From contig NZ_JAIQDG010000020.1 in the NCBI RefSeq assembly GCF_020037125.1, forward strand, positions 124,001-188,000: a DNA stretch of 64,000 bases. Reading direction: 5' to 3'. Positions within the stretch are counted from its first letter, which is position 1; the number at the start of each line of letters is the position of its first letter. The notes beneath the pieces were generated by a model. The model was given only the letters and a program-made list of their open reading frames with translations. It was not told the origin of the DNA and did not search any database. This DNA comes from Myxococcus sp. RHSTA-1-4 (lineage in GTDB: Bacteria > Myxococcota > Myxococcia > Myxococcales > Myxococcaceae). Both the position numbers and the translations under genes were made by a program. Positions 1-64,000 of the stretch are shown piece by piece.

Positions 1-1656
1 GTGCAGCCGCTGGGGGATGGAGAGGTAGACGGTTTCCGGGTCCAGCCGGCCCGCCCGGATCTCATCATCCAGCCCCAGGCAGTAGGCCTGCGCGCGCGCG
101 TCGTCCAGCCGCGCCACGTAGCCACCGTTGAACGTCAGCCCGAGGAGGTAGGCGCGGTATGCCCAGGGCTCGAAGTCCATGGGCCCCGCGCGGCATCCCC
201 GGCCGGAGCCGTCATGGGACTGCGGCGGGTACAACACGAGGTGCTTCCGTCCCTTCGCGGCCTCACGGAGCGCGTCGGAGGGCCGCGAGTTCCACCGCTC
301 CCCCGTGTGTGCCTGACGCCCGTCTCCCAGGTCGACGTCGAGCACCTGCAGCGTCAGTGTCAGCGCCAGCAGCCCCGACGCCAGGGCCGGCCGGGGGAGG
401 CGCAGGAGCGCGAGCGCGGAGCCCAGCAGGACGAGGTAGTAGAGCGGCCACACGAAGCGGCCCGACGCGCGGAAGGCCTCCACCCACCGGAGGCCGGGCC
501 GGTAGAACGCCGAGAGGTCCGCGACCTGCTCGCCCATCCAGGTGATGCGCCAGGAGAGCGCGAAGAACGCCAGCCCCGCGGCCACCAGCCCCACCGGCAG
601 CCACCGCCGCCAGAGCCGCCCCACGTCCCGGGCCCGGAGCCCCACCAGGACGAGCGCGCCGCACAGGGCGAAGAGCCCTCCCACGCCGAGATAGGCGAAG
701 CCCTCGTACTGCCCGCGCCCCCTGTGAAGGGCGGGAAGGAGGCGGGACCAGCGGATGTCCCGGTACCCGAACGGGTTGAGGAAGGTGGCCAGGTCCGCGG
801 AGAACTCGCCGAAGCCGTAGGCGGCCAGGGGTCCGGTCATCCCGAAGTAGCCGAAGGCGGTGAGGAGCAGCCCCACGGCGGCGACGTCCGCCACCGCGGC
901 GAGCACCGGTCCCCGCCAGCCCCAGTGTCCCTCGAGGGCGGTGCGCACGCAGAGCGACACGGCGAGCGCCAGCACCATGGCGGTGAGCACGGGGTGGATG
1001 CCCGCCGCGAGCACGCAGAGGGCCAGCCCGCCCCCCAGCGCCCGCTTCGCGTCGCGCGCGTCGCGCTGGGGAATGAAGTGCAGCCCCACCAGGAGCACGA
1101 TGAGCCAGTGGGCGCTCAGCGCCTCGTGCGACATGCTCATCCGGGCGAAGAGCGCGGGCGACAACACCAGCAGCGCCCCGATGAGCCACTGGAGCGACAG
1201 CCGCGCCCCCAGCCTTCTCGCCACCCACGCCCCCACGGCCCCCTGGAGCACGAGGCACAGGCACAGCCATGGCCCGATGTACTGGAAGTCCACCGGCAGC
1301 AGCCCCGAGAACGGCCGGAGCAGGAGCCCCACCCAGGGAATCGAGTCCGTGTACCCGAGCGTGGTCCCCAGTGGATGCACGTACCCGGAAATGAAGCCCA
1401 GCGGCAGCTCCAGCGGCGAGTTACGGAAGAAGAGCCACCCCAGCAGGTGCTGGCTGAAGTCGTCGCGAATCAGCCAGCCGAGCCGGGTGGGATTGAGCGC
1501 CGCCGGCCCGTAGACGGCGAGGAACGCGAGGAACCCCATCAGCGCGGCGCCCAGGGGCCCCGCCTGCGCCTCGGCGAAGCGCGAAGCGGAGGTCAGGACG
1601 CGCCGCGCCCCACCACTCGAGGTGACGGCTGCGGGGGCGGTGCTTGCTTCGGACAT
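1..1656 (-). CDS. DUF6311-like polytopic membrane protein (partial, 3' end outside window)
   Basis: The reverse strand is open from an ATG at 1656 to the window edge (552 codons, no stop), so the C-terminus is missing. The product starts with a short Ser/Ala-rich tail and then has about ten hydrophobic segments. Features resembling the DUF6311 family (glycosyltransferase-like integral membrane proteins) are an early VYGPAALNP stretch, a DDFSQHLLGWLFFRNSP motif after the first membrane helix, and YTDSIPWVGLL. A late soluble part contains YPPQSHDG and a Cys residue. The role is probably in envelope polysaccharide or lipid decoration at the inner membrane, but this is inferred only from topology and family resemblance. 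It faces away from the lipoprotein gene upstream of it only by 170 bases and may have its own promoter there. Confidence 0.75.
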   Translation of the reverse strand, partial: MSEASTAPAAVTSSGGARRVLTSASRFAEAQAGPLGAALMGFLAFLAVYGPAALNPTRLGWLIRDDFSQHLLGWLFFRNSPLELPLGFISGYVHPLGTTLGYTDSIPWVGLLLRPFSGLLPVDFQYIGPWLCLCLVLQGAVGAWVARRLGARLSLQWLIGALLVLSPALFARMSMSHEALSAHWLIVLLVGLHFIPQRDARDAKRALGGGLALCVLAAGIHPVLTAMVLALAVSLCVRTALEGHWGWRGPVLAAVADVAAVGLLLTAFGYFGMTGPLAAYGFGEFSADLATFLNPFGYRDIRWSRLLPALHRGRGQYEGFAYLGVGGLFALCGALVLVGLRARDVGRLWRRWLPVGLVAAGLAFFALSWRITWMGEQVADLSAFYRPGLRWVEAFRASGRFVWPLYYLVLLGSALALLRLPRPALASGLLALTLTLQVLDVDLGDGRQAHTGERWNSRPSDALREAAKGRKHLVLYPPQSHDGSGRGCRAGPMDFEPWAYRAYLLGLTFNGGYVARLDDARAQAYCLGLDDEIRAGRLDPETVYLSIPQRLH

Positions 1657-1826
1657 GGGCACCCGCGCTTGAAGCACGGGCGTTTCGGAGCCGTCAAGGA
1701 ATGACCACCCACCTCGACGCGTTCACCGGCTTCCGCCCCCGCTCGCTCCCGGGGTGGAGCGAGTCCATGTGCAGGCCCCTGTCTTCTCGGACGCGACCCG
1801 CCCCCATCGCTCCTGCCCCCGCGAGA

Positions 1827-2342
1827 CTAGAGGCCCACGCGCGTCATGGTGAACGGCAGGGCCGTGGAGCTGCCGCCCTTCACCAGGACGAGGTGGGTGA
1901 TCTTCCCGGTGAAGGCGCTGCGCTGGAGCTCCACGATGGCGTAGTAGTCCCGCTGCTCGCCCAGCGGATCCGAGAAGGAGATGACGGCGCCCACCGCCGG
2001 GTTGTTGGGGAGCGCCCAGAAGGAGCCCGTCTCCGTGTTGCAGCCCATGATGGGGCAGAGGCTGCTCACGGTACGGACGTAGGTGCCCTCCACGTGGTCG
2101 ACGTACTCCGTCCCGCTCAGCGTCATGGAGGTGATCTCCCCGAGGGCGGCGGGCGGCCAGTAGCGCGTGTAGCTCCCCAGCAGCCCCGACAGGCTGTCCG
2201 GCGACTCGTACAGGGCGGACTCCGTCGTGCCCGTGGCCTCCGCGCCTTCGGGCGCGGGCGGCTGGGGCTCCTGGCCTCCACAGCCCACGAGCAGCGAGAG
2301 CGCGGCGAGCAGACCGAGAGCGGGACGTCCAAATGAGTACAT
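1827..2342 (-). CDS. Small lipoprotein, unknown function
   Basis: This 171-residue product begins with a signal peptide ending in a lipobox (LLVGC, Cys at residue 21), so it should be lipidated and anchored in the cell envelope. A Pro/Glu-rich linker follows, then a roughly 120-residue domain rich in beta-type residues with two further Cys (CPIMGC). No known domain is recognised. The ATG is preceded by GAGG at a six-base spacing. The upstream region carries an 18-base inverted repeat at 2381-2398 that may control it. Confidence 0.75.
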   Translation of the reverse strand: MYSFGRPALGLLAALSLLVGCGGQEPQPPAPEGAEATGTTESALYESPDSLSGLLGSYTRYWPPAALGEITSMTLSGTEYVDHVEGTYVRTVSSLCPIMGCNTETGSFWALPNNPAVGAVISFSDPLGEQRDYYAIVELQRSAFTGKITHLVLVKGGSSTALPFTMTRVGL

Positions 2343-2669
2343 GTGTTCCTCTGGGGTGCGTGTGGGGTGCGACTTCCTGACCTGAATAGTGATTCAGGTT
2401 TCACCCGCTAGTACTGTCTTCACCGTGAAGCCGTCAAGGATGCCGCGTCGCGCCGAGCCCCGGCGCGTCCCCTGCCCTCACGGTGAACGGCTTCGGTTGA
2501 CCCCTCCCGGCCCGGGTGCTAGCACGCACCCGTCTGACCGCGGCAGTGACGCTGCCGCGGGCTCCTCCTCCGAGGGGCGCACAAAGCCACGTCACTTGAC
2601 GCGCGGGCGGAGGATGCCCAGGACGCGGAGGGTGGCGGGCTTCCGTCACCTCTCCGCGGGAGACAGGAG
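2343..2669. other. 327-base divergent intergenic region
   Basis: No gene is supported here although short open frames exist. It separates the lipoprotein (leftward) from the methyltransferase (rightward) and must hold both promoters. Visible structure: an inverted repeat at 2381-2398, a 13-base palindrome CTTCACCGTGAAG at 2418-2430, and a related TCACGGTGAA half at about 2479. No convincing -35/-10 pair was found. Confidence 0.5.
2381..2398. promoter_or_regulatory. Inverted repeat, possible operator
   Basis: CCTGAAT-AGTG-ATTCAGG has two perfect 7-base arms around a 4-base centre, about 40 bases upstream of the lipoprotein start. Dyads of this size close to a start codon are typical of repressor or activator sites. 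No regulator is linked to it in the window. Confidence 0.35.
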
Positions 2670-3329
2670 ATGACGGTGAAGAATCCAGCTGACGAAGTGT
2701 CGCGGGCGTACGACGTCTGGGCGGACAGCTACGACACCCAGGTCAACGCGACGCGAGACCTGGACGCGGTGGTCCTCAGGAGCCTGGACCCGGCCCTCTT
2801 TCGAGGTGACGTGCTGGAAATTGGCGCCGGCACGGGAAAGAACACGGAGTGGCTGGCGCCTCGCGCACGCAGCCTGCTGGCGCTGGACGGCTCGGAAGGA
2901 ATGCTGAAGCGCGCGCGGCAGCGCCCGGGCGTGGAGCACGTCCGGTTCATCCAGCATGACCTGCGCCAGCGGTGGCCCACGCCGGACGAGGCCCACGACG
3001 CGGTCGTCTGCAACCTGGTGCTCGAGCACATCGACGACCTGTCCTTCATCTTCGCGGAAGCGAAGCGCGTGCTGAGGCCCGGAGGGTGCTTCTTCATCTG
3101 TGAGCTGCACCCCTTCCGCCAGCTCCAGGGAAGCCAGGCGCGCTTCCTGAACCCGGAGACGAACACCACCGAGTACGTCCGCTGCCACCTCCATGACGTC
3201 TCCGAGTTCCTCGACGCGATGGCGCGAGCGGGCCTCGTCCTGGCCCGGGCGCGGGACTGGAGGGACCCTGGCGCGGAGAAGACCGCGGTGCCCCGGCTGT
3301 TCTCGCTGCTCATGATGAAGCCATGGTGA
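2670..3329 (+). CDS. Class I SAM-dependent methyltransferase
   Basis: The 219-residue protein is a Rossmann-fold methyltransferase that transfers a methyl group from S-adenosylmethionine; the substrate is unknown. Motif I is LEIGAGTGKNT (about residues 50-60), the acidic end of strand 2 is LALDGSEGML, and motif IV is the VVCNLVLEHIDD stretch, followed by AKRVLRPGG (motif VI region), the usual order for the Methyltransf_11/25 group. The N-terminus (YDVWADSYDTQVN) resembles UbiE/BioC-like enzymes. ATG is preceded by GGGAG at seven bases. It stands alone, with an inverted repeat just after its stop. Confidence 0.85.
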   Translation: MTVKNPADEVSRAYDVWADSYDTQVNATRDLDAVVLRSLDPALFRGDVLEIGAGTGKNTEWLAPRARSLLALDGSEGMLKRARQRPGVEHVRFIQHDLRQRWPTPDEAHDAVVCNLVLEHIDDLSFIFAEAKRVLRPGGCFFICELHPFRQLQGSQARFLNPETNTTEYVRCHLHDVSEFLDAMARAGLVLARARDWRDPGAEKTAVPRLFSLLMMKPW

Positions 3330-3344
3330 GACTGCTGACACAAT

Positions 3345-3364
3345 CCTGACATGAGGCTGTCAGG
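3345..3364. terminator. Stem-loop after the methyltransferase gene
   Basis: CCTGACA-TGAGGC-TGTCAGG is a perfect 7-base stem with a 6-base loop, starting 15 bases after the methyltransferase stop. There is no T-run behind it, so it could equally be an operator for the VOC gene downstream. Confidence 0.35.
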
Positions 3365-3450
3365 AGGGCTGGCGCAGTGTGCGCGGCATGGAGGTCGGGC
3401 CCCGGGCACTCCCGCCCGGGCGCCGCCGGCCTCGAACATGGAGCGAAGCC

Positions 3451-3822
3451 ATGGCCCGCAACGACGCCGTCAACTGGTTCGAGATTCCCTGCACGCAGCT
3501 CTCCCGCGCCGCCGCCTTCTACGAGCGGATGACCGGGCTGGCGCTCAAGCGCGAGCGCTTCATGGACGTCCCGCACGCCATCTTCAAGACCGAGGGCGTG
3601 GGCGGCGCGCTGGTGGAGGACCCGCGGAACGCCCCGGGCCCCAACGGCCAGCGCGTCTTCCTCAACGCGGGCCGTGAGCTGGACGCGTGGCTGGCGCGCG
3701 TGGAGGCCGCGGGCGGCCGCGTCCTGGTGCCGCGCACGGACATCGGGCCCCCGGGCCACATCGCCATCATCCAGGACACGGAGGGCAACCACGTGGGCCT
3801 GCACGAGCCGCGCGCGAGCTAG
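3451..3822 (+). CDS. VOC family (glyoxalase/bleomycin resistance-like) protein
   Basis: A 123-residue single-domain VOC protein. It starts NWFEIPCTQLSRAAAFYERM, the classic first beta-alpha unit of this fold, and ends with the DTEGNHVGLHEP stretch that in relatives supplies a metal ligand (Glu/His). It may bind or detoxify a small electrophile or antibiotic; the substrate cannot be read from sequence. An in-frame ATG upstream at 3379 would add 24 Arg/Pro-rich residues with no VOC character, so the ATG at 3451 preceded by GAGCGAAG was chosen. It converges on the FHA gene, with a GC-rich hairpin between the two stops. Confidence 0.8.
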   Translation: MARNDAVNWFEIPCTQLSRAAAFYERMTGLALKRERFMDVPHAIFKTEGVGGALVEDPRNAPGPNGQRVFLNAGRELDAWLARVEAAGGRVLVPRTDIGPPGHIAIIQDTEGNHVGLHEPRAS

Positions 3823-3836
3823 AGCGCGACCGCCCC

Positions 3837-3859
3837 AGCCGGGCGCGAGACGCCCGGCT
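3837..3859. terminator. GC-rich hairpin between convergent genes
   Basis: AGCCGGGCG-CGAGA-CGCCCGGCT forms a perfect 9-base stem with a 5-base loop, placed exactly between two converging stop codons. It can serve both strands. There is no T-run, which is common in very GC-rich genomes. Confidence 0.5.
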
Positions 3860-4827
3860 CACTCCTCCCTGGCCAGCGCGTCCACCTGCTCCTGCAAGGA
3901 GGACGTGTCCTCGAAGAAGTCCTCGACGGGCCGCGCCCCCGCGACGCGGAAGGCCGGCGGCAGCAGCGTGCGGGGGAAGTCGAGCGCCTCGCTGAAGGAC
4001 TCGTTGCCCAGCAGGTCGTCCGCGCGGGACAGGACGCCGAACACCAACGTGACGACGGTGAGCACGCGCACCAGCCGGCGCGGGTCCCACCGTGTCACGT
4101 AGCGCAGGTGCCAGTAGAGCCCCCACCCCATCAGCCCCAGGAACGCGGCGTGGTGGAGCAGGGGCAGGCCGCTCCCCACCCCCAGGCTGAAGCCCACGAG
4201 GGTGAGCAGCACCGGGAGGACGAGGCCGCACAGCAACACCAGCGTGGCGATGGTGGCGTGCGCACGGTAGTGGAACTGCCGGCGGGCGATGCGGCTGGCC
4301 ACCGACCAGCCGCCGGCCCACAGCAGGATGAGCCCCAGCGGCGCCACCAGCGCCACCATCAGCTCGCCCCAGTCCGTGCGCCCGTAGTTGGAGAGGTACT
4401 CCTCCAGGAGGCTCGCGCACAGCAGGGCCAGCAGCGCCAGGGAGAAGGTGCGCGGCCTCTCGAACACGCGGGCGCGCGGCGCGGTGGGCGCCTGCCCGAT
4501 GACGGTGTCCTCCACCGGGTGGTTGCGCGCGCGGAAGCGCAGCACCGTGTCCCCCACGGCCACGCGGGTGTCGGGGGCCAGCTCCAGCTCGGCGAGCGGC
4601 GCCCAGGGCTCCACGCGGTACGTGCCGTTGTGGCTGCCCACGTCCCTCAGCACCAGCGCGCCGTCCTCACGGCGCTCGATGCGCAGGTGCTCGGCGGAGA
4701 CCTTCGGGTCGTCGAGGATGACGTCGTTGGTGTAGGCGCGTCCCACGCTCGCCGGAAAGCGCTCCAGGCGGTGTCGGGCATGGACGATGTCGCCTTCCAG
4801 CACCTCCAGGAAGATCACTTCGTCCAC
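3859..4827 (-). CDS. FHA-domain membrane protein
   Basis: The 322-residue protein has an N-terminal FHA (phosphothreonine-binding) domain, residues about 5-95, with all hallmark residues: GR (SVGRAYTN), S-x-x-H (VSAEHL) and the GSHNGT loop. The C-terminal 200 residues hold about five or six membrane helices, and the tail is soluble with charged residues. It probably tethers a phosphothreonine partner at the inner membrane. The start is GTG with GGAGG seven bases upstream; the start lies inside the end of the upstream protease gene (13-base overlap), implying translational coupling and a shared function. The partner kinase is not identified. Confidence 0.8.
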   Translation of the reverse strand: MDEVIFLEVLEGDIVHARHRLERFPASVGRAYTNDVILDDPKVSAEHLRIERREDGALVLRDVGSHNGTYRVEPWAPLAELELAPDTRVAVGDTVLRFRARNHPVEDTVIGQAPTAPRARVFERPRTFSLALLALLCASLLEEYLSNYGRTDWGELMVALVAPLGLILLWAGGWSVASRIARRQFHYRAHATIATLVLLCGLVLPVLLTLVGFSLGVGSGLPLLHHAAFLGLMGWGLYWHLRYVTRWDPRRLVRVLTVVTLVFGVLSRADDLLGNESFSEALDFPRTLLPPAFRVAGARPVEDFFEDTSSLQEQVDALAREE

Positions 4828-6137
4828 GACAGCGCCTCCAGGTAGCGCCGGGCAATCCGGCGGCCGTTCTCCGCGGTGAAGCCGGCCAGGGTGAGCGAGG
4901 TGTCCACGCCGCTGGTGCCCGCGTTCAGCGTGGCGGCGCGCAGCACCACGTCATAGAGGCCGGGGAACTTCCGGTACGCGCGCAGGCAGAGCGCGGCGCG
5001 CACGGGCAGCCCGTCCACGTCCACGAACTCCGACTTGCAGCGGTAGTTGGTGACGTCCTGGCGCGTGGCCTCCACGGCGTCCGGATCCTGGGAGAAGAGC
5101 GCGCTGTAGAGCGCGGAGAAGCGCAGCGCGCCCAGCTTCTGGCTGGTGGCGTACTGGTGCAGGAAGGCCACCACGCCCGTGCGGTGGTTCGAGGACACGT
5201 AGATGTCCTCCTCGGACGAGCACTGGTAGTTCGTCACCGTGTACGGCACCTCCGGGTCGTGCGGCGTGTCCCCCCAACACTTGAGGAAGGGGCTCCAGCG
5301 GCCGGGGACGCGGTAGCTGCCCAGCGTGTGCCTGGGCAGCGGTGCCTCCAGGAGCCGCTCGGTGAGCCGCTGCTGGTTGTCCATCAACTGCGCGCGGACG
5401 GTGTCCAATAGCGCCTGCGCGTCGGGCTCCTTCGCCTGGAGCGCGCGGGCGAGCAGGTCGCGCGCGAAGCGCACCGGCACGAGGAAGCCCACCTGGTTGC
5501 CCATGGTGGCCACGTTGACGCCCACCACGCGGCCCTCGCCGGTGAGGGTGGGCCCGCCGCTCATGCCGGGGTTGATGGCGCCGCTGAAGTGGAGCCGCTC
5601 GTAGAGGGCGTCCTGGATGAGCCCGTTGTAGGTGCCCTCGACGATGGTGGTGCCCAGATCCCGGGGGTTGCCCATGGCGAACAGGCGCGCGCCCTGCGGG
5701 GGCTCGCGGTCCTCCAGGGCGAAGAAGTCCGCCACAGGCGTGGCCATCTGGATGACGGCCAGGTCGTGCACCACGTCCACGTCGACGAGGCGCACCGGCA
5801 CGGGCTCGCCACCGCCGCGAAGGACCAGCTCCGCGGTGTAGTCCTCCGGGTGGATGACCACGTCGGAGACCACGTGGTAGTTCGTCACCGCGTGCCCGGC
5901 GGCGGAGACGAAGAAGGCCGAGCCGATGGACGAGCGCGTCCCCGAGCGGCGCTCGATGATGCGCACCTGGGCGACACGGCCCTCGATGCGCCGGAACAGC
6001 TCATGCGTGGCCGGCGGCAGCGCGGAGATGGGCACTTCGGGCGAGGCCTCGGGGACACCGGCATCCGGCGGCGTGCCCGGCTCCCCCGGGGCCACGGGCG
6101 CCTGCGCGAGCACGGCGGCGAGTAGGAAGGCGAACAT
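4815..6137 (-). CDS. Secreted trypsin-like (S1C/HtrA-type) serine protease
   Basis: The 440-residue protein starts with a signal peptide (MFAFLLAAVLAQAP) and a Pro-rich linker, then a trypsin-fold domain with a complete triad: His88 in NYHVV, Asp125 in HDLAVI and Ser193 in GMSGGP. No PDZ domain is evident; instead there is a 230-residue C-terminal region with several Cys (KCWGDT, NYQCSSEED, NYRCKSEF) of unknown fold. It likely acts in the periplasm or outside the cell. The frame is open further upstream to 6227 but the ATG at 6137 directly precedes the signal peptide. It overlaps and is probably co-expressed with the FHA membrane protein downstream. Confidence 0.8.
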   Translation of the reverse strand: MFAFLLAAVLAQAPVAPGEPGTPPDAGVPEASPEVPISALPPATHELFRRIEGRVAQVRIIERRSGTRSSIGSAFFVSAAGHAVTNYHVVSDVVIHPEDYTAELVLRGGGEPVPVRLVDVDVVHDLAVIQMATPVADFFALEDREPPQGARLFAMGNPRDLGTTIVEGTYNGLIQDALYERLHFSGAINPGMSGGPTLTGEGRVVGVNVATMGNQVGFLVPVRFARDLLARALQAKEPDAQALLDTVRAQLMDNQQRLTERLLEAPLPRHTLGSYRVPGRWSPFLKCWGDTPHDPEVPYTVTNYQCSSEEDIYVSSNHRTGVVAFLHQYATSQKLGALRFSALYSALFSQDPDAVEATRQDVTNYRCKSEFVDVDGLPVRAALCLRAYRKFPGLYDVVLRAATLNAGTSGVDTSLTLAGFTAENGRRIARRYLEALSWTK

Positions 6138-6268
6138 GGATGCGTCCCACCCTACCCCACCCCGCCGGGCCCGGGGGCATGGAGCCATTCCCCCTTGTGC
6201 ACTGGAAACAGGACGGCGGCCCGCCACCGGGGCGAGCGTGCCATGCCGCTCGGCTCACGGCGCCAGGC

Positions 6269-6883
6269 TCACTCCGAGCCCGTGCTCCCGAACACCCTCC
6301 GCAGCACCTGCTCCCCCGCTTGCTGGGCGTTCCGGCTGTAGGTGAGCAGTTCCGCTCGCGTCTCGGCGGACATGAGGCCCCCCACGTTTCGCGCGAGCCA
6401 GGGCTGGGTGCCGAAGAACTCCGTCTCGCGCCGTGCGAACTCGCGGATGTTTTCATCCGTCGCCGGCTGGTAGAGCAGCTCCCGCTGCTGCTCGTAGAAG
6501 TCCCCCACCGCCCCGGCGGCGAACTCCCTGGTGAAGGCCGCCATGGCCATGCCGAGAATGGGGTTCTGTCCCGGCATCGATGAGCCCGTGGCAAAGCCCA
6601 CGGTGCCCAGGAACGCCATGGCCCCCTCGAGAAGCGGGCGGATGGCCGCGCCAACGGACCCCGGTGGTGCCTGTCGAACCACTTGCAATGCACGCTCCCG
6701 CTGCCCGAACGGAGGGGTGGTGGCGGCGAGCTGCACGGGAGGTGGGGAGCGGCGCGCCACCTCGAAGGTGTCCCTGGGCTGAGCAGCCCTGGGCGGAGTG
6801 GCGGCGCGTGCCGGAGCCCCCGTGGCCCCCGCCGACACCGTTGAAGCTCGCACCCTGTTGCCAGTTGGATTGAGTCGTACCAT
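6269..6883 (-). CDS. Hypothetical Ala/Pro/Arg-rich protein
   Basis: A 204-residue protein with no recognised family. The first 75 residues are a disordered Ala/Thr/Pro/Arg-rich stretch. The rest looks folded and helical, with a hydrophobic Gly/Ala-rich segment (GAMAFLGTVGFATG, IPx-like NPILGMAMAAF) that could lie in a membrane, and a charged amphipathic end (RREFE-like, ARRETEFFG). There is no signal peptide. The ATG at 6883 has GGGGAG upstream; the frame remains open to 7153 but the extension looks non-coding. It is divergent from the next gene. Confidence 0.6.
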   Translation of the reverse strand: MVRLNPTGNRVRASTVSAGATGAPARAATPPRAAQPRDTFEVARRSPPPVQLAATTPPFGQRERALQVVRQAPPGSVGAAIRPLLEGAMAFLGTVGFATGSSMPGQNPILGMAMAAFTREFAAGAVGDFYEQQRELLYQPATDENIREFARRETEFFGTQPWLARNVGGLMSAETRAELLTYSRNAQQAGEQVLRRVFGSTGSE

Positions 6884-7218
6884 CACAGCGCTCCCCGTCA
6901 CCGCGGACGAAGCCTTCTCTTCAAGAGCCTCCAGCCTAACACGGAGAGGCTCGGCCACCAGCACCACGGGTGTGATTGACCCCAGGCCGCCGTCGCCTCC
7001 CCAGAGCGCCTCCCGGAGAGACGCGCTCACGAGTCCGGAGTGTTCGTTCCCCGTCCCGGGAGGTCTGCCCCTACAGGAGCCGGACGGGCACGCGCTCTCG
7101 GGTGCCTGCCCTCGCATTCGACGCAGCCGCGAGGGGAGAATCCGCCGGCTCACGAACGCGACGCGGGGGGCACAATACGCTCGCGCTTCGCACCCACACC
7201 CCTGGAGACAACGACGAC
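6884..7218. other. 335-base divergent intergenic region
   Basis: This lies between the leftward hypothetical gene and the rightward 184-residue protein. Open frames cross it on both strands but their residue composition (Arg/Pro/Gly-rich, no domain) does not look coding. No convincing promoter, repeat or RNA was seen. Confidence 0.4.
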
Positions 7219-7773
7219 ATGGAGATCAAGGGCACAGCGTTCATGGCGAGGCACGAGTCCGTGGTCGCGGAATTCGGCGAGGCCGCGTGGCGCTCGTTCC
7301 TGACGGAGTACGCGAAGACGGACCCCGTCTTCGCGAAGCCGGTGCTGCCGATGACGTGGATACCGGCGGACTCGTACGTCCGCTTCTCGGAGGCGCTGCT
7401 CGCGCGCTTCTACAAGAACGACCCCATGGCCTACTGGAGCTTCGGAGAGAATGCCGCGACGCACGCGCTCACGAAGGGCCAGCTCAAGCCCATGTTCGCG
7501 CAGGCCGACTTCCGCCGCTTCCTCCAGTTCTTCCCCGGCGTGTGGAAGAGCTACTTCACCGCGGGGACCGCGCACGTGGAGACCGGTGAGAGCTCCGCGG
7601 ACCTGCGCATCACCGGCCTCCCCAGGCCGCACGCGTACTTCGAATACATCACCATGGGCTTCATGAAGCACGGGCTCGAGGTGCTGGGCGCGAAGAACGT
7701 GCGCGCCGAGCGCCTGAAGGGCTTCTCCCAGGGCGACGCGGAGTGCCACTACCGCTTCCACTTCACGGGGTGA
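7219..7773 (+). CDS. Hypothetical protein, possibly V4R/heme-NO-binding-like fold
   Basis: The 184-residue protein opens with IKGTAFMARHESVVAEFGE and closes with GDAECHYRFHFTG. The closing G-x-x-x-C-x-Y/F pattern resembles the end of V4R (4-vinyl reductase-like) ligand-binding domains, and a set of myxobacterial proteins share this general layout. This is a resemblance only; no function is assigned. It is soluble, with many aromatic residues (WRSFLTEY, WKSYF). The ATG has GGAG at a rather long 11-base spacing. It converges on the next gene with a gap of 19 bases. Confidence 0.7.
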   Translation: MEIKGTAFMARHESVVAEFGEAAWRSFLTEYAKTDPVFAKPVLPMTWIPADSYVRFSEALLARFYKNDPMAYWSFGENAATHALTKGQLKPMFAQADFRRFLQFFPGVWKSYFTAGTAHVETGESSADLRITGLPRPHAYFEYITMGFMKHGLEVLGAKNVRAERLKGFSQGDAECHYRFHFTG

Positions 7774-7792
7774 GGCCCAGCCGCCTCGTGGC

Positions 7793-8467
7793 TCACGAGC
7801 CCTGGCGCACGCGCCGCCTGCGCCAGGCCGTGTATGAGGCCACCAGCGCTCCGGCCAGGGCCCCCGCGAGCGCGCCCAGCAGCCTGCGCGGCGCGGGGCC
7901 CGGGGCCGTCGTCGCCTCCAGCCGGAACGTCTCCAGCGACTCCCGCACCCGGGGCTCCAGCTCCTCCCAGCGCACCGCCGGGGCGCTCACCGCCACCACC
8001 GCGTGACGCCCCTCCGACGCCAGCCCCGCCACCAGCACCGTGCGCACCTGCCCCGCCTCGCGCAGCGTGCCCAGCACCTCCACGCGCGGCACCGCTCCAC
8101 CCAGCCGCTCCACGCGCTCCGGTGACAGCGTCAGCCCCAGCTCGCGCTGGAAGTGCTGCATCACCGCCGCCGCGAAGTCGTCCCGCTCGGACGGGCTCGC
8201 GGAAAACCCCCGCTCCACCACCGACACCAGCAGCGTGGCCGCCTCCGGGCCCTCGCCGTCCGCCAGCGCGGCGGACAGCGCGCGCGGCGCATCCGCCTCC
8301 AGCGCCACCGCCCCCGCGCGCGAGCCCGCGTACTGCTCCCAGCGCACCATGTGGAAGCCCTCGGGCGGACGGAACTGGTAGCCGTCGCGCCGCAGCTCGG
8401 AGCCGAGCGCGCCCGACAGCACCAGCAGCCCCGCGGCGAGGAGGGAGGGACTCACGGCCGTCAGCAT
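7793..8467 (-). CDS. Exported protein with C-terminal membrane helix, unknown
   Basis: A 224-residue protein with an N-terminal signal peptide (SPSLLAAGLLVLSGALG), a mixed alpha/beta middle with no Cys, and a C-terminal hydrophobic helix (LLGALAGALAGALVASYTAW) followed by Arg residues, so it is anchored with a short cytoplasmic tail. The pattern FRPPEGFHMVRWEQYAGS near the start followed by a repeated ETF/LV core recalls PsbP/DUF1795-like periplasmic folds, but this is weak. The ATG at 8467 is chosen because the signal peptide begins there, although the frame is open to 8788. Confidence 0.65.
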   Translation of the reverse strand: MLTAVSPSLLAAGLLVLSGALGSELRRDGYQFRPPEGFHMVRWEQYAGSRAGAVALEADAPRALSAALADGEGPEAATLLVSVVERGFSASPSERDDFAAAVMQHFQRELGLTLSPERVERLGGAVPRVEVLGTLREAGQVRTVLVAGLASEGRHAVVAVSAPAVRWEELEPRVRESLETFRLEATTAPGPAPRRLLGALAGALAGALVASYTAWRRRRVRQGS

Positions 8468-8584
8468 AGGTGGGTCCGGCCCCACTCTCACGGGCCCCCT
8501 GTCTCCTGCCCGGCCCCCAGGCGCGCGAGGCATGCCACCTTCGTTGTGACATCCCCGGACGTCGCGGGTAACCTCGCCGGCCTG

Positions 8585-9067
8585 ATGACCCCTGCAGCCC
8601 GGGCCGACATGGAGGCACGCGCCGACCGCGCCCTGCGCAGGGGCGAAATGGCGGAAGCACTCGGCCTCTACGAAGCGCTCGTCCGCGCCTTCCCGGAAGA
8701 CCCGGGGCTCGCCCTCAAGCTCGCCAACCTGCGCGACTCGCTCCAGCCCGCCGAGCTCCAGGCCCTCCAGGCCTCCCGCCCGACCCATGACGTCTCCCTC
8801 CCCCTGGGCCCCTCCTCACCCGCCCAGGAGGGTGAGCGCCTCTTCGCCCTCGGGGACTACGTCGGGGCCGCCGCCGCCTACCGCCGCGCCGTCCAGGAGC
8901 GCCCGGACAGCGAGCTGCTCAAGGAGCGGCTGATCGAGCTGTACCGCCTCGCCCGCGAGATGCCCCTACATTCTCCGACAGACAAGGCCCTCCCCAAGGA
9001 GGCCGAGCCCCGTCTCCAGGCGCTCCTCGACCGCGTCGCCTCGCGCCGCCGCCTCAAGCGCGATTGA
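8585..9067 (+). CDS. TPR-repeat protein
   Basis: This 160-residue soluble protein is built from tetratricopeptide-like helical pairs: one near residues 8-45 (EMAEALGLYEALVRAFPED) and one near 83-120 (GDYVGAAAAYRRAVQERPDS), separated by a Ser/Pro linker. TPRs mediate protein-protein contact; the partner is unknown. The ATG at 8585 lies 118 bases from the divergent gene's start. A longer frame upstream (from 8153) covers the opposite gene and is not coding. It ends 140 bases before the pfk start. Confidence 0.7.
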   Translation: MTPAARADMEARADRALRRGEMAEALGLYEALVRAFPEDPGLALKLANLRDSLQPAELQALQASRPTHDVSLPLGPSSPAQEGERLFALGDYVGAAAAYRRAVQERPDSELLKERLIELYRLAREMPLHSPTDKALPKEAEPRLQALLDRVASRRRLKRD

Positions 9068-9118
9068 CGGAAGGCCCTGTTTACACTCGGAAAACCGCCG
9101 CACCGGGTGATTCGCGCG

Positions 9119-9147
9119 TTGCACCCCCCAGGGGGGGCCCCTAGAAT
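9119..9147 (+). promoter_or_regulatory. Sigma-70-type promoter of the pfk-pkn4 unit
   Basis: TTGCAC (9119-9124) and TAGAAT (9142-9147) are separated by exactly 17 bases, a good housekeeping promoter, and would start transcription at about 9154, some 54 bases before pfk. The spacer is unusual: a C6-A-G7-C4 block that could form a hairpin or an altered helix. Confidence 0.6.
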
Positions 9148-9207
9148 CAGGTCCGACGTCGCTGTCATGGTTCAACCCCGCACCTCTGACACCTGCGTCC
9201 GACCCGT

Positions 9208-10305
9208 ATGCCCCGTTCCCTGCGACTCGGAGTCCTCACCGGTGGTGGTGACTGCCCGGGACTCAACGCGCTGATCCGTGGCCTCGTGAAGCGGGGCACG
9301 CACGAGTTCGGCCACGAGTTCGTCGGCATCGAGAACGGCTACATGGGTCTGGTCGAGCCCGGGCTCACCCACCCCCTCACGGAGGAGGACACGCGCGGCA
9401 TCCTCCCCAAGGGGGGGACCATCCTGGGCACCTCCAACAAGGCCAACCCCTTCGCCTACCCCTTCCGGGAGAACGGCCACTGGGTGGACCGGGACGTGTC
9501 CGACCAGGTGCTCCGCCGCTGCGAGGAGCTCAAGCTGGACGGGCTGGTCGCCGTCGGCGGTGACGGGACGCTGTCCATTGGCCACCGTCTGGCTTCCAGG
9601 GGTCTCAACGTCGTGGGCTGCCCGAAGACCATCGACAACGACCTCTCCGGCACGGACCAGACGTTCGGGTTCGACACCGCGCGCCTCATCGTCACGGAAG
9701 CGCTGGACCGGCTGCACTCCACCGCCGAGGCGCATGACCGCGTCATGGTGGTGGAGATCATGGGCCGCCACGCCGGCTTCCTCACGCTGGACAGCGGCAT
9801 CGCCGGCGGCGCGGACGTCATCCTCATCCCGGAGATTCCCTACCAAGTGGAGTCCATCGTGGAGAAGATCCACCGCCGCGCCACCCGCCGGCGCAGCTTC
9901 TCCATCATCGCCATCTCCGAGGGGGCGTACCCCGTGGGCGGCACGCTGGCCATCCAGGAGCAGGCCGGGGAGGTCCCCGGGCGCGGCGTGGTGCGGCTGG
10001 GCGGCTCCGGCCGGGTGTGCGCGGACCTGCTCGCGAAGCACGTGGACGCGGAGATTCGCGTCACCGTGCTGGGCCACCTGCAGCGCGGCGGCAGCCCTAG
10101 CGCGGCGGACCGGCTGCTGGCCACACGCTACGGGTGCAAGGTGTTGGATCTCGTGCGTGACGGGCAGTGGAACCATATGGTCGCGCTGCGCGCGGGGGAG
10201 ATTGTCGCGGTACCGTTGAGTGAGTCGCGCAAGGAGCGCCGGGTGGACCCATCCGGTGAGCTGGTGCGCTTCGCCAAGAGCATGGGCATCAGCTTCGGGG
10301 ACTGA
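9208..10305 (+). CDS. pfkA: 6-phosphofructokinase, Pkn4-regulated type
   Basis: Phosphorylates fructose 6-phosphate to fructose 1,6-bisphosphate in glycolysis (365 residues, cytoplasm). Visible motifs: N-terminal LTGGGDCPGLN for phosphoryl-donor binding, VGGDGT with Gly120, PKTIDND with Lys140 and catalytic Asp, and the MGRHAGF substrate loop. Gly120 (E. coli Gly104) marks an ATP user; Lys140 in place of the second Gly occurs in the group III enzymes of actinobacteria and myxobacteria, some ATP- and some pyrophosphate-dependent. Thr226 in RRATRRRS sits at the position reported to be phosphorylated by Pkn4 in Myxococcus xanthus, which activates the enzyme. It is 20 bases upstream of the kinase gene, so the two are surely co-transcribed. 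Confidence 0.95.
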   Translation: MPRSLRLGVLTGGGDCPGLNALIRGLVKRGTHEFGHEFVGIENGYMGLVEPGLTHPLTEEDTRGILPKGGTILGTSNKANPFAYPFRENGHWVDRDVSDQVLRRCEELKLDGLVAVGGDGTLSIGHRLASRGLNVVGCPKTIDNDLSGTDQTFGFDTARLIVTEALDRLHSTAEAHDRVMVVEIMGRHAGFLTLDSGIAGGADVILIPEIPYQVESIVEKIHRRATRRRSFSIIAISEGAYPVGGTLAIQEQAGEVPGRGVVRLGGSGRVCADLLAKHVDAEIRVTVLGHLQRGGSPSAADRLLATRYGCKVLDLVRDGQWNHMVALRAGEIVAVPLSESRKERRVDPSGELVRFAKSMGISFGD

Positions 10306-10325
10306 GGGGGAGGACGCCGCACGTC

Positions 10326-12320
10326 ATGACGCTCGTCGGCCGCCATATCGGTCGCTACCGCATCCTCGAGCAGCTCGGCTCGGGGGGCATGAGCGTCGTG
10401 TACAAGGGGCTCGACACGGCCCTGGACCGCGAGGTGGCGGTGAAGGTGCTGCACCCGCACCTGGCCGGCAAGGACGAGTCGCGGCGGCGGCTGGCCCGCG
10501 AGGCCCGCGCGGTGGCCAAGCTGCACCACCCCAACATCCTCGAGGTCTTCGACTTCTCCTCCGCGGACGCGCAGGACGCGTTCATCGTCACCGAGTACAT
10601 CCGCGGCCAGACGCTGAAGTCCTTCCTCGACGAGGGGCCCATGGACCCGCCGGAGCTGGCGGCCATGGTCATCCACGAGCTGGCGGCGGCGCTCGCCCAC
10701 GCCCACGAGGCCGGCGTCATCCACCGCGACCTCAAGCCGGAGAACGTCATGGTGCGCGAGGACGGAATCCTCAAGCTCATGGACTTCGGCATCGCGAAGC
10801 TGCTCGACATCGAGGAGCGGATGACCGTCACCGGCACGCTGGTGGGCTCGCCGGCCCACATGGCCCCGGAAATCATCGAGGGCCTGGAGGCCGGCCCCGA
10901 GGCGGATGTCTTCAGCGTGGGCATCATGTTCTACGCGGCGATGACGGGCCGGCTGCCCTTCAGCGCCACCAACACCACCGCCACGCTCAAGCGCATCCTC
11001 GACGGCGACTACGAGGACCCGCGCCGCCGCGTGCCCACGCTGTCCGACGAGCTGGCGGAGATCTGCGCCACCTGCCTCCAGCGCGAGCCCCAGCGCCGCT
11101 ACCCGGACGCCGCCAGGCTGCGCGACGCGCTCGCGGACTACCTCGCCGGCCTGGGCTTCGCGCGCGTGGGCGAGGAGCTGGTGTCCTTCTTCGCGGACCC
11201 CACCTCGTACCGGAAGCTCGCCCGCCAGCGCATCGTCGCCGCGCTGCTGGAGCGCAGCGAGCGGCTGCTCGCGGAGAAGCGCACCCCGCGCGCCCTGGCC
11301 AGCCTCAACCAGGTGCTCGCGCTGGACGCGACCAACGCCCGCGCGCTCGCGCTCCTCAAGGGCCTGCGGCGCGCCCAGCGCATCAAGACGTGGCGCCGCC
11401 GCGGCATTCGCGTGGGCATCGGCCTTGCCGCCGCCGCGCTGCTCGGCGTGGGCGGCTGGAAGGTGCGCCAGGCCGGCACGCGGCAGGACACGCCGGAGCA
11501 GACGGGCGACAGCGTGCCGGGCGGTACGGACCCGCGCACCACCCCACCGGGCTCCCAGGGCGAGCCACCGGCCCCGGGCGGCACGGTCGGGACGCCCGGC
11601 GTGCGGACCGACTCGACGACCGGCACCGGTGAGGGTGTCCCTTCACGGCCGCCCGTGGTGGCGCGGCCGCCGGACACGCTGGTGGCCGGCCTCGTGGCGG
11701 CGTCCGTCGACGAGGAGCGGCCGCCCCCGGGAAATCTCACGCCGCACCAGGGCTCCACTCCCGTCCCCGGAGCAGCGCCCAGGGGCAGCGGCTCACGCCA
11801 CGTGCCCGCCCCGCCGGTCGCGGAGCGGCTCCCCGATGACGCGTCCCGCAAGCCGCCGGTGCGCAAGGTGCCGGTGTCCATCCTGGTGCGGCCCTACGGC
11901 ATCATCCGGGTGGACGACGGCGCGCCCAGCGCCCAGCCGCTGCAGAAGCACGACGTGGAAGTCGTGCCGGGACGGCACAGCGTCACCATCTCCTGTGACT
12001 ACTGCGAGGACGTGGTGGACACCATCGACGTGCGCGGCAGCGGAGAGAACGTCTTCCACCTGCGCGCCCAGCCCAAGCCCGCGCTGCTCTCCTTCGAGTA
12101 CGAGCCGGCGGACGCCGTGGTGCGCGTGAACGGGCAGCAGCGCACCGTGCGCGAGAGCCTCCAGTCCCCCTTCGTGGTCCGCGCCCCGCGCGGCCCGGCG
12201 GGCTTCCAGCTCAGCGTCGAAGTGGAGCTCTCCCACCCCGGCTACAGGACGGAGCGGCGCAAGGTGCACCTGAATCCCGGCGAGCCCACCACCCTTCGCG
12301 GGAGCCTCCTCCCCGAATGA
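10326..12320 (+). CDS. pkn4: Membrane Ser/Thr protein kinase Pkn4-like
   Basis: A 664-residue eukaryotic-type kinase. The N-terminal catalytic domain (about 11-275) is intact: Gly loop GSGGMS, Lys40, HRDLKPEN (Asp135), DFG (153-155), and MAPE. A TPR-like stretch follows (residues 300-350), then one membrane helix (361-377), a long Pro/Gly/Thr-rich spacer (about 380-520), and a C-terminal outside domain with CDYC and a PEGA-like beta pattern (residues 535-660). Position next to pfk matches M. xanthus pkn4, whose product phosphorylates Pfk on Thr226. The stop overlaps the next start (ATGA). The external domain suggests it senses an envelope signal; this is inference. Confidence 0.92.
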   Translation: MTLVGRHIGRYRILEQLGSGGMSVVYKGLDTALDREVAVKVLHPHLAGKDESRRRLAREARAVAKLHHPNILEVFDFSSADAQDAFIVTEYIRGQTLKSFLDEGPMDPPELAAMVIHELAAALAHAHEAGVIHRDLKPENVMVREDGILKLMDFGIAKLLDIEERMTVTGTLVGSPAHMAPEIIEGLEAGPEADVFSVGIMFYAAMTGRLPFSATNTTATLKRILDGDYEDPRRRVPTLSDELAEICATCLQREPQRRYPDAARLRDALADYLAGLGFARVGEELVSFFADPTSYRKLARQRIVAALLERSERLLAEKRTPRALASLNQVLALDATNARALALLKGLRRAQRIKTWRRRGIRVGIGLAAAALLGVGGWKVRQAGTRQDTPEQTGDSVPGGTDPRTTPPGSQGEPPAPGGTVGTPGVRTDSTTGTGEGVPSRPPVVARPPDTLVAGLVAASVDEERPPPGNLTPHQGSTPVPGAAPRGSGSRHVPAPPVAERLPDDASRKPPVRKVPVSILVRPYGIIRVDDGAPSAQPLQKHDVEVVPGRHSVTISCDYCEDVVDTIDVRGSGENVFHLRAQPKPALLSFEYEPADAVVRVNGQQRTVRESLQSPFVVRAPRGPAGFQLSVEVELSHPGYRTERRKVHLNPGEPTTLRGSLLPE

Positions 12321-13300
12321 GCCGCGGACTCCTGCTCCTGCTGTGGACGCTGACCCTCGCGCCGGCCGCCGCCGGCGCCCAGGACTCCGGAGACCCGGAG
12401 GTGGCCGCGCTGCGCGCCAGCTTCGAGTACGGCAAGTACGCGGAGGTGCTGGACCGCGCGGGCGCCCGCATCGACCGCGGAGACCTGTCCGAGGACGACC
12501 TGGTGGAGCTGCACAAGCTGGCGGGCCTCGCCGCCTTCAACCTCGGCCGCACCGAGGACGCCACGCGCCACCTGCGCGCCCTGCTCCGGTTGGATCCGGA
12601 CTACGGCCTGGACCCCTTCGTCGTCCCGCCGCCCGCGGTGGCCTTCCTGGACTCGCTCAAGGTGGAGATGTCCAGCGAGCTGGAGTTCCTCCGCCAGGAG
12701 CGGCGGCTGCGCCAGGAGCGCGAGAAGGCCGCGGCCGAGCGCCGCGAGCGTGAGCGCCTGGAGGCCGAGGTGCAGCGCCGCCGCGCCGAGGAGATGGCCC
12801 GCCAGGTCACCGTGCGCACCGTGGAGAAGCGCAACTTCCTGGTCAACTTCGTCCCCTTCGGCGCCGGCCAGTTCCAGCAGGGCCGCAACAGCCTCGGCAT
12901 CGTCTTCGCCGCCACCGAGGGCGCGCTCGCGGTGACGAGCATCATCTCCTTCTTCGCCTACGAGTCGCTCTTCGAGGAGCAGACCGTCCTCATGGACAAC
13001 GTCCTGGACCCGGACGGCCAGGCCTCCATCCGCGTGCGCTACATCCCCACCAACCGGCGCAAGCAGCGGGACACCTGGCAGCTCCTCAAGCTGTCCTCGG
13101 CGGCGGGCTTCTACACCATCTACGCACTCGGCGTGGTGGACGCGCTGTACCACCACGAGGACCACGTCATCCGCACCACCGTGGAGCCCCGCCCCGACGC
13201 GCCCGCTCCAGCCTCCGCTCCGCCCGGCACCCTCTCGACGCGGGTGGGCCTCTACCGCACCTCCGGCGGGCTCGGCGCCGGCCTCACCCTCTTCTTCTGA
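12317..13300 (+). CDS. Exported TPR/coiled-coil membrane protein
   Basis: The 327-residue protein has a signal peptide (LLLLLWTLTLAPAAAGA), a TPR-like helical region (about 27-105), a charged coiled coil (about 118-165, QERRLRQEREKAAAERRE), then two probable membrane helices around residues 195-220 and 255-275, separated by a soluble loop. The NFVPFGAGQFQQGRN stretch before the first helix recurs in myxobacterial membrane proteins of unknown role. Its ATG overlaps the pkn4 stop, so it is translationally coupled to the kinase; it may scaffold the kinase in the envelope. Confidence 0.75.
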   Translation: MSRGLLLLLWTLTLAPAAAGAQDSGDPEVAALRASFEYGKYAEVLDRAGARIDRGDLSEDDLVELHKLAGLAAFNLGRTEDATRHLRALLRLDPDYGLDPFVVPPPAVAFLDSLKVEMSSELEFLRQERRLRQEREKAAAERRERERLEAEVQRRRAEEMARQVTVRTVEKRNFLVNFVPFGAGQFQQGRNSLGIVFAATEGALAVTSIISFFAYESLFEEQTVLMDNVLDPDGQASIRVRYIPTNRRKQRDTWQLLKLSSAAGFYTIYALGVVDALYHHEDHVIRTTVEPRPDAPAPASAPPGTLSTRVGLYRTSGGLGAGLTLFF

Positions 13301-13325
13301 GCCTCTCCACCCGATACGAGAATCC

Positions 13326-15221
13326 ATGGCCAGCCTCACCGTCCGCTCTCCCGATGGAAAGGTCCGCTCGGTCTCCCTGCACAAGCGCATCACCAGCATC
13401 GGCCGGGGGCCGGACAACGACGTGCAGCTCGAGGACCCGGGCGTGCCCGACAGCGCCCTGCACGTCACCTTCGACGGCAGCCGCTACGAGGTCGGCAGCC
13501 TGGGCGCCACCTTCCAGGTCAACGGCAAGAGGCGCGACGCCCATGCGCTGTCCACCGGAGACGTGGTCCGCGTCGGCGCCACCGAGCTCGTCTTCGCTCG
13601 CGAGGACGCCCCCCGCGCCCCGCCCCCGCCGCCCTCCACTCCGCCCCGCGAGGTGATGCGCACCTCCAACCCGGACTCGCACACCGCGGAATTGCCCGGC
13701 GTGCCCGGCCGCGAGCTGCTCCTGCTGCGCCGGCTCACCGCCTTCAGCGAGCGGCTGCTGGGCCTCTACGACGTGGAGCGCATCCTGGAGAGCCTCATGG
13801 ACGAGGCCATCGAGGTGACTCGCGCGGACAAGGGCTTCCTCATCCTCATGGAGAGCGGCGAGCCTCGCGTGAAGGTGGCGCGCAACGTGTCCCGGGAGAA
13901 CATCGAGGACGCGGTGGAGAAGGACAAGATCTCCGACTCCATCATCGCCAAGGTGGTGAAGGAGCAGAAGCCGCTCATCGTCGCGGACGCGCTCGACTCG
14001 CCGGAGTTCAACAAGAGCGAGTCGGTGGTCAACCTCCGCGTCCACTCCGTCATGTGCGTGCCGCTCATGCACAAGGGGGACCTGTTCGGCGTCATCTACG
14101 TGGGCAACGACAGGCTGGTGAACCGGTTCGAGCCCAAGAGCGCGGACATGCTCACCATCTTCGCGGCGCAGGCGTCCCTCATCCTGCAGAACGCGATGCT
14201 GGTGAACGACCTCAAGCTGGACAACACGGAGCTGCGCCGGAAGCTGGAGGACCAGCGCTACGGCGACATCGTGGGCGCCTGCCAGGGCATGCGCGACGTG
14301 TACAAGCGCATCGACAAGATTGCCCCCACGGACATCTCCGTCCTCATCACCGGCGAGACGGGCACCGGCAAGGAGCTCATCGCCCGCGAAATCCACCGCC
14401 GCTCCCCGCGCGCCAAGGGGCCCTTCATCACCATCAACTGCGGCGCCATTCCGGAGAACCTCCTGGAGAGCGAGCTGTTCGGCCACGTGAAGGGCGCCTT
14501 CACCGGCGCGGTGGCCACCAAGGCCGGCAAGTTCCAGGCGGCCATCGGCGGCACGCTCTTCCTGGACGAGATTGGCGAGATGCCCCTGCAGCTCCAGGTG
14601 AAGCTGTTGCGCGCCCTCCAGGAGAAGATTGTCTACAAGGTGGGCGACAACCGCGGCGAGCCGGTGGACATCCGCGTGGTGGCCGCCACCAACAAGGTGC
14701 TCGAGGACGAGGTGAAGAAGAACACCTTCCGCGAGGACCTCTACTACCGCCTCAACGTCGTCACCCTGAAGCTGCCCCCCCTGCGCGAGCGCGGCGAGGA
14801 CGTGGTGGTGCTGGGCCGCTTCTTCCTCCAGAAGTACGCCCGCGAGTTCAACTCCAAGGCCCGGGGCTTCACCCCCTCCGCCACCGTCTCCATGCGGAAG
14901 TACGGCTGGCCTGGAAACATCCGCGAATTGGAGAACCGCCTGAAGAAGGCGGTGGTGCTCGCGGACAAGCCGCTGCTGGGTCCGGACGACCTGGACCTCA
15001 AGCCGGAGAACCTGGAGCCCATCATGCCGCTGCTCCAGGCCAAGGAAGAATTCCAGAAGCGTTACATCAACGAGGTGCTGGCCCGGAACAACGGCAACCG
15101 GACCAAGACAGCCAAGGACCTGGGCGTGGACCCGCGCACCATCTTCCGCCACCTGGAAAAGCTGGAGGCGGAGAAGTCGGGCCGGCCCCTGCCTCCCGAG
15201 GAGGGAGACGAGCTGCTCTGA
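13326..15221 (+). CDS. Sigma-54-dependent activator with FHA and GAF domains
   Basis: A 631-residue enhancer-binding protein: FHA domain (about 1-95), Pro-rich linker, GAF domain (about 140-290), AAA+ ATPase (about 315-545) and a C-terminal Fis-type helix-turn-helix (TKTAKDLGVDPRTIFRHL). The ATPase has Walker A GETGTGKE, the GAFTGA loop that contacts sigma-54, and Walker B FLDEIGEM, so it should activate transcription. In the FHA part the Arg and S-x-x-H residues are present but the GS-x-N-G loop is shortened (SLGATFQVNG), so phosphopeptide binding may differ. It follows pkn4 in the same probable operon, suggesting it reads a phosphorylation state set by that kinase; this link is inference. 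Confidence 0.9.
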   Translation: MASLTVRSPDGKVRSVSLHKRITSIGRGPDNDVQLEDPGVPDSALHVTFDGSRYEVGSLGATFQVNGKRRDAHALSTGDVVRVGATELVFAREDAPRAPPPPPSTPPREVMRTSNPDSHTAELPGVPGRELLLLRRLTAFSERLLGLYDVERILESLMDEAIEVTRADKGFLILMESGEPRVKVARNVSRENIEDAVEKDKISDSIIAKVVKEQKPLIVADALDSPEFNKSESVVNLRVHSVMCVPLMHKGDLFGVIYVGNDRLVNRFEPKSADMLTIFAAQASLILQNAMLVNDLKLDNTELRRKLEDQRYGDIVGACQGMRDVYKRIDKIAPTDISVLITGETGTGKELIAREIHRRSPRAKGPFITINCGAIPENLLESELFGHVKGAFTGAVATKAGKFQAAIGGTLFLDEIGEMPLQLQVKLLRALQEKIVYKVGDNRGEPVDIRVVAATNKVLEDEVKKNTFREDLYYRLNVVTLKLPPLRERGEDVVVLGRFFLQKYAREFNSKARGFTPSATVSMRKYGWPGNIRELENRLKKAVVLADKPLLGPDDLDLKPENLEPIMPLLQAKEEFQKRYINEVLARNNGNRTKTAKDLGVDPRTIFRHLEKLEAEKSGRPLPPEEGDELL

Positions 15222-15243
15222 GCGGGCGGCCCGCGCACGGACG

Positions 15244-15804
15244 ATGGAAGGCACGACTCGGCGATACGGATGGTCGGCGCTGGTGGTGGCGGCCTGCGCG
15301 GCGACGGGCTGCCTCATCCCCCAGGACGACACGCTGCTGGAGGGCGTGCCCGGGCAGAGGAACCGGCCGCCCCGCATCGTGGAGAGCCTGGTGTCGCCCC
15401 AGCAGCGCGTCATCTCCGACTTCGGCGCCGGCGCGTGTGACCTCACCTTCGAGGTCGTCGCCGAGGACCCCGACCTGGATGACCGCCTCAAGGTGCACTG
15501 GTACGTGGACTACAACCCACAGGACCCGCGGGGCCCCTACCGGCAGTACGACCTGGCCAACATCACCCGGGACCCGCTGCGCTCGGACCGGGGCTCGCTG
15601 CTCATCAGCCTCGCGTCCGCCAACAGCCCGCTGGGCACGCCGGGCACGCACCTGGTGGAGGCGCTGGTCAGCGACTCGGAGCTGCAGGACCGGGTGGTGC
15701 AGCCGCGGGTGGTGCAGCTTCCCGACGGCACCTTCATCGAGGACCCGGGCTACGTCGTCACGTACGCCTGGGTGGTGAACACCGTGCAGGGGGACTGCCG
15801 GTGA
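15244..15804 (+). CDS. Lipoprotein, unknown function
   Basis: A 186-residue protein with a signal peptide and a lipobox (AATGC, Cys at about 22). The mature part is beta-rich, with the EVVAEDPDLDDRLKVHWYVD stretch typical of Ig/cadherin-like extracellular folds, and one late Cys (GDC). The start lies 22 bases after the sigma-54 activator and its stop overlaps the next start (GTGA), so it belongs to the pfk-pkn4 unit. Function unknown. Confidence 0.75.
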   Translation: MEGTTRRYGWSALVVAACAATGCLIPQDDTLLEGVPGQRNRPPRIVESLVSPQQRVISDFGAGACDLTFEVVAEDPDLDDRLKVHWYVDYNPQDPRGPYRQYDLANITRDPLRSDRGSLLISLASANSPLGTPGTHLVEALVSDSELQDRVVQPRVVQLPDGTFIEDPGYVVTYAWVVNTVQGDCR

Positions 15805-17426
15805 CGCCGCGCCGCGCGCCGCTCGTCCCCGCGCTGGCGCTGCTGGCGGTGCTCGCGGGCACCGGGTGCGCCCTGCTGGAGGAGGAGCCGGACCCGAGCC
15901 AGCTCGTGTGCCGCTCGGATGCCGAGTGCGGCCCGAACGAGGTGTGTTTCCCGGACGGGTGTGGAGACCCGGGCCGGGACATCGTCGTGGAGGTGACGCC
16001 CAACCCCCACGACGGCATGCACGCGCAGGACTTCCGCGTGGACCCGGTGCGGCCGGAGCTGGACCTGGAGCTCCTCGAGCCCGCCCGGGTGGCGGGCCGG
16101 GTGGTGCGCGCCACGTCGTTGCCGGCCCCGGATGGGGGCACCACCACGCGTCCCTACTCGGAGCCCCTCCACCTGCGCGCCGACGGCGAGAGCCTCCTGC
16201 TGCCCGGCGTGACGCGCCGGTACGAGGCGGAGCTGGTGCCCATCAACGGCGCGTGGGAGCTGCCCGTGGGCACCGGCGAGTACGCGGTGACGCTGACGGC
16301 CGGCGACCTCGAGGTGCCGCCGGTGCGGGGCACCAGCCACGTGGAGCCCGGCGCCCGGGTGCCGCTGGAGCTGGTGCTGCCCGCCCCGGACACGGTGGTG
16401 CGGCTGAGCGGCCGGGTGGTGCGCCAGGGCGAGCTGCTGGTGGACGCGGACCTGCGGATTCAAGCGCTGGACGCGGACCTGTCGCCCCTGTCCCAGCGTG
16501 TGCCGGTGATGCGCGGCTCGGGTGACTTCACGCTCGTCATGCCCCGGGAGGCGGCACGGCGCTCCGCCATCCTGCTGCGGGTGACGGCCCTGGGCGAGGC
16601 GCCCTGGGTTCCGCAGAAGACCTTCACGGTGGACCCGCGCGCGCCGCTCACCTCGCCGCTGGAGCTGGGGGAGTATGGCGAGCCGGTGCGGGTGTCGGGC
16701 CGGGTGGTGGGCCTGGACGGCAGGCCGGTGGCGGGCGCCACCGTGGCGCTGCGCGGGCAGGTGGGCGGCGGCGGCCTGTTCCATGGCCCGCTGGCGACCA
16801 CCACCCTGGAGGGGCGCTTCACGGTGGACACCCTGCCGGCGGCTCCGGGCGGCACGCTCTCCCTGGTGGTGGTGCCGCCCCTGGGTGTCACCGCGGGCCT
16901 CATCGTGCAGCCGGTGGAGGTGCCGCGCACCGGCGCCGTGTTGCCGGACGTCGTCTGTCCCGACCGGCGCGTCGTCATGGGCACCCTCCACCTGCCCGGC
17001 AGCACCGAGCCGGCGCGCGGCGTGCGCGTGGCGGTGGAGCCCATCGCCGAGGTGCCCGGCTGGCCCCGTCCGCCCGGCGGTGGCGAGGCGCTGGTCGCCA
17101 CCGACGACGAAGGCACCTGGCGGCTGCGGTTGGACCCCGCCGTCTACCGCGTGGACTTCCTCCCGGCGGAGAACCTCCCGCGCATCAGCCGCGTCATCAC
17201 CGTGCTGCCCGGCGAGGACGCCACCGTGCAGGAGCTGGCGACCTTCAACCTGCAGCGCGGCCGCACCCTCACCGGCCGGGTGACGGACGGCACGCGGACC
17301 CTGCCCTATGCCTCCATCCGCTTCTACCGGGTGGGGACGCTGGAGGGCCGCCCCTCGTCCGTGCTGCTGTCCCAGACGGTGTCGGACCACCAGGGCCGCT
17401 ACACGGCGCTGATGCCGGTGCGCTGA
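15801..17426 (+). CDS. Surface lipoprotein with carboxypeptidase-regulatory-like repeats
   Basis: The 541-residue product has a signal peptide with lipobox (GTGC, Cys at about 23), a Cys-rich neck (CRSDAECGPNEVC, then DGCG) and then four or five beta-sandwich modules of the carboxypeptidase-regulatory/transthyretin type. The module signature is seen in VSGRVVGLDGRPVAGATV and in LTGRVTDGTRTLPYASI. Such modules are structural or adhesive. Start is GTG, coupled to the upstream lipoprotein. Similar in plan to the larger lipoprotein at 26.4-29.0 kb. Its stop is only one base from the converging gene's stop. Confidence 0.8.
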   Translation: MTPRRAPLVPALALLAVLAGTGCALLEEEPDPSQLVCRSDAECGPNEVCFPDGCGDPGRDIVVEVTPNPHDGMHAQDFRVDPVRPELDLELLEPARVAGRVVRATSLPAPDGGTTTRPYSEPLHLRADGESLLLPGVTRRYEAELVPINGAWELPVGTGEYAVTLTAGDLEVPPVRGTSHVEPGARVPLELVLPAPDTVVRLSGRVVRQGELLVDADLRIQALDADLSPLSQRVPVMRGSGDFTLVMPREAARRSAILLRVTALGEAPWVPQKTFTVDPRAPLTSPLELGEYGEPVRVSGRVVGLDGRPVAGATVALRGQVGGGGLFHGPLATTTLEGRFTVDTLPAAPGGTLSLVVVPPLGVTAGLIVQPVEVPRTGAVLPDVVCPDRRVVMGTLHLPGSTEPARGVRVAVEPIAEVPGWPRPPGGGEALVATDDEGTWRLRLDPAVYRVDFLPAENLPRISRVITVLPGEDATVQELATFNLQRGRTLTGRVTDGTRTLPYASIRFYRVGTLEGRPSSVLLSQTVSDHQGRYTALMPVR

Positions 17427-17427
17427 C

Positions 17428-17940
17428 TCACGGCAGCTTGCCGGCGCCCGGGTCCTTGCGCGCGGTGGCGAAGGCGGCGTGCAGCGCGTCCACCGCGCCG
17501 CCCACCTCGCCCGCGTACTGCACGGCATGGATGGTGTAGAGGTCCTGCACCGTCTCCAGGCGGCGGTACACCGCGCGCAGGCGCTCGCGATCCCGCGACT
17601 CGAGCCCGCACATGGACTCGCGCTGGCGCAGCCGCTCCAGCCACGCCGTCCGGAAGCGCATCCACTGCCGGTCCACGTCCCGGGCGGGCGACACGCGCAC
17701 CAGCTTCTCGCGCTCCGACTCCAGCTCCGCCCACAGCGCCTGCGCGCCGTCCAGACACTCACGGAAGGTGAGCAGCTGGGGTGCGTCCGGCGGCCGCTCC
17801 GGCGTCATGGCCGCGACCGAGCGGCCCACGCTCCAGAGAATCCAGACGGAGAAAAGCGTGGTGAGGAGGATGTACACCGCGTACGCGCCACCACGGAAGC
17901 GGCGGTAGCGGGGGTCTTTCCGGGGGTCGGGAGCGGACAC
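17428..17940 (-). CDS. Single-pass membrane protein, unknown
   Basis: A 170-residue protein with a charged N-terminus (DPRKDPRYRRFRGG), one membrane helix (about residues 19-40), and a helical, probably coiled-coil outside domain with Arg/Glu/Leu heptads and two Cys (RECLDG, SMCGLE). No family is recognised. It is convergent with the operon on its left with essentially no spacer. Confidence 0.7.
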   Translation of the reverse strand: MSAPDPRKDPRYRRFRGGAYAVYILLTTLFSVWILWSVGRSVAAMTPERPPDAPQLLTFRECLDGAQALWAELESEREKLVRVSPARDVDRQWMRFRTAWLERLRQRESMCGLESRDRERLRAVYRRLETVQDLYTIHAVQYAGEVGGAVDALHAAFATARKDPGAGKLP

Positions 17941-18055
17941 GGGGTCCAGGTCTTACGACCGTGGACCCCGCGTGGCAACGCTTCCGTGTCCCGCACCGTC
18001 GTCCGGTGGGGGGGAGCAGCGGGCCCCAGGGCGCCTGCCCCTGAGCCCACCGGGA

Positions 18056-19015
18056 CTACTGGCCGGCCGGGGAGGCCGCCTGCGCGGGCGCGGCGGCCGG
18101 AACGGCGGCGGGCGCGGCCGCGGCATCCGGGTTCATCAGGCGCTTCACCGTGGCGATGCGGCCCCGGAACTGCGGCTGGTACTGGCTGTTGACGTAGGTG
18201 CCGGCCGCGTCACGCGCGGTCTCCAGCGCCTTATCGTACTGGCCGACCTCCTGGTACGACTGGGCCAGCAGCAGCATGGCGTAGTCACGCGTCTTGGAGG
18301 ACTTGTCCCCCTCGACGAAGCGGGCCAGCATCGGCACCGCCTTGTCGTGCTGACGCGTCTGGTTGTACGCGGTGCCCAGGAAGAAGGACGCGTCCAGCGC
18401 CTGCTCCTGCGGCGGGTTCATGGCCAGGAAGCGCTCCATCTCCGAGATGACGGACTGCATCTCGTTCTTGCGGAAGGCGATCTTCCCGCGCTCGAAGGCG
18501 GCGTCGCCCGTCTCGCGGCGCAGCACGGAGGCGCGGTCATTGAGGGCCTGGCGCTCCAGGTTGCTCAGGCGGGACGTGTCCAGCTTCACCAGCGCGTCGA
18601 TGCCCTTGAGGCGCTCGTCACCGGGGAGGTTGGTCATCATCTTGTAGACCTCGGCCGCGGCGCGCTGGGCCGTCTGGTGGGCCGCCGTGTCCGCGCGCTG
18701 CTTCTCGAGCTGCGTGGTGAGGTCCGCGACCATCTTCTCCAGCCGCTCGCGCTCATTGCTGGCGCTGGAGCTGCGCGCGCTGGTGATCATCAGCGCGGCG
18801 CCCACGGCGATGATGGCGAACAGCACATAGGCCACCGCCGAGGAGAGCCACTGGCGCTTCTGGAAGTCCTCGTGGCGCTTCCCCACCGCCTTCACCTCCG
18901 CATGGAGGTTCTTCAGCAGGTTGTCGCTCTTGATGACCAGGTTGCGGGCCTCGACGATTTCCCGCCGGAGGTCCTGCAGTTCCTTCTCCACTTCCGTCTT
19001 CGACTGCTCTGGCAT
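18056..19015 (-). CDS. TPR-repeat membrane protein
   Basis: A 319-residue protein: an N-terminal coiled coil (about 5-55), one membrane helix (about 60-85), another coiled coil, then TPR-like repeats (residues 175-285, for example QEQALDASFFLGTAYNQT and QSYQEVGQYDKALETARD) and an Ala/Pro-rich tail. It is probably a scaffold on the periplasmic side. The ATG at 19015 was chosen because AGGAAG lies six bases before it; in-frame ATGs at 19021 and 19060 are also possible. Confidence 0.75.
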   Translation of the reverse strand: MPEQSKTEVEKELQDLRREIVEARNLVIKSDNLLKNLHAEVKAVGKRHEDFQKRQWLSSAVAYVLFAIIAVGAALMITSARSSSASNERERLEKMVADLTTQLEKQRADTAAHQTAQRAAAEVYKMMTNLPGDERLKGIDALVKLDTSRLSNLERQALNDRASVLRRETGDAAFERGKIAFRKNEMQSVISEMERFLAMNPPQEQALDASFFLGTAYNQTRQHDKAVPMLARFVEGDKSSKTRDYAMLLLAQSYQEVGQYDKALETARDAAGTYVNSQYQPQFRGRIATVKRLMNPDAAAAPAAVPAAAPAQAASPAGQ

Positions 19016-19169
19016 GGACATCTTCCTGGGCGCGGAAACGAGCTCGGCCGGCTCACGCATCGTAAGGAGTTCTCCCGGGCGTATGGCGATAATTTCCGCA
19101 CCGAAACAACGGCGCGGGGCCGATGCATTTCCTGGAGTGGACAGCCCGGGTCTCGACTGGCTGCTCTCT

Positions 19170-19901
19170 CTACAAGAAACCGTCCGGAAGCGGCCGGGAT
19201 GGCTCTGGTGGGAAGGTGTACGTCACGCCCACGGAGAGCCAGTTGCCGCCAGCGCTGAACGAGCCGATGCGGCGGTTGTTGTTCTCCGTCTCCGGCGCGC
19301 CCACCGGCCCCCGGAGGAAGGACAGGCGGTACTCGGCCGTCAGGCCCCAGCGGGAGGACAGGCGCCAGGTGGCGCCCAGGGTGCCCACCCAGGCCTGGGT
19401 GGTGCTCTCCTGCACGGCCTCCCCCTGGCGCTTCGAGGAAACGAGCGCGGGTCCGGTGAAGAGGCCCACGAAGGGGACCAGCCCGTACGGCCCCACCTCG
19501 GGCAGCACCGTCTGGAAGCGCAGGCCTATCATGGCGCCGTAGCTGAGGAGGTTGATGCTGCGTTCGCTCCCGTCGGGCTCGCGGAGGTAGAGCTTTCCGC
19601 CGGTGCCGAACAGGTCGATGCCCACCTCCACCAGGTCCGACATCGCGTAGGCGAAGGAGCCGATGACCAGCGGCCCGCCGGAGACCTCCCGGGCGCGGGC
19701 CAGCCCCTGGTTCTCCGTGCGGCCATACCAGGAGGTGTAGAGCGTCTCGTTGGACGTCACGCGCCAGCCGCCCTGGATGGAGATGCGCCCCACCCCGTTC
19801 AGCGACGTGGGGATTTCGTCGTCCTCGTCCTCCTCCGGCGCCTGGGCAAAGGCGGGGGCGGTGGTGAGCAGGGCGAGCAGCGGCAGGAGGCGGCGAAGCA
19901 T
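19170..19901 (-). CDS. Outer-membrane beta-barrel-like protein
   Basis: A 243-residue protein with a signal peptide (MLRRLLPLLALLTTAPAFAQA), an acidic spacer (EEDEDDE) and alternating hydrophobic/polar beta strands ending in a strand with aromatic residues. The amphipathic strand pattern and lack of Cys suggest an 8- to 10-stranded outer-membrane barrel. Function unknown. It follows a 51-codon gene by 17 bases and is likely co-transcribed with it. Confidence 0.75.
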   Translation of the reverse strand: MLRRLLPLLALLTTAPAFAQAPEEDEDDEIPTSLNGVGRISIQGGWRVTSNETLYTSWYGRTENQGLARAREVSGGPLVIGSFAYAMSDLVEVGIDLFGTGGKLYLREPDGSERSINLLSYGAMIGLRFQTVLPEVGPYGLVPFVGLFTGPALVSSKRQGEAVQESTTQAWVGTLGATWRLSSRWGLTAEYRLSFLRGPVGAPETENNNRRIGSFSAGGNWLSVGVTYTFPPEPSRPLPDGFL

Positions 19902-19918
19902 CAAGGCGGCGTTTTCCG

Positions 19919-20074
19919 TCAGGGGCGCTTGGGGCGCAGCGCGATTTCCAGGAAGGTCGTCTGCCGGCGGCGGAGCGCCGCGAGCAGACAGTGCAGGACA
20001 CACACCACGCCGAACTCGCGGAGGACGACGCCCAGGTTGGCCACCACGTCCCGCAGGGTGATCACACCGCGCAT
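19919..20074 (-). CDS. Small protein of 51 residues
   Basis: A 51-codon gene with ATG preceded by GGGAG at a seven-base spacing, a better ribosome site than many neighbours have. The product has a hydrophobic middle (VVANLGVVLREFGVVCVLHCLL, two Cys) and a basic end (RRRQTTFLEIALRPKRP). It lies just upstream of the outer-membrane gene. It may be a small membrane-associated protein or an upstream regulatory peptide. Its reality rests only on the ribosome site and spacing. Confidence 0.5.
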   Translation of the reverse strand: MRGVITLRDVVANLGVVLREFGVVCVLHCLLAALRRRQTTFLEIALRPKRP

Positions 20075-20233
20075 GTGCCCGCTCCCGTGCGTTGCCGTGG
20101 GTACCCGTCGCGTACGTCCTTGCTGATTCCGCCCGGTGCTACAGGCGTGTGGCGCACCGTAGCAGCCGCCTCCCACGCGTCAACTTTCCGGACGCGCAAG
20201 GGCTCGGAGCGACTGGGGATTCCGGCTCGGGCG

Positions 20234-22105
20234 TCAGCGGGCGCGGCGCTCCAGCTCCAGCAGCGGCATCTCCAGCACCACCACCGTGCCGTGGATGCAG
20301 GCGGGGTGGAAGTCCGCGCGGTCCAGCTCGCCGAGCAGCGCGCGGAGCTGCGCGTCGGTGAGGGGCGTGGCGCTGGCCCGGCGCGCGGCGTGGCAGGCCA
20401 TCACCCGCACCGCCTCCGCCAGGGACACCGCGTCCAGCGTGGCGCCCTTGGGTGGCAGCGCGCGGGCCAGCGCCTCCAGCAGCGAGCGCCCGTCCACGCC
20501 CTCCAGTCCGGGAGGCACCGTCTTCAGCGCCAGCGTGGTGCCGCCGAAGGGCTCCACGTCGAAGCCCAGCCTCCCCAGCGCCTCGCGCCCCTCCACCAGC
20601 GCCTTCGCCGCCGCCAGCGGCAACTCCAGCGTGGTGCCGAACAGCGACGGCGCCGGAGGCCCCTTCCCGTCCTCCAGCGCGCGCAGGTAGCCCGTCAGCC
20701 GCGCCCGCTCCAGGGCGGCGTGTGGATCCAGCACCACCAGCGTGCCGCCGGGGCCCTCGCACACGTGGAAGCGGCCGCCCAGCAGGCCCATGGGCCGGAG
20801 CGCCGCGAAGTAGCCCGGCGGCGGGGCCTCGTTGAGCTGCGGCTGGGCCTGTCCGAAGGCGGGCGCCTGTCCCGGGCTGCTGGGCGCGAAGGGCAGCGCC
20901 CCCGGCCGGACACCGGGCGGCAGGGGCCCCGTGGGCGCCGGCCCCAGGGGCGCGCGGCCGGAGTCCGGGGCATCCATGGCGGTGGGCAGGGGCGCACCCC
21001 ACGTCGCTTCCTGGGCGCGGGTGAGGAAGCGCTCCACGGCGAGCGCGTAGTGGGCGGCCTCGCGCGGCTGTCCCGCCTGTGGGGCATTGCCTTCCGCCGC
21101 GGCGCCCAGCCACGGGGCGGCGCGAAGCATGCGGGTCAGCGCGGCCGTCAGCGCCTCCTGCACGCCACGCGCGTCGGCGAAGCGCACCTCCAGCTTCTGC
21201 GGGTGCACGTTGACGTCCACCGCGGCCGGGTCGATGTCGATGTGGAGCACCACCACCGGCTGGCGGCCCGCCGCGAGGAAGTCCTGGTACGCGCGCTGGA
21301 TGGTGCCGATGAGGCCGCGGTCCCTCACGTAGCGCCGGTTGACGTACGTGTAGAGGCCGCGCGCGTTGTTGAAGGTGAACTCGGGCGAGGCGGCGTAACC
21401 GGTGATGGAGATGCCCAGCCGCCGCTCCTCCACGGGGAACAGGTGCGGGTGCGCGGTGGGGCCCAGCGCCGCGGCGATGCGCTCGCGCGGGTCTTCCGGG
21501 CACGCCGGGCTGGAGAAGAGCGTGTCGCCCTCGTTCGTGGCGAAGAAGCCCACCTCCGGGTACGCCAGCGCCAGGCGCACCACGGCCTCCTCCGCGTGCT
21601 TCAGCTCCGTCTCCCCCCGGCGCAGGAACTTGCGGCGCGCGGGCACGTTGAAGAAGAGGTCCTCCACGGTGATGACGGTGCCGGTGCGCGGCTCCGCGTC
21701 CTCCACCACCGGCGGTCCCCCGCCCTCCACCGTCACCCGCGTGCCCACGTCCGCGCCGGCCTCCGCCGTGTGGAGTGTGAAGCGGGAGACGGAGGCGATG
21801 GCCGGAACCGCCTCGCCCCGGAAGCCCATGGAGCTGATGTGGAACAGGTCGTCCAATTCGCGCAGCTTGCTGGTGGCGTGCCGCTCCAGGCACGTCACCG
21901 CGTCCAGCCGCCCCATGCCGTGCCCGTCGTCCGACACGATGATGCGGTCCACGCCCCCGCCCTGAAGCTCCACGCGGACGGTGCTGGCGCCCGCGTCCAG
22001 CGAGTTCTCCACCAACTCCTTCACCACGGAGGCGGGGCGCTCCACCACCTCTCCGGCGGCGATCTTGTTGATGAGGACGTCACTGAGGCGGGCGATGCGG
22101 GCCAT
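20234..22105 (-). CDS. mutL: DNA mismatch repair protein MutL
   Basis: MutL couples MutS mismatch recognition to downstream repair. The 623-residue protein has the GHL-type ATPase in its first 330 residues: ELVENSLDAGAS (ATP-binding Glu/Asn), DDGHGM and GFRGEA. A Pro-rich linker (about 335-430) joins a C-terminal dimerisation domain. The C-terminal endonuclease motif DQHAxxExxxxE is changed to DPHAALERARLT, and the late C-x-HG-R-P motif reads CIHGTV, so metal binding and nicking are probably lost. The start ATG is 25 bases from a 14-base palindrome shared with the divergent epimerase gene. Confidence 0.95.
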   Translation of the reverse strand: MARIARLSDVLINKIAAGEVVERPASVVKELVENSLDAGASTVRVELQGGGVDRIIVSDDGHGMGRLDAVTCLERHATSKLRELDDLFHISSMGFRGEAVPAIASVSRFTLHTAEAGADVGTRVTVEGGGPPVVEDAEPRTGTVITVEDLFFNVPARRKFLRRGETELKHAEEAVVRLALAYPEVGFFATNEGDTLFSSPACPEDPRERIAAALGPTAHPHLFPVEERRLGISITGYAASPEFTFNNARGLYTYVNRRYVRDRGLIGTIQRAYQDFLAAGRQPVVVLHIDIDPAAVDVNVHPQKLEVRFADARGVQEALTAALTRMLRAAPWLGAAAEGNAPQAGQPREAAHYALAVERFLTRAQEATWGAPLPTAMDAPDSGRAPLGPAPTGPLPPGVRPGALPFAPSSPGQAPAFGQAQPQLNEAPPPGYFAALRPMGLLGGRFHVCEGPGGTLVVLDPHAALERARLTGYLRALEDGKGPPAPSLFGTTLELPLAAAKALVEGREALGRLGFDVEPFGGTTLALKTVPPGLEGVDGRSLLEALARALPPKGATLDAVSLAEAVRVMACHAARRASATPLTDAQLRALLGELDRADFHPACIHGTVVVLEMPLLELERRAR

Positions 22106-22130
22106 GGCGATCGTTCACCCTCCGCCACCC

Positions 22131-22144
22131 GGACAACGTTGTCC
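22131..22144. promoter_or_regulatory. 14-base perfect palindrome between divergent genes
   Basis: GGACAACGTTGTCC is fully self-complementary and lies in the 102-base space between mutL and the epimerase gene, 26 bases from the mutL start. This is the geometry of an operator able to control both genes. The binding protein is unknown. Confidence 0.4.
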
Positions 22145-22207
22145 AGCGCGACGACGATGCTGGCGGCTGACATTCCCGAGCGTCTGGGCTAACACCCGAC
22201 AGCGCGA

Positions 22208-23170
22208 ATGGACGTGTCACGACCAGGCAAGGGGCGGCTTCGCGTTGCGGTCACCGGCGCGAGCGGAGACTACGGGAAGCTCCTGATGCACCGGCTGGAG
22301 CGGGATCCAGAGGTGGAGAGCATCCTGGTGCTCGACGTGGCACGTCCAGAAGGTGCCAAGGTGGAGTTCCACCGGGTGGACCTCACGCGCCACGACGCGG
22401 AAGGTGAGCTGACCGACGCGCTCACCGAGCGCCCCGTGGACGCGCTCTACCACCTGGCCTTCCTCCTCGGCCCCATCCGCGACGGCTCCCTGGCGCACGA
22501 GCTGGAGGTCATCGGCACCATGAACGTGCTGACCGCGGCGGGCCGCGCGCGGCTGCCGAGGCTGGTGGTGCCCTCCATGACGGCCGTGTACGGCGCGCGC
22601 GGCAACAACCCCGCGCTGCTGCGCGAGGAGTCGCCGATGCAGGGGTGCCCGCACAGCCGCTTCGTCACCGACAAGGTGGAGGTGGAGGGCCAGGTGCGCG
22701 CCTTCCGCGAGCGGCACCCGGACCTGCGCGTGCTGGTGCTGCGCTTCGCGCCGGTGCTCGGCCCCTCGGTGGACAACCCCGCCACGCGCTTCCTGAAGCG
22801 GGGCGTGGTGCCCACGCTGCTGGGGTTCGACCCGCTGTGGCAGGCCCTCCACGAGGAGGACGCCGCGCGGGCGCTGCACCTGGCCCTGCGCGCGGACGCG
22901 TCCGGCGAGTTCAACATCGTGGGCCGGGGCGTGCTGCCGCTGTCCGGCATCATCCAGCAGGCGGGGGCCCGGCCGCTCCCCCTGCCGGGGCCGCTCTTCC
23001 GGGCCGCGCTCCACACGCTGGACATGGTGGGCACCGGCACGTTGCCCGTGGCCCTTCTCGACTACATCCATTACTCGTGGGTCGCGGACGGCGAGCGCGC
23101 CGAGTCCGCGCTCGGCTTCATCCCCTACCATCACGTCCGGGACGCCGCCGCGGCGCTGAGGAGGAGCTAG
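22208..23170 (+). CDS. NAD-dependent epimerase/dehydratase (SDR) family protein
   Basis: A 320-residue extended short-chain dehydrogenase. The N-terminal nucleotide-binding motif is VTGASGDYGK (TGxxGxxG type), and an acidic residue follows strand 2 (LDVARP). In place of the usual Tyr-x-x-x-Lys there is SRFVTDKVEVE, so the catalytic Tyr is missing and Phe/Thr stands there; this suggests an atypical or non-catalytic member. Substrate unknown, perhaps a sugar nucleotide or quinone. Its end is followed after two bases by the acyltransferase gene, so the two likely form an operon. Confidence 0.8.
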   Translation: MDVSRPGKGRLRVAVTGASGDYGKLLMHRLERDPEVESILVLDVARPEGAKVEFHRVDLTRHDAEGELTDALTERPVDALYHLAFLLGPIRDGSLAHELEVIGTMNVLTAAGRARLPRLVVPSMTAVYGARGNNPALLREESPMQGCPHSRFVTDKVEVEGQVRAFRERHPDLRVLVLRFAPVLGPSVDNPATRFLKRGVVPTLLGFDPLWQALHEEDAARALHLALRADASGEFNIVGRGVLPLSGIIQQAGARPLPLPGPLFRAALHTLDMVGTGTLPVALLDYIHYSWVADGERAESALGFIPYHHVRDAAAALRRS

Positions 23171-23172
23171 TC

Positions 23173-25380
23173 ATGGCCAAGGGTGTCCTCGGAAACGATC
23201 CCTTCCAGCGCGGCGCCGCGTCCCGCGACGGTGGCTCCGCGAAGCCCGGCGACGGCACCAAGGAAGCCTCCGCCGGAGACGCGAAGCCCGCGCGCAAGGA
23301 GGCCGCGAGAAAGTCCGCGCCCCCCGCGAAGCAGCCCGCGCGGGCGAAGGCCGGTGGTGGGAAGACGTCCTCCGCGCCCGGGAAGAAGTCCGCGGCGGCG
23401 AAGGCCGGGGGCGCATCCGGCGGGAGCCGCGATTCCCACGCGGCGGGTGATGCGAAGGTGCCCGAGACGGCGAAGGCCGGAGGCCGGAAGTCAGCCGCGT
23501 CTCGTGAGGCGGACGAAGCGAGGAAGTCCGAGGTGGCGAAGGCCGGAGGCCACAAGACGCCCGCGGCGGGCGGAGCGGGCCCGGCCGAAGCTCCGGGCCG
23601 CAAGCAGGGCACCAGGGCCGCCGAGCGGAAGCACGAGGCGGAGGCAGCCCCCCCGCACGCGGAACAACCCGCCGCGCTCACGGACGACGAAGCGGCGCTG
23701 CCCCTGCGCGAGCCCGCCGCCCCCGTGTCTCCGCACAGTCCGCCGCCGCCTCGCCAGCCGGTGCTGTCGGACGAGCTGGGCGCGCGCACCCCGCAGCAGC
23801 GCGAGGTGGACCACGCGCTGGCGGAGGCGCTGGCCGCCGAGGTGGCCGAGGCCACGGCGAAGGTCGCGGTGGACGAGGCGATGGAGCGCCGGCCCGGGGA
23901 GGAACAGGACGTGGACCGGCTGATGGCCACCGAGATGGCCACCGAGATGGCCGAGGCGGCGGTGGAGGAGGTGCTGGAGCACAGCCCGTCCACGCAGCAC
24001 CCGGAGCGCGAGCGCGAGCTGGCCGCCGCCGTGGCCGCGCAGGTGGCCGAGGCCGCCGCCGAGGTGGCCGTGGCCGAGGTGCTGGACCGCCATGCCGTCT
24101 CGCGGCGTCAGGCGTTCCCGGAGGAAGGCGACGAGGGCCTGGAGGAGCGCGCCGCCAACGCCGGCGAGGGTGAAGAGGAAGGCTTCCAGGACACGTTCGA
24201 CCTGGAGGCGGAAGCCGAGGGAGGCTTCGGCCCGGGCGAGGACGACGAGGAAGTCCCCTTCCAGGACACGTCCGGGCTGGAGCTGTCCGTGACGCTCTCG
24301 GTGACGGAGCAGGGAACCCGTGAGACGTCGTCGCTGGAGGCGGAGGTGGAGGCGCCGGACGCCACGCGAGACGAGTTCCCGCCGGGCCGCCGGGGCCCGC
24401 TGTCGCTGGTGCCGCCCCCCGACGAGGGCGAGCGTCCGCGCGAGCCGTTCTTCACGGACCAGGTGCGCGAGCCCGAGGGGCCGCGTCCCCTCGCGCAGCG
24501 GGCCGCGGGCATGCTGTCGCTGGCGAGGGACATCGCCGGACAGGCGCTGGCCAGCGAGGGCCTGGGCCGGGCCCTGGGCGCGATGAACGGGTTGATGGAG
24601 GCGGTGCGCGCCGGGCTGGGCACGGGCGGCGGCGCCAACATCGACGAGTACGGCAAGGACCCGGCGCTGGTGGAGCACCTGGAGCCGGTGCTGGAGTTCC
24701 TCTACTCGCAATACTGGCGCGTGTCCGTGCAGGGCGCGGACCACGTTCCCCAGGGCGCGGCCATCCTGGTGGCCAACCACTCGGGCGCCCTGCCCTATGA
24801 CGGGCTGGTGATGTCGCTGGTCCTCTCCCGCGAGCGCCCCGACCTGCGCGAGCCCCGGTGGCTGGTGGAGGACCAGGTCTTCCACGCGCCGGTGCTGGGC
24901 ACCCTCTTCAACCGCCTGGGCGCGGTGCGCGCCTGCCCGGAGAACGCACTGCGGCTGCTGGACGAGCAGCGCCCGCTGGTGGTCTTCCCGGAAGGCTATC
25001 AGGCGCTGAGCAAGCCCTTCGCGGAGCGCTACCGGCTGAAGCGCTTCGGGCGCGGAGGCTTCGTGAAGCTGGCGCTGCGCACCGGCGCGCCCATCGTCCC
25101 GGTGGCCATCGTCGGCGGCGAGGAGACGTCGCCGCTCCTGGGCCGCCTCCCCGCGTCCTTCCTGGGCCTGCCCTACCTGCCGCTCACCCCGCTGGGGCCA
25201 CTGCCGCTGCCGGCCAAGTGGAGCGTGCGCTTCGGCGAGCCCATCGGCATGGAGGGACTGCCCCCCGAAGCCGCGGACGACCTGGGCGAGGTGCAGCGCC
25301 TCACCGAGCGCACCCGCGAGTCCATCCAGGGCATGGTCCAGTCGCTGCTGCGCGAGCGCCGCTCCGTCTTCGCGGGCTGA
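23173..25380 (+). CDS. PlsC-type acyltransferase with long low-complexity N-terminus
   Basis: The 735-residue protein is about three times a normal acyltransferase. Residues 1-190 are Lys/Ala/Pro-rich with recurring AKAGG-(R/H/G)K, like a histone H1 tail. Residues about 205-315 hold three Ala/Glu-rich repeats of roughly 35 residues. Residues 330-400 are acidic with two FQDT-(F/S)-x-LE units. The acyltransferase starts at about residue 495: VANHSGALPYDG (catalytic His and Asp in a variant with six residues between them), FPEGYQ (substrate site) and IVPVAIVGGEE. It likely acylates a glycerolipid at the membrane. ATG has GGAGG upstream and follows the epimerase by two bases. Confidence 0.82.
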   Translation: MAKGVLGNDPFQRGAASRDGGSAKPGDGTKEASAGDAKPARKEAARKSAPPAKQPARAKAGGGKTSSAPGKKSAAAKAGGASGGSRDSHAAGDAKVPETAKAGGRKSAASREADEARKSEVAKAGGHKTPAAGGAGPAEAPGRKQGTRAAERKHEAEAAPPHAEQPAALTDDEAALPLREPAAPVSPHSPPPPRQPVLSDELGARTPQQREVDHALAEALAAEVAEATAKVAVDEAMERRPGEEQDVDRLMATEMATEMAEAAVEEVLEHSPSTQHPERERELAAAVAAQVAEAAAEVAVAEVLDRHAVSRRQAFPEEGDEGLEERAANAGEGEEEGFQDTFDLEAEAEGGFGPGEDDEEVPFQDTSGLELSVTLSVTEQGTRETSSLEAEVEAPDATRDEFPPGRRGPLSLVPPPDEGERPREPFFTDQVREPEGPRPLAQRAAGMLSLARDIAGQALASEGLGRALGAMNGLMEAVRAGLGTGGGANIDEYGKDPALVEHLEPVLEFLYSQYWRVSVQGADHVPQGAAILVANHSGALPYDGLVMSLVLSRERPDLREPRWLVEDQVFHAPVLGTLFNRLGAVRACPENALRLLDEQRPLVVFPEGYQALSKPFAERYRLKRFGRGGFVKLALRTGAPIVPVAIVGGEETSPLLGRLPASFLGLPYLPLTPLGPLPLPAKWSVRFGEPIGMEGLPPEAADDLGEVQRLTERTRESIQGMVQSLLRERRSVFAG

Positions 25381-25398
25381 GCCACCGCGAGCCCGCCT

Positions 25399-25414
25399 CC
25401 GGGCCACGGCCCGG
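25399..25414. terminator. Weak GC hairpin between convergent genes
   Basis: CCGGGCC-AC-GGCCCGG lies between the acyltransferase and diguanylate cyclase stops. The two-base loop is too tight, so the real stem would be shorter. No T-run. Confidence 0.25.
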
Positions 25415-25428
25415 GGGCCGCGGCCGCT

Positions 25429-26304
25429 TCAGCCCACCACGCGGTTGCGGCCGGCCATCTTGGCCTCGTAGAGCTTCTCGTCGGCCGCGCGCACCAGGTC
25501 CCCGGGCTCGCGGTGCTGGGGCTCCAACGTGGCGATGCCCAGCGACACGGTGACGGGGATGGGCTGCTTGTCGAACTCGAAGCGCTGCTTCTCCACCAGC
25601 CGCCGCACCTTCTCCGCGAGCTGCCGGGTGCCGCCCAGCGACACCTCCGGCAGGAGGACGGCGAACTCCTCGCCGCCGTAGCGCGCGAACACGTCCTCGC
25701 GGCGGATCTTCGTGCGCACGGTGGACGCGAGCTGCTTCAGCACCGAGTCACCCGCCAGGTGCCCGTAGTTGTCGTTCACCTGCTTGAAGTGGTCGATGTC
25801 CAGCAGCACCAGCGACAGCACTCGCTCGTAGCGGCGGCTGCGCGAGATTTCCCGGTCGAGCTGCTCGTCGAAGTAGCGGCGGTTGTAGATCTGCGTCAGG
25901 CCGTCCATGGTGGTCAGCCGGTAGATCTCGTCGTGGTACGCCGCCTCGATGTTGCCGCCGGCGATGAACTTGAAGATGGTGCGGCCAATCTTCACCAGGT
26001 CGCCGTTGCGCAGCGACCGCACGCCCTCCACCAGGTCGTCGTTGATGAACGTGCCGTTGGTGGAGCCCATGTCGCGGATGCGCACGCCCTCGCGCGTGTT
26101 GGAGATGCTCGCGTGGTTGCGGCTCACCGACTCCTGGTCGATCTGGATGTCCGCCTTCGACGAGCGCCCGATGAGCGTCTCCTCGCGCGTGAGGTCGAAC
26201 TTCCGCCCCAGGTCCAGGCCGTAGATCACCACCAGCGCCGCGTCGAGGTTGACCGGCCGGTCGGAGATCTTCGAGATGACCGTGACGACCGTCTCCTTCT
26301 GCAA
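25429..26304 (-). CDS. Diguanylate cyclase with FHA domain
   Basis: Makes cyclic di-GMP from two GTP. The 291-residue protein has an FHA domain (about 30-115) with all hallmarks (IGRSSK, SVSRNH, GSTNGT) and a GGDEF domain (about 130-290) with GGEEF at 210-214, so it should be active. RRED at 201-204, five residues before, is the inhibitory I-site, so product feedback is expected. There is no membrane helix. The start chosen is TTG with GAGGAGG five bases before it; an upstream GTG at 26334 adds ten residues and has no good ribosome site. FHA-GGDEF proteins link Ser/Thr kinase signals to cyclic di-GMP. Confidence 0.9.
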
Positions 26305-26398
26305 CCCTGCCTCCTCGAAGCTCAACGCTACCACCCGGTAAATCCCGAAAGCGAGTCACGGGCGGGAGTCCGGGCGGGGACCTACCACGACCTACCCG

Positions 26399-29005
26399 TC
26401 AGGGGATATCCACGCCCCGCACGGCGGCGACGGGTGGACGCAGGGGGACGCCGCCGGAGTCCGCCAGCTCGGCCACCAGCATCACCCCCATCCCCGAGCA
26501 GGTGGCCGGGAGCCGCAGCTCCACCTCGCCCCGGCCCTGGGACACGTCTTCGGCCTCCAGGAGCACGGTGCCCTCGCAGCCAAGGCCCCCGCGCAGCGTC
26601 AGGCGCACCTGGCCCTCCGAGGCCTCCCCGGAGCCCACGCGGAATCCGGTGACGCGCACGCGCACCGCGCTGCCCCGGACCAGGCGCTGCCCCTCCAGCT
26701 CCGGGAAGAGCCAGGCCACCTCCGGGCGTCCCACATCCAGCGCGGCGGTCCCGAGCGTCAGGTCCGCCAGGCGCTCCATCCCCGGACCGCCGGCGGAGGC
26801 CAGCCGCTCCGGGCCCAGCCTGTCGCGCGCGGCGGGGCCCCCCACCATCAGCGCCTCCACCAGCATGCGCGCGCGCGAGCCCTGCACGTCGCCGAAATAC
26901 GTCCGGTCCTCGAAGGTGGCGGGGGGCCTGGGCAGGCGGAAGCCGGCGCGGGCGTGGTCCGGGTCCGCCAGCACCGTCCACCGGCGGCCGGCCCGGTTGG
27001 TGAAGACGACGCGCACCAGCGAGGCCGCCTCGTCCACATCGGCGCGGAACTGCCGGGCCTCCAGGCCCTGCCAGGCGGCGGAGTCGAAGTTGTAGCGGGC
27101 ATCCTCGGGGAGGCCGAGGAAGCCCGTGCGCGGCTCCACGGGCCGCGAGCCCTGGGGGTCGAAGTCCGGGCCCGGCAGGTCCACCAGCAGGGCGGAGGTG
27201 GCCACGGCCGCGGACGCATCCTCGCGAGCCAGGGTGGAGGTGGCCGCCACCACGAGCCGGTAGGGCTGGCCCTCCAGTCCGCCGTGCGCGGGCGCCATGC
27301 GCACCAGCACCAGCCCGGGGCTGGCCAGCCGCTCGTCCTTGTCGGTGTTCGGGTCCGCGGGGGCCGCGTTCGTCGCGGCGCCCAGGCCCAGCGGCACCAC
27401 GCCCCGGCCGGGCGCGGACACGGTGGCCAGCACGTAGGCGCGGTCCAGGTACACGCCGCGGTAGCGAGGCAGCTCCGGCACGCGCACGGCGAAGGGGAAG
27501 GCCAGCCGCACGCCGCCCTCCGCGAAGGACACGGCGCGCGGGTACCGCACGGACTCCACGTCCGGGGCTCCGGAGGTAATGCCGGGCGTGAGGTCGAGGG
27601 TGAACCGGGTGTCCCGCCGCACCGTCGAGGAGAAGCGCGGCGAGCCCGGCACCAGCCGGCCCAGCAGCAGCAGCGGGTCCACCCCGGGCTCCAGCGCGTT
27701 CAGGGGCAGCTCCCTCAGCGGCAGCCCTCCCTGCAGCGCCCAGGCGGCCCGGGTGCCGCACGCGCCCGCGCGCACCGCCAACTCCGCCTCCACCACGCCC
27801 TCCAGCGACGTGTCGCAGAAGCCCGCCACGCCGGGAGCGTTCACCTCCATCGGAGGCGTGCCGGCCAGCCACAGGGCCGCGCCGGACGGCAGCGACAGGC
27901 GGCGGCGGCTGTTGCCCAGGGCCACCTCCACCTCGCGCTCCGGCCCCAGCAGCGCCTCCGGCGCCAGCTCCGCGGGAAGCCCCGGCATCGACAGGCCCGC
28001 CAGTCCCAGCCGCAGCGCGGGCGTGGCCTCGTCCGACTTGGGGTCCTCGCCGAAGGTGCCGCGCACGCCCCCGAAGCGGTCCAGCGGGTTGCGCCGCAGG
28101 GCCAGCCGCACGTCCCGCTCGCCCGTCACGTCCTGGCGCGCCAGCGTGAGGTAGCCGTAGTCCGCATGGAAGACGGACAGGCCCACCTCGCCGGTGGCGG
28201 GCACCCATGTGGCACCCTCCGGGCCCGTCACCGCGCTGGCCGTCAGGGCGCCCGCGGCGTTGGACACCGCCACCGTGGCCAGCGGCACCGGACGTCCCGT
28301 CAGCTCGTCCACCACCAGCACGCGCACCCCACCCGCCGGCACGGTCGCCGGCAGCACGGTGACGCGGGCGCGGCAGGTGGCGCTGCCCACGCGGGCCTCC
28401 ACCGCCTCGCGCTCGTCTCCGGGCTCGGCCAGGACGAAGCGGGCGCTGGAGCCCGTTCCCTCCCCCGTCACCGCCGGCGCGCGCGCGCGCCACGTCACGC
28501 CGTCTCGCGGCACCACCGGCGCGCCCGCCTTGTCCCTCGCCCACACGGTGAACACCACGGGCAGCCCCGGACGGCCCACGACGACGTCCGGCGTCACCTC
28601 GCACGCGTCCACCGTCTCCGCGGCCGGAGGCACCACGCAGGCCCCGTCGCGGCACACCCGGCCTCCGCCACAGTCCGCGTCCGCCGCGCACACGCCGGGC
28701 ATGCACCGGTTCATGTCGCACTGGCAGCCCAGGGGCGAGCCGTCACATTCGGCGAGCGCGTACTCCGCGCGCCGGGCCGCGAGGCAGTCCTCGGGCGTAC
28801 GGCACGCGGGCGCGCAGCGCGAGACGGCGGTGTCGCAGAAGAAGAGCGCCGGGTCCGGACAGTCCTGGTCCACCGCGCAGTCGAGCTGGCGATAGGGGTC
28901 CGCGGGGATGCGGGCCCCGTCCGTCGAGTCCGCCGCGCAGCCCGCCAGGGCCAGCAGCGCGCAGGCGAGGCCTGCCAGCAGGAAGGGACGGGGGGACGGG
29001 CTCAT
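26399..29005 (-). CDS. Large surface lipoprotein with Cys-rich neck
   Basis: An 868-residue protein with a signal peptide and lipobox (ALAGC, Cys at about 22). Residues 40-140 hold some 14 Cys arranged as repeated C-x-x-D-x-D-C type units (VCAADADCGGGRVC). Then come about 700 residues of beta-sandwich modules, including a regulatory-like module around VLVVDELTGRPVPLATV. Such proteins decorate the myxobacterial cell surface; a sugar- or protein-binding role is likely but unproven. The final part has one further Cys pair (GGLGCEG, LPATCSG). It is divergent from the DciA-like gene. Confidence 0.8.
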   Translation of the reverse strand: MSPSPRPFLLAGLACALLALAGCAADSTDGARIPADPYRQLDCAVDQDCPDPALFFCDTAVSRCAPACRTPEDCLAARRAEYALAECDGSPLGCQCDMNRCMPGVCAADADCGGGRVCRDGACVVPPAAETVDACEVTPDVVVGRPGLPVVFTVWARDKAGAPVVPRDGVTWRARAPAVTGEGTGSSARFVLAEPGDEREAVEARVGSATCRARVTVLPATVPAGGVRVLVVDELTGRPVPLATVAVSNAAGALTASAVTGPEGATWVPATGEVGLSVFHADYGYLTLARQDVTGERDVRLALRRNPLDRFGGVRGTFGEDPKSDEATPALRLGLAGLSMPGLPAELAPEALLGPEREVEVALGNSRRRLSLPSGAALWLAGTPPMEVNAPGVAGFCDTSLEGVVEAELAVRAGACGTRAAWALQGGLPLRELPLNALEPGVDPLLLLGRLVPGSPRFSSTVRRDTRFTLDLTPGITSGAPDVESVRYPRAVSFAEGGVRLAFPFAVRVPELPRYRGVYLDRAYVLATVSAPGRGVVPLGLGAATNAAPADPNTDKDERLASPGLVLVRMAPAHGGLEGQPYRLVVAATSTLAREDASAAVATSALLVDLPGPDFDPQGSRPVEPRTGFLGLPEDARYNFDSAAWQGLEARQFRADVDEAASLVRVVFTNRAGRRWTVLADPDHARAGFRLPRPPATFEDRTYFGDVQGSRARMLVEALMVGGPAARDRLGPERLASAGGPGMERLADLTLGTAALDVGRPEVAWLFPELEGQRLVRGSAVRVRVTGFRVGSGEASEGQVRLTLRGGLGCEGTVLLEAEDVSQGRGEVELRLPATCSGMGVMLVAELADSGGVPLRPPVAAVRGVDIP

Positions 29006-29182
29006 ACGGTGCGGCTCCAGGGGGCTGTCCGCGACCTTACAGGCTGGCCGCCCCGTGTGCGACGGTCTCCGGCACCCTCCGCCCCCCATCCGACAGCCAT
29101 GGGGTCCGCCCGGCCGCCCTCCCCTCCTGGCACTCAATGGACGGTTGGCTTTCGGGTGGCCTGGACTCATCATCGGGGTTCG

Positions 29183-29482
29183 ATGGCGCGCAGCGAGCCC
29201 AAGTCCCTGGAAAGCCTCCTCCCCCGTGTCCTGGCCCGCCTCGCGGAAGAGTCCGGGCGAGGACAGACGCTGGCGCCCGTGTGGGCATCGGTGGTGGGCC
29301 CCCACCTGGCCCGCCACACGGCCCCTCATGCCCTGCAGGGCACCACGCTGGTGGTGACGGTGGCCGGCGAGGAGTGGGCGAGGTCGCTGGAGGCGGAGGC
29401 GGCCTCGCTGTGCGAGCAGCTCAACGCGCGGCTCGGCCCGGGCACCGTGACGGCCCTCGCCTTCCGGATGGAGCGCCGATGA
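29183..29482 (+). CDS. DUF721/DciA-like protein
   Basis: The 99-residue protein has the typical DUF721 core: VWASVVGPHLARHTAPHAL, GTTLVVTVAGEEWARSLE, and the late LGPGTVTALAFRM strand. DciA proteins of this family help to load the replicative helicase DnaB in bacteria without DnaC; whether this short copy is the essential one is not known. The ATG is preceded by a weak site. Its stop overlaps the next gene's start (ATGA). Confidence 0.8.
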   Translation: MARSEPKSLESLLPRVLARLAEESGRGQTLAPVWASVVGPHLARHTAPHALQGTTLVVTVAGEEWARSLEAEAASLCEQLNARLGPGTVTALAFRMERR

Positions 29483-30996
29483 TTGCCCTGCTCGCTCTCG
29501 GCGCCTTCCTCGCCGCGGCGCCGCCGTCCGCCGAGGACATGGAGCGGCGGGCCGGCCAGCACGTGGTGCGCGAGTTCGAGCGCGTGGGCCGGCGCGCGCC
29601 GGCGCAGGACGCCAGGCTGACCACGGCGGCGCGGCGGCTCGCACGCGAGGCCCTCACCGAGTACACCACCGGCGCGCCGGACCTCCTCACCCTCACGCAG
29701 GCCGTCAGCGACGCGGGCGGCGCGGACCCGTCGCCGCGCACCCTCGTCATCCGCGCGTGGGCGCCCCAGCACGCCATCGAGACCTTCCTCGCGCGCACGG
29801 ACTTCAACACGGAGCGCGCCTCCCACTTCGGCGTGGGCGTGGCCGTGGAGGGCGAGCGCGCCGCGCTGCTGCTGCTGATGGCGGACCGCAAGGCGGAGCT
29901 GCAGCCCTTCCCCCGCGTCCTGGCCGGCGGCGAGCACGCCGCGGGAACGCTCTGCGGCCACCTCGTGGCGCCCCTGCGCCAGGCGGAAATCTACGTCACC
30001 CGGCCGGATGGCGCGGTGGACCAGGTGCCCATCGGCCGCCGGAGCGGTGGCGGCGCGGGCTTCTGCACCCGCCTGGAGTTCGGCGGGCCCGGCATCTACA
30101 CGGTGGAGGTCATCGGCCGGGCCTCGGCGGGTCCGGAGGTGGCCGCCCTCTTCCTCACCCAGCTCGGCCTCCCCGCGCGGCGCGACACGAGCGCGAAGAC
30201 CTCCGAGCCCACCACCCCGCCCGAGGCCCGGCAGGCCGTGTACGAGCGCATCAACGCGCTCCGCCGCGCGCACCGCCTCCCGGAGCTGACACCCGACCCG
30301 CAGCTGGAGCGCGTGGCGCAGGACTACAGCGACCGCATGTCGGCGGAGGGCTTCTTCGCCCACGTGGCGCCGGACGGCTCCACGCTGACGCGGAGGCTGC
30401 CGGCGGACTCCCGCTACGTGCGCGCCGGAGAGAACCTGGGCCTCGCGCCCGGGCCGCTGGCGGCGCACTTCGGCATCGAGCACAGCCCCGGCCACCGCCG
30501 CAACCTGCTGGACCCGGGCTTCCGCTTCGTGGGCGTGGGCGTCACCTTCCAGAAGGTGGACGGGCGCGAGGAGGCCGTCCTCACCGAGGTCTTCACCGTG
30601 GCCTCACCCGCGGCCCAGCTCCCGGAGGACCCGCAGCAGGAGGCCTACGACACGCTCGCCCGGCTGCGCGCGTCGCGAAAGCTGCCGCCGCTGCGGCGCA
30701 GCCCGGCGCTGGAGGCCCTGGCCCGCGCGCACGCGAAGCGCGCGCTGGAGCTGGACCAGCCCTCGGCACAGCCCGCCGAGGCGCCCCTGCACGACCGCGT
30801 GTTCCAGGCCCTGCCGGACGCGGGCACGGCGGCGGTGGACTTCTTCATCGTCGCGGACCCCACGGCCCTGCCGGAGTCACGCAGCCTCGCGGACGCCACC
30901 AACAACCTCGTGGGCGTGGGCGTGGTCCTGGGAGACTCGAAGCGCTTCGGCCGCAGGCAGTACTGGGTGGCCGTCATCTACGCCGCGGTCCCCTGA
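29479..30996 (+). CDS. Exported CAP (SCP/PR-1)-domain protein with two CAP-like halves
   Basis: A 505-residue protein with a short signal peptide (MIALLALGAFLAAAP). Residues about 20-235 form an N-terminal alpha/beta domain of unknown type. Residues 245-375 are a CAP domain with INALRRAHRLPEL, GENLG and HSPGHRRNLL, the family's signature blocks. Residues 385-500 look like a second, degenerate CAP domain (LARLRASRKLPPL at its start) that has lost the His/Glu motifs. CAP proteins are secreted and bind lipids or act on cell walls. Overlap with the upstream DUF721 gene implies co-translation. Confidence 0.8.
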   Translation: MIALLALGAFLAAAPPSAEDMERRAGQHVVREFERVGRRAPAQDARLTTAARRLAREALTEYTTGAPDLLTLTQAVSDAGGADPSPRTLVIRAWAPQHAIETFLARTDFNTERASHFGVGVAVEGERAALLLLMADRKAELQPFPRVLAGGEHAAGTLCGHLVAPLRQAEIYVTRPDGAVDQVPIGRRSGGGAGFCTRLEFGGPGIYTVEVIGRASAGPEVAALFLTQLGLPARRDTSAKTSEPTTPPEARQAVYERINALRRAHRLPELTPDPQLERVAQDYSDRMSAEGFFAHVAPDGSTLTRRLPADSRYVRAGENLGLAPGPLAAHFGIEHSPGHRRNLLDPGFRFVGVGVTFQKVDGREEAVLTEVFTVASPAAQLPEDPQQEAYDTLARLRASRKLPPLRRSPALEALARAHAKRALELDQPSAQPAEAPLHDRVFQALPDAGTAAVDFFIVADPTALPESRSLADATNNLVGVGVVLGDSKRFGRRQYWVAVIYAAVP

Positions 30997-31031
30997 AGAC
31001 GCGCGGCGGACGGCGACGGCGCGGCCGTGGC

Positions 31032-31053
31032 GCCCCTGTGCACCACCAGGGGC
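31032..31053. terminator. Hairpin between convergent genes
   Basis: GCCCCTG-TGCACCAC-CAGGGGC is a perfect 7-base stem with an 8-base loop in the 91-base gap between the CAP gene and the small Cys protein gene. No T-run follows on either strand. Confidence 0.4.
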
Positions 31054-31087
31054 GGCCCCAGCAAACCGGAGACGGAGGTGCCGCGCG

Positions 31088-31321
31088 CTAGACGGGACGG
31101 CGCTGCGTGGCGTAGGCCTCGAGCCCCATCTGGGGCGGCGCCACGTGCTGGTACAGCGGGCACTTCATGCACGTGAAGGACTGCCAGCCCCGCCGGACGG
31201 CCTCGTCCAGGCAGTTGTCGTAGTGGTGGCAGTTCAGGTTGCGATGCGTCTCGACGCCGGCACGCTTCGGCCCGGCCTCGGGGTTGATGGTTTGCGGCAG
31301 ATCGGCTGGACACGGCTTCAT
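31088..31321 (-). CDS. Small Cys protein, putative zinc-binding, 77 residues
   Basis: A 77-residue protein with paired Cys: CHHYDNC (31-37) and CMKC (51-54), together four likely metal ligands plus His pairs, as in small zinc ribbons. No catalytic motif. ATG has GGGAGGG at a good distance (CAGAGGGAGGGCTCC before it), so it is well translated. It is divergent from the lytic transglycosylase gene across a 354-base region. Function unknown. Confidence 0.7.
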   Translation of the reverse strand: MKPCPADLPQTINPEAGPKRAGVETHRNLNCHHYDNCLDEAVRRGWQSFTCMKCPLYQHVAPPQMGLEAYATQRRPV

Positions 31322-31675
31322 GGAGCCCTCCCTCTGAGCTGTTTCCCCCCCCGAGCGCTGTGAACGAGCAGTGCTACCGGACGACAGACCGTCTTTTCGA
31401 CGGTAAGACCGGAGTGGCGCGTAACGGCCGCGCAAAGTAGTGATTCACTCCGGGTGACGCAATGGGTCGACTTTTCCTACCCAAGAGCACGTAATCGCCT
31501 GGACGCCTTCGGCGAATGTTGACGGGTCATGAACAGTCCGGCCCGGCCCGACGCCGCGGGGATCTAGGACTTGTCGCCCCGTCTGTCAAACCACCCCCCC
31601 TGCGTGGCAAGGGGAATGATCGGACCGCACATCTCGTTGGCAGGCCGCAAAGCCGCGTCAGGAAAGGAAGACCAC
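31322..31675. other. 354-base divergent intergenic region, AT-richer than its surroundings
   Basis: It separates the small Cys protein and the lytic transglycosylase genes and must hold both promoters. It includes an inverted repeat at 31388-31404. The part 31375-31545 is less GC-rich than coding DNA, as expected for regulatory DNA. No CDS with convincing composition is present. Confidence 0.5.
31388..31404. promoter_or_regulatory. Inverted repeat in divergent region
   Basis: ACCGTC-TTTTC-GACGGT has perfect 6-base arms, about 67 bases upstream of the small Cys protein start. It could be an operator or a leader hairpin in that gene's transcript. Confidence 0.35.
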
Positions 31676-33811
31676 ATGAGTTGGACCGGGCTGGTGGCGG
31701 GGCTGGTGGCGGGGGTGGCCCTGGGCCAGTCCCCGGCGACGCTGGAAGCGGTACGCCTCCACAAGCCGGAAGCGGCGGGCCTGGCTCGGGACGAGCTGGC
31801 CGCCTGTGTGGCGAAGAAGTGCCCCGACGCGGGCCGATTAGCGCTGTTGGCGGGCACCCTGGCCCTCTCCGACGGCCGGGCGGCCGAGGCGAGGGATATC
31901 CTGGCCGCCTGGCCTCCTCCGGCCCTCCTGGCGCCCTACCATGCCTTCTACCTGGGCCAGGCGCGCTTCTACGCGGGTGACGCGGTGGGCGCCGCCGCGG
32001 ACTTCTCCCGGGTGCTGGAGGCGCGCCCCCCGGCGGAGCTGGCGGCCCGGGCGCGCGCGCGGCTGGGTGAGTCGCTCCTGAAGGCCGGGAAGGCGAAGGA
32101 GGCCCTGGCCTCGCTGGAGGCGGCCGCGAAGGCCACACCTACACCGGAGCTGGTCTACCAGCGCGGCCTCGCCCGGGGCGCGGTGGGCAACCGCGCCGGA
32201 CAGGTGGCGGACCTGCTGGCGGTGGCGCTGCGTCATCCCACCCATCCCTACGCGGACGAGGCCGTGAAGTGGCTCACCGGGGGGAGGAAACCCGCGGTGA
32301 AGTGGGGCTTCGCCGAGCGTACGCGCCGCGCGGATGGCTTCCTGGACGCGGGCGCCCCGCAGCGGGCGCTGGAGGAGCTGGAGGCACTGGAAGGCGTGAA
32401 GCTGGCGAAGGGGCAGCCGGCGGCGGTGGCGCTGCTGCGGGCCCGCGCCTTCTTCGCGCTGAAGCAGGAGGAGGCCGCGCGCAAGGCGCTCGCGGTGGCG
32501 GAGAAGGGCCCACCCGACGTGGCCGCCGAGGCGGCGCTCCTCGTCGCGCGGCGGGCGCTGCGCGCCGACGACAACGACAAGGCCCGGGCGCTGATGGCGG
32601 GACTGGACGCGAAGTACCCCTCGCAGCCCGCGGGCGACGAGGGCGCCTTCTTCGCGGGCTGGCTGGACCTGCAGGCCGGCCGCTTCGCGGACGCGGTGAA
32701 GGCCTTCGGCGCCTTCCACCAGCGCTACCCGCGCTCGCGGCGCCGGGACGAGGGGCTGTGGTTCCGCTCGCTCGCGCACCTGCGGCTGGAGGAGTACACG
32801 AAGGCGCGCGAGACGCTGGAGGCGCTGGTGGAGGCCTTCCCGCGCAGCAACATGGTGCCGCAGGCGCGCTACTGGGTGGCGCGCAGCCAGGAGCTGGAGG
32901 GCGCGAAGGCGGACGTGGTGGGCCCGGCGTACGAGGCCCTCGTCACCTCCGCGCCGGCGTCCTTCTACGCGCTGATGGCGGCCGAGCGGCTGAAGGCGCT
33001 GGGGCGCGCGCCGCCCGCCCACTTCCCCCACCCGCCGAAGCAGCTCGAGCTGCCGCGCCCGCCGGAGCTGGAGCTGGCCATGGAGCTGACGCGGGCGGGC
33101 CTGTTCCGCGACGCGGCGGACGAGGTGGAGGCGCAGGCCGCGCGGGTGCGCTCGGCGGACCAGGCGCTGCCCTTCGCGCACGCGCTGCTCAAGCTGGGGG
33201 AGTACGGCCACGCGCACGCGGTGGCGGCGCGGCACCTGTGGGGCCGGGCCTTCGGCTCGCGCGAGCCGGACGCGCTGGCGGCCTTCTACCCGCGCGCCTT
33301 CGCCAACGCGGTGCAGGACGCGGCGGCGAAGGCCAGGGTGGACCCGTTCCTGGTGTGGGCCATCATGCGGCGCGAGAGCGCCTTCAAGCCCGAGGTCATG
33401 AGCGCGGCGGACGCGCGCGGGCTGATGCAGATCATCCCGCCCACGGCCACGGCCATCGCCGAGCGCCTGGCGGAGCCCGCGCCCGCCCCGGCGGACCTGT
33501 TCTCCCCCGAGCGCAACATCCGCTACGGCGCCTGGTACCTGTCACGGCTGATGGAGCGCTTCCGGCACCCGGTGCTGGCGGCGGCCGCGTACAACGCGGG
33601 CCCAGGGCCCACGGTGAAGTGGGCACTGGAGCGGGGCAGGCTGCCGCTGGACCTCTTCGTGGAGACCATCCCCTTCAAGGAGACGCGCGCCTACGTGAAG
33701 CAGGTGGTGGCGGACCTGTTCCTCTACCACGCGTTCTACGGCAACGGCGCCGAGCCGCTCCGGCTTTCGCTCCAGGTGCCGGAGCCCGCGAAGGAAGGCG
33801 TCACCTTCTGA
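31676..33811 (+). CDS. Soluble lytic murein transglycosylase (Slt70-like)
   Basis: Cleaves peptidoglycan glycan strands to leave 1,6-anhydromuramic ends, in the periplasm. The 711-residue protein has a signal peptide (SWTGLVAGLVAGVALGQ), a 500-residue superhelical region of TPR-like repeats (as in Slt70's ring), and a C-terminal catalytic domain: MRRESAF with catalytic Glu at about 567, SAADARGLMQIIP, and AAAYNAGPGPT. The domain order and the length fit Slt70 (about 620-650) with a few more repeats. ATG at 31676 has GGAAAGGAAG upstream; the frame is open upstream to 31571 but that stretch is not signal-peptide-like. Confidence 0.9.
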   Translation: MSWTGLVAGLVAGVALGQSPATLEAVRLHKPEAAGLARDELAACVAKKCPDAGRLALLAGTLALSDGRAAEARDILAAWPPPALLAPYHAFYLGQARFYAGDAVGAAADFSRVLEARPPAELAARARARLGESLLKAGKAKEALASLEAAAKATPTPELVYQRGLARGAVGNRAGQVADLLAVALRHPTHPYADEAVKWLTGGRKPAVKWGFAERTRRADGFLDAGAPQRALEELEALEGVKLAKGQPAAVALLRARAFFALKQEEAARKALAVAEKGPPDVAAEAALLVARRALRADDNDKARALMAGLDAKYPSQPAGDEGAFFAGWLDLQAGRFADAVKAFGAFHQRYPRSRRRDEGLWFRSLAHLRLEEYTKARETLEALVEAFPRSNMVPQARYWVARSQELEGAKADVVGPAYEALVTSAPASFYALMAAERLKALGRAPPAHFPHPPKQLELPRPPELELAMELTRAGLFRDAADEVEAQAARVRSADQALPFAHALLKLGEYGHAHAVAARHLWGRAFGSREPDALAAFYPRAFANAVQDAAAKARVDPFLVWAIMRRESAFKPEVMSAADARGLMQIIPPTATAIAERLAEPAPAPADLFSPERNIRYGAWYLSRLMERFRHPVLAAAAYNAGPGPTVKWALERGRLPLDLFVETIPFKETRAYVKQVVADLFLYHAFYGNGAEPLRLSLQVPEPAKEGVTF

Positions 33812-33826
33812 CGCGGGGCGCCCGCC

Positions 33827-34519
33827 CTACTTCCGCGCCGCCATGCGGCGGAGGATCTCCGCCTCCAGCGTGTGCACCACCTCGGACAGGGGGGTGACGC
33901 TGGAGTCCATGCGGATGGCATCCTCCGCGGCCTTCAGCGGGGCCACGGCACGGGCGGCGTCGTCGCGGTCGCGCTTCATCTGGTCCGCGAGCACCTCCTC
34001 CAGGGTGATCTCCACGCCCTTCTGGAACAGCTCCTCGTAGCGGCGCCGGGCGCGCACCTCGGGGCTGGCCTCCAGGAAGAACTTCACGTCCGCGTCCGGG
34101 AACACCACCGTGCCGATGTCGCGGCCCTCGAGGATGGCGCCCTTCTCCGACTCCAGCGCCAGCCGCCGCTGCAGCTGCAGGAGCCCCGCGCGCACCACCG
34201 GGCGGCTGGACACCTGCGACGCCGCCATGGAGTTCTCCGGCGTGCGGATGTCCGAGGACACGTCCTGCCCGCCCAGGAAGACGCGGTTCTCCTCGCCCAC
34301 CACCTGGAAGTGGATTTGCACGCGGCTCAGCAATTCGCCCAGGCGCGCGTCGTCGTCGAAGGCGATTCCCTCGCGCCGGGCCATCAGCGCCACGCACCGG
34401 TAGATGGCGCCGGTGTCCACCAGCGCGAAGCCCATCCTCCGGGCCAGCAGCTTGGACACGGACGACTTGCCCGCGCCCGCCGGGCCGTCGATGGCGACGA
34501 TGAAGGGACGCGCGCTCAT
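33827..34519 (-). CDS. cmk: Cytidylate kinase
   Basis: Phosphorylates CMP and dCMP to the diphosphates with ATP. The 230-residue protein has the P-loop GPAGAGKSS near the start, DTGAIYR, the NMP-binding region with an insertion typical of cmk, and EGRDIGTVVFPDADVKFFL. A late REE-like lid is RRRYEELFQKG. It is the last gene of an accA-hisC-cmk run; its start overlaps the hisC stop (ATGA). Confidence 0.95.
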   Translation of the reverse strand: MSARPFIVAIDGPAGAGKSSVSKLLARRMGFALVDTGAIYRCVALMARREGIAFDDDARLGELLSRVQIHFQVVGEENRVFLGGQDVSSDIRTPENSMAASQVSSRPVVRAGLLQLQRRLALESEKGAILEGRDIGTVVFPDADVKFFLEASPEVRARRRYEELFQKGVEITLEEVLADQMKRDRDDAARAVAPLKAAEDAIRMDSSVTPLSEVVHTLEAEILRRMAARK

Positions 34520-35607
34520 GTGAGGATCTCCTGTAGCGCCCGCACGCACCGCTCGTTCTCCGCGGGAGTCCCCACGGAGATGCGCAGGCACGTGGGGAAC
34601 CCCTGGCCCGCGAAGGGCCGGACGATGACGCCCTTGCGCAGGAGCAATTCGTACAGCTCCACGGCGGGCCGGTGGAAGTCGGCGAACACGAAGTTGGCGT
34701 GGCTGTGCGTGAGCGTCGCGCCCAGCTTCGGCAGCTCCTCCGCGTAGTAGCGCAGGCCCTGGCGGTTGTTGTCGCGCGTGCGCCGCACGTGCTCGGTGTC
34801 CTCCAGCGCGGCGATGCCCGCCGCCTGCGCCACCACCGTCAGGTTGAAGGGCATGCGCGTGCGGTGCACGTACGCCGCCAGCTTCGCGTCCATGACGCCG
34901 TAGCCCAGGCGCACGCCGGCCAGCCCGTGAATCTTGCTGAAGGTGCGCAGCGCCACCAGGTTGGGGTACTGGCGGAACAGCTCCACCGCGCTGGCGTACT
35001 CGGGCCACTCCACGAACTCGAAGTAGGCCTCGTCGTGCACCACCATCACCTCGGGCGGCACCGCGGACAGGAAGGCCTCCAGCGCCTTGCGCCCGAAGGC
35101 CGTGCCCGTGGGGTTGTCCGGGTTGGCCAGGAACACCATCCGCGTGCGCGGGGTGATGGCGCGGGCCATGGCCTCCAGGTCGTACTGGTAGCCCTCGCGC
35201 ATGGGCACCTCCACGAAGGGGCGCCCATGCGCCTGCGCGGAGATGCGGTAGGCGGAGAAGGAGCCCTTGCACAGGAGGATTTCGTCCTCCGGCGTGGTGA
35301 AGGTGCGGATGAGCAGCTCGATGAGCTCGTTGGAACCGCTGCCCAGCACCACCTCCTCGGGACGCACGCCCACGTGCGCGGCCAGCCGGCGCACCAGGTG
35401 GAAGGACGTCGCGTCGGGGTACAGGTGCGTCGCGGCGGAGGCCGCGCGCATGGCCTCCACGGCACGGGGCGAGGGCCCGAGCGGGTTCTCGTTCGAGGCG
35501 AGCTTGATGACGCCCTTCAGGCCGTACTCGCGCTCGGTCTCTTCAATCGGCTTGCCCGGAACGTAGGGCTTGAGGGTCTCGACGTGGGGAGGAACGAGAG
35601 GTCGCAT
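34516..35607 (-). CDS. hisC: Histidinol-phosphate aminotransferase
   Basis: A PLP-dependent fold type I aminotransferase that makes histidinol phosphate from imidazole-acetol phosphate in histidine biosynthesis, often also acting on aromatic amino acids. The 363-residue protein has KLASNENPLGPSP, NPDNPTGT, the PLP-binding Lys in FSKIHGLAG, and RLGYG with the phosphate-binding Arg. No other his genes are nearby, so in this position it may serve an aromatic route, as hisC copies next to cmk and aro genes do elsewhere. ATG at 35607 was chosen; a TTG at 35634 overlapping the accA stop (TTGA) is also possible. Confidence 0.92.
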   Translation of the reverse strand: MRPLVPPHVETLKPYVPGKPIEETEREYGLKGVIKLASNENPLGPSPRAVEAMRAASAATHLYPDATSFHLVRRLAAHVGVRPEEVVLGSGSNELIELLIRTFTTPEDEILLCKGSFSAYRISAQAHGRPFVEVPMREGYQYDLEAMARAITPRTRMVFLANPDNPTGTAFGRKALEAFLSAVPPEVMVVHDEAYFEFVEWPEYASAVELFRQYPNLVALRTFSKIHGLAGVRLGYGVMDAKLAAYVHRTRMPFNLTVVAQAAGIAALEDTEHVRRTRDNNRQGLRYYAEELPKLGATLTHSHANFVFADFHRPAVELYELLLRKGVIVRPFAGQGFPTCLRISVGTPAENERCVRALQEILT

Positions 35608-35630
35608 GAAGCCCCAGGAAGTAAATGCCT

Positions 35631-36599
35631 TCAACGCCCGGAGAACACGCCCAGCGCGCGGAACTTCGCGTACCGGTCCTGCACCAGTTCATCGGGCGAC
35701 AGCTCGGCGAGCTGGCTCAGGTGCTTGCGCAGCGCCTTGCCCAGCGCCTCGGCCGTCTTCGCGGGGTCGCGGTGGGCGCCGCCCGGGGGCTCGGCCACCA
35801 CCTCGTCCACAATCTTCATCTCCAGCAGGTCCCTGGCCGTGAGCTTCATCGCGTCCGCCGCCTTGTCCGCCTTGGTGGCGTCGCGGAAGAGGATGGAGGC
35901 GCAGCCCTCCGGGGAGATGACCGAGTAGACGCTGTTCTGCAGCATCAGCACGCGGTTGCCCACGCCGATGGCCAGCGCGCCGCCCGAGCCGCCCTCGCCC
36001 ACCACGGTGGAGATGATGGGAACCTTCAGCCGGCTCATCACCTCCAGGTTGACGGCGATGGCCTCCGCCTGCCCCCGCTCCTCCGCGCCGATGCCCGGGT
36101 ACGCGCCCGGCGTGTCCACGAAGGTGAGGATGGGCTTCTCGAAGCGCTCGGCCAGCTCCATCAGGCGGCGGGCCTTGCGGTAGCCCTCCGGGCGCGGCAT
36201 GCCGAAGTTGCGCGCCATGTTCTCCTTGGTGTTGCGGCCCTTCTGGTGGCCCATCACCATCACCGGCTTGCCGTCGAAGCGCGCGAAGCCACCGACGATG
36301 GACGGGTCCTCGCCGAAGTGCCGGTCACCGCACAGCTCCACGAAGTCGGTGAACAGGAACTGGACGTAGTCGAGGAAGTACGGGCGGTTCGGGTGGCGGG
36401 ACATCTGCACCACCTGCCACCGCGACAGGTCACTGAAGATCTCCGCCTGGAGCTTCTTCGCCTTCTTCTCGAGCTTGGCGATCTCAGACGTGAAGTCCGC
36501 CGAACCTCCGGTGGACAACACCTTCAGCTCCTCGATCTTCTTCTCCAGCTCGATGATGGGACGCTCGAAGTCGAGCGCGTAGGTGGTACCGATTGCCAT
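35631..36599 (-). CDS. accA: Acetyl-CoA carboxylase carboxyltransferase, alpha subunit
   Basis: Transfers the carboxyl group from biotin to acetyl-CoA to form malonyl-CoA, the first step in fatty-acid synthesis, with AccD. The 322-residue length matches the family. Motifs: [13 protein letters not shown] at the N-terminus, [41 protein letters not shown], and [14 protein letters not shown]. It is the first gene of the accA-hisC-cmk run and is divergent from a TPR protein gene across 61 bases. Confidence 0.96.
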
Positions 36600-36660
36600 G
36601 GCGCGGGACTAGCACCAGGGTAAGGCCGCTTTCAACGCGCAAGAGGTTACGCACCCCCCC

Positions 36661-37383
36661 ATGGAATCAACCAGGCCTTCCCTCCGTCGGAAGCATATGT
36701 ACCTCGCCCTTCCGCTAGTCGTCCTGACGCTGACAGCCGCCAGCCCAGTCCCCTCCGCGCAGGCGCGCAACACCGAGGGCTTCCGCCTGTACCAGGCCGG
36801 CCGCTACCCGGAGGCCCTGGAAAAGTTCCAGGAGGCCGCCCGGGAGGCGCCGGGCTATGCGCTCGCCCGCTACAACGTCGCGGCCACCCTGGGCGTGCTG
36901 CGCAAGCAGGGCAAGGTCTGCGAGTTCAGCGCCCACCGGGACGTCATCGTCGAGCACCTCACCCAGGCGGTGAAGCTGGACGCGCGCCGGCTGGCCCGGG
37001 CGAAGGTGGACCGGGACTTCGACCCCATCCGCGACACGCTCGGCTGGCAGCGCCTGCTGGGCCGCGCTCCGGAGCGGGAGGCGGACGTGCCTCACCTGCT
37101 GCGCGCCGTGTCCTGGTTCGGCCCCGGCGTGGGCGTCTACGGCACCACCCAGGGCCTGCGCTTTACCTCCGCCACCCGGGCCGTGCTGTGGACGAAGGGG
37201 GTGGGGGAGGACGGCGTCCCTCGCCAGCGGCAGGTGGCCGGCACCTACACGGTGCGAGGCCGCTCGGTGGAGCTGCGGCTGAAGGGCCGGGCGCCGCTGG
37301 TGGGAACGCTCACCGAGAAGGGTGCCCTCACCTTCCCCGAGCTGGGCACGTTCACCGACTCACCTTCCGAGTGCGATGCCTGA
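36661..37383 (+). CDS. Exported TPR-like protein
   Basis: A 240-residue protein with a signal peptide (MYLALPLVVLTLTAASPVPSAQA after a basic leader) and one TPR-like unit (about 40-85: EGFRLYQAGRYPEALEKFQ). A beta-rich second half contains the SWFGPGVGVYGT stretch and a repeat-like ETL/GTF ending with one late Cys. Function unknown. It could start at the internal ATG at 36697, just before the signal core. Confidence 0.7.
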   Translation: MESTRPSLRRKHMYLALPLVVLTLTAASPVPSAQARNTEGFRLYQAGRYPEALEKFQEAAREAPGYALARYNVAATLGVLRKQGKVCEFSAHRDVIVEHLTQAVKLDARRLARAKVDRDFDPIRDTLGWQRLLGRAPEREADVPHLLRAVSWFGPGVGVYGTTQGLRFTSATRAVLWTKGVGEDGVPRQRQVAGTYTVRGRSVELRLKGRAPLVGTLTEKGALTFPELGTFTDSPSECDA

Positions 37384-37576
37384 GACACCCCGGCCGTCAG
37401 TGATGGCCCACGGGCATTCGACGTGACGGGCCCCGCACGCTTACACGGGAAGCCCGCTGCCGGGCCTTGGCGCGCACGACGCAACCCGTCATCTTGCGCG
37501 GCGGGGGCAGCGGGGTCGGCAGTTGTCTTGGGGCAGTACCGGGGCTGGAGGCACGCGGGTGGCGAGCCCCCTCTTT

Positions 37577-39544
37577 TCAGGCCGCCTTGATCTTCGCCGC
37601 GGGCGGAGACAGCGCGTACCACGCGGTGCGGAACGCCTTCAGCTCGCGCAGGCCCGCCGGGTGGCGGCCGAGCGCGGGAGCCATGGTGACGGGCAGGCCC
37701 AGCTTCTTCTCGATGGCCTTGGCCGCGTTCAGCTCCAGCTTGCGGCGGTTCTCACACTTCTCGCAGGTGGACTTGGGGCCCACGCGGTTGACGAGCACCC
37801 GCTCCACCGGGAGCTTCTTCTCCTTGAGGTACTCCACCAGCCGCTCGGTGCGGGCGGCGGCCAGCTCCTCGCCGCGCGTGACGACGACGAAGCGCGCCTC
37901 GCTCGGGGAGGCCAGCGCCTCCTCGAAGCGCTTCACATGCTTGATCATCGCCGCGATGTCGTCCGCCAGCTCGCCCAGCCCCTTCGCGCGGTGCTTGCTC
38001 AGCACGGTGTGCAGCGCGCCCAGCCACGTCTTGGCCGTCTCCGCCAGCTCCACCACGCGCACCGCCGTCACCACCGGCGCCGAGTCCACCACGATGCGCT
38101 TGAAGCGCTCCTGCACCAGCGCGTCGGTGAGGCAGGACAGCGCCGCCAGCTCGTCGATGCCCGGGGGCGCGCACTCCAGCAGGTTGCGCAGGTAGAGCAG
38201 ATCCGCCGGCACCTCGCTGCCCGCCCTGGGCGCGCCCTCGAAGGCCTTCTCCGCCTTCTCCTTCAGCCGCTTGCGCAGGGCGTTGAACCAGCCGGCGATG
38301 TCCAGCTCGCGCGCGTACAGGCCCTTGGTGCCCTTCACCTGCGTCTCGGTGTCCGTCAGCCGGCTCTGCAGCACGTCCGACAGCGAGTGCGAGGGGTCCG
38401 TGGAGATGAGGAGCACCGGCCCCTCCTTCTCCGTCAGCGTCACCGCGGCCGCGGCGGCGCACGAGCTCTTGCCCACGCCACCCTGGCCCACGAAGAAGAT
38501 CAGCCGCGTGGGAGGCAGCGGCGGCGCGGCGATGGGAGGCATGGACGGCGCGCGCACCAGCGCCGGGGGACCTTCCGCCGCGACGAACTCCAGCGCCTTC
38601 GTCTCCTTGCCACCCGCCCACGCCTTGGCGAACAGGGCCAGCCCGTCCAGCCCGCGGGGCGCCACCTCGCGCTTGCCCAGCAGGTGCACTGGCACCGCCT
38701 TGTCCAGCGCCTGGAACTTGCGAACGTGCGGGGCCTGGAGGCCCCGGCGGCCCTGGCACGCCGGACAGCCGTCCCGCTCCTCCACCTGGTTGACGACGAT
38801 CTCCGTCACCGGCAGCCCGCGCTCGCGAAGCTGCGTGAAGAGCATGCGCGTCTGCGCCTCGGGCACCGGCTCCGCCAGCGCGACGAGGTGGAAGGCCGTG
38901 CGCGCGGGGTCCTTCAGCAGCGCGAGCAGCTTCTCCGCCTTCTGCTCCAGCGCCTCCAGGAAGCCCGGCGCGGCGGTCTCCGCGGCCTTCTTGCCCTTGC
39001 CCGTGGCCGCCGGCTTCGCGCCGCCCGCCTTCACCAGGCCCAGGAACTTGCGCAGCCCCACCGGCAGGTCGAACAGCCGCAGCGTGTGGCTCGTGGGCGC
39101 CGCGTCGACGATGATCCGGTCGAACTCGCGCTCCTTGCCCTCGAGCAGATCCACCACGTGGAAGAGGCTGATCAGCTCCTCCAGGCCCGGCACCGCCTGC
39201 TGGTACAGCTTGCCCAGGTCCTCGTCGGAGATGTGCGTGCCCTTCGCCGCCGCCTTCTGCAGCGCGGGCAGGTAGTCCGCCAGGAAGGGCTTCATCAGCG
39301 CGGCCGGCTCGAGCTCCAGGGCGTACACCCCACCCTCGCCCTTGCCCGGCACCAGCTTCGTCGGCTTCGCCGCGAGCTTCTTCTTCACGAGGTCCGACAG
39401 GGAACGCACCGGGTCCAGCGACACGAGCAGGACACGTTCCTTCGGGGCGTCTTCCGACAACCGCAACGCGTACGCTGCCGCGAGCGTGGTCTTGCCTACC
39501 CCGCCCTTGCCTCCGAAGAAGTGAAGAACTCGCGCGTCGCTCAT
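37577..39544 (-). CDS. Tandem GET3/ArsA-type ATPase (two fused halves)
   Basis: A 655-residue fusion of two ArsA/Get3-like ATPase domains. Half 1 has the deviant Walker A GGKGGVGKTT (residues 11-20) and half 2 has GQGGVGKSS (around 350), where the signature Lys is replaced by Gln. Each half has a Cys pair, CPAC and CEKC, at the place where eukaryotic Get3 has its zinc-binding CxxC. A Pro-rich hinge (PPIAAPPLPP) joins them. Family members insert tail-anchored proteins or drive arsenite export; no arsB or arsenic gene is nearby. Start ATG at 39544 with GGAAGG upstream is preferred over one 12 codons earlier. It probably acts in the cytoplasm. Confidence 0.85.
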   Translation of the reverse strand: MSDARVLHFFGGKGGVGKTTLAAAYALRLSEDAPKERVLLVSLDPVRSLSDLVKKKLAAKPTKLVPGKGEGGVYALELEPAALMKPFLADYLPALQKAAAKGTHISDEDLGKLYQQAVPGLEELISLFHVVDLLEGKEREFDRIIVDAAPTSHTLRLFDLPVGLRKFLGLVKAGGAKPAATGKGKKAAETAAPGFLEALEQKAEKLLALLKDPARTAFHLVALAEPVPEAQTRMLFTQLRERGLPVTEIVVNQVEERDGCPACQGRRGLQAPHVRKFQALDKAVPVHLLGKREVAPRGLDGLALFAKAWAGGKETKALEFVAAEGPPALVRAPSMPPIAAPPLPPTRLIFFVGQGGVGKSSCAAAAAVTLTEKEGPVLLISTDPSHSLSDVLQSRLTDTETQVKGTKGLYARELDIAGWFNALRKRLKEKAEKAFEGAPRAGSEVPADLLYLRNLLECAPPGIDELAALSCLTDALVQERFKRIVVDSAPVVTAVRVVELAETAKTWLGALHTVLSKHRAKGLGELADDIAAMIKHVKRFEEALASPSEARFVVVTRGEELAAARTERLVEYLKEKKLPVERVLVNRVGPKSTCEKCENRRKLELNAAKAIEKKLGLPVTMAPALGRHPAGLRELKAFRTAWYALSPPAAKIKAA

Positions 39545-39802
39545 TGGGTTGTGGCCTTCCTTGTGCCCCCCCGGCGGCACTGATGCACTCTCCAGAACGG
39601 CCAGAAGAAGGCGCCGGAGTCACCCGGTGCGTGGACCTGTGCGGCCGGGCCCTCCCTGTGGGTGGGAGATTACCGCAGAATCCCCCGTCCAGAGGTCAAA
39701 AGTCAAGAATTGACGCGGGGTTTCGAGGCTGGAACGGCCCTCTGGAAGGCCCCCCTCCGAGCCCCGCCAAGCACGCGGAATCCGGAGGGGATTTCCTACC
39801 CG

Positions 39803-41248
39803 TCAGGTCAGCGGGCGCAGCCCGTTGGGACCGAGCGGTCCGTCGCCTACCGGCCCTCCCAGGGGACTTGCGTCGCGCACCGGGGACTGCTGCGCGCGGG
39901 CCTCGGCCGCGTAGCGGTTGAGCTTGTTGTACAGCGTCTTCTCGCTCACCCCGAGCACCTCCGCGGTGCGGGCCTTGTTGTTCCCGTTCCGCTGGAGGCT
40001 GCCGAGGATGTACTCCCGCTCCACCGCGTCCAGGCTCAGCCCGAAGGGCAGCCGGAAGGTGTGGCGCTCCGGGGCCTTGCCGGCCATGTCCGGCGGCAGG
40101 TGCTCCCGGGTGATCAGCTCCCCGTCGCAGAGGATCACCGCGCGCTCCACGGCGTTGCGCAATTCGCGGATGTTGCCGGGCCAGTCGTAGTTCTTCAGCA
40201 CCTCCATGGCCTCCGGGTGCACGCCGCTGACGCGCTTGGCGGAGTCCCCCCGGAACTTGTCCACGAAGTGCTGCACGAGGATGGGCACGTCCTCCCGCCG
40301 CTCGCGCAGGGGCGGCAGGTGGATCTGGAACACGTTGAGGCGGAAGTAGAGGTCCTCCCGGAACCGCCCGTTCTTGATCTCCTGCTTGAGGTCGCGGTTG
40401 GTGGCGCACAGCACGCGCACGTCCACCTCGATCTCCACCTTGCCGCCCAGCCGCCGCAGCCGCCCCTCCTCCAGCACGCGCAGCAGCTTCGCCTGCAGCT
40501 CCAGGGGAATCTCGCCCAACTCGTCCAGGAACAGCGTGCCGCCGTGCGCCATCTCGAACACGCCGGGCCGGCGCTGATCCGCGCCGGTGAAGGCGCCGCG
40601 CTCGTGGCCGAACAGCTCGGACTCGATGAGCGTGTGGGGGATGGACGCGCAGTTGATGGCGATGAAGGGCTTGTCGCGCCGCAGGGACAGGTTGTGGACG
40701 GCGCGCGCCACCACCTCCTTGCCCGTGCCGGACTCGCCGCTGATGGACACGCTGGCCTTGGAGGGGGCCACCTTCTCCACCAGCTCAATCACCTTCCGCA
40801 TGCCGGCGGACTGGGCGATGAGGTCCGACGAGCCGAGCTGCTTCAGCCGCCGCCGCAGCGTCTGCACCTCGCGCAGGGTCTCCTTCTTCTCCAGCGCCCG
40901 GTCGATGCAGACCTTCAGCCGCGCGGTGTCGAGCGGCTTGACGATGAAGTCGTAGGCGCCCTCGCGGATGGCCTCCACCGCGGCGTCGATGGTGCCGCGC
41001 CCCGTGAGGAAGACCACCGGGCAGTCCGGCAGCTCCTCCTTCAGGTTGCGCAGCAGCCACAGGCCATCCGTCTCCGGCATGGCCAGGTCCGACAGGACGA
41101 CGTCCGGCCGGAACTCACCCGCCTTGCGGAGTGCGTCGTGCCCGTCGAATGCGATCTCGACCTTGTGCCCCCAGGTGCTGAGCATCTCTGCCAGCGCCTC
41201 GCACGTGTCGCGTTCGTCATCCACGGCCAGGATTCGTGCGCTGCCCAA
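39803..41248 (-). CDS. Sigma-54-dependent response regulator (NtrC type)
   Basis: The 481-residue protein has a receiver domain (residues 1-120; acidic pair at 10-11, phospho-Asp54, Lys in DFIVKP), an AAA+ domain (about 145-380; [14 protein letters not shown] loop, Walker [10 protein letters not shown]) and a Fis-type helix-turn-helix ([17 protein letters not shown]). A Pro/Gly-rich tail ends the protein. The start is TTG with GGGAGG at eight bases, a strong site. It is immediately downstream of a histidine-kinase-like gene and should be its partner. Targets unknown. Confidence 0.93.
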
Positions 41249-41326
41249 GTTGAAGACCTCCCGTACTGCGTCGTGACGCGAAGTTGTGAACCCGAGAGAA
41301 AGGCTCCGGTGCTCCGGGACCGCGCC

Positions 41327-42004
41327 TCAGGCGCGGGGGAACACCAGCCGGCACTGCCCGGCGCGCAGCAGCGCCTCCACGCCCAGCTGCGCGCAGCGCA
41401 GCTCCAGGGCCGCCACCACGTCCGGCTGGCTCTCCACGGGGGCCCCCGTGTCCTCCACCTCCAGCACCGCCGAGTCCCCTTCCGCCCGCACCCGCACGCG
41501 CACCGCCCCACCGCCGTCCGCCCGCCGGAAGGCGCGCAGCAGCGCCTGCGTCAGGAAGAAGCCCAGCTCGGACGTGTCCGCCAGCCGCACCCGCACCCCG
41601 GCCTCCACCGCCACCTGCACCTGCACCCGGCGCTTGCGGCCCTCGTGGGCCAGCACCCCCAGGGCGCGCGTGGCGGCCTCGGACAGGTCGGCCTCGCCCG
41701 GCGTCCCAGGCCGGTGGACGATGAACTCCGAGAACTGGCGGAGGATGCCGTCCACGCGCTGGATCTGCTCGCGCATGGCCTTGAGGTTCTTCTCCTGCGA
41801 GGCAGGCACCTGCCCCGTCTCCGCCTTCAGCTTCTCGGAGAGGACCTCCAGGTGGATGGCCAGCGCGTTGAGCGGGTTGCGCACGTCGTGCAGCAGGCTG
41901 TCCATCAGCGTCGCCACCACGCCATAGCGGGCCGCGCCCACCATGGGGTCCGACGCCTCCTGGACAGAGGGTGCATTACTGGACACAGCCGTTGAGCTAA
42001 CCAA
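41327..42004 (-). CDS. Degenerate histidine kinase, partner of the NtrC-type regulator
   Basis: The 225-residue protein is short for a histidine kinase and has no sensor or membrane part. The H-box DSLLHDVRNPLNAL has a phospho-accepting His39, but the ATP-binding part is degenerate: ELGFFLTQALLRAF lacks the N-box Asn, VEDTGAP is a reduced G1 box, and the G2 loop is missing. It may act as a phosphotransfer protein or phosphatase rather than a kinase. Start: TTG at 42004 with GAGGAG six bases upstream; ATG at 41944 after AGGAGG is an alternative. A sigma-70-type promoter lies at 42060-42088. Confidence 0.7.
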   Translation of the reverse strand: MVSSTAVSSNAPSVQEASDPMVGAARYGVVATLMDSLLHDVRNPLNALAIHLEVLSEKLKAETGQVPASQEKNLKAMREQIQRVDGILRQFSEFIVHRPGTPGEADLSEAATRALGVLAHEGRKRRVQVQVAVEAGVRVRLADTSELGFFLTQALLRAFRRADGGGAVRVRVRAEGDSAVLEVEDTGAPVESQPDVVAALELRCAQLGVEALLRAGQCRLVFPRA

Positions 42005-42059
42005 CGGAAACTCCTCGGGTTTTTGCCGCTCTCCCCGCCCTCGCCCCTGCCGGAGCCAA

Positions 42060-42088
42060 GAGTTAGGGAGCCCCTTCCGGAACGTCAA
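42060..42088 (-). promoter_or_regulatory. Probable promoter of the two-component pair
   Basis: Reading leftward: TTGACG (42088-42083), 17 bases, TAACTC (42065-42060). This would start transcription about 50 bases before the TTG start. The -35 matches the consensus well; the -10 only moderately. Confidence 0.45.
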
Positions 42089-42238
42089 CCCTGGGTCGGT
42101 AATTCTTGCCGGAAGAGGCAAATTCCCGTGCTGGGACGCCCACTTGCGGGGGCTCCCAAGTGTCTCCGGGGCGACGTTTTCCGAGGATCCGCGATCACTC
42201 CGTCCCGCCCTCTGTCGGGCAGTGGACGAAGGTGCGAC

Positions 42239-42691
42239 TCACGCCGTGGTGGCGGGGGGGCGCGCGGCCTCGCCGAGGCCCACGAGTTCCAGCTTCAGCC
42301 GGGCGGCGAACTCGAAGATGCGCGGATCCCTGTAGAATTCGCCGAAGACGATGCGCACCAGGCCCGCGTTGGCGATCAGCTTGAAGCAGGGCCAGCAGGG
42401 GCTGGCGGTGGTGTAGATGGTCGCCCCGTCGATGCCGACGCCGTTGGTGGCCGCCTGGATGATGGCGTTCGCCTCGGCGTGGACGGTGGCCACGCAGTGG
42501 CCGTTCTCCATCATGTGGCCCACGTCGTCGCAGTGCGGCAGGCCGCGGATGGAGCCGTTGTAGCCGGTGGACAGGATGGTCCTGCCCCGCACGATGACGG
42601 CGCCCACATGCTTGCGATCACACGTGGCGCGCGTGGCCACCTGCTTCGCGATGTCCATGAAGTACTGATCCCACGAGACACGTCCGGACAT
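42239..42691 (-). CDS. dCMP deaminase family protein (ComEB-like)
   Basis: Deaminates dCMP to dUMP to feed dTMP synthesis. The 150-residue protein has the zinc-binding HAE motif (His71, Glu73) and PCWPC (Cys99, Cys102), plus a CDRKHVGAVIV start and GYNGSIRGLPHC allosteric/second-metal region. It fits the dCMP deaminase/ComEB group well, but a late-competence role is not implied. ATG has GGAGG six bases upstream. It is followed by the divergent promoter region of the two-component pair. Confidence 0.9.
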   Translation of the reverse strand: MSGRVSWDQYFMDIAKQVATRATCDRKHVGAVIVRGRTILSTGYNGSIRGLPHCDDVGHMMENGHCVATVHAEANAIIQAATNGVGIDGATIYTTASPCWPCFKLIANAGLVRIVFGEFYRDPRIFEFAARLKLELVGLGEAARPPATTA

Positions 42692-42771
42692 GCGATACCT
42701 CCGGGCCGGGATGTAACCCGGCCCGTGAGCGTGTCGAAAAATCCGCCGCTGCACCACCGAGGGTGCGAGTG

Positions 42772-43647
42772 TCAACGCCCCGCCGCGTGAGCCACGCCAC
42801 CCTCGGAGGAGGCGCCGTGCTGGAGCAGCCGCGCGAAGCCCCTGGCCTGGAGGAACTGGCGCACCTTGGCGCTGGGCGCGGCGAACGTCTCGCCGGGCAT
42901 GGGCACGTCGAAGCTGTAGCTCTGCTCCTGCACGGCGAAGTCCACCTTGGCGGTGCGGTAGCCCTCCACGATGGCCAGCAGCTTGCCCGTCTCCAGGCTG
43001 AAGATGCCGCCGCCGGACGCGCCATAGCCGATGGGCGCGTCCGTCTTCACCATCTTCGGGCGCTTCGTCTCGCGGTCCCACTCCACCTGGGACAGCATGC
43101 CGCCGGACAGGGACAGCGCGCGGCCGAAGGGAGACGCCGCCACCACCACGTCCTCGCCTGGCTCCAGCTCCGCGTCGTCCGCGAGCTTCACCGCCGGCAG
43201 GTCCAGGCCCGGCACGCGCACCAGCGCCAGGTCCATGTCCGGCACCTGCCCGGTGGCCGCCACCTCGCCGGTGTGCTCGAGCACGTCGCCCCGGCGGTCC
43301 ACCAGGACACGCAGGACGGGCTCCTTCAGGTGGCCCATCTCCACCGCGTGCGCGTTGGTGACGACCCAGGCCACCACCCCGCCCTTCTCGTCGCGCTCGG
43401 AGCCCACCACCACGCCGGACGCCGCGCTGCGCGCCTTGCCGCCGTCGGAAATCTGGAGGCGCACGTTGTGCGGGAGGATGCGCCGCACCCGCTCCTTGCG
43501 GGACGGCCTCGGGGCCTCGGGCCGGGCCACCACGCGCTCCACGGGGGCCGCCTGGGGCGCGGGAGCGCTGGCGGCCTGCTGCGAGGGCGCACTGGCGCAA
43601 GACACGAGGGCGAGCAGGGCGGGGACGCCCGGGAAGAAGCGGCTCAT
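42772..43647 (-). CDS. Lipoprotein trypsin-like serine protease
   Basis: A 291-residue protein with a lipobox (ALVSC, Cys17) and an Ala/Pro-rich linker, then a trypsin-fold domain: His100 (TNAHAV), Asp139 (DMDLAL) and Ser211 (YGASGGG). All three catalytic residues are present. No PDZ domain. It is therefore an envelope-anchored peptidase, distinct from the soluble one at 4.8-6.1 kb. ATG has GGAG at five bases. Confidence 0.82.
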   Translation of the reverse strand: MSRFFPGVPALLALVSCASAPSQQAASAPAPQAAPVERVVARPEAPRPSRKERVRRILPHNVRLQISDGGKARSAASGVVVGSERDEKGGVVAWVVTNAHAVEMGHLKEPVLRVLVDRRGDVLEHTGEVAATGQVPDMDLALVRVPGLDLPAVKLADDAELEPGEDVVVAASPFGRALSLSGGMLSQVEWDRETKRPKMVKTDAPIGYGASGGGIFSLETGKLLAIVEGYRTAKVDFAVQEQSYSFDVPMPGETFAAPSAKVRQFLQARGFARLLQHGASSEGGVAHAAGR

Positions 43648-43787
43648 CGACTCTCCGGTGGGGGGGAACGGCTGCGCTACCGCTACGAGGATGCAACTCG
43701 TTTGCAGCCCCCATCATCCCGAGCCACCACCGGCATTGGAAGCAGGCGTCCGGCGAGGCCCCGGCCGCCTGCCCGCTCACGCGCGGC

Positions 43788-46037
43788 TCATCCGTAGCGC
43801 TTCTTCATCAGGAAGAGGATGGCGTCCTTCGCGCAGGACTCGCAGTAGCCGTAGCGCTCCGACATCGTCTTGAGCGTGCTCTGCACCTGGGCCTGCTCGC
43901 GCGGGGTGAGCTGGTTGCGGTCCTCGGAGAGGTACTTGAGGACGTTCTCCTTGTTCTTGCGCAGCACCCGCTTGCGCTCCTCGAAGTAGTGGTCCCTCAG
44001 GCGCTTGAACATGTCCGGGAAGATGCGCGGGTAGTCCATGTCCGCGTCCGGGTAGTCCAGCCGGTGCGCGCCGATGCTGGAGATGAGGCCGCGGCGGAAC
44101 TCCCCGGGGTCCTCGCCCTTCGGCATGACGATGGCCTCCACCTCCGCCATCCGGTGCTCGTCCGGCTTCTCCAGCGCCCCGGTGACGCGGTTGCGCATCT
44201 TCTCCCCGCGCACCCAGTGGCTGACGCTCTGGATGTAGCGCTCCACCAGCTCGCGGTACTGCCCCTCGGAGACGAGCCCCATGGACTCACGGACCTCGGT
44301 GTCCACCCGGTCCAGGTACTCGGCCTCGGCCGTGCGGACGAAGGACTCGTGGTCGTGGTAGCCGTCCACCACCTCCTGGAGGAGGAACTCGTAGACGCTC
44401 TTGTCCTTGCAGATGGCCTCCAGTTCCTCCAACACGGCCAGGGCGTTGAGGCACTTGTAGTCGGGGTTCTGCGCGGCGTTGAAGAGCGCCGTCTTGATTT
44501 CCCGCGCGCTGGCGCCGGAGCGGCCCTCGTAGTTGGGATACGCGTCCGACTCGGTGAACAGCTCCTCGCGCAGCTTCCGCAGCTCCTTGGTGTTGGCCAG
44601 GCTCAGCCGGTCCGGCGGCGCGCCCTCCTCGTAGAGGTGCAGCTTCTCCACCGGGGTGACGTGGTCGATGAGCTCCTTCACGTCGTTGGGGTAGCGGTCC
44701 GGGATGGGCTTCTTCAGGCGGGTGAGCACCGCCCACATGGCGGCCAGCTCGGTGGCGTGCGGGGCCACGTGCTTGCCCACCGTGGTGGAGGTGATCTGCG
44801 CGTCGTAGATCTGCTGCTCCGTCTTGTAGCGGCGCAGGTAGGGCACGCGCACCAGCTCGATGCGGCCCTTGAAGGACGCGAAGTCCGGCAGCTCCTTGAA
44901 GGCGCCCAGGTGCTTCTCGTTGGCGGAGGCGATGAGCACCTCGTCGAGCTGGAGCACGAAGGGCTCCAGCGGCACCTCGCCCGTCTCGCTGAAGCCCAGC
45001 AGGTACTTGAAGGCCTCCAGCGGCCGCTTGAGCAGGTCCGCGTACTCGATGAGGCCCCGGTTCGCATGGACCAGGGGACCGTGCGGCTCGAAGAGGACGG
45101 TGCTGTGCAGGGGCGCGGGCACGTTGAGCTGGGTGCGGTCCGCGGTGATCTGCTGGACCATGGCGTCCACGCTCATCTGCGGCTCCACCGTCACCGTGCC
45201 CACCTGGTAGCGGCGCGACACGTAGAAGCGCTCCACCTGGACATGGCGCATCACCTTCAGCCAGTCCCCGCCGTAGGAGTTGAGCAGCGCGGTGTAGATG
45301 CGGCGGCACTTGGCGCACAGCTCACCGTCACGCACGTAGTCGGAGAGGATGAAGTCGCCCGTCTCCCCGTCCCCGTTGCCCAGGCCCTTCTTCTTGAGAG
45401 CGGCCTCCAGGAGCTTGCGCCGCTCGCCCGGCGGGACGGCGAAGAGCGGGTGGTCCCTCAGCTCGCACGGCATGCGCAGGTCGATGGACTCCGCGTCCAG
45501 GTGCGCATAGGTGGCCACGTCCCCCTCGTTGCCCGCGCCCCGCTCGCCGAAGCCGATGGAGCCCTTGATGAGCTTCTCCGAGGGGAAGACCCAGGCGATG
45601 CGGTAGAGGGCCCCCTGGGGCAGCCGGGAGTACGCCTCCATGCCCTCCTTGAGGGCGTTGACGAGGGTGGACTTGGCGCTGCCGTTGGGCCCGTGCAGGA
45701 GGATGAGCTTGTTGATGCGGCCGGCGCGCACGAAGTTGCCGAGCACCCGGTAGATGGCGTTCTGCACCTCCTCCTGGCCCGCCACCCGGCCGTCCCGCTC
45801 GGAGCCCGGGGCGTCGAACACCTTGAAGCGCCGGATGGTCCCCGTGGGGTGCGGCGCCGTCTCCGTGCCGAAGTGGTCCATGACGTCCCGCAGATACTGC
45901 GCCGCGTTGCGCGCCTGGGCCCGGGGGTCGTTGAAGAAGAGTGAGAGGTATTCCTCGAAGGAAAGGATCGACCGGTTCTTGACGAAGTCGGCGTTCACCT
46001 GCGCGCCGACCTCCTGGAGATAGCCCTTCGCGTCCAC
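43788..46037 (-). CDS. prkA: PrkA-type serine protein kinase
   Basis: PrkA (YeaG) proteins combine an AAA+ domain with a kinase-like C-terminal part and act in stress or sporulation signalling. The 749-residue protein has an N-terminal RSILSFEEYLSLF, Walker A HGPNGSAKSTL (about 112-122), a Cys pair in CAKC, and the family's middle region. It is about 100 residues longer than E. coli YeaG (644), with a C-terminal extension ending in CESC. Start is GTG with GAGGAG seven bases before it. It stands divergent to an Hsp70 gene across 294 bases; YeaH and SpoVR partners are not in the window. Confidence 0.9.
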   Translation of the reverse strand: MDAKGYLQEVGAQVNADFVKNRSILSFEEYLSLFFNDPRAQARNAAQYLRDVMDHFGTETAPHPTGTIRRFKVFDAPGSERDGRVAGQEEVQNAIYRVLGNFVRAGRINKLILLHGPNGSAKSTLVNALKEGMEAYSRLPQGALYRIAWVFPSEKLIKGSIGFGERGAGNEGDVATYAHLDAESIDLRMPCELRDHPLFAVPPGERRKLLEAALKKKGLGNGDGETGDFILSDYVRDGELCAKCRRIYTALLNSYGGDWLKVMRHVQVERFYVSRRYQVGTVTVEPQMSVDAMVQQITADRTQLNVPAPLHSTVLFEPHGPLVHANRGLIEYADLLKRPLEAFKYLLGFSETGEVPLEPFVLQLDEVLIASANEKHLGAFKELPDFASFKGRIELVRVPYLRRYKTEQQIYDAQITSTTVGKHVAPHATELAAMWAVLTRLKKPIPDRYPNDVKELIDHVTPVEKLHLYEEGAPPDRLSLANTKELRKLREELFTESDAYPNYEGRSGASAREIKTALFNAAQNPDYKCLNALAVLEELEAICKDKSVYEFLLQEVVDGYHDHESFVRTAEAEYLDRVDTEVRESMGLVSEGQYRELVERYIQSVSHWVRGEKMRNRVTGALEKPDEHRMAEVEAIVMPKGEDPGEFRRGLISSIGAHRLDYPDADMDYPRIFPDMFKRLRDHYFEERKRVLRKNKENVLKYLSEDRNQLTPREQAQVQSTLKTMSERYGYCESCAKDAILFLMKKRYG

Positions 46038-46331
46038 GGTGCCGCTCCTCGTGCGGGGGTCAGTTCGATCTAGCCATGGCGCCGGACGGCCGCACGACCC
46101 CGTCACGGGTCGAACTTTTCCGGCGGGGCCGAAGTTGTCCAGGGCCTGCTGGGCCTTGTGTTGGGGGCCGCTCGGTCCCCTTCCGTCCCCTGCCCCGAGA
46201 GCGGTGGGCCGCCCCGGGCCTCCCACCTGGGGGAGCAGGGGACCAGGGTGCGTGCGGACTCGCGCCCTTCGCGCGGGTGCGGTACGGTCCTTCCCTCTCC
46301 CTGCGGCGCCCCCCACCGGAGTCCAGACACG

Positions 46332-47852
46332 ATGCACAAGGAGCCCATCATCGGCATCGACCTCGGCACGACGAACTCGTGCGCGGCGATTGTCGAGGAC
46401 AGCGGGAACGTCAAGCTCATCCCCTACAAGGGGGGCGAGTACACCATCCCCTCCATCTTCGCCATCGACGACAAGGGGAACGAGCTGCTCGGCTACGAGG
46501 CCAAGCGCCAGTGGCAGCTCAATCCGCGCAACACCATCTACGGCGCGAAGCGCCTGGTGGGCCGGCCCTTCCAGAGTGACGTCGTCGAGACGATGCGCAA
46601 GGTCGTGGCGTACAACATGCGCCCCGGCAAGAAGAACGACGTCAACCTGGACGTGGGGAAGAAGGAGTTCACCCTCCAGGAGGTCAGCGCCAAGATTCTC
46701 GCGAAGATCCGCGAGGTGGCGTCCAACTACCTGAAGATGCCCATCAAGCGGGCGGTCGTCACCGTCCCGGCCTACTTCAACGACCGGCAGCGCCAGTCGG
46801 TGAAGGACGCGGGCAAGCTCATCGACCTCGAGGTGGTGCGCATCATCAACGAGCCCACCGCGGCCGCGCTGGCCTACGGCGTGGGCAAGGGGCTCAAGGA
46901 GAAGGTCGTCATCTACGACCTGGGCGGCGGCACGTTCGACGTGTCCATCATCGAGATCCGCGACCGGGTCTTCGAGGTGAAGGCCACCGGCGGTGACGTC
47001 TTCCTGGGCGGCATCGACTTCGACAACGCCATCATCCACCACGTCCTCAAGGACTTCGCGGCGAAGACGGGCATCGACCTGGCCACGGACCCGGTGGCCA
47101 TGCAGCGCATCAAGGACCTGGCCGAGCGCACCAAGATCGACTTGTCCGCGCGCGAGGAGGTGCCCTTCAACATCCCCTTCATCACGATGACGTCCCAGGG
47201 CCAGCCCCTGAACATCGAGATGAAGTTCACCCGGAAGATGCTGGAGCAGCTCACCAACCAGCTCGTGGACCGCACGCTGCAGATGGTGGCGCGGGTGCTG
47301 GTGGACTCCGGGCTGTCCACGAAGGACGTGGACGAGGTGATGCTGGTGGGCGGGCAGACGCGCATGCCCATCGTCCAGGACCGGCTGACGAAGTTCTTCG
47401 GCAAGCCGCCCAGCAAGGGCGTGCACCCGGACGAGGCGGTGGCCATCGGCGCGGCGCTCTACGCGCACTCGCTGCAGGACGACACCAACCTGCGCATCCA
47501 GCTGCTGGACGTGATTCCCATGGCCATTGGCCTGGAGAAGGCGGGCGGCGCCTTCCACGTCGTCTTCCCGCGCAACGCCCCCATCCCCAACGCCAAGCAG
47601 CTCCTGGCCACCACCAGCGTGGACAACCAGACGGAGCTGGCCATGCGCATCTACCAGGGTGACCACGACATGGTGGCGCGCAACGACCTGCTCGGCGAGT
47701 TCACCTTCTCCGGCATCCAGCAGGCCCGCGCCGGCGGCGTGCAGGTGGAGATCACCTTCGACGTGAACGTGGAAGGCATCCTCACCATGCGCGCCCGCGA
47801 CCCGGCCACGGGCAAGGAGATGCGGACCACGGTGCGCGTGACGCAGAGCTGA
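46332..47852 (+). CDS. Hsp70 (DnaK-like) chaperone lacking the C-terminal lid
   Basis: The 506-residue protein has an intact ATPase domain: IGIDLGTTNSC, VPAYFND, INEPTAAALAYG and YDLGGGTFDVS. The beta-sandwich peptide-binding domain (about 385-500) is present, but the alpha-helical lid and the terminal EEVD/DDVV-type tail of DnaK (about 638 residues) are missing. It therefore probably binds substrate weakly or uses a special partner. No dnaJ or grpE is adjacent, so it is an extra Hsp70, as found in numbers in myxobacteria. ATG is preceded by GGAG at ten bases. Confidence 0.9.
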   Translation: MHKEPIIGIDLGTTNSCAAIVEDSGNVKLIPYKGGEYTIPSIFAIDDKGNELLGYEAKRQWQLNPRNTIYGAKRLVGRPFQSDVVETMRKVVAYNMRPGKKNDVNLDVGKKEFTLQEVSAKILAKIREVASNYLKMPIKRAVVTVPAYFNDRQRQSVKDAGKLIDLEVVRIINEPTAAALAYGVGKGLKEKVVIYDLGGGTFDVSIIEIRDRVFEVKATGGDVFLGGIDFDNAIIHHVLKDFAAKTGIDLATDPVAMQRIKDLAERTKIDLSAREEVPFNIPFITMTSQGQPLNIEMKFTRKMLEQLTNQLVDRTLQMVARVLVDSGLSTKDVDEVMLVGGQTRMPIVQDRLTKFFGKPPSKGVHPDEAVAIGAALYAHSLQDDTNLRIQLLDVIPMAIGLEKAGGAFHVVFPRNAPIPNAKQLLATTSVDNQTELAMRIYQGDHDMVARNDLLGEFTFSGIQQARAGGVQVEITFDVNVEGILTMRARDPATGKEMRTTVRVTQS

Positions 47853-47858
47853 AGCGCC

Positions 47859-47887
47859 CTGCCCTCCCCCGCCTACCGGGAGGGCAG
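47859..47887. terminator. 10-base-stem hairpin between convergent genes
   Basis: CTGCCCTCCC - nine-base loop - GGGAGGGCAG is a perfect 10-base stem between the Hsp70 stop and the kinase fusion stop; the fusion's last codons lie inside the right arm. It can end transcription from both sides. Confidence 0.5.
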
Positions 47888-49864
47888 CGCCACCCGCGTG
47901 GACGGCTCCGGGCCCACCGCCTCGGGGGGCTCCACGGCCACGAAGGGCGTGGGGTCGTCCGGGGCGACGCGCGTATCACCCTGGCGGCGCACGAGCTCGA
48001 AGTGCTCCCCCAGGGGGAGGTACTCGAAGGGCTCCCGCGCCGCGTCGCGGAGCCGGGCGCTGACGAGCACCTGCCCCTTCGAGGCCAGCGCCGCCAGCCG
48101 CGCGGCGGTGTTCACCACGTCGCCCAGCACCGTGAAGTCCAGCCGGCCGGACGCCTTCGCGCCGATGCTGCCGGACACCAGGGCCCCCGAGTCCAGCCCG
48201 ATGCAGACGCCGTGGGCATACGGGGTGCGCTCGCCGCCGCGGGAGGCGAGGACGGAGAGCTGCCGGCGGATGGCGAGGCACGCCTCCTGCGCCCGGTCCA
48301 CGTGGCCCGGGCCGCGGAAGACGGCCATGACGGCGTCCCCGACGAACTTGTCCACCGTGCCGCCCCGGGACAGCACCTCCGGGACGATGGCCTCGAAGTT
48401 GGCGTTCAGCCGGCGCAGCGACTCGTCGGGCAGCTCCTGGTGCAGCACCGGGGTGAAGGCGTCCACGTCGATGAACGCCACCGTGCCCTCCACCCGCTCG
48501 CCCGCCAGCGCGTCCGAGCCCTGGAGCAGCGGGGGCAGCCGCTCCAGCACGCCGCCCGGGACGAACATGCGGAGCAGGCCGTTCTCCTCGGTGTAGCGGG
48601 CGGTGCTGCGCAGCTCGCGCACGTGCTTCAGCGTCTTGACGAGCGTGGTCTCCAGGTCCGGGAAGTCGATGGGCTTGGTGATGAAGTCATACGCGCCGCG
48701 GTTCATCGCGGTGCGGATGTTGTTCATGTCGCCGTACGCGGAGACGATGACCACGCGGGTCAGCGTGCTCACCTCGCCCACGCGGGACAGGAAGGTGAGC
48801 CCGTCCATGCGCGGCATGTTGATGTCGCAGAGGACGACCTGGACGTCGGGGTGCTGGCGCAGCGTCTCCAGCGCCTCCTCTCCGTCCGAGGCGAAGAGGA
48901 ACTGGTAGACGGAGCGGCGGATCTGCTTGCGGAAGCTCTGCTCCATCAGCACGACGACGTCCGGCTCGTCGTCCACGACGAGGATCTTCGCCGGCCGCGC
49001 CGGGCGGCCCGCCTCCACCCGCGCGGTGAAGGCCGAGGCCAGCTCGTGCGCGGACTGGAAGCGGCGCGAGGGCTCCGGGTCCAGCGCGCGCGCGAAGAAG
49101 GCGTCCACCTCCGCGCCCAGCTCGGGGACGATGCTGGAGGGCGCGGGGTGCGGCGGGGGCGCGTTGCCCATGCGCATCTGCCGCAGGGCCTCCAGGCTGA
49201 ACGGGTGCTGCCCGGTGAGGGCCCGGTAGGCCACGACGGCGAGCGCCCACAAGTCACAGCGGTGGTCCAGCCGGGGCTCGACGCCGCGGAGCTGCTCGGG
49301 GCTCATGTAGCGGGGGGTGCCCGCCATGCTCTCCTCGGGATGGGGCTGGGCGGCGCCGCCGGACATGAGGAGCGCGAGGCCGAAGTCGAGCACCTTCACC
49401 AGCTCGCCGCTCGCGGTGCGCGCGAGGAAGAGGTTGGCGGGCTTGAGGTCGCGGTGGATGACGCCGGCGGCATGGGCGGCGGTGAGCGCGCGGGCCGTCT
49501 GGGTGAGGAGCCGGTCCACCATGGCCAGCGACAGCCGGTCCCGGCGCGTCAGGAGCGCCTCCAGGTCCTCGCCCTCCAGCAGCTCCATGACGATGTAGGG
49601 CGTGTCGGAGGACAGGTCGCAGTCGTAGACCTGGATGACGTGCGGGTTCTGGAGCCGGGCAATGGCCTGGGCTTCCCACTCGAACTGCTGCCGGGACAGC
49701 GGCGCCGGGGCGGCGTGGGCCGCCATCAGCTTCAGCGCCACGCGCCGCTGGAGCTTCGGGTCCAACGCCACCCAGATGGTGCCCATGCCGCCACCAGCGA
49801 GCCTGCGCTCCAGGACGTACCTGTCGCCGACGGTCTGGCGCTCGGACATGCCGTGTTCATCCAT
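47873..49864 (-). CDS. Ser/Thr kinase - receiver - class III cyclase fusion
   Basis: A 663-residue fusion of three signalling domains. Kinase, residues 15-280: GGGMG, Lys45, HRDLKPAN (Asp139), DFG (160-162), SPE. Receiver, 292-415: acidic pair at 298-299, phospho-Asp347, Lys397. Class III nucleotide cyclase, 455-615: metal Asp466 and Asp510 (FVGDAVMAVF), Lys506 for adenine, Asn585 and Arg589 (VVNTAARL). All key residues are present, so each part should work; cyclic AMP is the likely product. No membrane segment is seen, so it is cytoplasmic. The tail has a Pro-rich stretch. Next to it, divergently, is a histidine kinase that could phosphorylate its receiver. Confidence 0.92.
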   Translation of the reverse strand: MDEHGMSERQTVGDRYVLERRLAGGGMGTIWVALDPKLQRRVALKLMAAHAAPAPLSRQQFEWEAQAIARLQNPHVIQVYDCDLSSDTPYIVMELLEGEDLEALLTRRDRLSLAMVDRLLTQTARALTAAHAAGVIHRDLKPANLFLARTASGELVKVLDFGLALLMSGGAAQPHPEESMAGTPRYMSPEQLRGVEPRLDHRCDLWALAVVAYRALTGQHPFSLEALRQMRMGNAPPPHPAPSSIVPELGAEVDAFFARALDPEPSRRFQSAHELASAFTARVEAGRPARPAKILVVDDEPDVVVLMEQSFRKQIRRSVYQFLFASDGEEALETLRQHPDVQVVLCDINMPRMDGLTFLSRVGEVSTLTRVVIVSAYGDMNNIRTAMNRGAYDFITKPIDFPDLETTLVKTLKHVRELRSTARYTEENGLLRMFVPGGVLERLPPLLQGSDALAGERVEGTVAFIDVDAFTPVLHQELPDESLRRLNANFEAIVPEVLSRGGTVDKFVGDAVMAVFRGPGHVDRAQEACLAIRRQLSVLASRGGERTPYAHGVCIGLDSGALVSGSIGAKASGRLDFTVLGDVVNTAARLAALASKGQVLVSARLRDAAREPFEYLPLGEHFELVRRQGDTRVAPDDPTPFVAVEPPEAVGPEPSTRVALPSR

Positions 49865-50123
49865 GGTGGTGTGGCCTCGGGGGGGCCGCCCCGTGCGGCG
49901 GGAGTCGGGGGACTCCCGTGAAGCATGGGAATCTTCTCACACCGGCTCACGGCGGGGTACTGCGTGACGCGGGGCCTCATGGCGTCCTACCTGCCCGGGC
50001 GGGTGGCGGCGGGGAAGGCCCACGCCGGCGGCCGGCCACGTGCCCGGGTTGCGAGCCGTTCGCGGCCGGGGCTAGCCTCTCGGGTTCACGGGGGGCGCCT
50101 CTGGGTATGCACGGGTGGAACCA

Positions 50124-51038
50124 ATGAACGAGGGCCCGGGCCGCACGCTGGAGCGCCGCGTGGAGGAGCTCTCCTCCGAGCTCCGGCGCAAGGACGTGGA
50201 GCTGGAGGAGGCTCGCACCCGGCTCAATGAGCTCCAGCAGCAGCTCATGGCCCAGGAGAAGCTCGCGACCCTGGGCTCGCTCACCGCCGGCATCGCCCAC
50301 GAGCTGCAGAACCCGCTCAACTTCGTGAACAACTTCTCGGACCTGTCCTGCCGGCTCGCCGGGGAGCTGGACGAGTCCATTCGCGGCCTGGCCGGCAAGC
50401 TGGACGCACAGGCCCTGGAGGACGTGCTCGAGCTGCTGGAGGACCTGCGGCAGAACGCCCAACGCATCCACACGCACGGCAAGCGCGCGTCGGACATCAT
50501 CAGGGCGATGCTGCGGCACTCGCGCCGCTCCGAGGGGACACGCTCCAAGGCGGACTTCAACGCGCTCATCCGCGAGAGCCTGAACCTGGCCGTGCAGGGC
50601 CTGCGCAGCCGCGCCGGCGGCGCCAGCGTGGAGACGCAGTCCGACCTGGACCCGGCCGTGGGCACCGTGGAGCTGGTGGCCAGCGACATCAGCCGCCTGC
50701 TCATCAACATCGTCGACAACGCCTTCTACGCCACCGCGCAGAAGCAGCAGCAGGCCGGCGCCGGCTTCGTCCCCCGCGTCCACGTCCTCACCCGCCGCCA
50801 CGGGGACACGGTGGAGCTGCACATCCGCGACAACGGCCCGGGCATCCCCGAGCCCATCCGCGAGAAGCTCTTCCACCCGTTCTTCACCACCAAGCCCGCG
50901 GGCGTGGGCACCGGCCTGGGCCTCGCGCTCTGCCACGACATCGTCCAGGAGCACCAGGGCGCGATTCGCGTGGAGAGCGTGCCCGGCGAGTCCACCGCGT
51001 TCATCATCACCCTGCCCGCCCCCGGCGCCGCCGCCTGA
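50124..51038 (+). CDS. Cytoplasmic histidine kinase
   Basis: A 304-residue sensor kinase without a membrane part. An N-terminal coiled coil (residues 8-45) leads into the H-box GIAHELQNPLNF (His59), then the ATP-binding domain with the N-box LLINIVDNAFYAT, G1 DNGPGIP, F box FHPFFTTKP and G2 GTGLGLAL, all complete. Such coiled-coil kinases take signals through partner proteins. It starts at ATG 50124 (a GTG nine bases upstream is also in frame). It is divergent from the kinase-REC-cyclase gene, a plausible partner because no response regulator gene is adjacent. Confidence 0.88.
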   Translation: MNEGPGRTLERRVEELSSELRRKDVELEEARTRLNELQQQLMAQEKLATLGSLTAGIAHELQNPLNFVNNFSDLSCRLAGELDESIRGLAGKLDAQALEDVLELLEDLRQNAQRIHTHGKRASDIIRAMLRHSRRSEGTRSKADFNALIRESLNLAVQGLRSRAGGASVETQSDLDPAVGTVELVASDISRLLINIVDNAFYATAQKQQQAGAGFVPRVHVLTRRHGDTVELHIRDNGPGIPEPIREKLFHPFFTTKPAGVGTGLGLALCHDIVQEHQGAIRVESVPGESTAFIITLPAPGAAA

Positions 51039-51045
51039 AAAAGCG

Positions 51046-51081
51046 GAGGCCCCTCTTCCCACAGCTGGGAAGAAGGGCCTC
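51046..51081 (-). terminator. Intrinsic terminator of clpX, bidirectional
   Basis: GAGGCCCCTCTTCCCA - CAGC - TGGGAAGAAGGGCCTC is a 16-base stem with one mismatch and a 4-base loop. Reading leftward, from clpX, it is followed by CGCTTTTTC, a T-run, the best terminator in the window. For the histidine kinase on the other strand it lacks the T-run but can still act. Confidence 0.75.
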
Positions 51082-51107
51082 GTTGCTTCAGGGGAGGAGC
51101 GCGGCGC

Positions 51108-52385
51108 TCAGGCCGTCTTCTTCTCCTTCTCCATCACGAGCTGCGGTGCCTCGTGCTTGGTGATGACCTGCTCGGTGATCTTGCACTCCTTGACGCCCTC
51201 GCGGAACGGCACGTCGTACATGATCTCCAGCATCGCGTCCTCGAGGATGGCGCGCAGGCCGCGCGCTCCGGAGTGACGGCGCATCGCCTCGCGGGCGATG
51301 GCGCGCAGCGCCTCCTTGGTGAAGGTCAGCTTCACCTTCTCCATCTCGAAGAGCTTCTGGTACTGCTTCACCAGCGCGTTCTTCGGCTGCGAGAGGATGG
51401 TGACGAGATCCTCTTCCTTCAGGTCGTTCAGCGTGGCGATCATGGGCAGGCGGCCGATGAACTCGGGAATCATCCCGAACTTCATCAGGTCCTCCGGCTC
51501 CGTCAGCGCCAGCAGCTCGCCCACGCTGCGCTCCTCGCGGTGCGTAATCTTGGCGCCGAAGCCCAGGCCCTTCTCACCCACGCGGCGCTTGATGACGCCG
51601 TCGATGCCGTGGAAGGCACCGCCGCAGATGAAGAGGATGTTCGTCGTGTCGACCTGGACGTACTCCTGCTGGTTGTACTTCTTCCCGCCGCGCGGCGTGA
51701 CGTTGGCGCGGGTGCCCTCGATGATCTTCAGCAGCGCCTGCTGCACGCCCTCGCCGCCCACGTCGCGGGTGGCGCTTGGCATGTCGCCCTTGCGCGCAAT
51801 CTTGTCGATCTCGTCGATGTAGACGATGCCGCGGGCCGCCTTCTCCACGTCGTAGTCGGCGTTGTGGAGGAGGTTCTGGATGATGTTCTCCACGTCCTCG
51901 CCCACGTAGCCGGCCTCGGTGAGGCTGGTCGCGTCGGCGATGGTGAAGGGCACATTGAGGAAGCGCGCCAGCGACTGCGCCAGCAGCGTCTTGCCGCTAC
52001 CCGTCGGGCCGATGAGCAGGATGTTGCTCTTGCTCAGCTCCACGTCCTCTCCACCAGGGCTCTTCACGCCGGGGCGGGGCCGGGAGGACGGCTTCTTCTG
52101 GTAGATGCGCTTGTAGTGGTTGTACACCGCCACCGCGAGGACCTTCTTCGCCTGGTCCTGACCGATGACGTAGTCGTCGAGGAACGCCTTGATTTCGGCC
52201 GGCGTCGGCAGGCTGACCTGCGGCTTGCCCTCCTCGCGCTCGTTCTCGTCCGCGATGATGTCGTTACACAGCTTGATGCATTCGTCGCAGATGTAGACCG
52301 TCGGGCCCGCGATGAGCTTGCGGACCTCGCGCTGCGACTTGCCGCAGAACGAACAGGACAGGTTGACGTGGTGCTCCTTCTTCAC
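51108..52385 (-). CDS. clpX: ATP-dependent Clp protease ATP-binding subunit ClpX
   Basis: Unfolds substrates for the ClpP peptidase. The 425-residue protein has the N-terminal zinc domain ([15 protein letters not shown]), Walker A GPTGSGKT, Walker B IDEIDKI, the YVGEDVENI pore-side region, and [10 protein letters not shown] with the arginine finger region and ARGLRAILE at the end. Length is typical. Start is GTG with GGAGG five bases upstream. clpP is not adjacent. Its promoter is probably at 52514-52542, and a strong terminator follows its stop. Confidence 0.97.
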
Positions 52386-52501
52386 TGCCGCCTCCGAGTT
52401 CGCCGACCCCGGGTCGCCCGGAGCCTACTACGCCGTCCACCGCTCCCCTACCCTCACGGCCTGCCCACGTCTCGAACAGCCGTCAGGCGCCCACCTACAT
52501 G

Positions 52502-52542
52502 GGGCCCTGAACCACTATAGGGCCCTCCCCCTCGGGCAGGAA
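52502..52542 (-). promoter_or_regulatory. clpX: Probable clpX promoter within a GGGCCC repeat
   Basis: Reading leftward: a weak -35 TTCCTG (52542-52537), 17 bases, and a good -10 TATAGT (52519-52514). The -10 is framed by two GGGCCC boxes (52502-52507 and 52520-52525). The transcript would have a leader of about 120 bases. Confidence 0.4.
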
Positions 52543-52610
52543 GCCCGGCGGTACAGGCCCGTTGCCGAGCGTACAGCCCCGGCCCCGGGTCAGCGTTCAG
52601 TAACAGCGGA

Positions 52611-53249
52611 CTAGGCGTCCGTCACGCCCGCGGCAATGTCCTCCAGATCTTCCGCCAGGGCGGCCGCCCGCTCGGCGACGGCGTTCGGGACGCGACGGCA
52701 CCCCGACAGCTCACTGGCGAGCTTCCGGGCGGTCTGGGCCAGCTTGCGCACCTGGGAGCTCTCCGGGGGAGGCTCGGGGGGCGGGCGGGGGAATCGCTCG
52801 GTGAACTCCTTCTTCAGCTCCGCCGGGGACTTCTCCGGGCTCCAGATGCTGTCGCGCAGGGAGCGGTATTCGGAGGGTGAAAGTTGCCCCCGCTCCTCCG
52901 CGTCCGCCAGGACCTCGATGACCTCGAAGGCGGGCGCCTTCTCGGGGAACTCCTGCGCCTTCAGCTCCTCCTCCGGCTCGTGCTTGGCGAGGAAGCTGAA
53001 CGAGCGGGTGAGCTTGAGGGCGGTCTGCTTCTTGATGTGCAGCTCCTTGAGACAGTAGGCCTCGAAGGTGGGATAGCCCCACTCCTCGAACTTTGCCTCG
53101 TCCCGGACCTGCACGAGCAGCTTGCCCAGCTCCGCCCAGGTGGACTTGAAGCGCTTGGCCGCCGTCAGCACGGTGTGACGGAAGGTGCCCGGGGGGACGC
53201 TCAGCGCCTTCTTGGCGATCTCGACTTCGGCAACGGATGCAGCGGACAT
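52611..53249 (-). CDS. Hypothetical helical protein, possibly DNA-binding
   Basis: A 212-residue, cytoplasmic and mostly helical protein. The first half has the block TWAELGKLLVQVRDEAKF, then WGYPTFEAYCLKELHIKKQT, which resembles the DUF3102/ParB-like helical segments seen in plasmid and phage proteins; this is weak. A Pro-rich stretch (PRPPPEPPPESS) separates a helical tail. No catalytic motif. The start is ATG 53249 with AGGGG upstream; the frame stays open to 53939 but crosses the neighbouring gene. It lies alone between clpX and the AgmX-type gene. Confidence 0.65.
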   Translation of the reverse strand: MSAASVAEVEIAKKALSVPPGTFRHTVLTAAKRFKSTWAELGKLLVQVRDEAKFEEWGYPTFEAYCLKELHIKKQTALKLTRSFSFLAKHEPEEELKAQEFPEKAPAFEVIEVLADAEERGQLSPSEYRSLRDSIWSPEKSPAELKKEFTERFPRPPPEPPPESSQVRKLAQTARKLASELSGCRRVPNAVAERAAALAEDLEDIAAGVTDA

Positions 53250-53295
53250 GGCCCCTGGTATGGGCCATGCCCGGGGGGTGGGCAAGAAAGTGACC

Positions 53296-54225
53296 CTACC
53301 CCCGCTTGCCGATGTTGAACGACAGGCCCACCGTGGCCCGCTCGCCCTCGTAGGCCCGGAAGGGCCACTTCTGCAGCTCCGACAGGAGGCAGTCGTAGAG
53401 GGGGCCCTTCTTGAACTGCGGGTTGTCCACCCACAGCTTGCTGACCTTCCCGTCATTGCCGATGACGAACTCCAGGGGGATGCGCGCGGCCAGCCCGGGG
53501 CTGCGCTCCGCCTCCTCCTTGAAGCACTTGAAGAGCGTGGACTTGTTGCCCGCCACCACGCGGTTGATGGCGGACTGGTCGAACTGCTGCGCCACCTCCA
53601 TGCCGTCCGGGTCGCTGCCCACGGAGCCCGACGGGCGCGGCCGCTTCTCCTCGGAGCGGGTGGTGGACGCCATCGCCATCGGGCGGCTGGTGCCGGTACC
53701 GGTGGCCGGCTTCGCGGTGGCCGTCGCGGCGGGCCGCTCGGCGGGGCGCGTGCCGTGGGTGGGGTACTCGAAGAGCTCCTCGTCATCCCGGCGGGCCTGG
53801 GCCAGGCGGATGGTGGGCGGCTCCATCTCGATGCCCTCGAAGTCCTCCTCGCCACCGAGCCAGCCGTGGACCGCGGCGTTGCGCGCCACCTGCAGGCCGA
53901 CGATGCCCAGCACGAGCACCAGCACACCGGCGGCGCCACCGAGAATCATCAGGCGCTTGCGGGACTTCTCCCGCTCCGCCTGGACGGCGACCTCCACGCG
54001 GACGCGGGCCTCCGAGCGGGCCACGTGCACCCGGAAGGCCTCCACGTCCCGCATCGGGTGGAAGTCGCGCTCACCGGCGAGCGCCACCGGCGACTCCGGC
54101 GTCAGCTCGCCCGTGGTGAGCTTCTCCACGAGCTGCCCGCCGCTCACCGGTCCGAGGACCAGGTCCCCCTGACGAAAGAGCCACTGTCCTTCCACATCCA
54201 CCGCGAAGTCTTGTCCGGCCGCCAT
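53296..54225 (-). CDS. AgmX/PglI C-terminal-domain protein (TonB-like) with GYF_2-like start
   Basis: The 309-residue protein begins with a GYF_2-like module (residues 8-60: VEGQWLFRQGDLVLGPVSG) on the cytoplasmic side, then a basic coiled coil, one membrane helix (about residues 93-115), a Pro/Ala/Thr spacer and a C-terminal AgmX/PglI domain (215-309) with the two characteristic Cys (LFKCFKEE and LYDCLLSEL) and GNDGKVS. In Myxococcus, relatives are parts of the gliding motility machinery that spans the periplasm. A motility or transport role is likely but unproven. The ATG at 54225 is 44 bases from the divergent truA start. Confidence 0.8.
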   Translation of the reverse strand: MAAGQDFAVDVEGQWLFRQGDLVLGPVSGGQLVEKLTTGELTPESPVALAGERDFHPMRDVEAFRVHVARSEARVRVEVAVQAEREKSRKRLMILGGAAGVLVLVLGIVGLQVARNAAVHGWLGGEEDFEGIEMEPPTIRLAQARRDDEELFEYPTHGTRPAERPAATATAKPATGTGTSRPMAMASTTRSEEKRPRPSGSVGSDPDGMEVAQQFDQSAINRVVAGNKSTLFKCFKEEAERSPGLAARIPLEFVIGNDGKVSKLWVDNPQFKKGPLYDCLLSELQKWPFRAYEGERATVGLSFNIGKRG

Positions 54226-54269
54226 TTCGCGGGCGAGTATCCCGTTTTCCCCCTCACCCTCGCAACGGC

Positions 54270-55121
54270 GTGCTCCCCTCGACCTCAAAACGGATTCCCG
54301 TCGCGCTGTGGCTCTGGTACCGCGGCGGGAACTTCCGGGGCTTCCAGCGTCAGTCGGAAGGCCCCACCGTCCAGTCGGCGCTGGAGGACGCGCTGGCCTC
54401 GGTGGGTGTGCCCGCCACCGTCATGGCCTCGGGGCGGACGGACAAGGGCGTGCACGCGCGCATGCAGGTGGTGAGCGTGCGGCTGGAGCCGGGCGACTCG
54501 GCGGAGGCGCTCGCGGAGCGGCTGCCCGCCCGGCTGCCTCCGGGACTGGGCCTGTGCCTGGTGCGGCGGCCGCACTCCTTCCATGCCCAGTGGAGCGCCA
54601 GCGGCAAGGCGTACCGCTACCGGCTCCGGCTGGGGGGAACGGGTGACGCAGCGTGGGCGCCGTATGCGTTCGACGTGCGCGGCGAGCCCCTGCTCCAGGC
54701 GCCCGGCGGGACGGCGGTGACGCCCGAGCGGCTGGAAGCGCTGCTCGGCGCGGCGGTGGGGACTCGGGACTTCATCGCCTTCCACGAGAAGTCCAGCCCC
54801 CGCAAGCCCCGCACGCTGGAGTCCGCCACCCTGCATGAATTGGGCGGTGGCCTGTACGAGGCGAGGCTGAGCGGGGACGGCTTCGCGCGCTACCAGGTGC
54901 GCTACCTCGTGGGGAGCGCGCTGAAGGTGGCGGCGGGCCTGCTGCCGGAAGAAGCGTGGAAGGCGGCGCTGGAGGCGGGCGAGGCCATGGAGGGCTTCAA
55001 GGCGCCCGCGCACGGCCTGGTGCTCTGGGAGGTGCGCTACCCTCCCGAGGTGGACCCCTTCACCGCCGGGGAGCGCCTCCATCCCCCGGGGCTTCCGCTG
55101 GAGCCCCCCTTCATCGGATGA
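54270..55121 (+). CDS. truA: tRNA pseudouridine synthase A
   Basis: Converts uridines 38-40 in the tRNA anticodon stem to pseudouridine. The 283-residue protein has GRTDKGVHA with catalytic Asp58, the FHAQWSASGKAYRYRL strand after it, and FARYQVRYLVGSALKVA near the end, in the order of the TruA family. Start is GTG. It converges with a small ribbon-helix-helix gene. Confidence 0.95.
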   Translation: MLPSTSKRIPVALWLWYRGGNFRGFQRQSEGPTVQSALEDALASVGVPATVMASGRTDKGVHARMQVVSVRLEPGDSAEALAERLPARLPPGLGLCLVRRPHSFHAQWSASGKAYRYRLRLGGTGDAAWAPYAFDVRGEPLLQAPGGTAVTPERLEALLGAAVGTRDFIAFHEKSSPRKPRTLESATLHELGGGLYEARLSGDGFARYQVRYLVGSALKVAAGLLPEEAWKAALEAGEAMEGFKAPAHGLVLWEVRYPPEVDPFTAGERLHPPGLPLEPPFIG

Positions 55122-55157
55122 AGGGGTGACGCGCGGTGGGGCCCGGAACGGTGGCCG

Positions 55158-55316
55158 TCAGTCGACCAGCCGGTCCTCGTACTTCGCCAGCAGGTCCGAG
55201 ATGGCCTCCCGCAGGTACTCGCTCTGACGGATGCGCGTGGAGCGCGACAGCTCCTTCAGGGCGTCGAGCTTCTCGCGGTTGAGCCGGAAGACCACCGAGG
55301 TGAGGCGGGGATTCAT
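55158..55316 (-). CDS. Ribbon-helix-helix (CopG/Arc-type) protein, 52 residues
   Basis: A 52-codon gene whose product begins NPRLTSVVFRLNREKLDALK: a beta strand (LTSVVFRLN) followed by two helices, the second with RQSEYLREAISDLL, the plan of MetJ/Arc ribbon-helix-helix DNA-binding proteins. It is a likely dimeric transcription regulator. ATG is preceded by GGAGG with a long 14-base spacing. No toxin partner lies beside it, so it is not obviously an antitoxin. Short, but composition and fold signature are convincing. Confidence 0.7.
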   Translation of the reverse strand: MNPRLTSVVFRLNREKLDALKELSRSTRIRQSEYLREAISDLLAKYEDRLVD

Positions 55317-55381
55317 GTCCAAGTGCGCGACCTCCTACAGATGCGCACACCCTCTCACAGACCTGTCGGATCGCAAGATTT

Positions 55382-55909
55382 TCACTCCGAACCTACCGGG
55401 AAGATCCACTGCACCCCCGTGAAGGCCTCCGCGTCCCCCCGCAGACCCGCGCCGAACCCGAGCGAGACACCGAGCCCGCCGTACAGCGCGAGCCGCTCGG
55501 AGAAGGTGTGCCGCAGGCCGAAAGCTACGCGAGGCCCCACCCAGGGCCCAGAAAACGGCCGGATCACCGCGCTCAGGTCGAAGAAGGACTGCCAGGCGTC
55601 GGTGCCGAAGAAGTTCCGGTAGCCGCCCACTACCGATAGATCCGCGCCTCGCAGGCTCCCGCGGATCAGCACGAAGACCTCGTCCCCGTCGTAGCCCACC
55701 GTGCGGCTGCCCCCGAGGTCCAGGTGCGCGTCCCCGCCGGACTCGGCGTCGTCGTCATTTCGGTCGATGTACTCGGTATACGAGGCGCCCGGCCCGAGGA
55801 TCAGCGAGAGGGCGCGGCGCTCCTGGTAGTACGGCGTGTCGACGTACTCCGCCCCGAAGGCGCCCGCGGGCACGGCCACCGTGAGCGTCACGAGCACCAC
55901 GCGGATCAT
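55382..55909 (-). CDS. Putative exported beta-barrel protein
   Basis: A 175-residue protein with a signal peptide (MIRVVLVTLTVAVPAGAFG) followed by strands with alternating residues and a late VGPRVAFGLRHTFSERLALYGGLGVS pattern typical of small outer-membrane barrels or porin-like proteins. Asp-rich loop (YIDRNDDDAESGGD) lies near the start of the mature part. No Cys. ATG has GGGGGA at five bases. Function unknown. Confidence 0.65.
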   Translation of the reverse strand: MIRVVLVTLTVAVPAGAFGAEYVDTPYYQERRALSLILGPGASYTEYIDRNDDDAESGGDAHLDLGGSRTVGYDGDEVFVLIRGSLRGADLSVVGGYRNFFGTDAWQSFFDLSAVIRPFSGPWVGPRVAFGLRHTFSERLALYGGLGVSLGFGAGLRGDAEAFTGVQWIFPVGSE

Positions 55910-56086
55910 CCGAATCCCCCAGGAGGCCCTTCCAGCCGTCATGCAGCACCGCTCGCGAATCATCGGGTGGAGGGCCTTCTACCAGCCTTCAGTGCGGTGT
56001 TCGCGGAGGTCACCACGCTTTGTCATTGACCACCCGCCATGCGGGACACTCTGCTCGGGGCCCCTGGCTTCAGCGAGGTGCCTTGC

Positions 56087-57919
56087 ATGGGTGGCCGGAC
56101 GTCGCGATTCGTGGGGTTCCTGCTCCTGGTGGCGGGCTGCGCCACCGTTCCGCCACCGGCGCCCCGCCCGGCGGAGCCTCCGGCCGCCGCTGTCGTGCAA
56201 CCGCCTCGGCCCCTCTTCAAGGTCTTCCGGCTCCAGCCGGACGGGACCTCGACCGAGTGGGGCACGCTGCCCTCGGGCGCTCCCGGGTTTCAGCCGCCTC
56301 CCGAGGGAGACTGGTACGCGGAGCCGCTGGCGCCCGTGAAGACGGTGGACGAGGCCCGCGCGCTGGGCACCGTGCTCCGAGACCACCGCGTGCCCGGGCT
56401 CTCCTTCGGAGACGTGGGCCTCCCCTCCCCGGCGCTGCTCACGCCGCTGCTCGAAGGCGCCTCCGTGGTGTCGCTCCAGCTATCCGGCACGGACTTCGGG
56501 AACGAGCACCTCGCCGCGCTCCAGGGCGCGACGTGGCTGGAGGCCCTGCACCTCGACGGCACGCGCGTGGGCGACGCGGGGCTCGTCCACCTCCAGGGGA
56601 TGCGGCGCCTCACCACCCTGCGGCTGGATGAGACCTCCGTGTCGGACCGGGGGCTGGCGGCCCTCGCCGGAGTGACGACGCTCCGCCGCGTCTCGCTGGC
56701 CGGCACGGCGGTGAGCTCCAGGGGGCTCGGCCTGCTCGCGGCGCAGGCGGAGCTGGAGTGGCTGAACCTCTCGGACACGGCGGTGGACGACGCGCTGCTC
56801 GCGTCCGTACCGGGCACGCGGATGCGCACGCTCATCCTGAGCGGCACCCGGGTGACGAACACGGGCCTCGTCGCGCTGCGCGGCATGCCCGGCCTGACCT
56901 GGCTGGGCCTGGCGCGGACGGACGTCACCGACGCGGGCCTCGCGCACGCCGCGGGGCTGCGGGCGCTGGAGGCGCTCCACCTGGGCAGCACCCGGGTGAC
57001 GGACGCCGGGCTCACGCACCTCGCGAACCTGCCGGCGCTGCGGGCGCTGGTGCTCAACAAGACGAAGCTCCACGGGCCGGGGCTCCGCCACCTCGAAGGG
57101 CTCGCGCGGCTGGAGGTGCTCCACCTCGACGACACCCGCGTCGGGGACGCGGCGCTGCGACACCTGCGAGGGCTTGCGCGCCTGCGGGAGCTGGACCTGT
57201 CCCGCACGGCCGTCACGGGCGCGGGCCTCCAGGAACTGGCCGTCCTCGAGTCGCTCGAGGTGCTCGCGCTGTCCGGCCTGAAGCTGCCGGACACCGCGCT
57301 CGCCTCGTTGGCGCCGCTCCAGCGGCTCACCCGGCTCGACCTGGCCTCCACGCCCATCGGCCCCGAGGCGCTGAAGCACCTGGGCACGCGCCCCCCCCTG
57401 CGGCACCTGGACCTGGGCAGGACGGGCTTCACTGACGAGTGGGTCCCCCTCCTGTCCGCCTTCCCGGGGCTCCATTCCCTGAAGGTGGAGCGCACGCTGC
57501 TCACGGACGTGGGGCTCGGCCGCCTCGCAGCGCTGCGGGAGCTGGAGTCGCTCCACGTGCCGGGGACGCTGGTCACCGGCTCGGGGCTGGTGACGCTTCA
57601 ACAGCTTCCGCGTCTCTCAACACTCGACCTGGGCGCGACGTCGCTGGCGGCGGCGGGTGCGAAGGCGCTCCAGGAGTTCGGCCGTGTCACCTGGCTGAGC
57701 CTCGCCGGTACACGGGTTGGGGACGACGCGCTCGCCCACCTTCCGGGCTCGCTGCGCACGCTCTACCTGACACGCACGAAGGTCACCGACGCCGGCATGC
57801 CCGCGCTTCACCAACTGCCCGTCCTCCGCGAGCTGGACCTGCGCGGGACCGCCGTGTCCGAAGCCGCGCGCGCCGACCTGGAGCAGAAGCGGGGCGTCCG
57901 ACTCGTGTCCTCTCCTTGA
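56087..57919 (+). CDS. Leucine-rich-repeat lipoprotein
   Basis: The 610-residue protein has a signal peptide and lipobox (LLVAGC, Cys at about 18), a Pro/Ala linker, and then about 19-20 repeats of some 24 residues of the pattern L-x-x-L-x-L-x-x-T-x-V-x-D-x-G-L, like the ribonuclease-inhibitor or AMN1 type. The array fills residues 130-600 and forms a horseshoe for protein binding. It is envelope-anchored, so it could bind partner-cell or secreted proteins. ATG at 56087 directly precedes the signal peptide, though the frame is open 16 codons earlier. A small hairpin (CCTCTC-CTT-GAGAGG) overlaps its stop. Confidence 0.85.
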   Translation: MGGRTSRFVGFLLLVAGCATVPPPAPRPAEPPAAAVVQPPRPLFKVFRLQPDGTSTEWGTLPSGAPGFQPPPEGDWYAEPLAPVKTVDEARALGTVLRDHRVPGLSFGDVGLPSPALLTPLLEGASVVSLQLSGTDFGNEHLAALQGATWLEALHLDGTRVGDAGLVHLQGMRRLTTLRLDETSVSDRGLAALAGVTTLRRVSLAGTAVSSRGLGLLAAQAELEWLNLSDTAVDDALLASVPGTRMRTLILSGTRVTNTGLVALRGMPGLTWLGLARTDVTDAGLAHAAGLRALEALHLGSTRVTDAGLTHLANLPALRALVLNKTKLHGPGLRHLEGLARLEVLHLDDTRVGDAALRHLRGLARLRELDLSRTAVTGAGLQELAVLESLEVLALSGLKLPDTALASLAPLQRLTRLDLASTPIGPEALKHLGTRPPLRHLDLGRTGFTDEWVPLLSAFPGLHSLKVERTLLTDVGLGRLAALRELESLHVPGTLVTGSGLVTLQQLPRLSTLDLGATSLAAAGAKALQEFGRVTWLSLAGTRVGDDALAHLPGSLRTLYLTRTKVTDAGMPALHQLPVLRELDLRGTAVSEAARADLEQKRGVRLVSSP

Positions 57920-57923
57920 GAGG
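57909..57923. terminator. Small hairpin at the LRR gene stop
   Basis: CCTCTC-CTT-GAGAGG has a 6-base stem and 3-base loop over the stop codon of the LRR gene. Short and without a T-run, so only a weak terminator call. Confidence 0.25.
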
Positions 57924-58029
57924 CTGGGCGGGGTCTCTCACGCTTCAGCTGGTCCGAGAATCGGGGAGCGGACCACGCGCAGCGTGCCCCTTTCTACGGT
58001 CGGAAAGCTCGCGCCGGGTCACGGAGAGG

Positions 58030-58788
58030 TCAAGGCGCTGAGCGACCGCCGATTTCCGGGAAGCGCGCATAAGCCCGCAGGAGCGCGTCCAAGTGGGCGG
58101 TGTTGTCCAGGTCGAGCGGCGCGTCCGTGAGCCGCAAGACCCAGCCGCCCGATGCCGTGCGCCGCGCCCGTGAAAGCAGCTCGGCGTCGCGAGCAGGATC
58201 CGGGAACCCGATGACGCGTGCGGCAGCGGCCGACCAGTAGTTCAGCCACCCAAGGTAATGCGGAATCTCAGGCACGCGGTTGTACCGTGGGCGCAGGAGC
58301 CAGGGCAATCCGTGGGGCGACGCATGTGGCTCGTCTTCAGGATCACGAAACTGTTGCGACACGACCTCATTATAGCCCCACGGCGATGCATGCCCCCAGA
58401 TCGCGCGAGCGCCCTCCCCTATGGCATCCAGCACATCCGCTGCTGCCGCGACGCCGACCGCGTCCAGTGGCAGCGTCGCATGGACGTCAAGACGCGGCGG
58501 CCCCCCTACAGCAAGGCCGCTTGGGTTTTCCCACCCGGTAAGCGTTACGGGTCGGCTTTCGTCATCGTTGCAAAGGAATGGAAATCCACCATCCATCCTG
58601 TCTGCTGCAATCCACTCATCACGGTGAGTCAAAGCAATGAAGCCCCCCTTTTCAGAAAGCGTCCACGCCAGCCGCAAGCCGGGAAGCGCACGCTCCATTT
58701 CATGAACAATGGCGAGCGGTCGCTTATCCTCGCCCACGAGCGCAGGCGCATATACGTTGAGATTGAGGGATTCTCGCGCGACTGTCAC
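58030..58788 (-). CDS. Putative immunity protein (DUF5953/Imm52-like)
   Basis: A 252-residue cytoplasmic protein of the type found beside myxobacterial toxin genes; the middle-to-end PEIPHYLGWLNYWSAAA and RARRTASGGWVLRLTDAP blocks, and NVYAPALVG near the start, resemble the DUF5953 group, judged from memory and not by search. It begins one base after the toxin gene stop (TAG-A-GTG), implying translational coupling, as expected for a toxin-immunity pair. An in-frame TTG at 58809 inside the toxin gene is less likely. Base composition of the 5' part is less GC-rich than that of the window, suggesting horizontal gain. Confidence 0.7.
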   Translation of the reverse strand: MTVARESLNLNVYAPALVGEDKRPLAIVHEMERALPGLRLAWTLSEKGGFIALTHRDEWIAADRMDGGFPFLCNDDESRPVTLTGWENPSGLAVGGPPRLDVHATLPLDAVGVAAAADVLDAIGEGARAIWGHASPWGYNEVVSQQFRDPEDEPHASPHGLPWLLRPRYNRVPEIPHYLGWLNYWSAAAARVIGFPDPARDAELLSRARRTASGGWVLRLTDAPLDLDNTAHLDALLRAYARFPEIGGRSAP

Positions 58789-58789
58789 T

Positions 58790-59698
58790 CTAGCACCAAT
58801 CCATGACAACGATTGTAAGATCAGGGTCTAATGCAAGAAGCGCAGCCTTGTGGGCAGAGCTTCGGACCCCAACGACAAATTTATACCCACATGCCTCCGC
58901 AAGCACTTTCTCGCGCTTGATCTCCGGCAGCTTGACTCTGGCGAAAAATCCCTGGGAGTGAGGCGAGTGTATTTCGAAATCATCAGTCTTTACTTCCCAC
59001 AGCGTGCGCGCGGCCAGTTGCAGCGCGTCAAACTGCTTGCCATTGACGAGCACGTCCCAGCCGGGGAAGCTGTTGTTCGGAATCTTGTCGGCGCACTTGT
59101 CGTGACCGTCATCTCCACCTCGGTGCGGCACCGGGACGGGCTCGCACTTGCGGCGACGCTCTCGCTCCAGTGGCTCGGTCGGCCCTGGAGGAAACCAGTC
59201 CTGTCCTGATGGCTCGGGCCTGAGCTTTCGATTCGCGGAGGGTTCCTGTGGGGCAGGCTTCGTCTGGGGTACGGGCTCTACCTCCTCCGAACGACTCCCG
59301 CTCAGCTCATACGCATCCAGCGCTTCCTTGATGGCGACTCCCACCACCACCACGCCCACGACGATCACCGCGCCCACAACGATCTCGGGAGCAGCCAATA
59401 CACAGAGGCCGATTCCCAGGGCAGCCGCGCCCGCCGAGGCAACGGCACATCGTCCCGTCCGGTCATTGAACCGGACCCGGTCATGGTCGAGGGCTGCGAA
59501 GCACCGCTCCGCCAGCACGGGCCAGGGCTGGGAAGCCTCACGGACGACGCACCGCCCCCCGTCCCTCCACGGCAGTTCTGCTGCCCGCTGGAGGTTGGAG
59601 ATCCTCGGGTTCTGGGGCACTCGCTCTTTGGGGCTCGGTGCCGACGTAGCGCACGCAGAGAGGAAGATTAGGAGTGCGGCGCAGGCGCGGAGTCGCAT
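58790..59698 (-). CDS. Lipoprotein toxin with C-terminal nuclease-like domain (DUF6310-like; SitA-type candidate)
   Basis: The 302-residue protein starts with a lipobox (FLSAC), then a Cys-containing segment, a strongly hydrophobic hairpin (about residues 85-130), a Pro-rich linker, and a C-terminal domain of about 100 residues with KCADKIPNNSFPGWDVLVNG, FDALQ and WEVKTDDF. E-V-K with an upstream Asp fits a PD-(D/E)xK nuclease site. In Myxococcus, SitA toxins are lipoproteins that pass between cells by outer-membrane exchange and have nuclease tips with a linked immunity gene; this layout matches. The family name is from memory. ATG 59698 or GTG two codons upstream. AT-richer than most of the window. 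Confidence 0.75.
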   Translation of the reverse strand: MRLRACAALLIFLSACATSAPSPKERVPQNPRISNLQRAAELPWRDGGRCVVREASQPWPVLAERCFAALDHDRVRFNDRTGRCAVASAGAAALGIGLCVLAAPEIVVGAVIVVGVVVVGVAIKEALDAYELSGSRSEEVEPVPQTKPAPQEPSANRKLRPEPSGQDWFPPGPTEPLERERRRKCEPVPVPHRGGDDGHDKCADKIPNNSFPGWDVLVNGKQFDALQLAARTLWEVKTDDFEIHSPHSQGFFARVKLPEIKREKVLAEACGYKFVVGVRSSAHKAALLALDPDLTIVVMDWC

Positions 59699-59812
59699 GG
59701 TCACGTTCTTTCAGTCGAGCCAGAGAGCTACGAGTCAAGGCTGGCCGACTCTGGAATATGTCAGCACGAGCTGCGAAAGATTGAGGTGGACCCGTTACCA
59801 CGCACCTGCTCT

Positions 59813-61417
59813 TCACCATGGTGCGGGAGCCATTTCAGCACATAGACCAAGGAACCGGCCCAGCCAGGCGGACAGGGGTGCCGCCTCGGCTCCGGGCGTC
59901 AGGCGGAAGACGCCCACCTGATGCTCCGCGACGAAGCCCGGTGCGAACCAGGGGGCACACGCGGGGAGCTCCGCGGGGGCCAGCAGCACGGCCGCCTCGC
60001 AGCGGCCACCCCACTCGGGCCAGCGCAGGCCATCCCGGTAGAGGTGCGCCGACTCGAAGGCGTCCGCGAGGGCGTCTCTCGCGACGCGGTACTTCGCATC
60101 GAGACAAACCCAGCGACGCCGCCCCTCGCTCTCCCACAGAAGCACCAGGTCGGGCCTGCGCTCTCCCGAGATGCTGAAGCGTGGCGCCGTCCCCCGTGAA
60201 AGGTAGCCGCGGAAGGTCGGGTTGAAGAGGAGCCGGAGCGTGCCGCCAGGGCCGGTGGCCTCGAAGGAGGCGCCGTCGAGGGGCTCGTCCAGGGTGGCGA
60301 GCGGCTCGAGCCCCTGGGACGTCCACCGGTGCTCCGGCAGCAGCGCCCCGAGCAGCCTGCGCAGCGCGAGGAACGTCCACAGCTCATAGAGCTCGTAGGA
60401 TGGGCGGGTCGCGGCTCCCGGCGCGCCCGGGAGCCTTCCGAACTGGAACAGCGGCGATCGGAAGCGCCGGCCCAGCCGATGGAGCCGGGCATAGCGGGGG
60501 TCGTCCACCACGACCGCCATCGCCGCCTCCGTGGGTGGAGACGGCGCCAGGCGCGCCAGCCACGAGCGCCTTTCGAGGGCCCACAGCGCCCCGGCGGCCT
60601 CGCGCAGCGCCTCCGCGCGCGAGGTGCACCACCGGAGCCAGTCGTCGGCGTGGGTTCCCGCGGGCGCATCACTCCCGCGCGCGGTGCCATCCAGTGCCTC
60701 CGCATAGGCGCCGAGGTCCCGGGCAATGGAGCGCACCAGCCATGTGACATAGCGGTTCGCCGGGTGGTCGAGCGTCTCGGTGGCATGGCCCACGGGGACG
60801 AGGGGCGGGCGCCGTGCATCCGCGTCCGTGTCCCACCGGGCGCTGAGAGCCCGCGAGGCCTCCGGGTGCCTTTCGAGCCAGCCGAGGGCGGTCCGCTCCA
60901 CGCGCCGCACCTGATGGGCAGGCACGAAGAGTTCGGTGTGGCCGGTCCGCTGACGGGGCGCGGCGATGACTGCGCGGATGGACTCCAGCAAGGCCGGGAT
61001 GAGCGGGAGCGCCGCCTCCACGAGGTGCGGAATCCGGCTGCCACCCGCGACGACAGAGCCCTGGAGGCCCGGCTGGTCTCCCACGCTGAGCGAGGGAAGC
61101 CACGCCTCCAGGTCCGACAGCAGCACCGTCCAGGCCTGCGCGGAGAGCTTGTCCGCCCGCGGCACCACCTGGACGGTCGTGGTCGTCTCCTTCCCGGCAT
61201 GAGCAACCCGCAGCAACTGGGCGCCAATCCACTGCGAGATGGGGAGCCGGAACGCGCGCTCCGCCCCATCCCACTCCAGCGCGAGCGGCCCCAGCCACGC
61301 GACGGCGCCTTCCGGGGCGCCGGCTCCGGGGGAGACGAAATACTGGCGGGCCTCCTCCAGGCGCAGCACGCCTTCCGAGAGGGAAAGCGGCTCGCCTCCT
61401 GGCTCGTACACCTCCAT
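59813..61417 (-). CDS. McrC-like DUF2357 protein with nuclease domain
   Basis: A 534-residue protein. The first 330 residues resemble the DUF2357 (McrC N-terminal) type: LRLPISQWIGAQLLRV-like start, ARNTVETALNRYVTWL-type block HPANRYVTWLVRSIARDL. The end has a PD-(D/E)xK nuclease: GERRPDLVLLW, then WVCLDAKYR at about 430-445, the D...D-x-K residues. Together with the AAA+ gene two bases upstream it makes a McrBC-like restriction system, where the AAA+ motor drives this nuclease onto foreign DNA. No methyltransferase is linked, as usual for modification-dependent (type IV) systems. Next to a toxin/immunity pair. Confidence 0.75.
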   Translation of the reverse strand: MEVYEPGGEPLSLSEGVLRLEEARQYFVSPGAGAPEGAVAWLGPLALEWDGAERAFRLPISQWIGAQLLRVAHAGKETTTTVQVVPRADKLSAQAWTVLLSDLEAWLPSLSVGDQPGLQGSVVAGGSRIPHLVEAALPLIPALLESIRAVIAAPRQRTGHTELFVPAHQVRRVERTALGWLERHPEASRALSARWDTDADARRPPLVPVGHATETLDHPANRYVTWLVRSIARDLGAYAEALDGTARGSDAPAGTHADDWLRWCTSRAEALREAAGALWALERRSWLARLAPSPPTEAAMAVVVDDPRYARLHRLGRRFRSPLFQFGRLPGAPGAATRPSYELYELWTFLALRRLLGALLPEHRWTSQGLEPLATLDEPLDGASFEATGPGGTLRLLFNPTFRGYLSRGTAPRFSISGERRPDLVLLWESEGRRRWVCLDAKYRVARDALADAFESAHLYRDGLRWPEWGGRCEAAVLLAPAELPACAPWFAPGFVAEHQVGVFRLTPGAEAAPLSAWLGRFLGLCAEMAPAPW

Positions 61418-61419
61418 GG

Positions 61420-63693
61420 TCAGGACCAGAAGCGGGTGATGCCGGTGGTCTTCAGGGTGGCCTCCATCTGCTCCACCTTGTCAGCGCTCCGGGGGAGGCT
61501 CCGGGAAGCGCAGAGCTTCCGGAGCTCCTGCAGCATCGCCTCGAACTCCAGGGAGTGCTCTCCGCGGATACGGGGGAGCACCTTGGAGAACACCGCCTGG
61601 TCCACCAACTCGGCGCGGAGGTCGTTGGGGATATCCCCACCCATGGCGGCGACGAAGGCCAGCACCTCGCCCGCCGTGCGGTAGCCGAAGTGTCGGCGCG
61701 ACGGCTTCAGGATGCCGTGCAGCTCGGTGAGGACCTGCTCCACCTCGGGCTGCCGCCGTGTCTGCCGGCTGAAGAAGCTCTTGAGGTCCACATCCCAGAA
61801 CTCCAGGGTGAAGGCGCGGTCCAGCACCTTGTCGCTGAACGGGTGGGTGGTCTCGTCCATGTTGACGGTGCCCGCGATGAAGAGGTTCTTCGGCCAGGGC
61901 ACCGAGGGTGGCACCTCATTCACCGCCGTCTCGTGGCCGTGGAAGTGGAGCCTCCCGTGGTCCTGCTCCATGGCCGAGAGGAAGGGCGCGAAGTACTGCT
62001 CGGCCCGGGCCAGGTTCATCTCGTCGAGGACGAGGAAGTACGGGTTGGCGGAGTCGCTCACCGCGCGGAGCACGAGCCGCAGCGCGGGCTCGGCCTGGAA
62101 CGTGGGCTCCGCGTGAAGGGCGTTGAGGTAGCCGACCATGCCCGTGGGGTCCCTCCAATCGGGAGAGACGGGGACCACGGCCAGGTGCTTGTCCAGCGGC
62201 AGGTTGAGGGCCTGGCAGTAGAGCCGGGCGTACTGCCGGATGACCGCCGTCTTCCCGGTCCCGGACAACCCCGCGAGCAGCACGAAGCGCCGCTGGGGAT
62301 TGCAGTGCCAGGCGAGATGCAGCGTGCGCAGCTGCCGATCCTCCAGGACGAAGGTCTTGGCGGCTGGGTCCTGGGTGAACGCGTGGCGGAGCTGCTCGAA
62401 CGAGGGCCAGTTCTTCTTCTCCGCCTCGGTGGCTCCCTCGCCTGGGGTGTCCTGGGGCTCGGAGTCCTCCTCGGCCGCCGCCACCGCCGGCGCCATCGGG
62501 AGCACCGACGGGAGCCGCTTCTCCCAGCCCTCGCCATAGGGGGTGAGCTGGTAGCGCGCGTTCGTCGTGGGCTCCATCAGGTCGAGGTGCTTGGCCCAGC
62601 TCGTGAGCTGGGACGGCCCCATGTTCTCCTTCCAGTTCGGATAGAGCGTCTGCAGGTGCTTGTTGATCTCTCCCGTGGCCCGGGGTCCGCCGGCCAGGAA
62701 GCGCAACAGGCCGCCGAAGGGGAAGACACGCTCGATCAGCCGCTCGACGAGCACGTCGGGGACGTCGCTCTCGAGCAGGCTCTCTCCCGCGTCCGTCGGC
62801 CGCAGCGTGTCGCCCTGCGTCTGGAGTAGTCCCAGGCCGGCGATGCGGGCGATGTAGACCCTGAGCGCGCCGGGGGACTGCGTGGAGAACTCGGGGACGT
62901 TGCGGAGAACTTCCACCAGGTCCGCGCGCGGGATGCCGGGCAGACACTCCTGAATGGTGCGCCGGTACAGTTCCAGGCCGTTCTTCGGCCAGGAGTTGCC
63001 CTTGAACTGCTTTCCATAGGGCCAGAGCGCCAGCGGGCTGGAGATGCGGTCTGCGGATGTGGCGACCGATGTGGTGGGAGTGGCCCCGCTGGAGATGGCG
63101 TCGAACTGCTCGTGCAGCCACCAGCAGAATGTCGAGCGCCGGACGTGCTCGGTCACGCTGCCGTCCTCATTGCCGAGCGCCTCGCGCAGGCGCGCGCGGA
63201 TGAGGACGTGGCTCGGGTCCGAGCCTTCGGGCAATAGCAGCTTGGCTGCGCGGACGTGGGCCTCATACCGGAAGACGCAGTGGAACTCGGCGGGGAGCAG
63301 CGCGGCGAAGGCGCGCCACAGCTTGGCATAGGGCTGCCGCTTGGAGTGCCGCTCACGGACGAGCCGGAGGAGCCGCTCGCCTTCCTCCTGGATGGCCTCG
63401 GCGCGGGAGGTGGGATCGGCGGGCCAGGACTTCTTCCTCAGCGCCACGAAGCCATCCACCACGTCGGGGTCGGTGTAGGCCCCCGTGACGTTGACGCTCT
63501 CTCCCGGGCCCACTGGGGTGATGGCGCGAGCCTTCCAGAGGCGCTCCTGGCTCGCGGGGCTGCTCAGCTCCGCGTCACTCTGCGCGCGGACCCACGCGAG
63601 GAAGTCGGCGTAGTTCTTCTGCCACTCCGCCCACTCGGCAGGGGCGAACCTTCCGTTCGCATAGAGCTCGCGTACCTGGGTATCGGTCAGCAT
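61420..63693 (-). CDS. McrB-like AAA+ GTPase/ATPase of a restriction-type system
   Basis: A 757-residue protein. The C-terminal AAA+ module has Walker A GLSGTGKT (about 472-480), Walker B LVLDEMNLA (about 556), FIAGTVNMDETTHPFSDKVLDRAF, and the ending of McrB-like motors. The N-terminal 400 residues are not an EVE or McrB-N domain I recognise; they contain a region of helices and two winged-helix-like units (REALGNEDGSVTEHVRRSTF region and the GEINKHLQTLYPNW unit), which may read DNA. With the nuclease gene two bases downstream it forms an operon. It may target modified phage DNA. Confidence 0.8.
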   Translation of the reverse strand: MLTDTQVRELYANGRFAPAEWAEWQKNYADFLAWVRAQSDAELSSPASQERLWKARAITPVGPGESVNVTGAYTDPDVVDGFVALRKKSWPADPTSRAEAIQEEGERLLRLVRERHSKRQPYAKLWRAFAALLPAEFHCVFRYEAHVRAAKLLLPEGSDPSHVLIRARLREALGNEDGSVTEHVRRSTFCWWLHEQFDAISSGATPTTSVATSADRISSPLALWPYGKQFKGNSWPKNGLELYRRTIQECLPGIPRADLVEVLRNVPEFSTQSPGALRVYIARIAGLGLLQTQGDTLRPTDAGESLLESDVPDVLVERLIERVFPFGGLLRFLAGGPRATGEINKHLQTLYPNWKENMGPSQLTSWAKHLDLMEPTTNARYQLTPYGEGWEKRLPSVLPMAPAVAAAEEDSEPQDTPGEGATEAEKKNWPSFEQLRHAFTQDPAAKTFVLEDRQLRTLHLAWHCNPQRRFVLLAGLSGTGKTAVIRQYARLYCQALNLPLDKHLAVVPVSPDWRDPTGMVGYLNALHAEPTFQAEPALRLVLRAVSDSANPYFLVLDEMNLARAEQYFAPFLSAMEQDHGRLHFHGHETAVNEVPPSVPWPKNLFIAGTVNMDETTHPFSDKVLDRAFTLEFWDVDLKSFFSRQTRRQPEVEQVLTELHGILKPSRRHFGYRTAGEVLAFVAAMGGDIPNDLRAELVDQAVFSKVLPRIRGEHSLEFEAMLQELRKLCASRSLPRSADKVEQMEATLKTTGITRFWS

Positions 63694-63792
63694 GTGGCAC
63701 CTCGGTGCTCGGAATGCACGGGCAGCGTTTTGCAGGGCCAGGAGTGGAAAAGCAACCGGCCTACCTCCGCGGAGGTAAGCGCCCGCGGCCCG

Positions 63793-64000
63793 TCAGCGCT
63801 TCTCTGCCTCGAAGTGCTCCAGGACGGACTCGCGCGTCACCGGGCCGAAGTGGCCGACGAACACCCACTTCGAGCCGGGAGACTGCTGCTCCAGCAGCGT
63901 GCGGATGTCGCGGCGGTTCGCCTCGAGGTCGCACATGTAGAGGTGCGTCTCCGCGCCCGAGCCGATGAGGCTGCCGCGCAGCAAATCTCCGACAAAGAGC
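63793..64000 (-). CDS. C-terminal end of a metallo-beta-lactamase-fold hydrolase (partial)
   Basis: The last 68 codons of a gene that continues past the window edge. LFVGDLL followed later by VFVGHFGPVT matches the end of metallo-beta-lactamase-fold hydrolases, where the metal-bridging Asp sits in GD and a late His in GH. No start is visible here. It lies 99 bases from the McrB-like gene on the same strand and may belong to the same cluster. Confidence 0.6.
   Translation of the reverse strand, partial: LFVGDLLRGSLIGSGAETHLYMCDLEANRRDIRTLLEQQSPGSKWVFVGHFGPVTRESVLEHFEAEKR

Follow-up and report, generated by a model that had tools for sequence, protein, structure and literature searches.

The pfk-pkn4 pair of myxobacteria is a textbook example of a protein kinase in bacteria adjoining its own metabolic substrate. 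The M. xanthus operon, which we take to be MXAN_4016-4017, was reportedly studied by Nariya and Inouye in 2002, 2003 and 2005. Phosphorylation by Pkn4 has been reported to raise Pfk activity in this species; the site is presumably Thr226, and the loop beside it is assumed here to be the one that binds the allosteric effector phosphate in E. coli PfkA, where R54, D59, R154 and E187 are effector-site residues. The second relevant group consists of bacterial kinase-FHA effector pairs, such as the mycobacterial kinases with their FHA regulators; the phosphothreonine-binding FHA motif comprises Gly-Arg, Ser-x-x-His and Asn.

An extract of PMC2887360 describes pkn4 as lying in an operon with pfk and as the sole kinase region syntenic across seven myxobacteria. 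Excerpts of a review (PMC6213207) list Pfk in a table as a Pkn4 substrate and name no residue, and the title of Nariya and Inouye 2003, as it appears in PMC6791715, points to a part in M. xanthus sporulation for Pfk activated by Pkn4.

The operon in the window

The window (a stretch of 64,000 nucleotides from Myxococcus sp. RHSTA-1-4) contains the following features.

9119..9147, plus strand: operon promoter core TTGCAC-17-TAGAAT (exact sequence; core pattern conserved in leaders)
9151..9203, plus strand: inverted repeat downstream of the promoter (arms 9151-9167 and 9187-9203, centre 19 nt)
9208..10305, plus strand: pfk, 6-phosphofructokinase, 365 aa (TIGR02483 PFK_mixed, PF00365)
9883..9885, plus strand: Thr226 codon (ACC) of pfk, read from the sequence
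10326..12320, plus strand: pkn4, Hanks-type Ser/Thr kinase with a C-terminal PEGA-like region, 664 aa (PF00069, E 1.8e-55)
12317..13300, plus strand: TPR protein gene (N-terminal hydrophobic segment and two more hydrophobic stretches; sub-cut-off TPR match in Pfam)
13326..15221, plus strand: FHA-GAF-sigma54 activator, an enhancer-binding protein (PF00498, PF01590, PF00158, PF02954)

Since the genome belongs to the Myxococcus/Pyxidicoccus group, we consider the locus to be the known M. xanthus operon in a relative (Pfk matches Pyxidicoccus fallax at 94%, the kinase domain at 99%). The orthology proposed in the initial annotation is supported via named congeners and genus members: gene order, the genus-level orthology of Pfk and Pkn4 and the Thr at 226 are alike, whereas the window species is known from its sequence and the match runs through congeners. 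The 20 nt between the pfk stop and the pkn4 ATG on the same strand agree with this assignment; the TPR gene start overlaps the pkn4 stop (12317 against 12320), and the four genes are probably transcribed as a single mRNA. The ATG at 9208 is the earliest ATG, GTG or TTG in the pfk frame, with an in-frame stop 21 nt upstream. Like PFK_mixed proteins, Pfk scores above the TIGR02483 cut-off (461.2 bits against 430.55); its PDB matches indicate PFK family membership and nothing further.

Pkn4 has the residues of an active Hanks kinase (K40, H133-R134-D135, D153-F154-G155), and catalytic K, HRD and DFG are present in every readable kinase, namely 69 in entries with pfk (68 for the last two motifs) and all 20 in entries without it; one of these 20 is a second contig whose genome does bear pfk. 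The pfk label of G067b, a second contig of the pfk-bearing G067, was set by hand on the kinase tree, which was built by a quick method, carries SH-aLRT as its sole support and leaves many forks open. The PEGA match of Pkn4 (20.5 bits) is slightly under the cut-off of 20.8; the kinase has only a weakly hydrophobic segment (19 residues with a Kyte-Doolittle value of 1.48), so we are unsure that it is a membrane kinase. No phage relative of the kinase among 35 records reached 60% identity.

The activator carries G26, R27, S43, H46 and N66 at the canonical FHA places and may thus bind phosphothreonine. Gly and Asn are kept in 60/60 FHA domains of entries with pfk and Arg in 53/60; since the Ser position varies (S 38, T 15, N 7) and His is kept in 47/60, the site is not uniformly canonical. 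Where pfk is missing from the stretch read, Arg is found in 23/23 and Asn in 22/23 (these 23 include the 19 pfk-less blocks considered below). As in the known kinase-FHA pairs, the Hanks kinase here often neighbours an FHA protein; unlike them, the protein is a GAF-sigma54 activator, here a putative binding partner.

The initial annotation had placed a TTGCAC-17-TAGAAT promoter 60 nt before the pfk ATG, which is confirmed: the -35 (9119-9124) and -10 (9142-9147) hexamers are separated by exactly 17 nt (CCCCCAGGGGGGGCCCC), and the distance from the -10 end to the ATG is 60 nt. By hand count the hexamers have 8/12 matches to TTGACA/TATAAT, which is why a scan of 8500-16000 requiring at least 9/12 returned 0 sites; judged in isolation, the promoter would be weak. 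We believe that it is rescued by conservation, and this is well supported: the pattern TTGC..-16/18-TAnnnT occurs in 47/47 leaders with pfk (about 180 nt each; five genera, g1, g5, g6, g8 and g9) against 150 of 10,533 stretches of 183 nt taken from these blocks with the leaders counted in, and in 16/16 pfk-less leaders of g2, g3, g7, g8 and g20 (about 330 nt searched). The C/G block of the spacer, pointed out earlier, is variable among leaders and lies outside the conserved part. A sigma54 promoter was rejected: although TTGCA looks like a -12 box, there is no GG at -24, and that place is, by eye, unconserved.

Thr226 and the genes that stay with the kinase

Residue 226 counted from the ATG is indeed Thr (context H-R-R-A-T-R-R-R-S-F-S), so the earlier placement in RRATRRRS is borne out. 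Thr is found in 26/27 members of the genus, in agreement with the M. xanthus operon; all 27 match over 1095 nt (residues 1-365), and therefore there is no net indel. The alignment with PfkA, gap-free around this residue, sets Thr226 against Ala 210 (Met uncounted), directly before K211-G212-K213, and position 178 against R162. The equivalents of R21 and R25 are basic in 74/74 Pfks; however, PfkA R54, D59, R154 and E187 are replaced by E59, G64, H170 and D203 in the window Pfk.

Within three related genera (g1+g5+g6) Thr226 is kept in 42/43 species and changes once, while 10/13 of residues 213-225 change 3-7 times; this constancy alone is weak, because 272/365 sites change at most once there. 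The wider family (a locus survey that left out G074, G076, G082 and G083) behaves differently at this position, with 10 changes against a median of 2, a value equalled or exceeded by 43/365 sites. Among 66 family members with adjacent pkn4, 47 have Thr226; in the other 19, one of which belongs to the genus of the window, the residue is E, A, R, I, V, Q or K. P. caerfyrddinensis, for instance, carries Ile226. Thr is found in 0/5 of the more distant pfk-kinase blocks. Conversely, 3/3 genomes of g23 have Thr226 and lack an adjacent pkn4; no pkn4 ortholog was found in them at E <= 1e-88, and each has 22-28 other kinase-domain matches. Control through Thr226, as far as these counts indicate, holds only locally, not family-wide.

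The pfk gene itself is absent from several lineages. All 19 readable pfk-less family blocks, located via activator matches (G048, G057 and G088, whose contigs start within the block, were excluded), retain pkn4 together with the genes for the TPR protein and the FHA-sigma54 activator. Four of these blocks, G062-G065, have a decayed pfk start that shows as a clear N-terminal remnant. The case of G027 is borderline, with a score of 40 against 39 for the best of 100 shuffles, and no such remnant was found in the other 12 pfk-less leaders tested. Supposed C-terminal remnants in such leaders were indistinguishable from shuffles.

Outside the family we considered 40 order/phylum stretches, hand-chosen among the activator matches listed (one of them being the family genome G072). 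The kinase was absent in 2/40 of these activator-chosen blocks with readable DNA (G106, G188); apart from these two, we dropped G116 and G164, in which the contig ends at the kinase, and G132, G118 and G072, in which it is too short. This leaves 33 blocks in which the DNA upstream of the kinase can be read, and pfk is present in 1 of them. Choosing blocks by activator or pfk favours the presence of these genes, and a count anchored on the kinase is fairer: among 46 extra-family kinase orthologs, 33 are followed at 1.8-2.6 kb by an activator match that shares their contig and strand, 8 have it on a different contig or strand, and 5 have no activator place among the matches listed.

The activator is a neighbour of pkn4 in most relatives. 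The conserved unit probably consists of kinase, TPR protein and FHA activator, and pfk would be dispensable to it, since the three persist where pfk is gone. These data suggest that the kinase mainly accompanies its gene-regulator partner, and that the pfk gene and the switch residue come and go. The earlier statement that the linkage of kinase and substrate "strongly supports conserved control of glycolysis" is not supported, given the replacement of Thr226 in 19/66 family members and 5/5 distant blocks, Thr226 without pkn4 in three genomes and pkn4 without pfk in 19/19 blocks.

The inverted repeat behind the promoter

A feature missing from the initial annotation follows the promoter in 47/47 leaders of the five genera: a dyad, whose arms in the window read GTCCGACGTCGCTGTCA ... 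TGACACCTGCGTCCGAC. The arms are conserved and the centre is variable, with 18-20 nt from TGTCA to TGACA. In the alignment of 24 leaders, hand-picked among those matching TGTCA-N16-20-TGACA, these two motifs are invariant by choice; the invariance of the flanking GAC and CG is not. The looser pattern used in a genome-wide search for a regulon, TGTCATN16-18TGACA, has 4 places; three lie within open frames of 100 codons or longer, and the dyad alone does not. A stricter pattern gave one place, and no regulon was seen.

An RNA leader hairpin was considered and rejected: the fold of 9151-9230 has a z of -1.47, with 21/200 shuffles as good; dyad cells are paired in 83.6% against 83.5% in shuffled alignments; one pair changed on both sides, with 481/500 shuffles equally high in covariation; and Rfam gave no match in 8500-12700 at E <= 0.1. 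A DNA dyad is preferred because the fold is ordinary among shuffles and covariation is absent. The consensus of MrpC sites given in an excerpt of PMC4320627 (TGTYN8RAC) has a shorter centre than the dyad, and by this comparison the assignment was set aside. We regard 9151..9203 as a probable protein-binding dyad.

What Pkn4 may serve

We believe, with a probability of roughly 0.6, that this is the orthologue of the M. xanthus operon, extended to a pfk-pkn4-TPR-activator unit, that Pkn4 phosphorylates Pfk at Thr226, and that the phosphofructokinase branch is accessory to an older kinase-FHA-sigma54 pathway. The four genes on a single strand would be served by the one sigma70-like promoter at 9119-9147. 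An envelope signal may be sensed by the TPR protein, if its hydrophobic stretches lie in the membrane, together with the C-terminal region of Pkn4, and would activate the kinase. The activator would then recognise phosphothreonine through its FHA domain, leading to sigma54 transcription; this pathway appears to be the older one, because kinase, TPR membrane protein and FHA activator are shared across the phylum. In the window species Pkn4 most likely also phosphorylates Pfk at Thr226, raising its activity, and this looks like an accessory output.

It is tempting to go further, although we hold the extended version at slightly under even odds: Pkn4 would not be primarily a glycolysis kinase, an ancient TPR-Pkn4-FHA/sigma54 module would be phylum-wide, and pfk would be an old passenger that repeatedly drops out of the operon while promoter and kinase stay. 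The Thr226 switch would be a local trait, best retained in the Myxococcus-Corallococcus clade, and the dyad an operator through which the activator encoded in the operon, or some other factor, controls it.

Thr226 and the gene linkage could both be incidental, with pfk placed ahead of pkn4 because the two share a promoter and Pkn4 acting on Pfk in vitro or in M. xanthus only. Thr in 0/5 distant pfk-kinase blocks, which makes the pfk linkage probably older than Thr226, and its persistence without pkn4 in g23 speak for this; in g23, however, another kinase may act, given the other kinase-domain matches. The single change at 226 among variable neighbours in g1+g5+g6 and the sporulation role in the title seen via PMC6791715 make this reading unlikely. 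We find it a little harder still to accept that Pkn4 is a dedicated phosphofructokinase kinase family-wide, with glycolytic control conserved through Ser230 of the same loop where Thr226 is lost. Position 230 does have basic residues upstream, is S in 58/74 Pfks (Ser is kept in G001, G066, G068, G070, G071, G075 and G087, which lack Thr226) and has 3 changes where 226 has 10; but it is K in 12/74, including g4 and g26 with adjacent pkn4, Ser at its equivalent also occurs in PFK paralogs (e.g., L252, L259, L251, L269), and pkn4 persists in pfk-less blocks. Least of all do we credit the idea that Glu at 226 (g4, G075, G162) locks Pfk in a phosphorylated-like, active state: Glu occurs in 8/74 Pfks, including all 6 g4 genomes, but A, I, V, R, K and Q occupy the position in other lineages with adjacent pkn4, so there is no general acidic replacement.

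The preferred reading, with the Pfk branch accessory, lends itself to a direct test, since there are natural species with and without pfk, and with and without Thr226. Many relatives lack pfk or the phosphosite and keep the kinase with the FHA transcription activator, which suggests that the co-location of a kinase and its substrate is a poor guide to conserved output and indicates a candidate phosphothreonine-reading transcription factor as the main partner of Pkn4.

Operon structure and earlier reports

The predicted operon comprises four genes, given here in window coordinates:

pfk: ATG at 9208 to stop at 10305, plus strand; phosphofructokinase Pfk, 365 residues
pkn4: 10326-12320, plus strand; kinase Pkn4, with a Hanks kinase domain at residues 11-259 and a PEGA match slightly below the cut-off
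TPR gene: next after pkn4 and overlapping its stop, plus strand; TPR-like protein with an N-terminal hydrophobic segment
activator gene: after the TPR gene, plus strand; FHA, GAF, sigma54-activator and Fis-type HTH domains

Pfk scores above the cut-off of the TIGR02483 (PFK_mixed) profile. The genome is placed in the Myxococcus/Pyxidicoccus group, its best named relative being Pyxidicoccus fallax (94% for Pfk). The numbers given in the initial annotation are correct: residue 226 of Pfk is indeed threonine (ACC at 9883-9885, within HRRATRRRSFS). The proposed promoter, TTGCAC (9119) and TAGAAT (9142) separated by 17 nt, with 60 nt from the end of the -10 element to the ATG, is judged real. Compared with the sigma70 consensus, its hexamers agree at 8 of 12 positions, which is below the threshold of the promoter scanner; the scanner gave no site in 7.5 kb including the operon. 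A TPR-like ORF upstream of the promoter (frame end 9067) is a common neighbour in the family, pfk-less cases included.

PMC2887360 states that pkn4 is in an operon with pfk and that pfk-pkn4 is the sole kinase region syntenic among seven myxobacteria; thus, the linkage and its conservation are already in print. The window unit is a well-founded further instance of a known operon. In other papers, a table on fruiting body development has 4016 Pfk1 and 4017 Pkn4 (PMC2129111), phosphorylation of PfkA by Pkn4 is cited (PMC6791715), Pfk is listed as the Pkn4 substrate (PMC6213207), and PMC1262709 and PMC3427377 offer the citation alone. The literature searched, mostly outside subscription journals, yielded no joint mention of Thr226 and Pkn4, no description of pfk loss with pkn4 retention and none of a pairing between pkn4 and the FHA activator. 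The record BNCN01000004.1 (locus L008), titled Comamonas sp. KCTC 72670, carries a pfk-pkn4 block of the Myxococcus type (87% for Pfk, 95% for the kinase domain) and is probably mislabelled.

Thr226 in the enzyme and in the family

The primary paper of 2002 reportedly names Thr226 as the site in M. xanthus Pfk. In the alignment it faces residue 210 of E. coli PfkA (Met not counted), and R227-R228-R229, right after it, are the equivalents of PfkA K211-G212-K213, which lie in a loop touching the effector phosphate. The equivalents of PfkA R21 and R25 are basic in 74/74 Pfks, and that of K213 is R or K in 63/74; R54, D59, R154 and E187 are not retained in identity. A phosphate on Thr226, next to the effector site, would be a sensible route to altered allostery.

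Thr226 is found in 26 of the 27 genomes of the genus, the exception (G001) having Ile. In the family, pfk is present in 69 of 96 genomes (E <= 1e-110) and is adjacent to pkn4 in 66 of the 69, including two (G034 and G067) where only the pkn4 start was read before the contig end. Among these 66 genomes Thr226 occurs in 47, 42 of which belong to genera g1, g5 and g6; in the remaining 19 the residue is E (7), A (4), R (3), I (2), V, Q or K (1 each). Five more distant pfk-then-kinase blocks carry K, E, A, A and L.

On the Pfk tree (74 rows) the Thr/not-Thr state changed at least 6 times, and all states at 226 require at least 12 changes. Among the 66 rows with an adjacent kinase, site 226 requires 10 changes against a median of 2, and 43 of the 365 sites require the same number or a higher one; in g1, g5 and g6 (43 rows) site 226 changes once. 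There, sites 213, 215-219, 221-223 and 225 mostly show 3-7 changes and sites 228-233 none, while 272/365 sites change at most once. Constraint on Thr226 is thus possible in the clade of the published work, and outside it the site looks free. The claim of conserved control of glycolysis is too strong.

Three g23 genomes (G086, G084 and G085, loci L165-L167; 2.1-2.7 Mb) keep Thr226 in another gene context, where neither pkn4 nor the TPR gene nor the activator is adjacent; they contain no pkn4 ortholog at E <= 1e-88 and 22-28 kinase-domain matches each. None of the 13 PFK paralog loci read (two from the window's genome) has Thr at 226; one, L259, has Ser. The window's genome has two additional PFKs, L108 (contig C49) and L111 (contig C43), with Arg and Ala at this position.

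Leader region and loss of pfk

GCGTTGC[AG] and CCTA..AT recur in the 47 aligned leaders, and the spacer between them varies. Downstream of the -10 element lies an inverted repeat, TGTCA-N18-20-TGACA plus extra matching flanks; at 9151-9203 it is the sole intergenic one among four exact places in the genome. This dyad is present in 47/47 leaders with pfk (g1, g5, g6, g8, g9) and, placed before pkn4, in 15/16 pfk-less leaders (g2, g3, g7, g8, g20). Elsewhere the dyad in this form is mostly missing. Both dyad and promoter pattern are found in 0/16 leaders of g10, g13, g17, g19, g21, g23, g24 and g26 and in 2/2 of g11 and g18; in g4 the counts are 1/6 and 0/6, and in the outgroups 0/5 and 1/5. Since the dyad precedes pkn4 in pfk-less leaders, the regulatory region is that of the kinase operon and not of pfk alone in these genera. 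An RNA hairpin is the less likely role for the repeat, because its variable arm positions have no compensating changes; a putative protein-binding site is more likely. Upstream of pfk in L173 (g26) and L175 (g4), the window-type promoter is absent and several TGTCA/TGACG elements in another arrangement were seen by eye.

Nineteen family genomes have pfk-less blocks (3.6 kb or more of DNA read ahead of pkn4; no genome match to pfk at E <= 1e-110). All 19 retain pkn4 together with the TPR gene and the activator, the activator by choice, since it was used to locate the blocks; all 19 genomes have another PFK-family gene. Between promoter and pkn4, G062-G065 (L196, L194, L195 and L193, respectively) retain a decayed Pfk N-terminal start, with local scores of 97, 99, 65 and 68 and maxima of 35, 46, 34 and 38 in 100 shuffles each, which directly shows that pfk was deleted in this group. 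The G027 leader has a borderline remnant, and a clear one is lacking in the 12 further pfk-less leaders tested; outside G062-G065 the loss therefore rests on the tree. On the kinase tree (121 rows) pfk presence changed at least 9 times, 6 of them among the 84 family rows, and well-supported branches alone force 5 changes. Outside the family, 1 of the 33 order/phylum blocks whose upstream DNA could be read has pfk, and four further pfk-bearing blocks had been picked for their pfk, so these frequencies are biased and only their direction is safe.

Pkn4 and the FHA activator

A search by kinase domain (E <= 1e-88) found the kinase ortholog in 134/195 phylum genomes. Of the 46 orthologs outside the family, 33 are followed at 1.8-2.6 kb by an activator match on their own contig and strand; in 8 genomes this match lies on a different contig or strand, and in 5 its position is absent among the matches listed. 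Every kinase that could be read has its catalytic residues intact, whether pfk is present or absent. The FHA residues are mainly canonical: Arg is kept in 53/60 rows with pfk and in 23/23 without (the 19 pfk-less blocks, G067b and three contig-edge blocks), and Ser and His vary among rows. The comparison suggests the FHA activator as the conserved partner of Pkn4, with the PFK branch as an accessory output.
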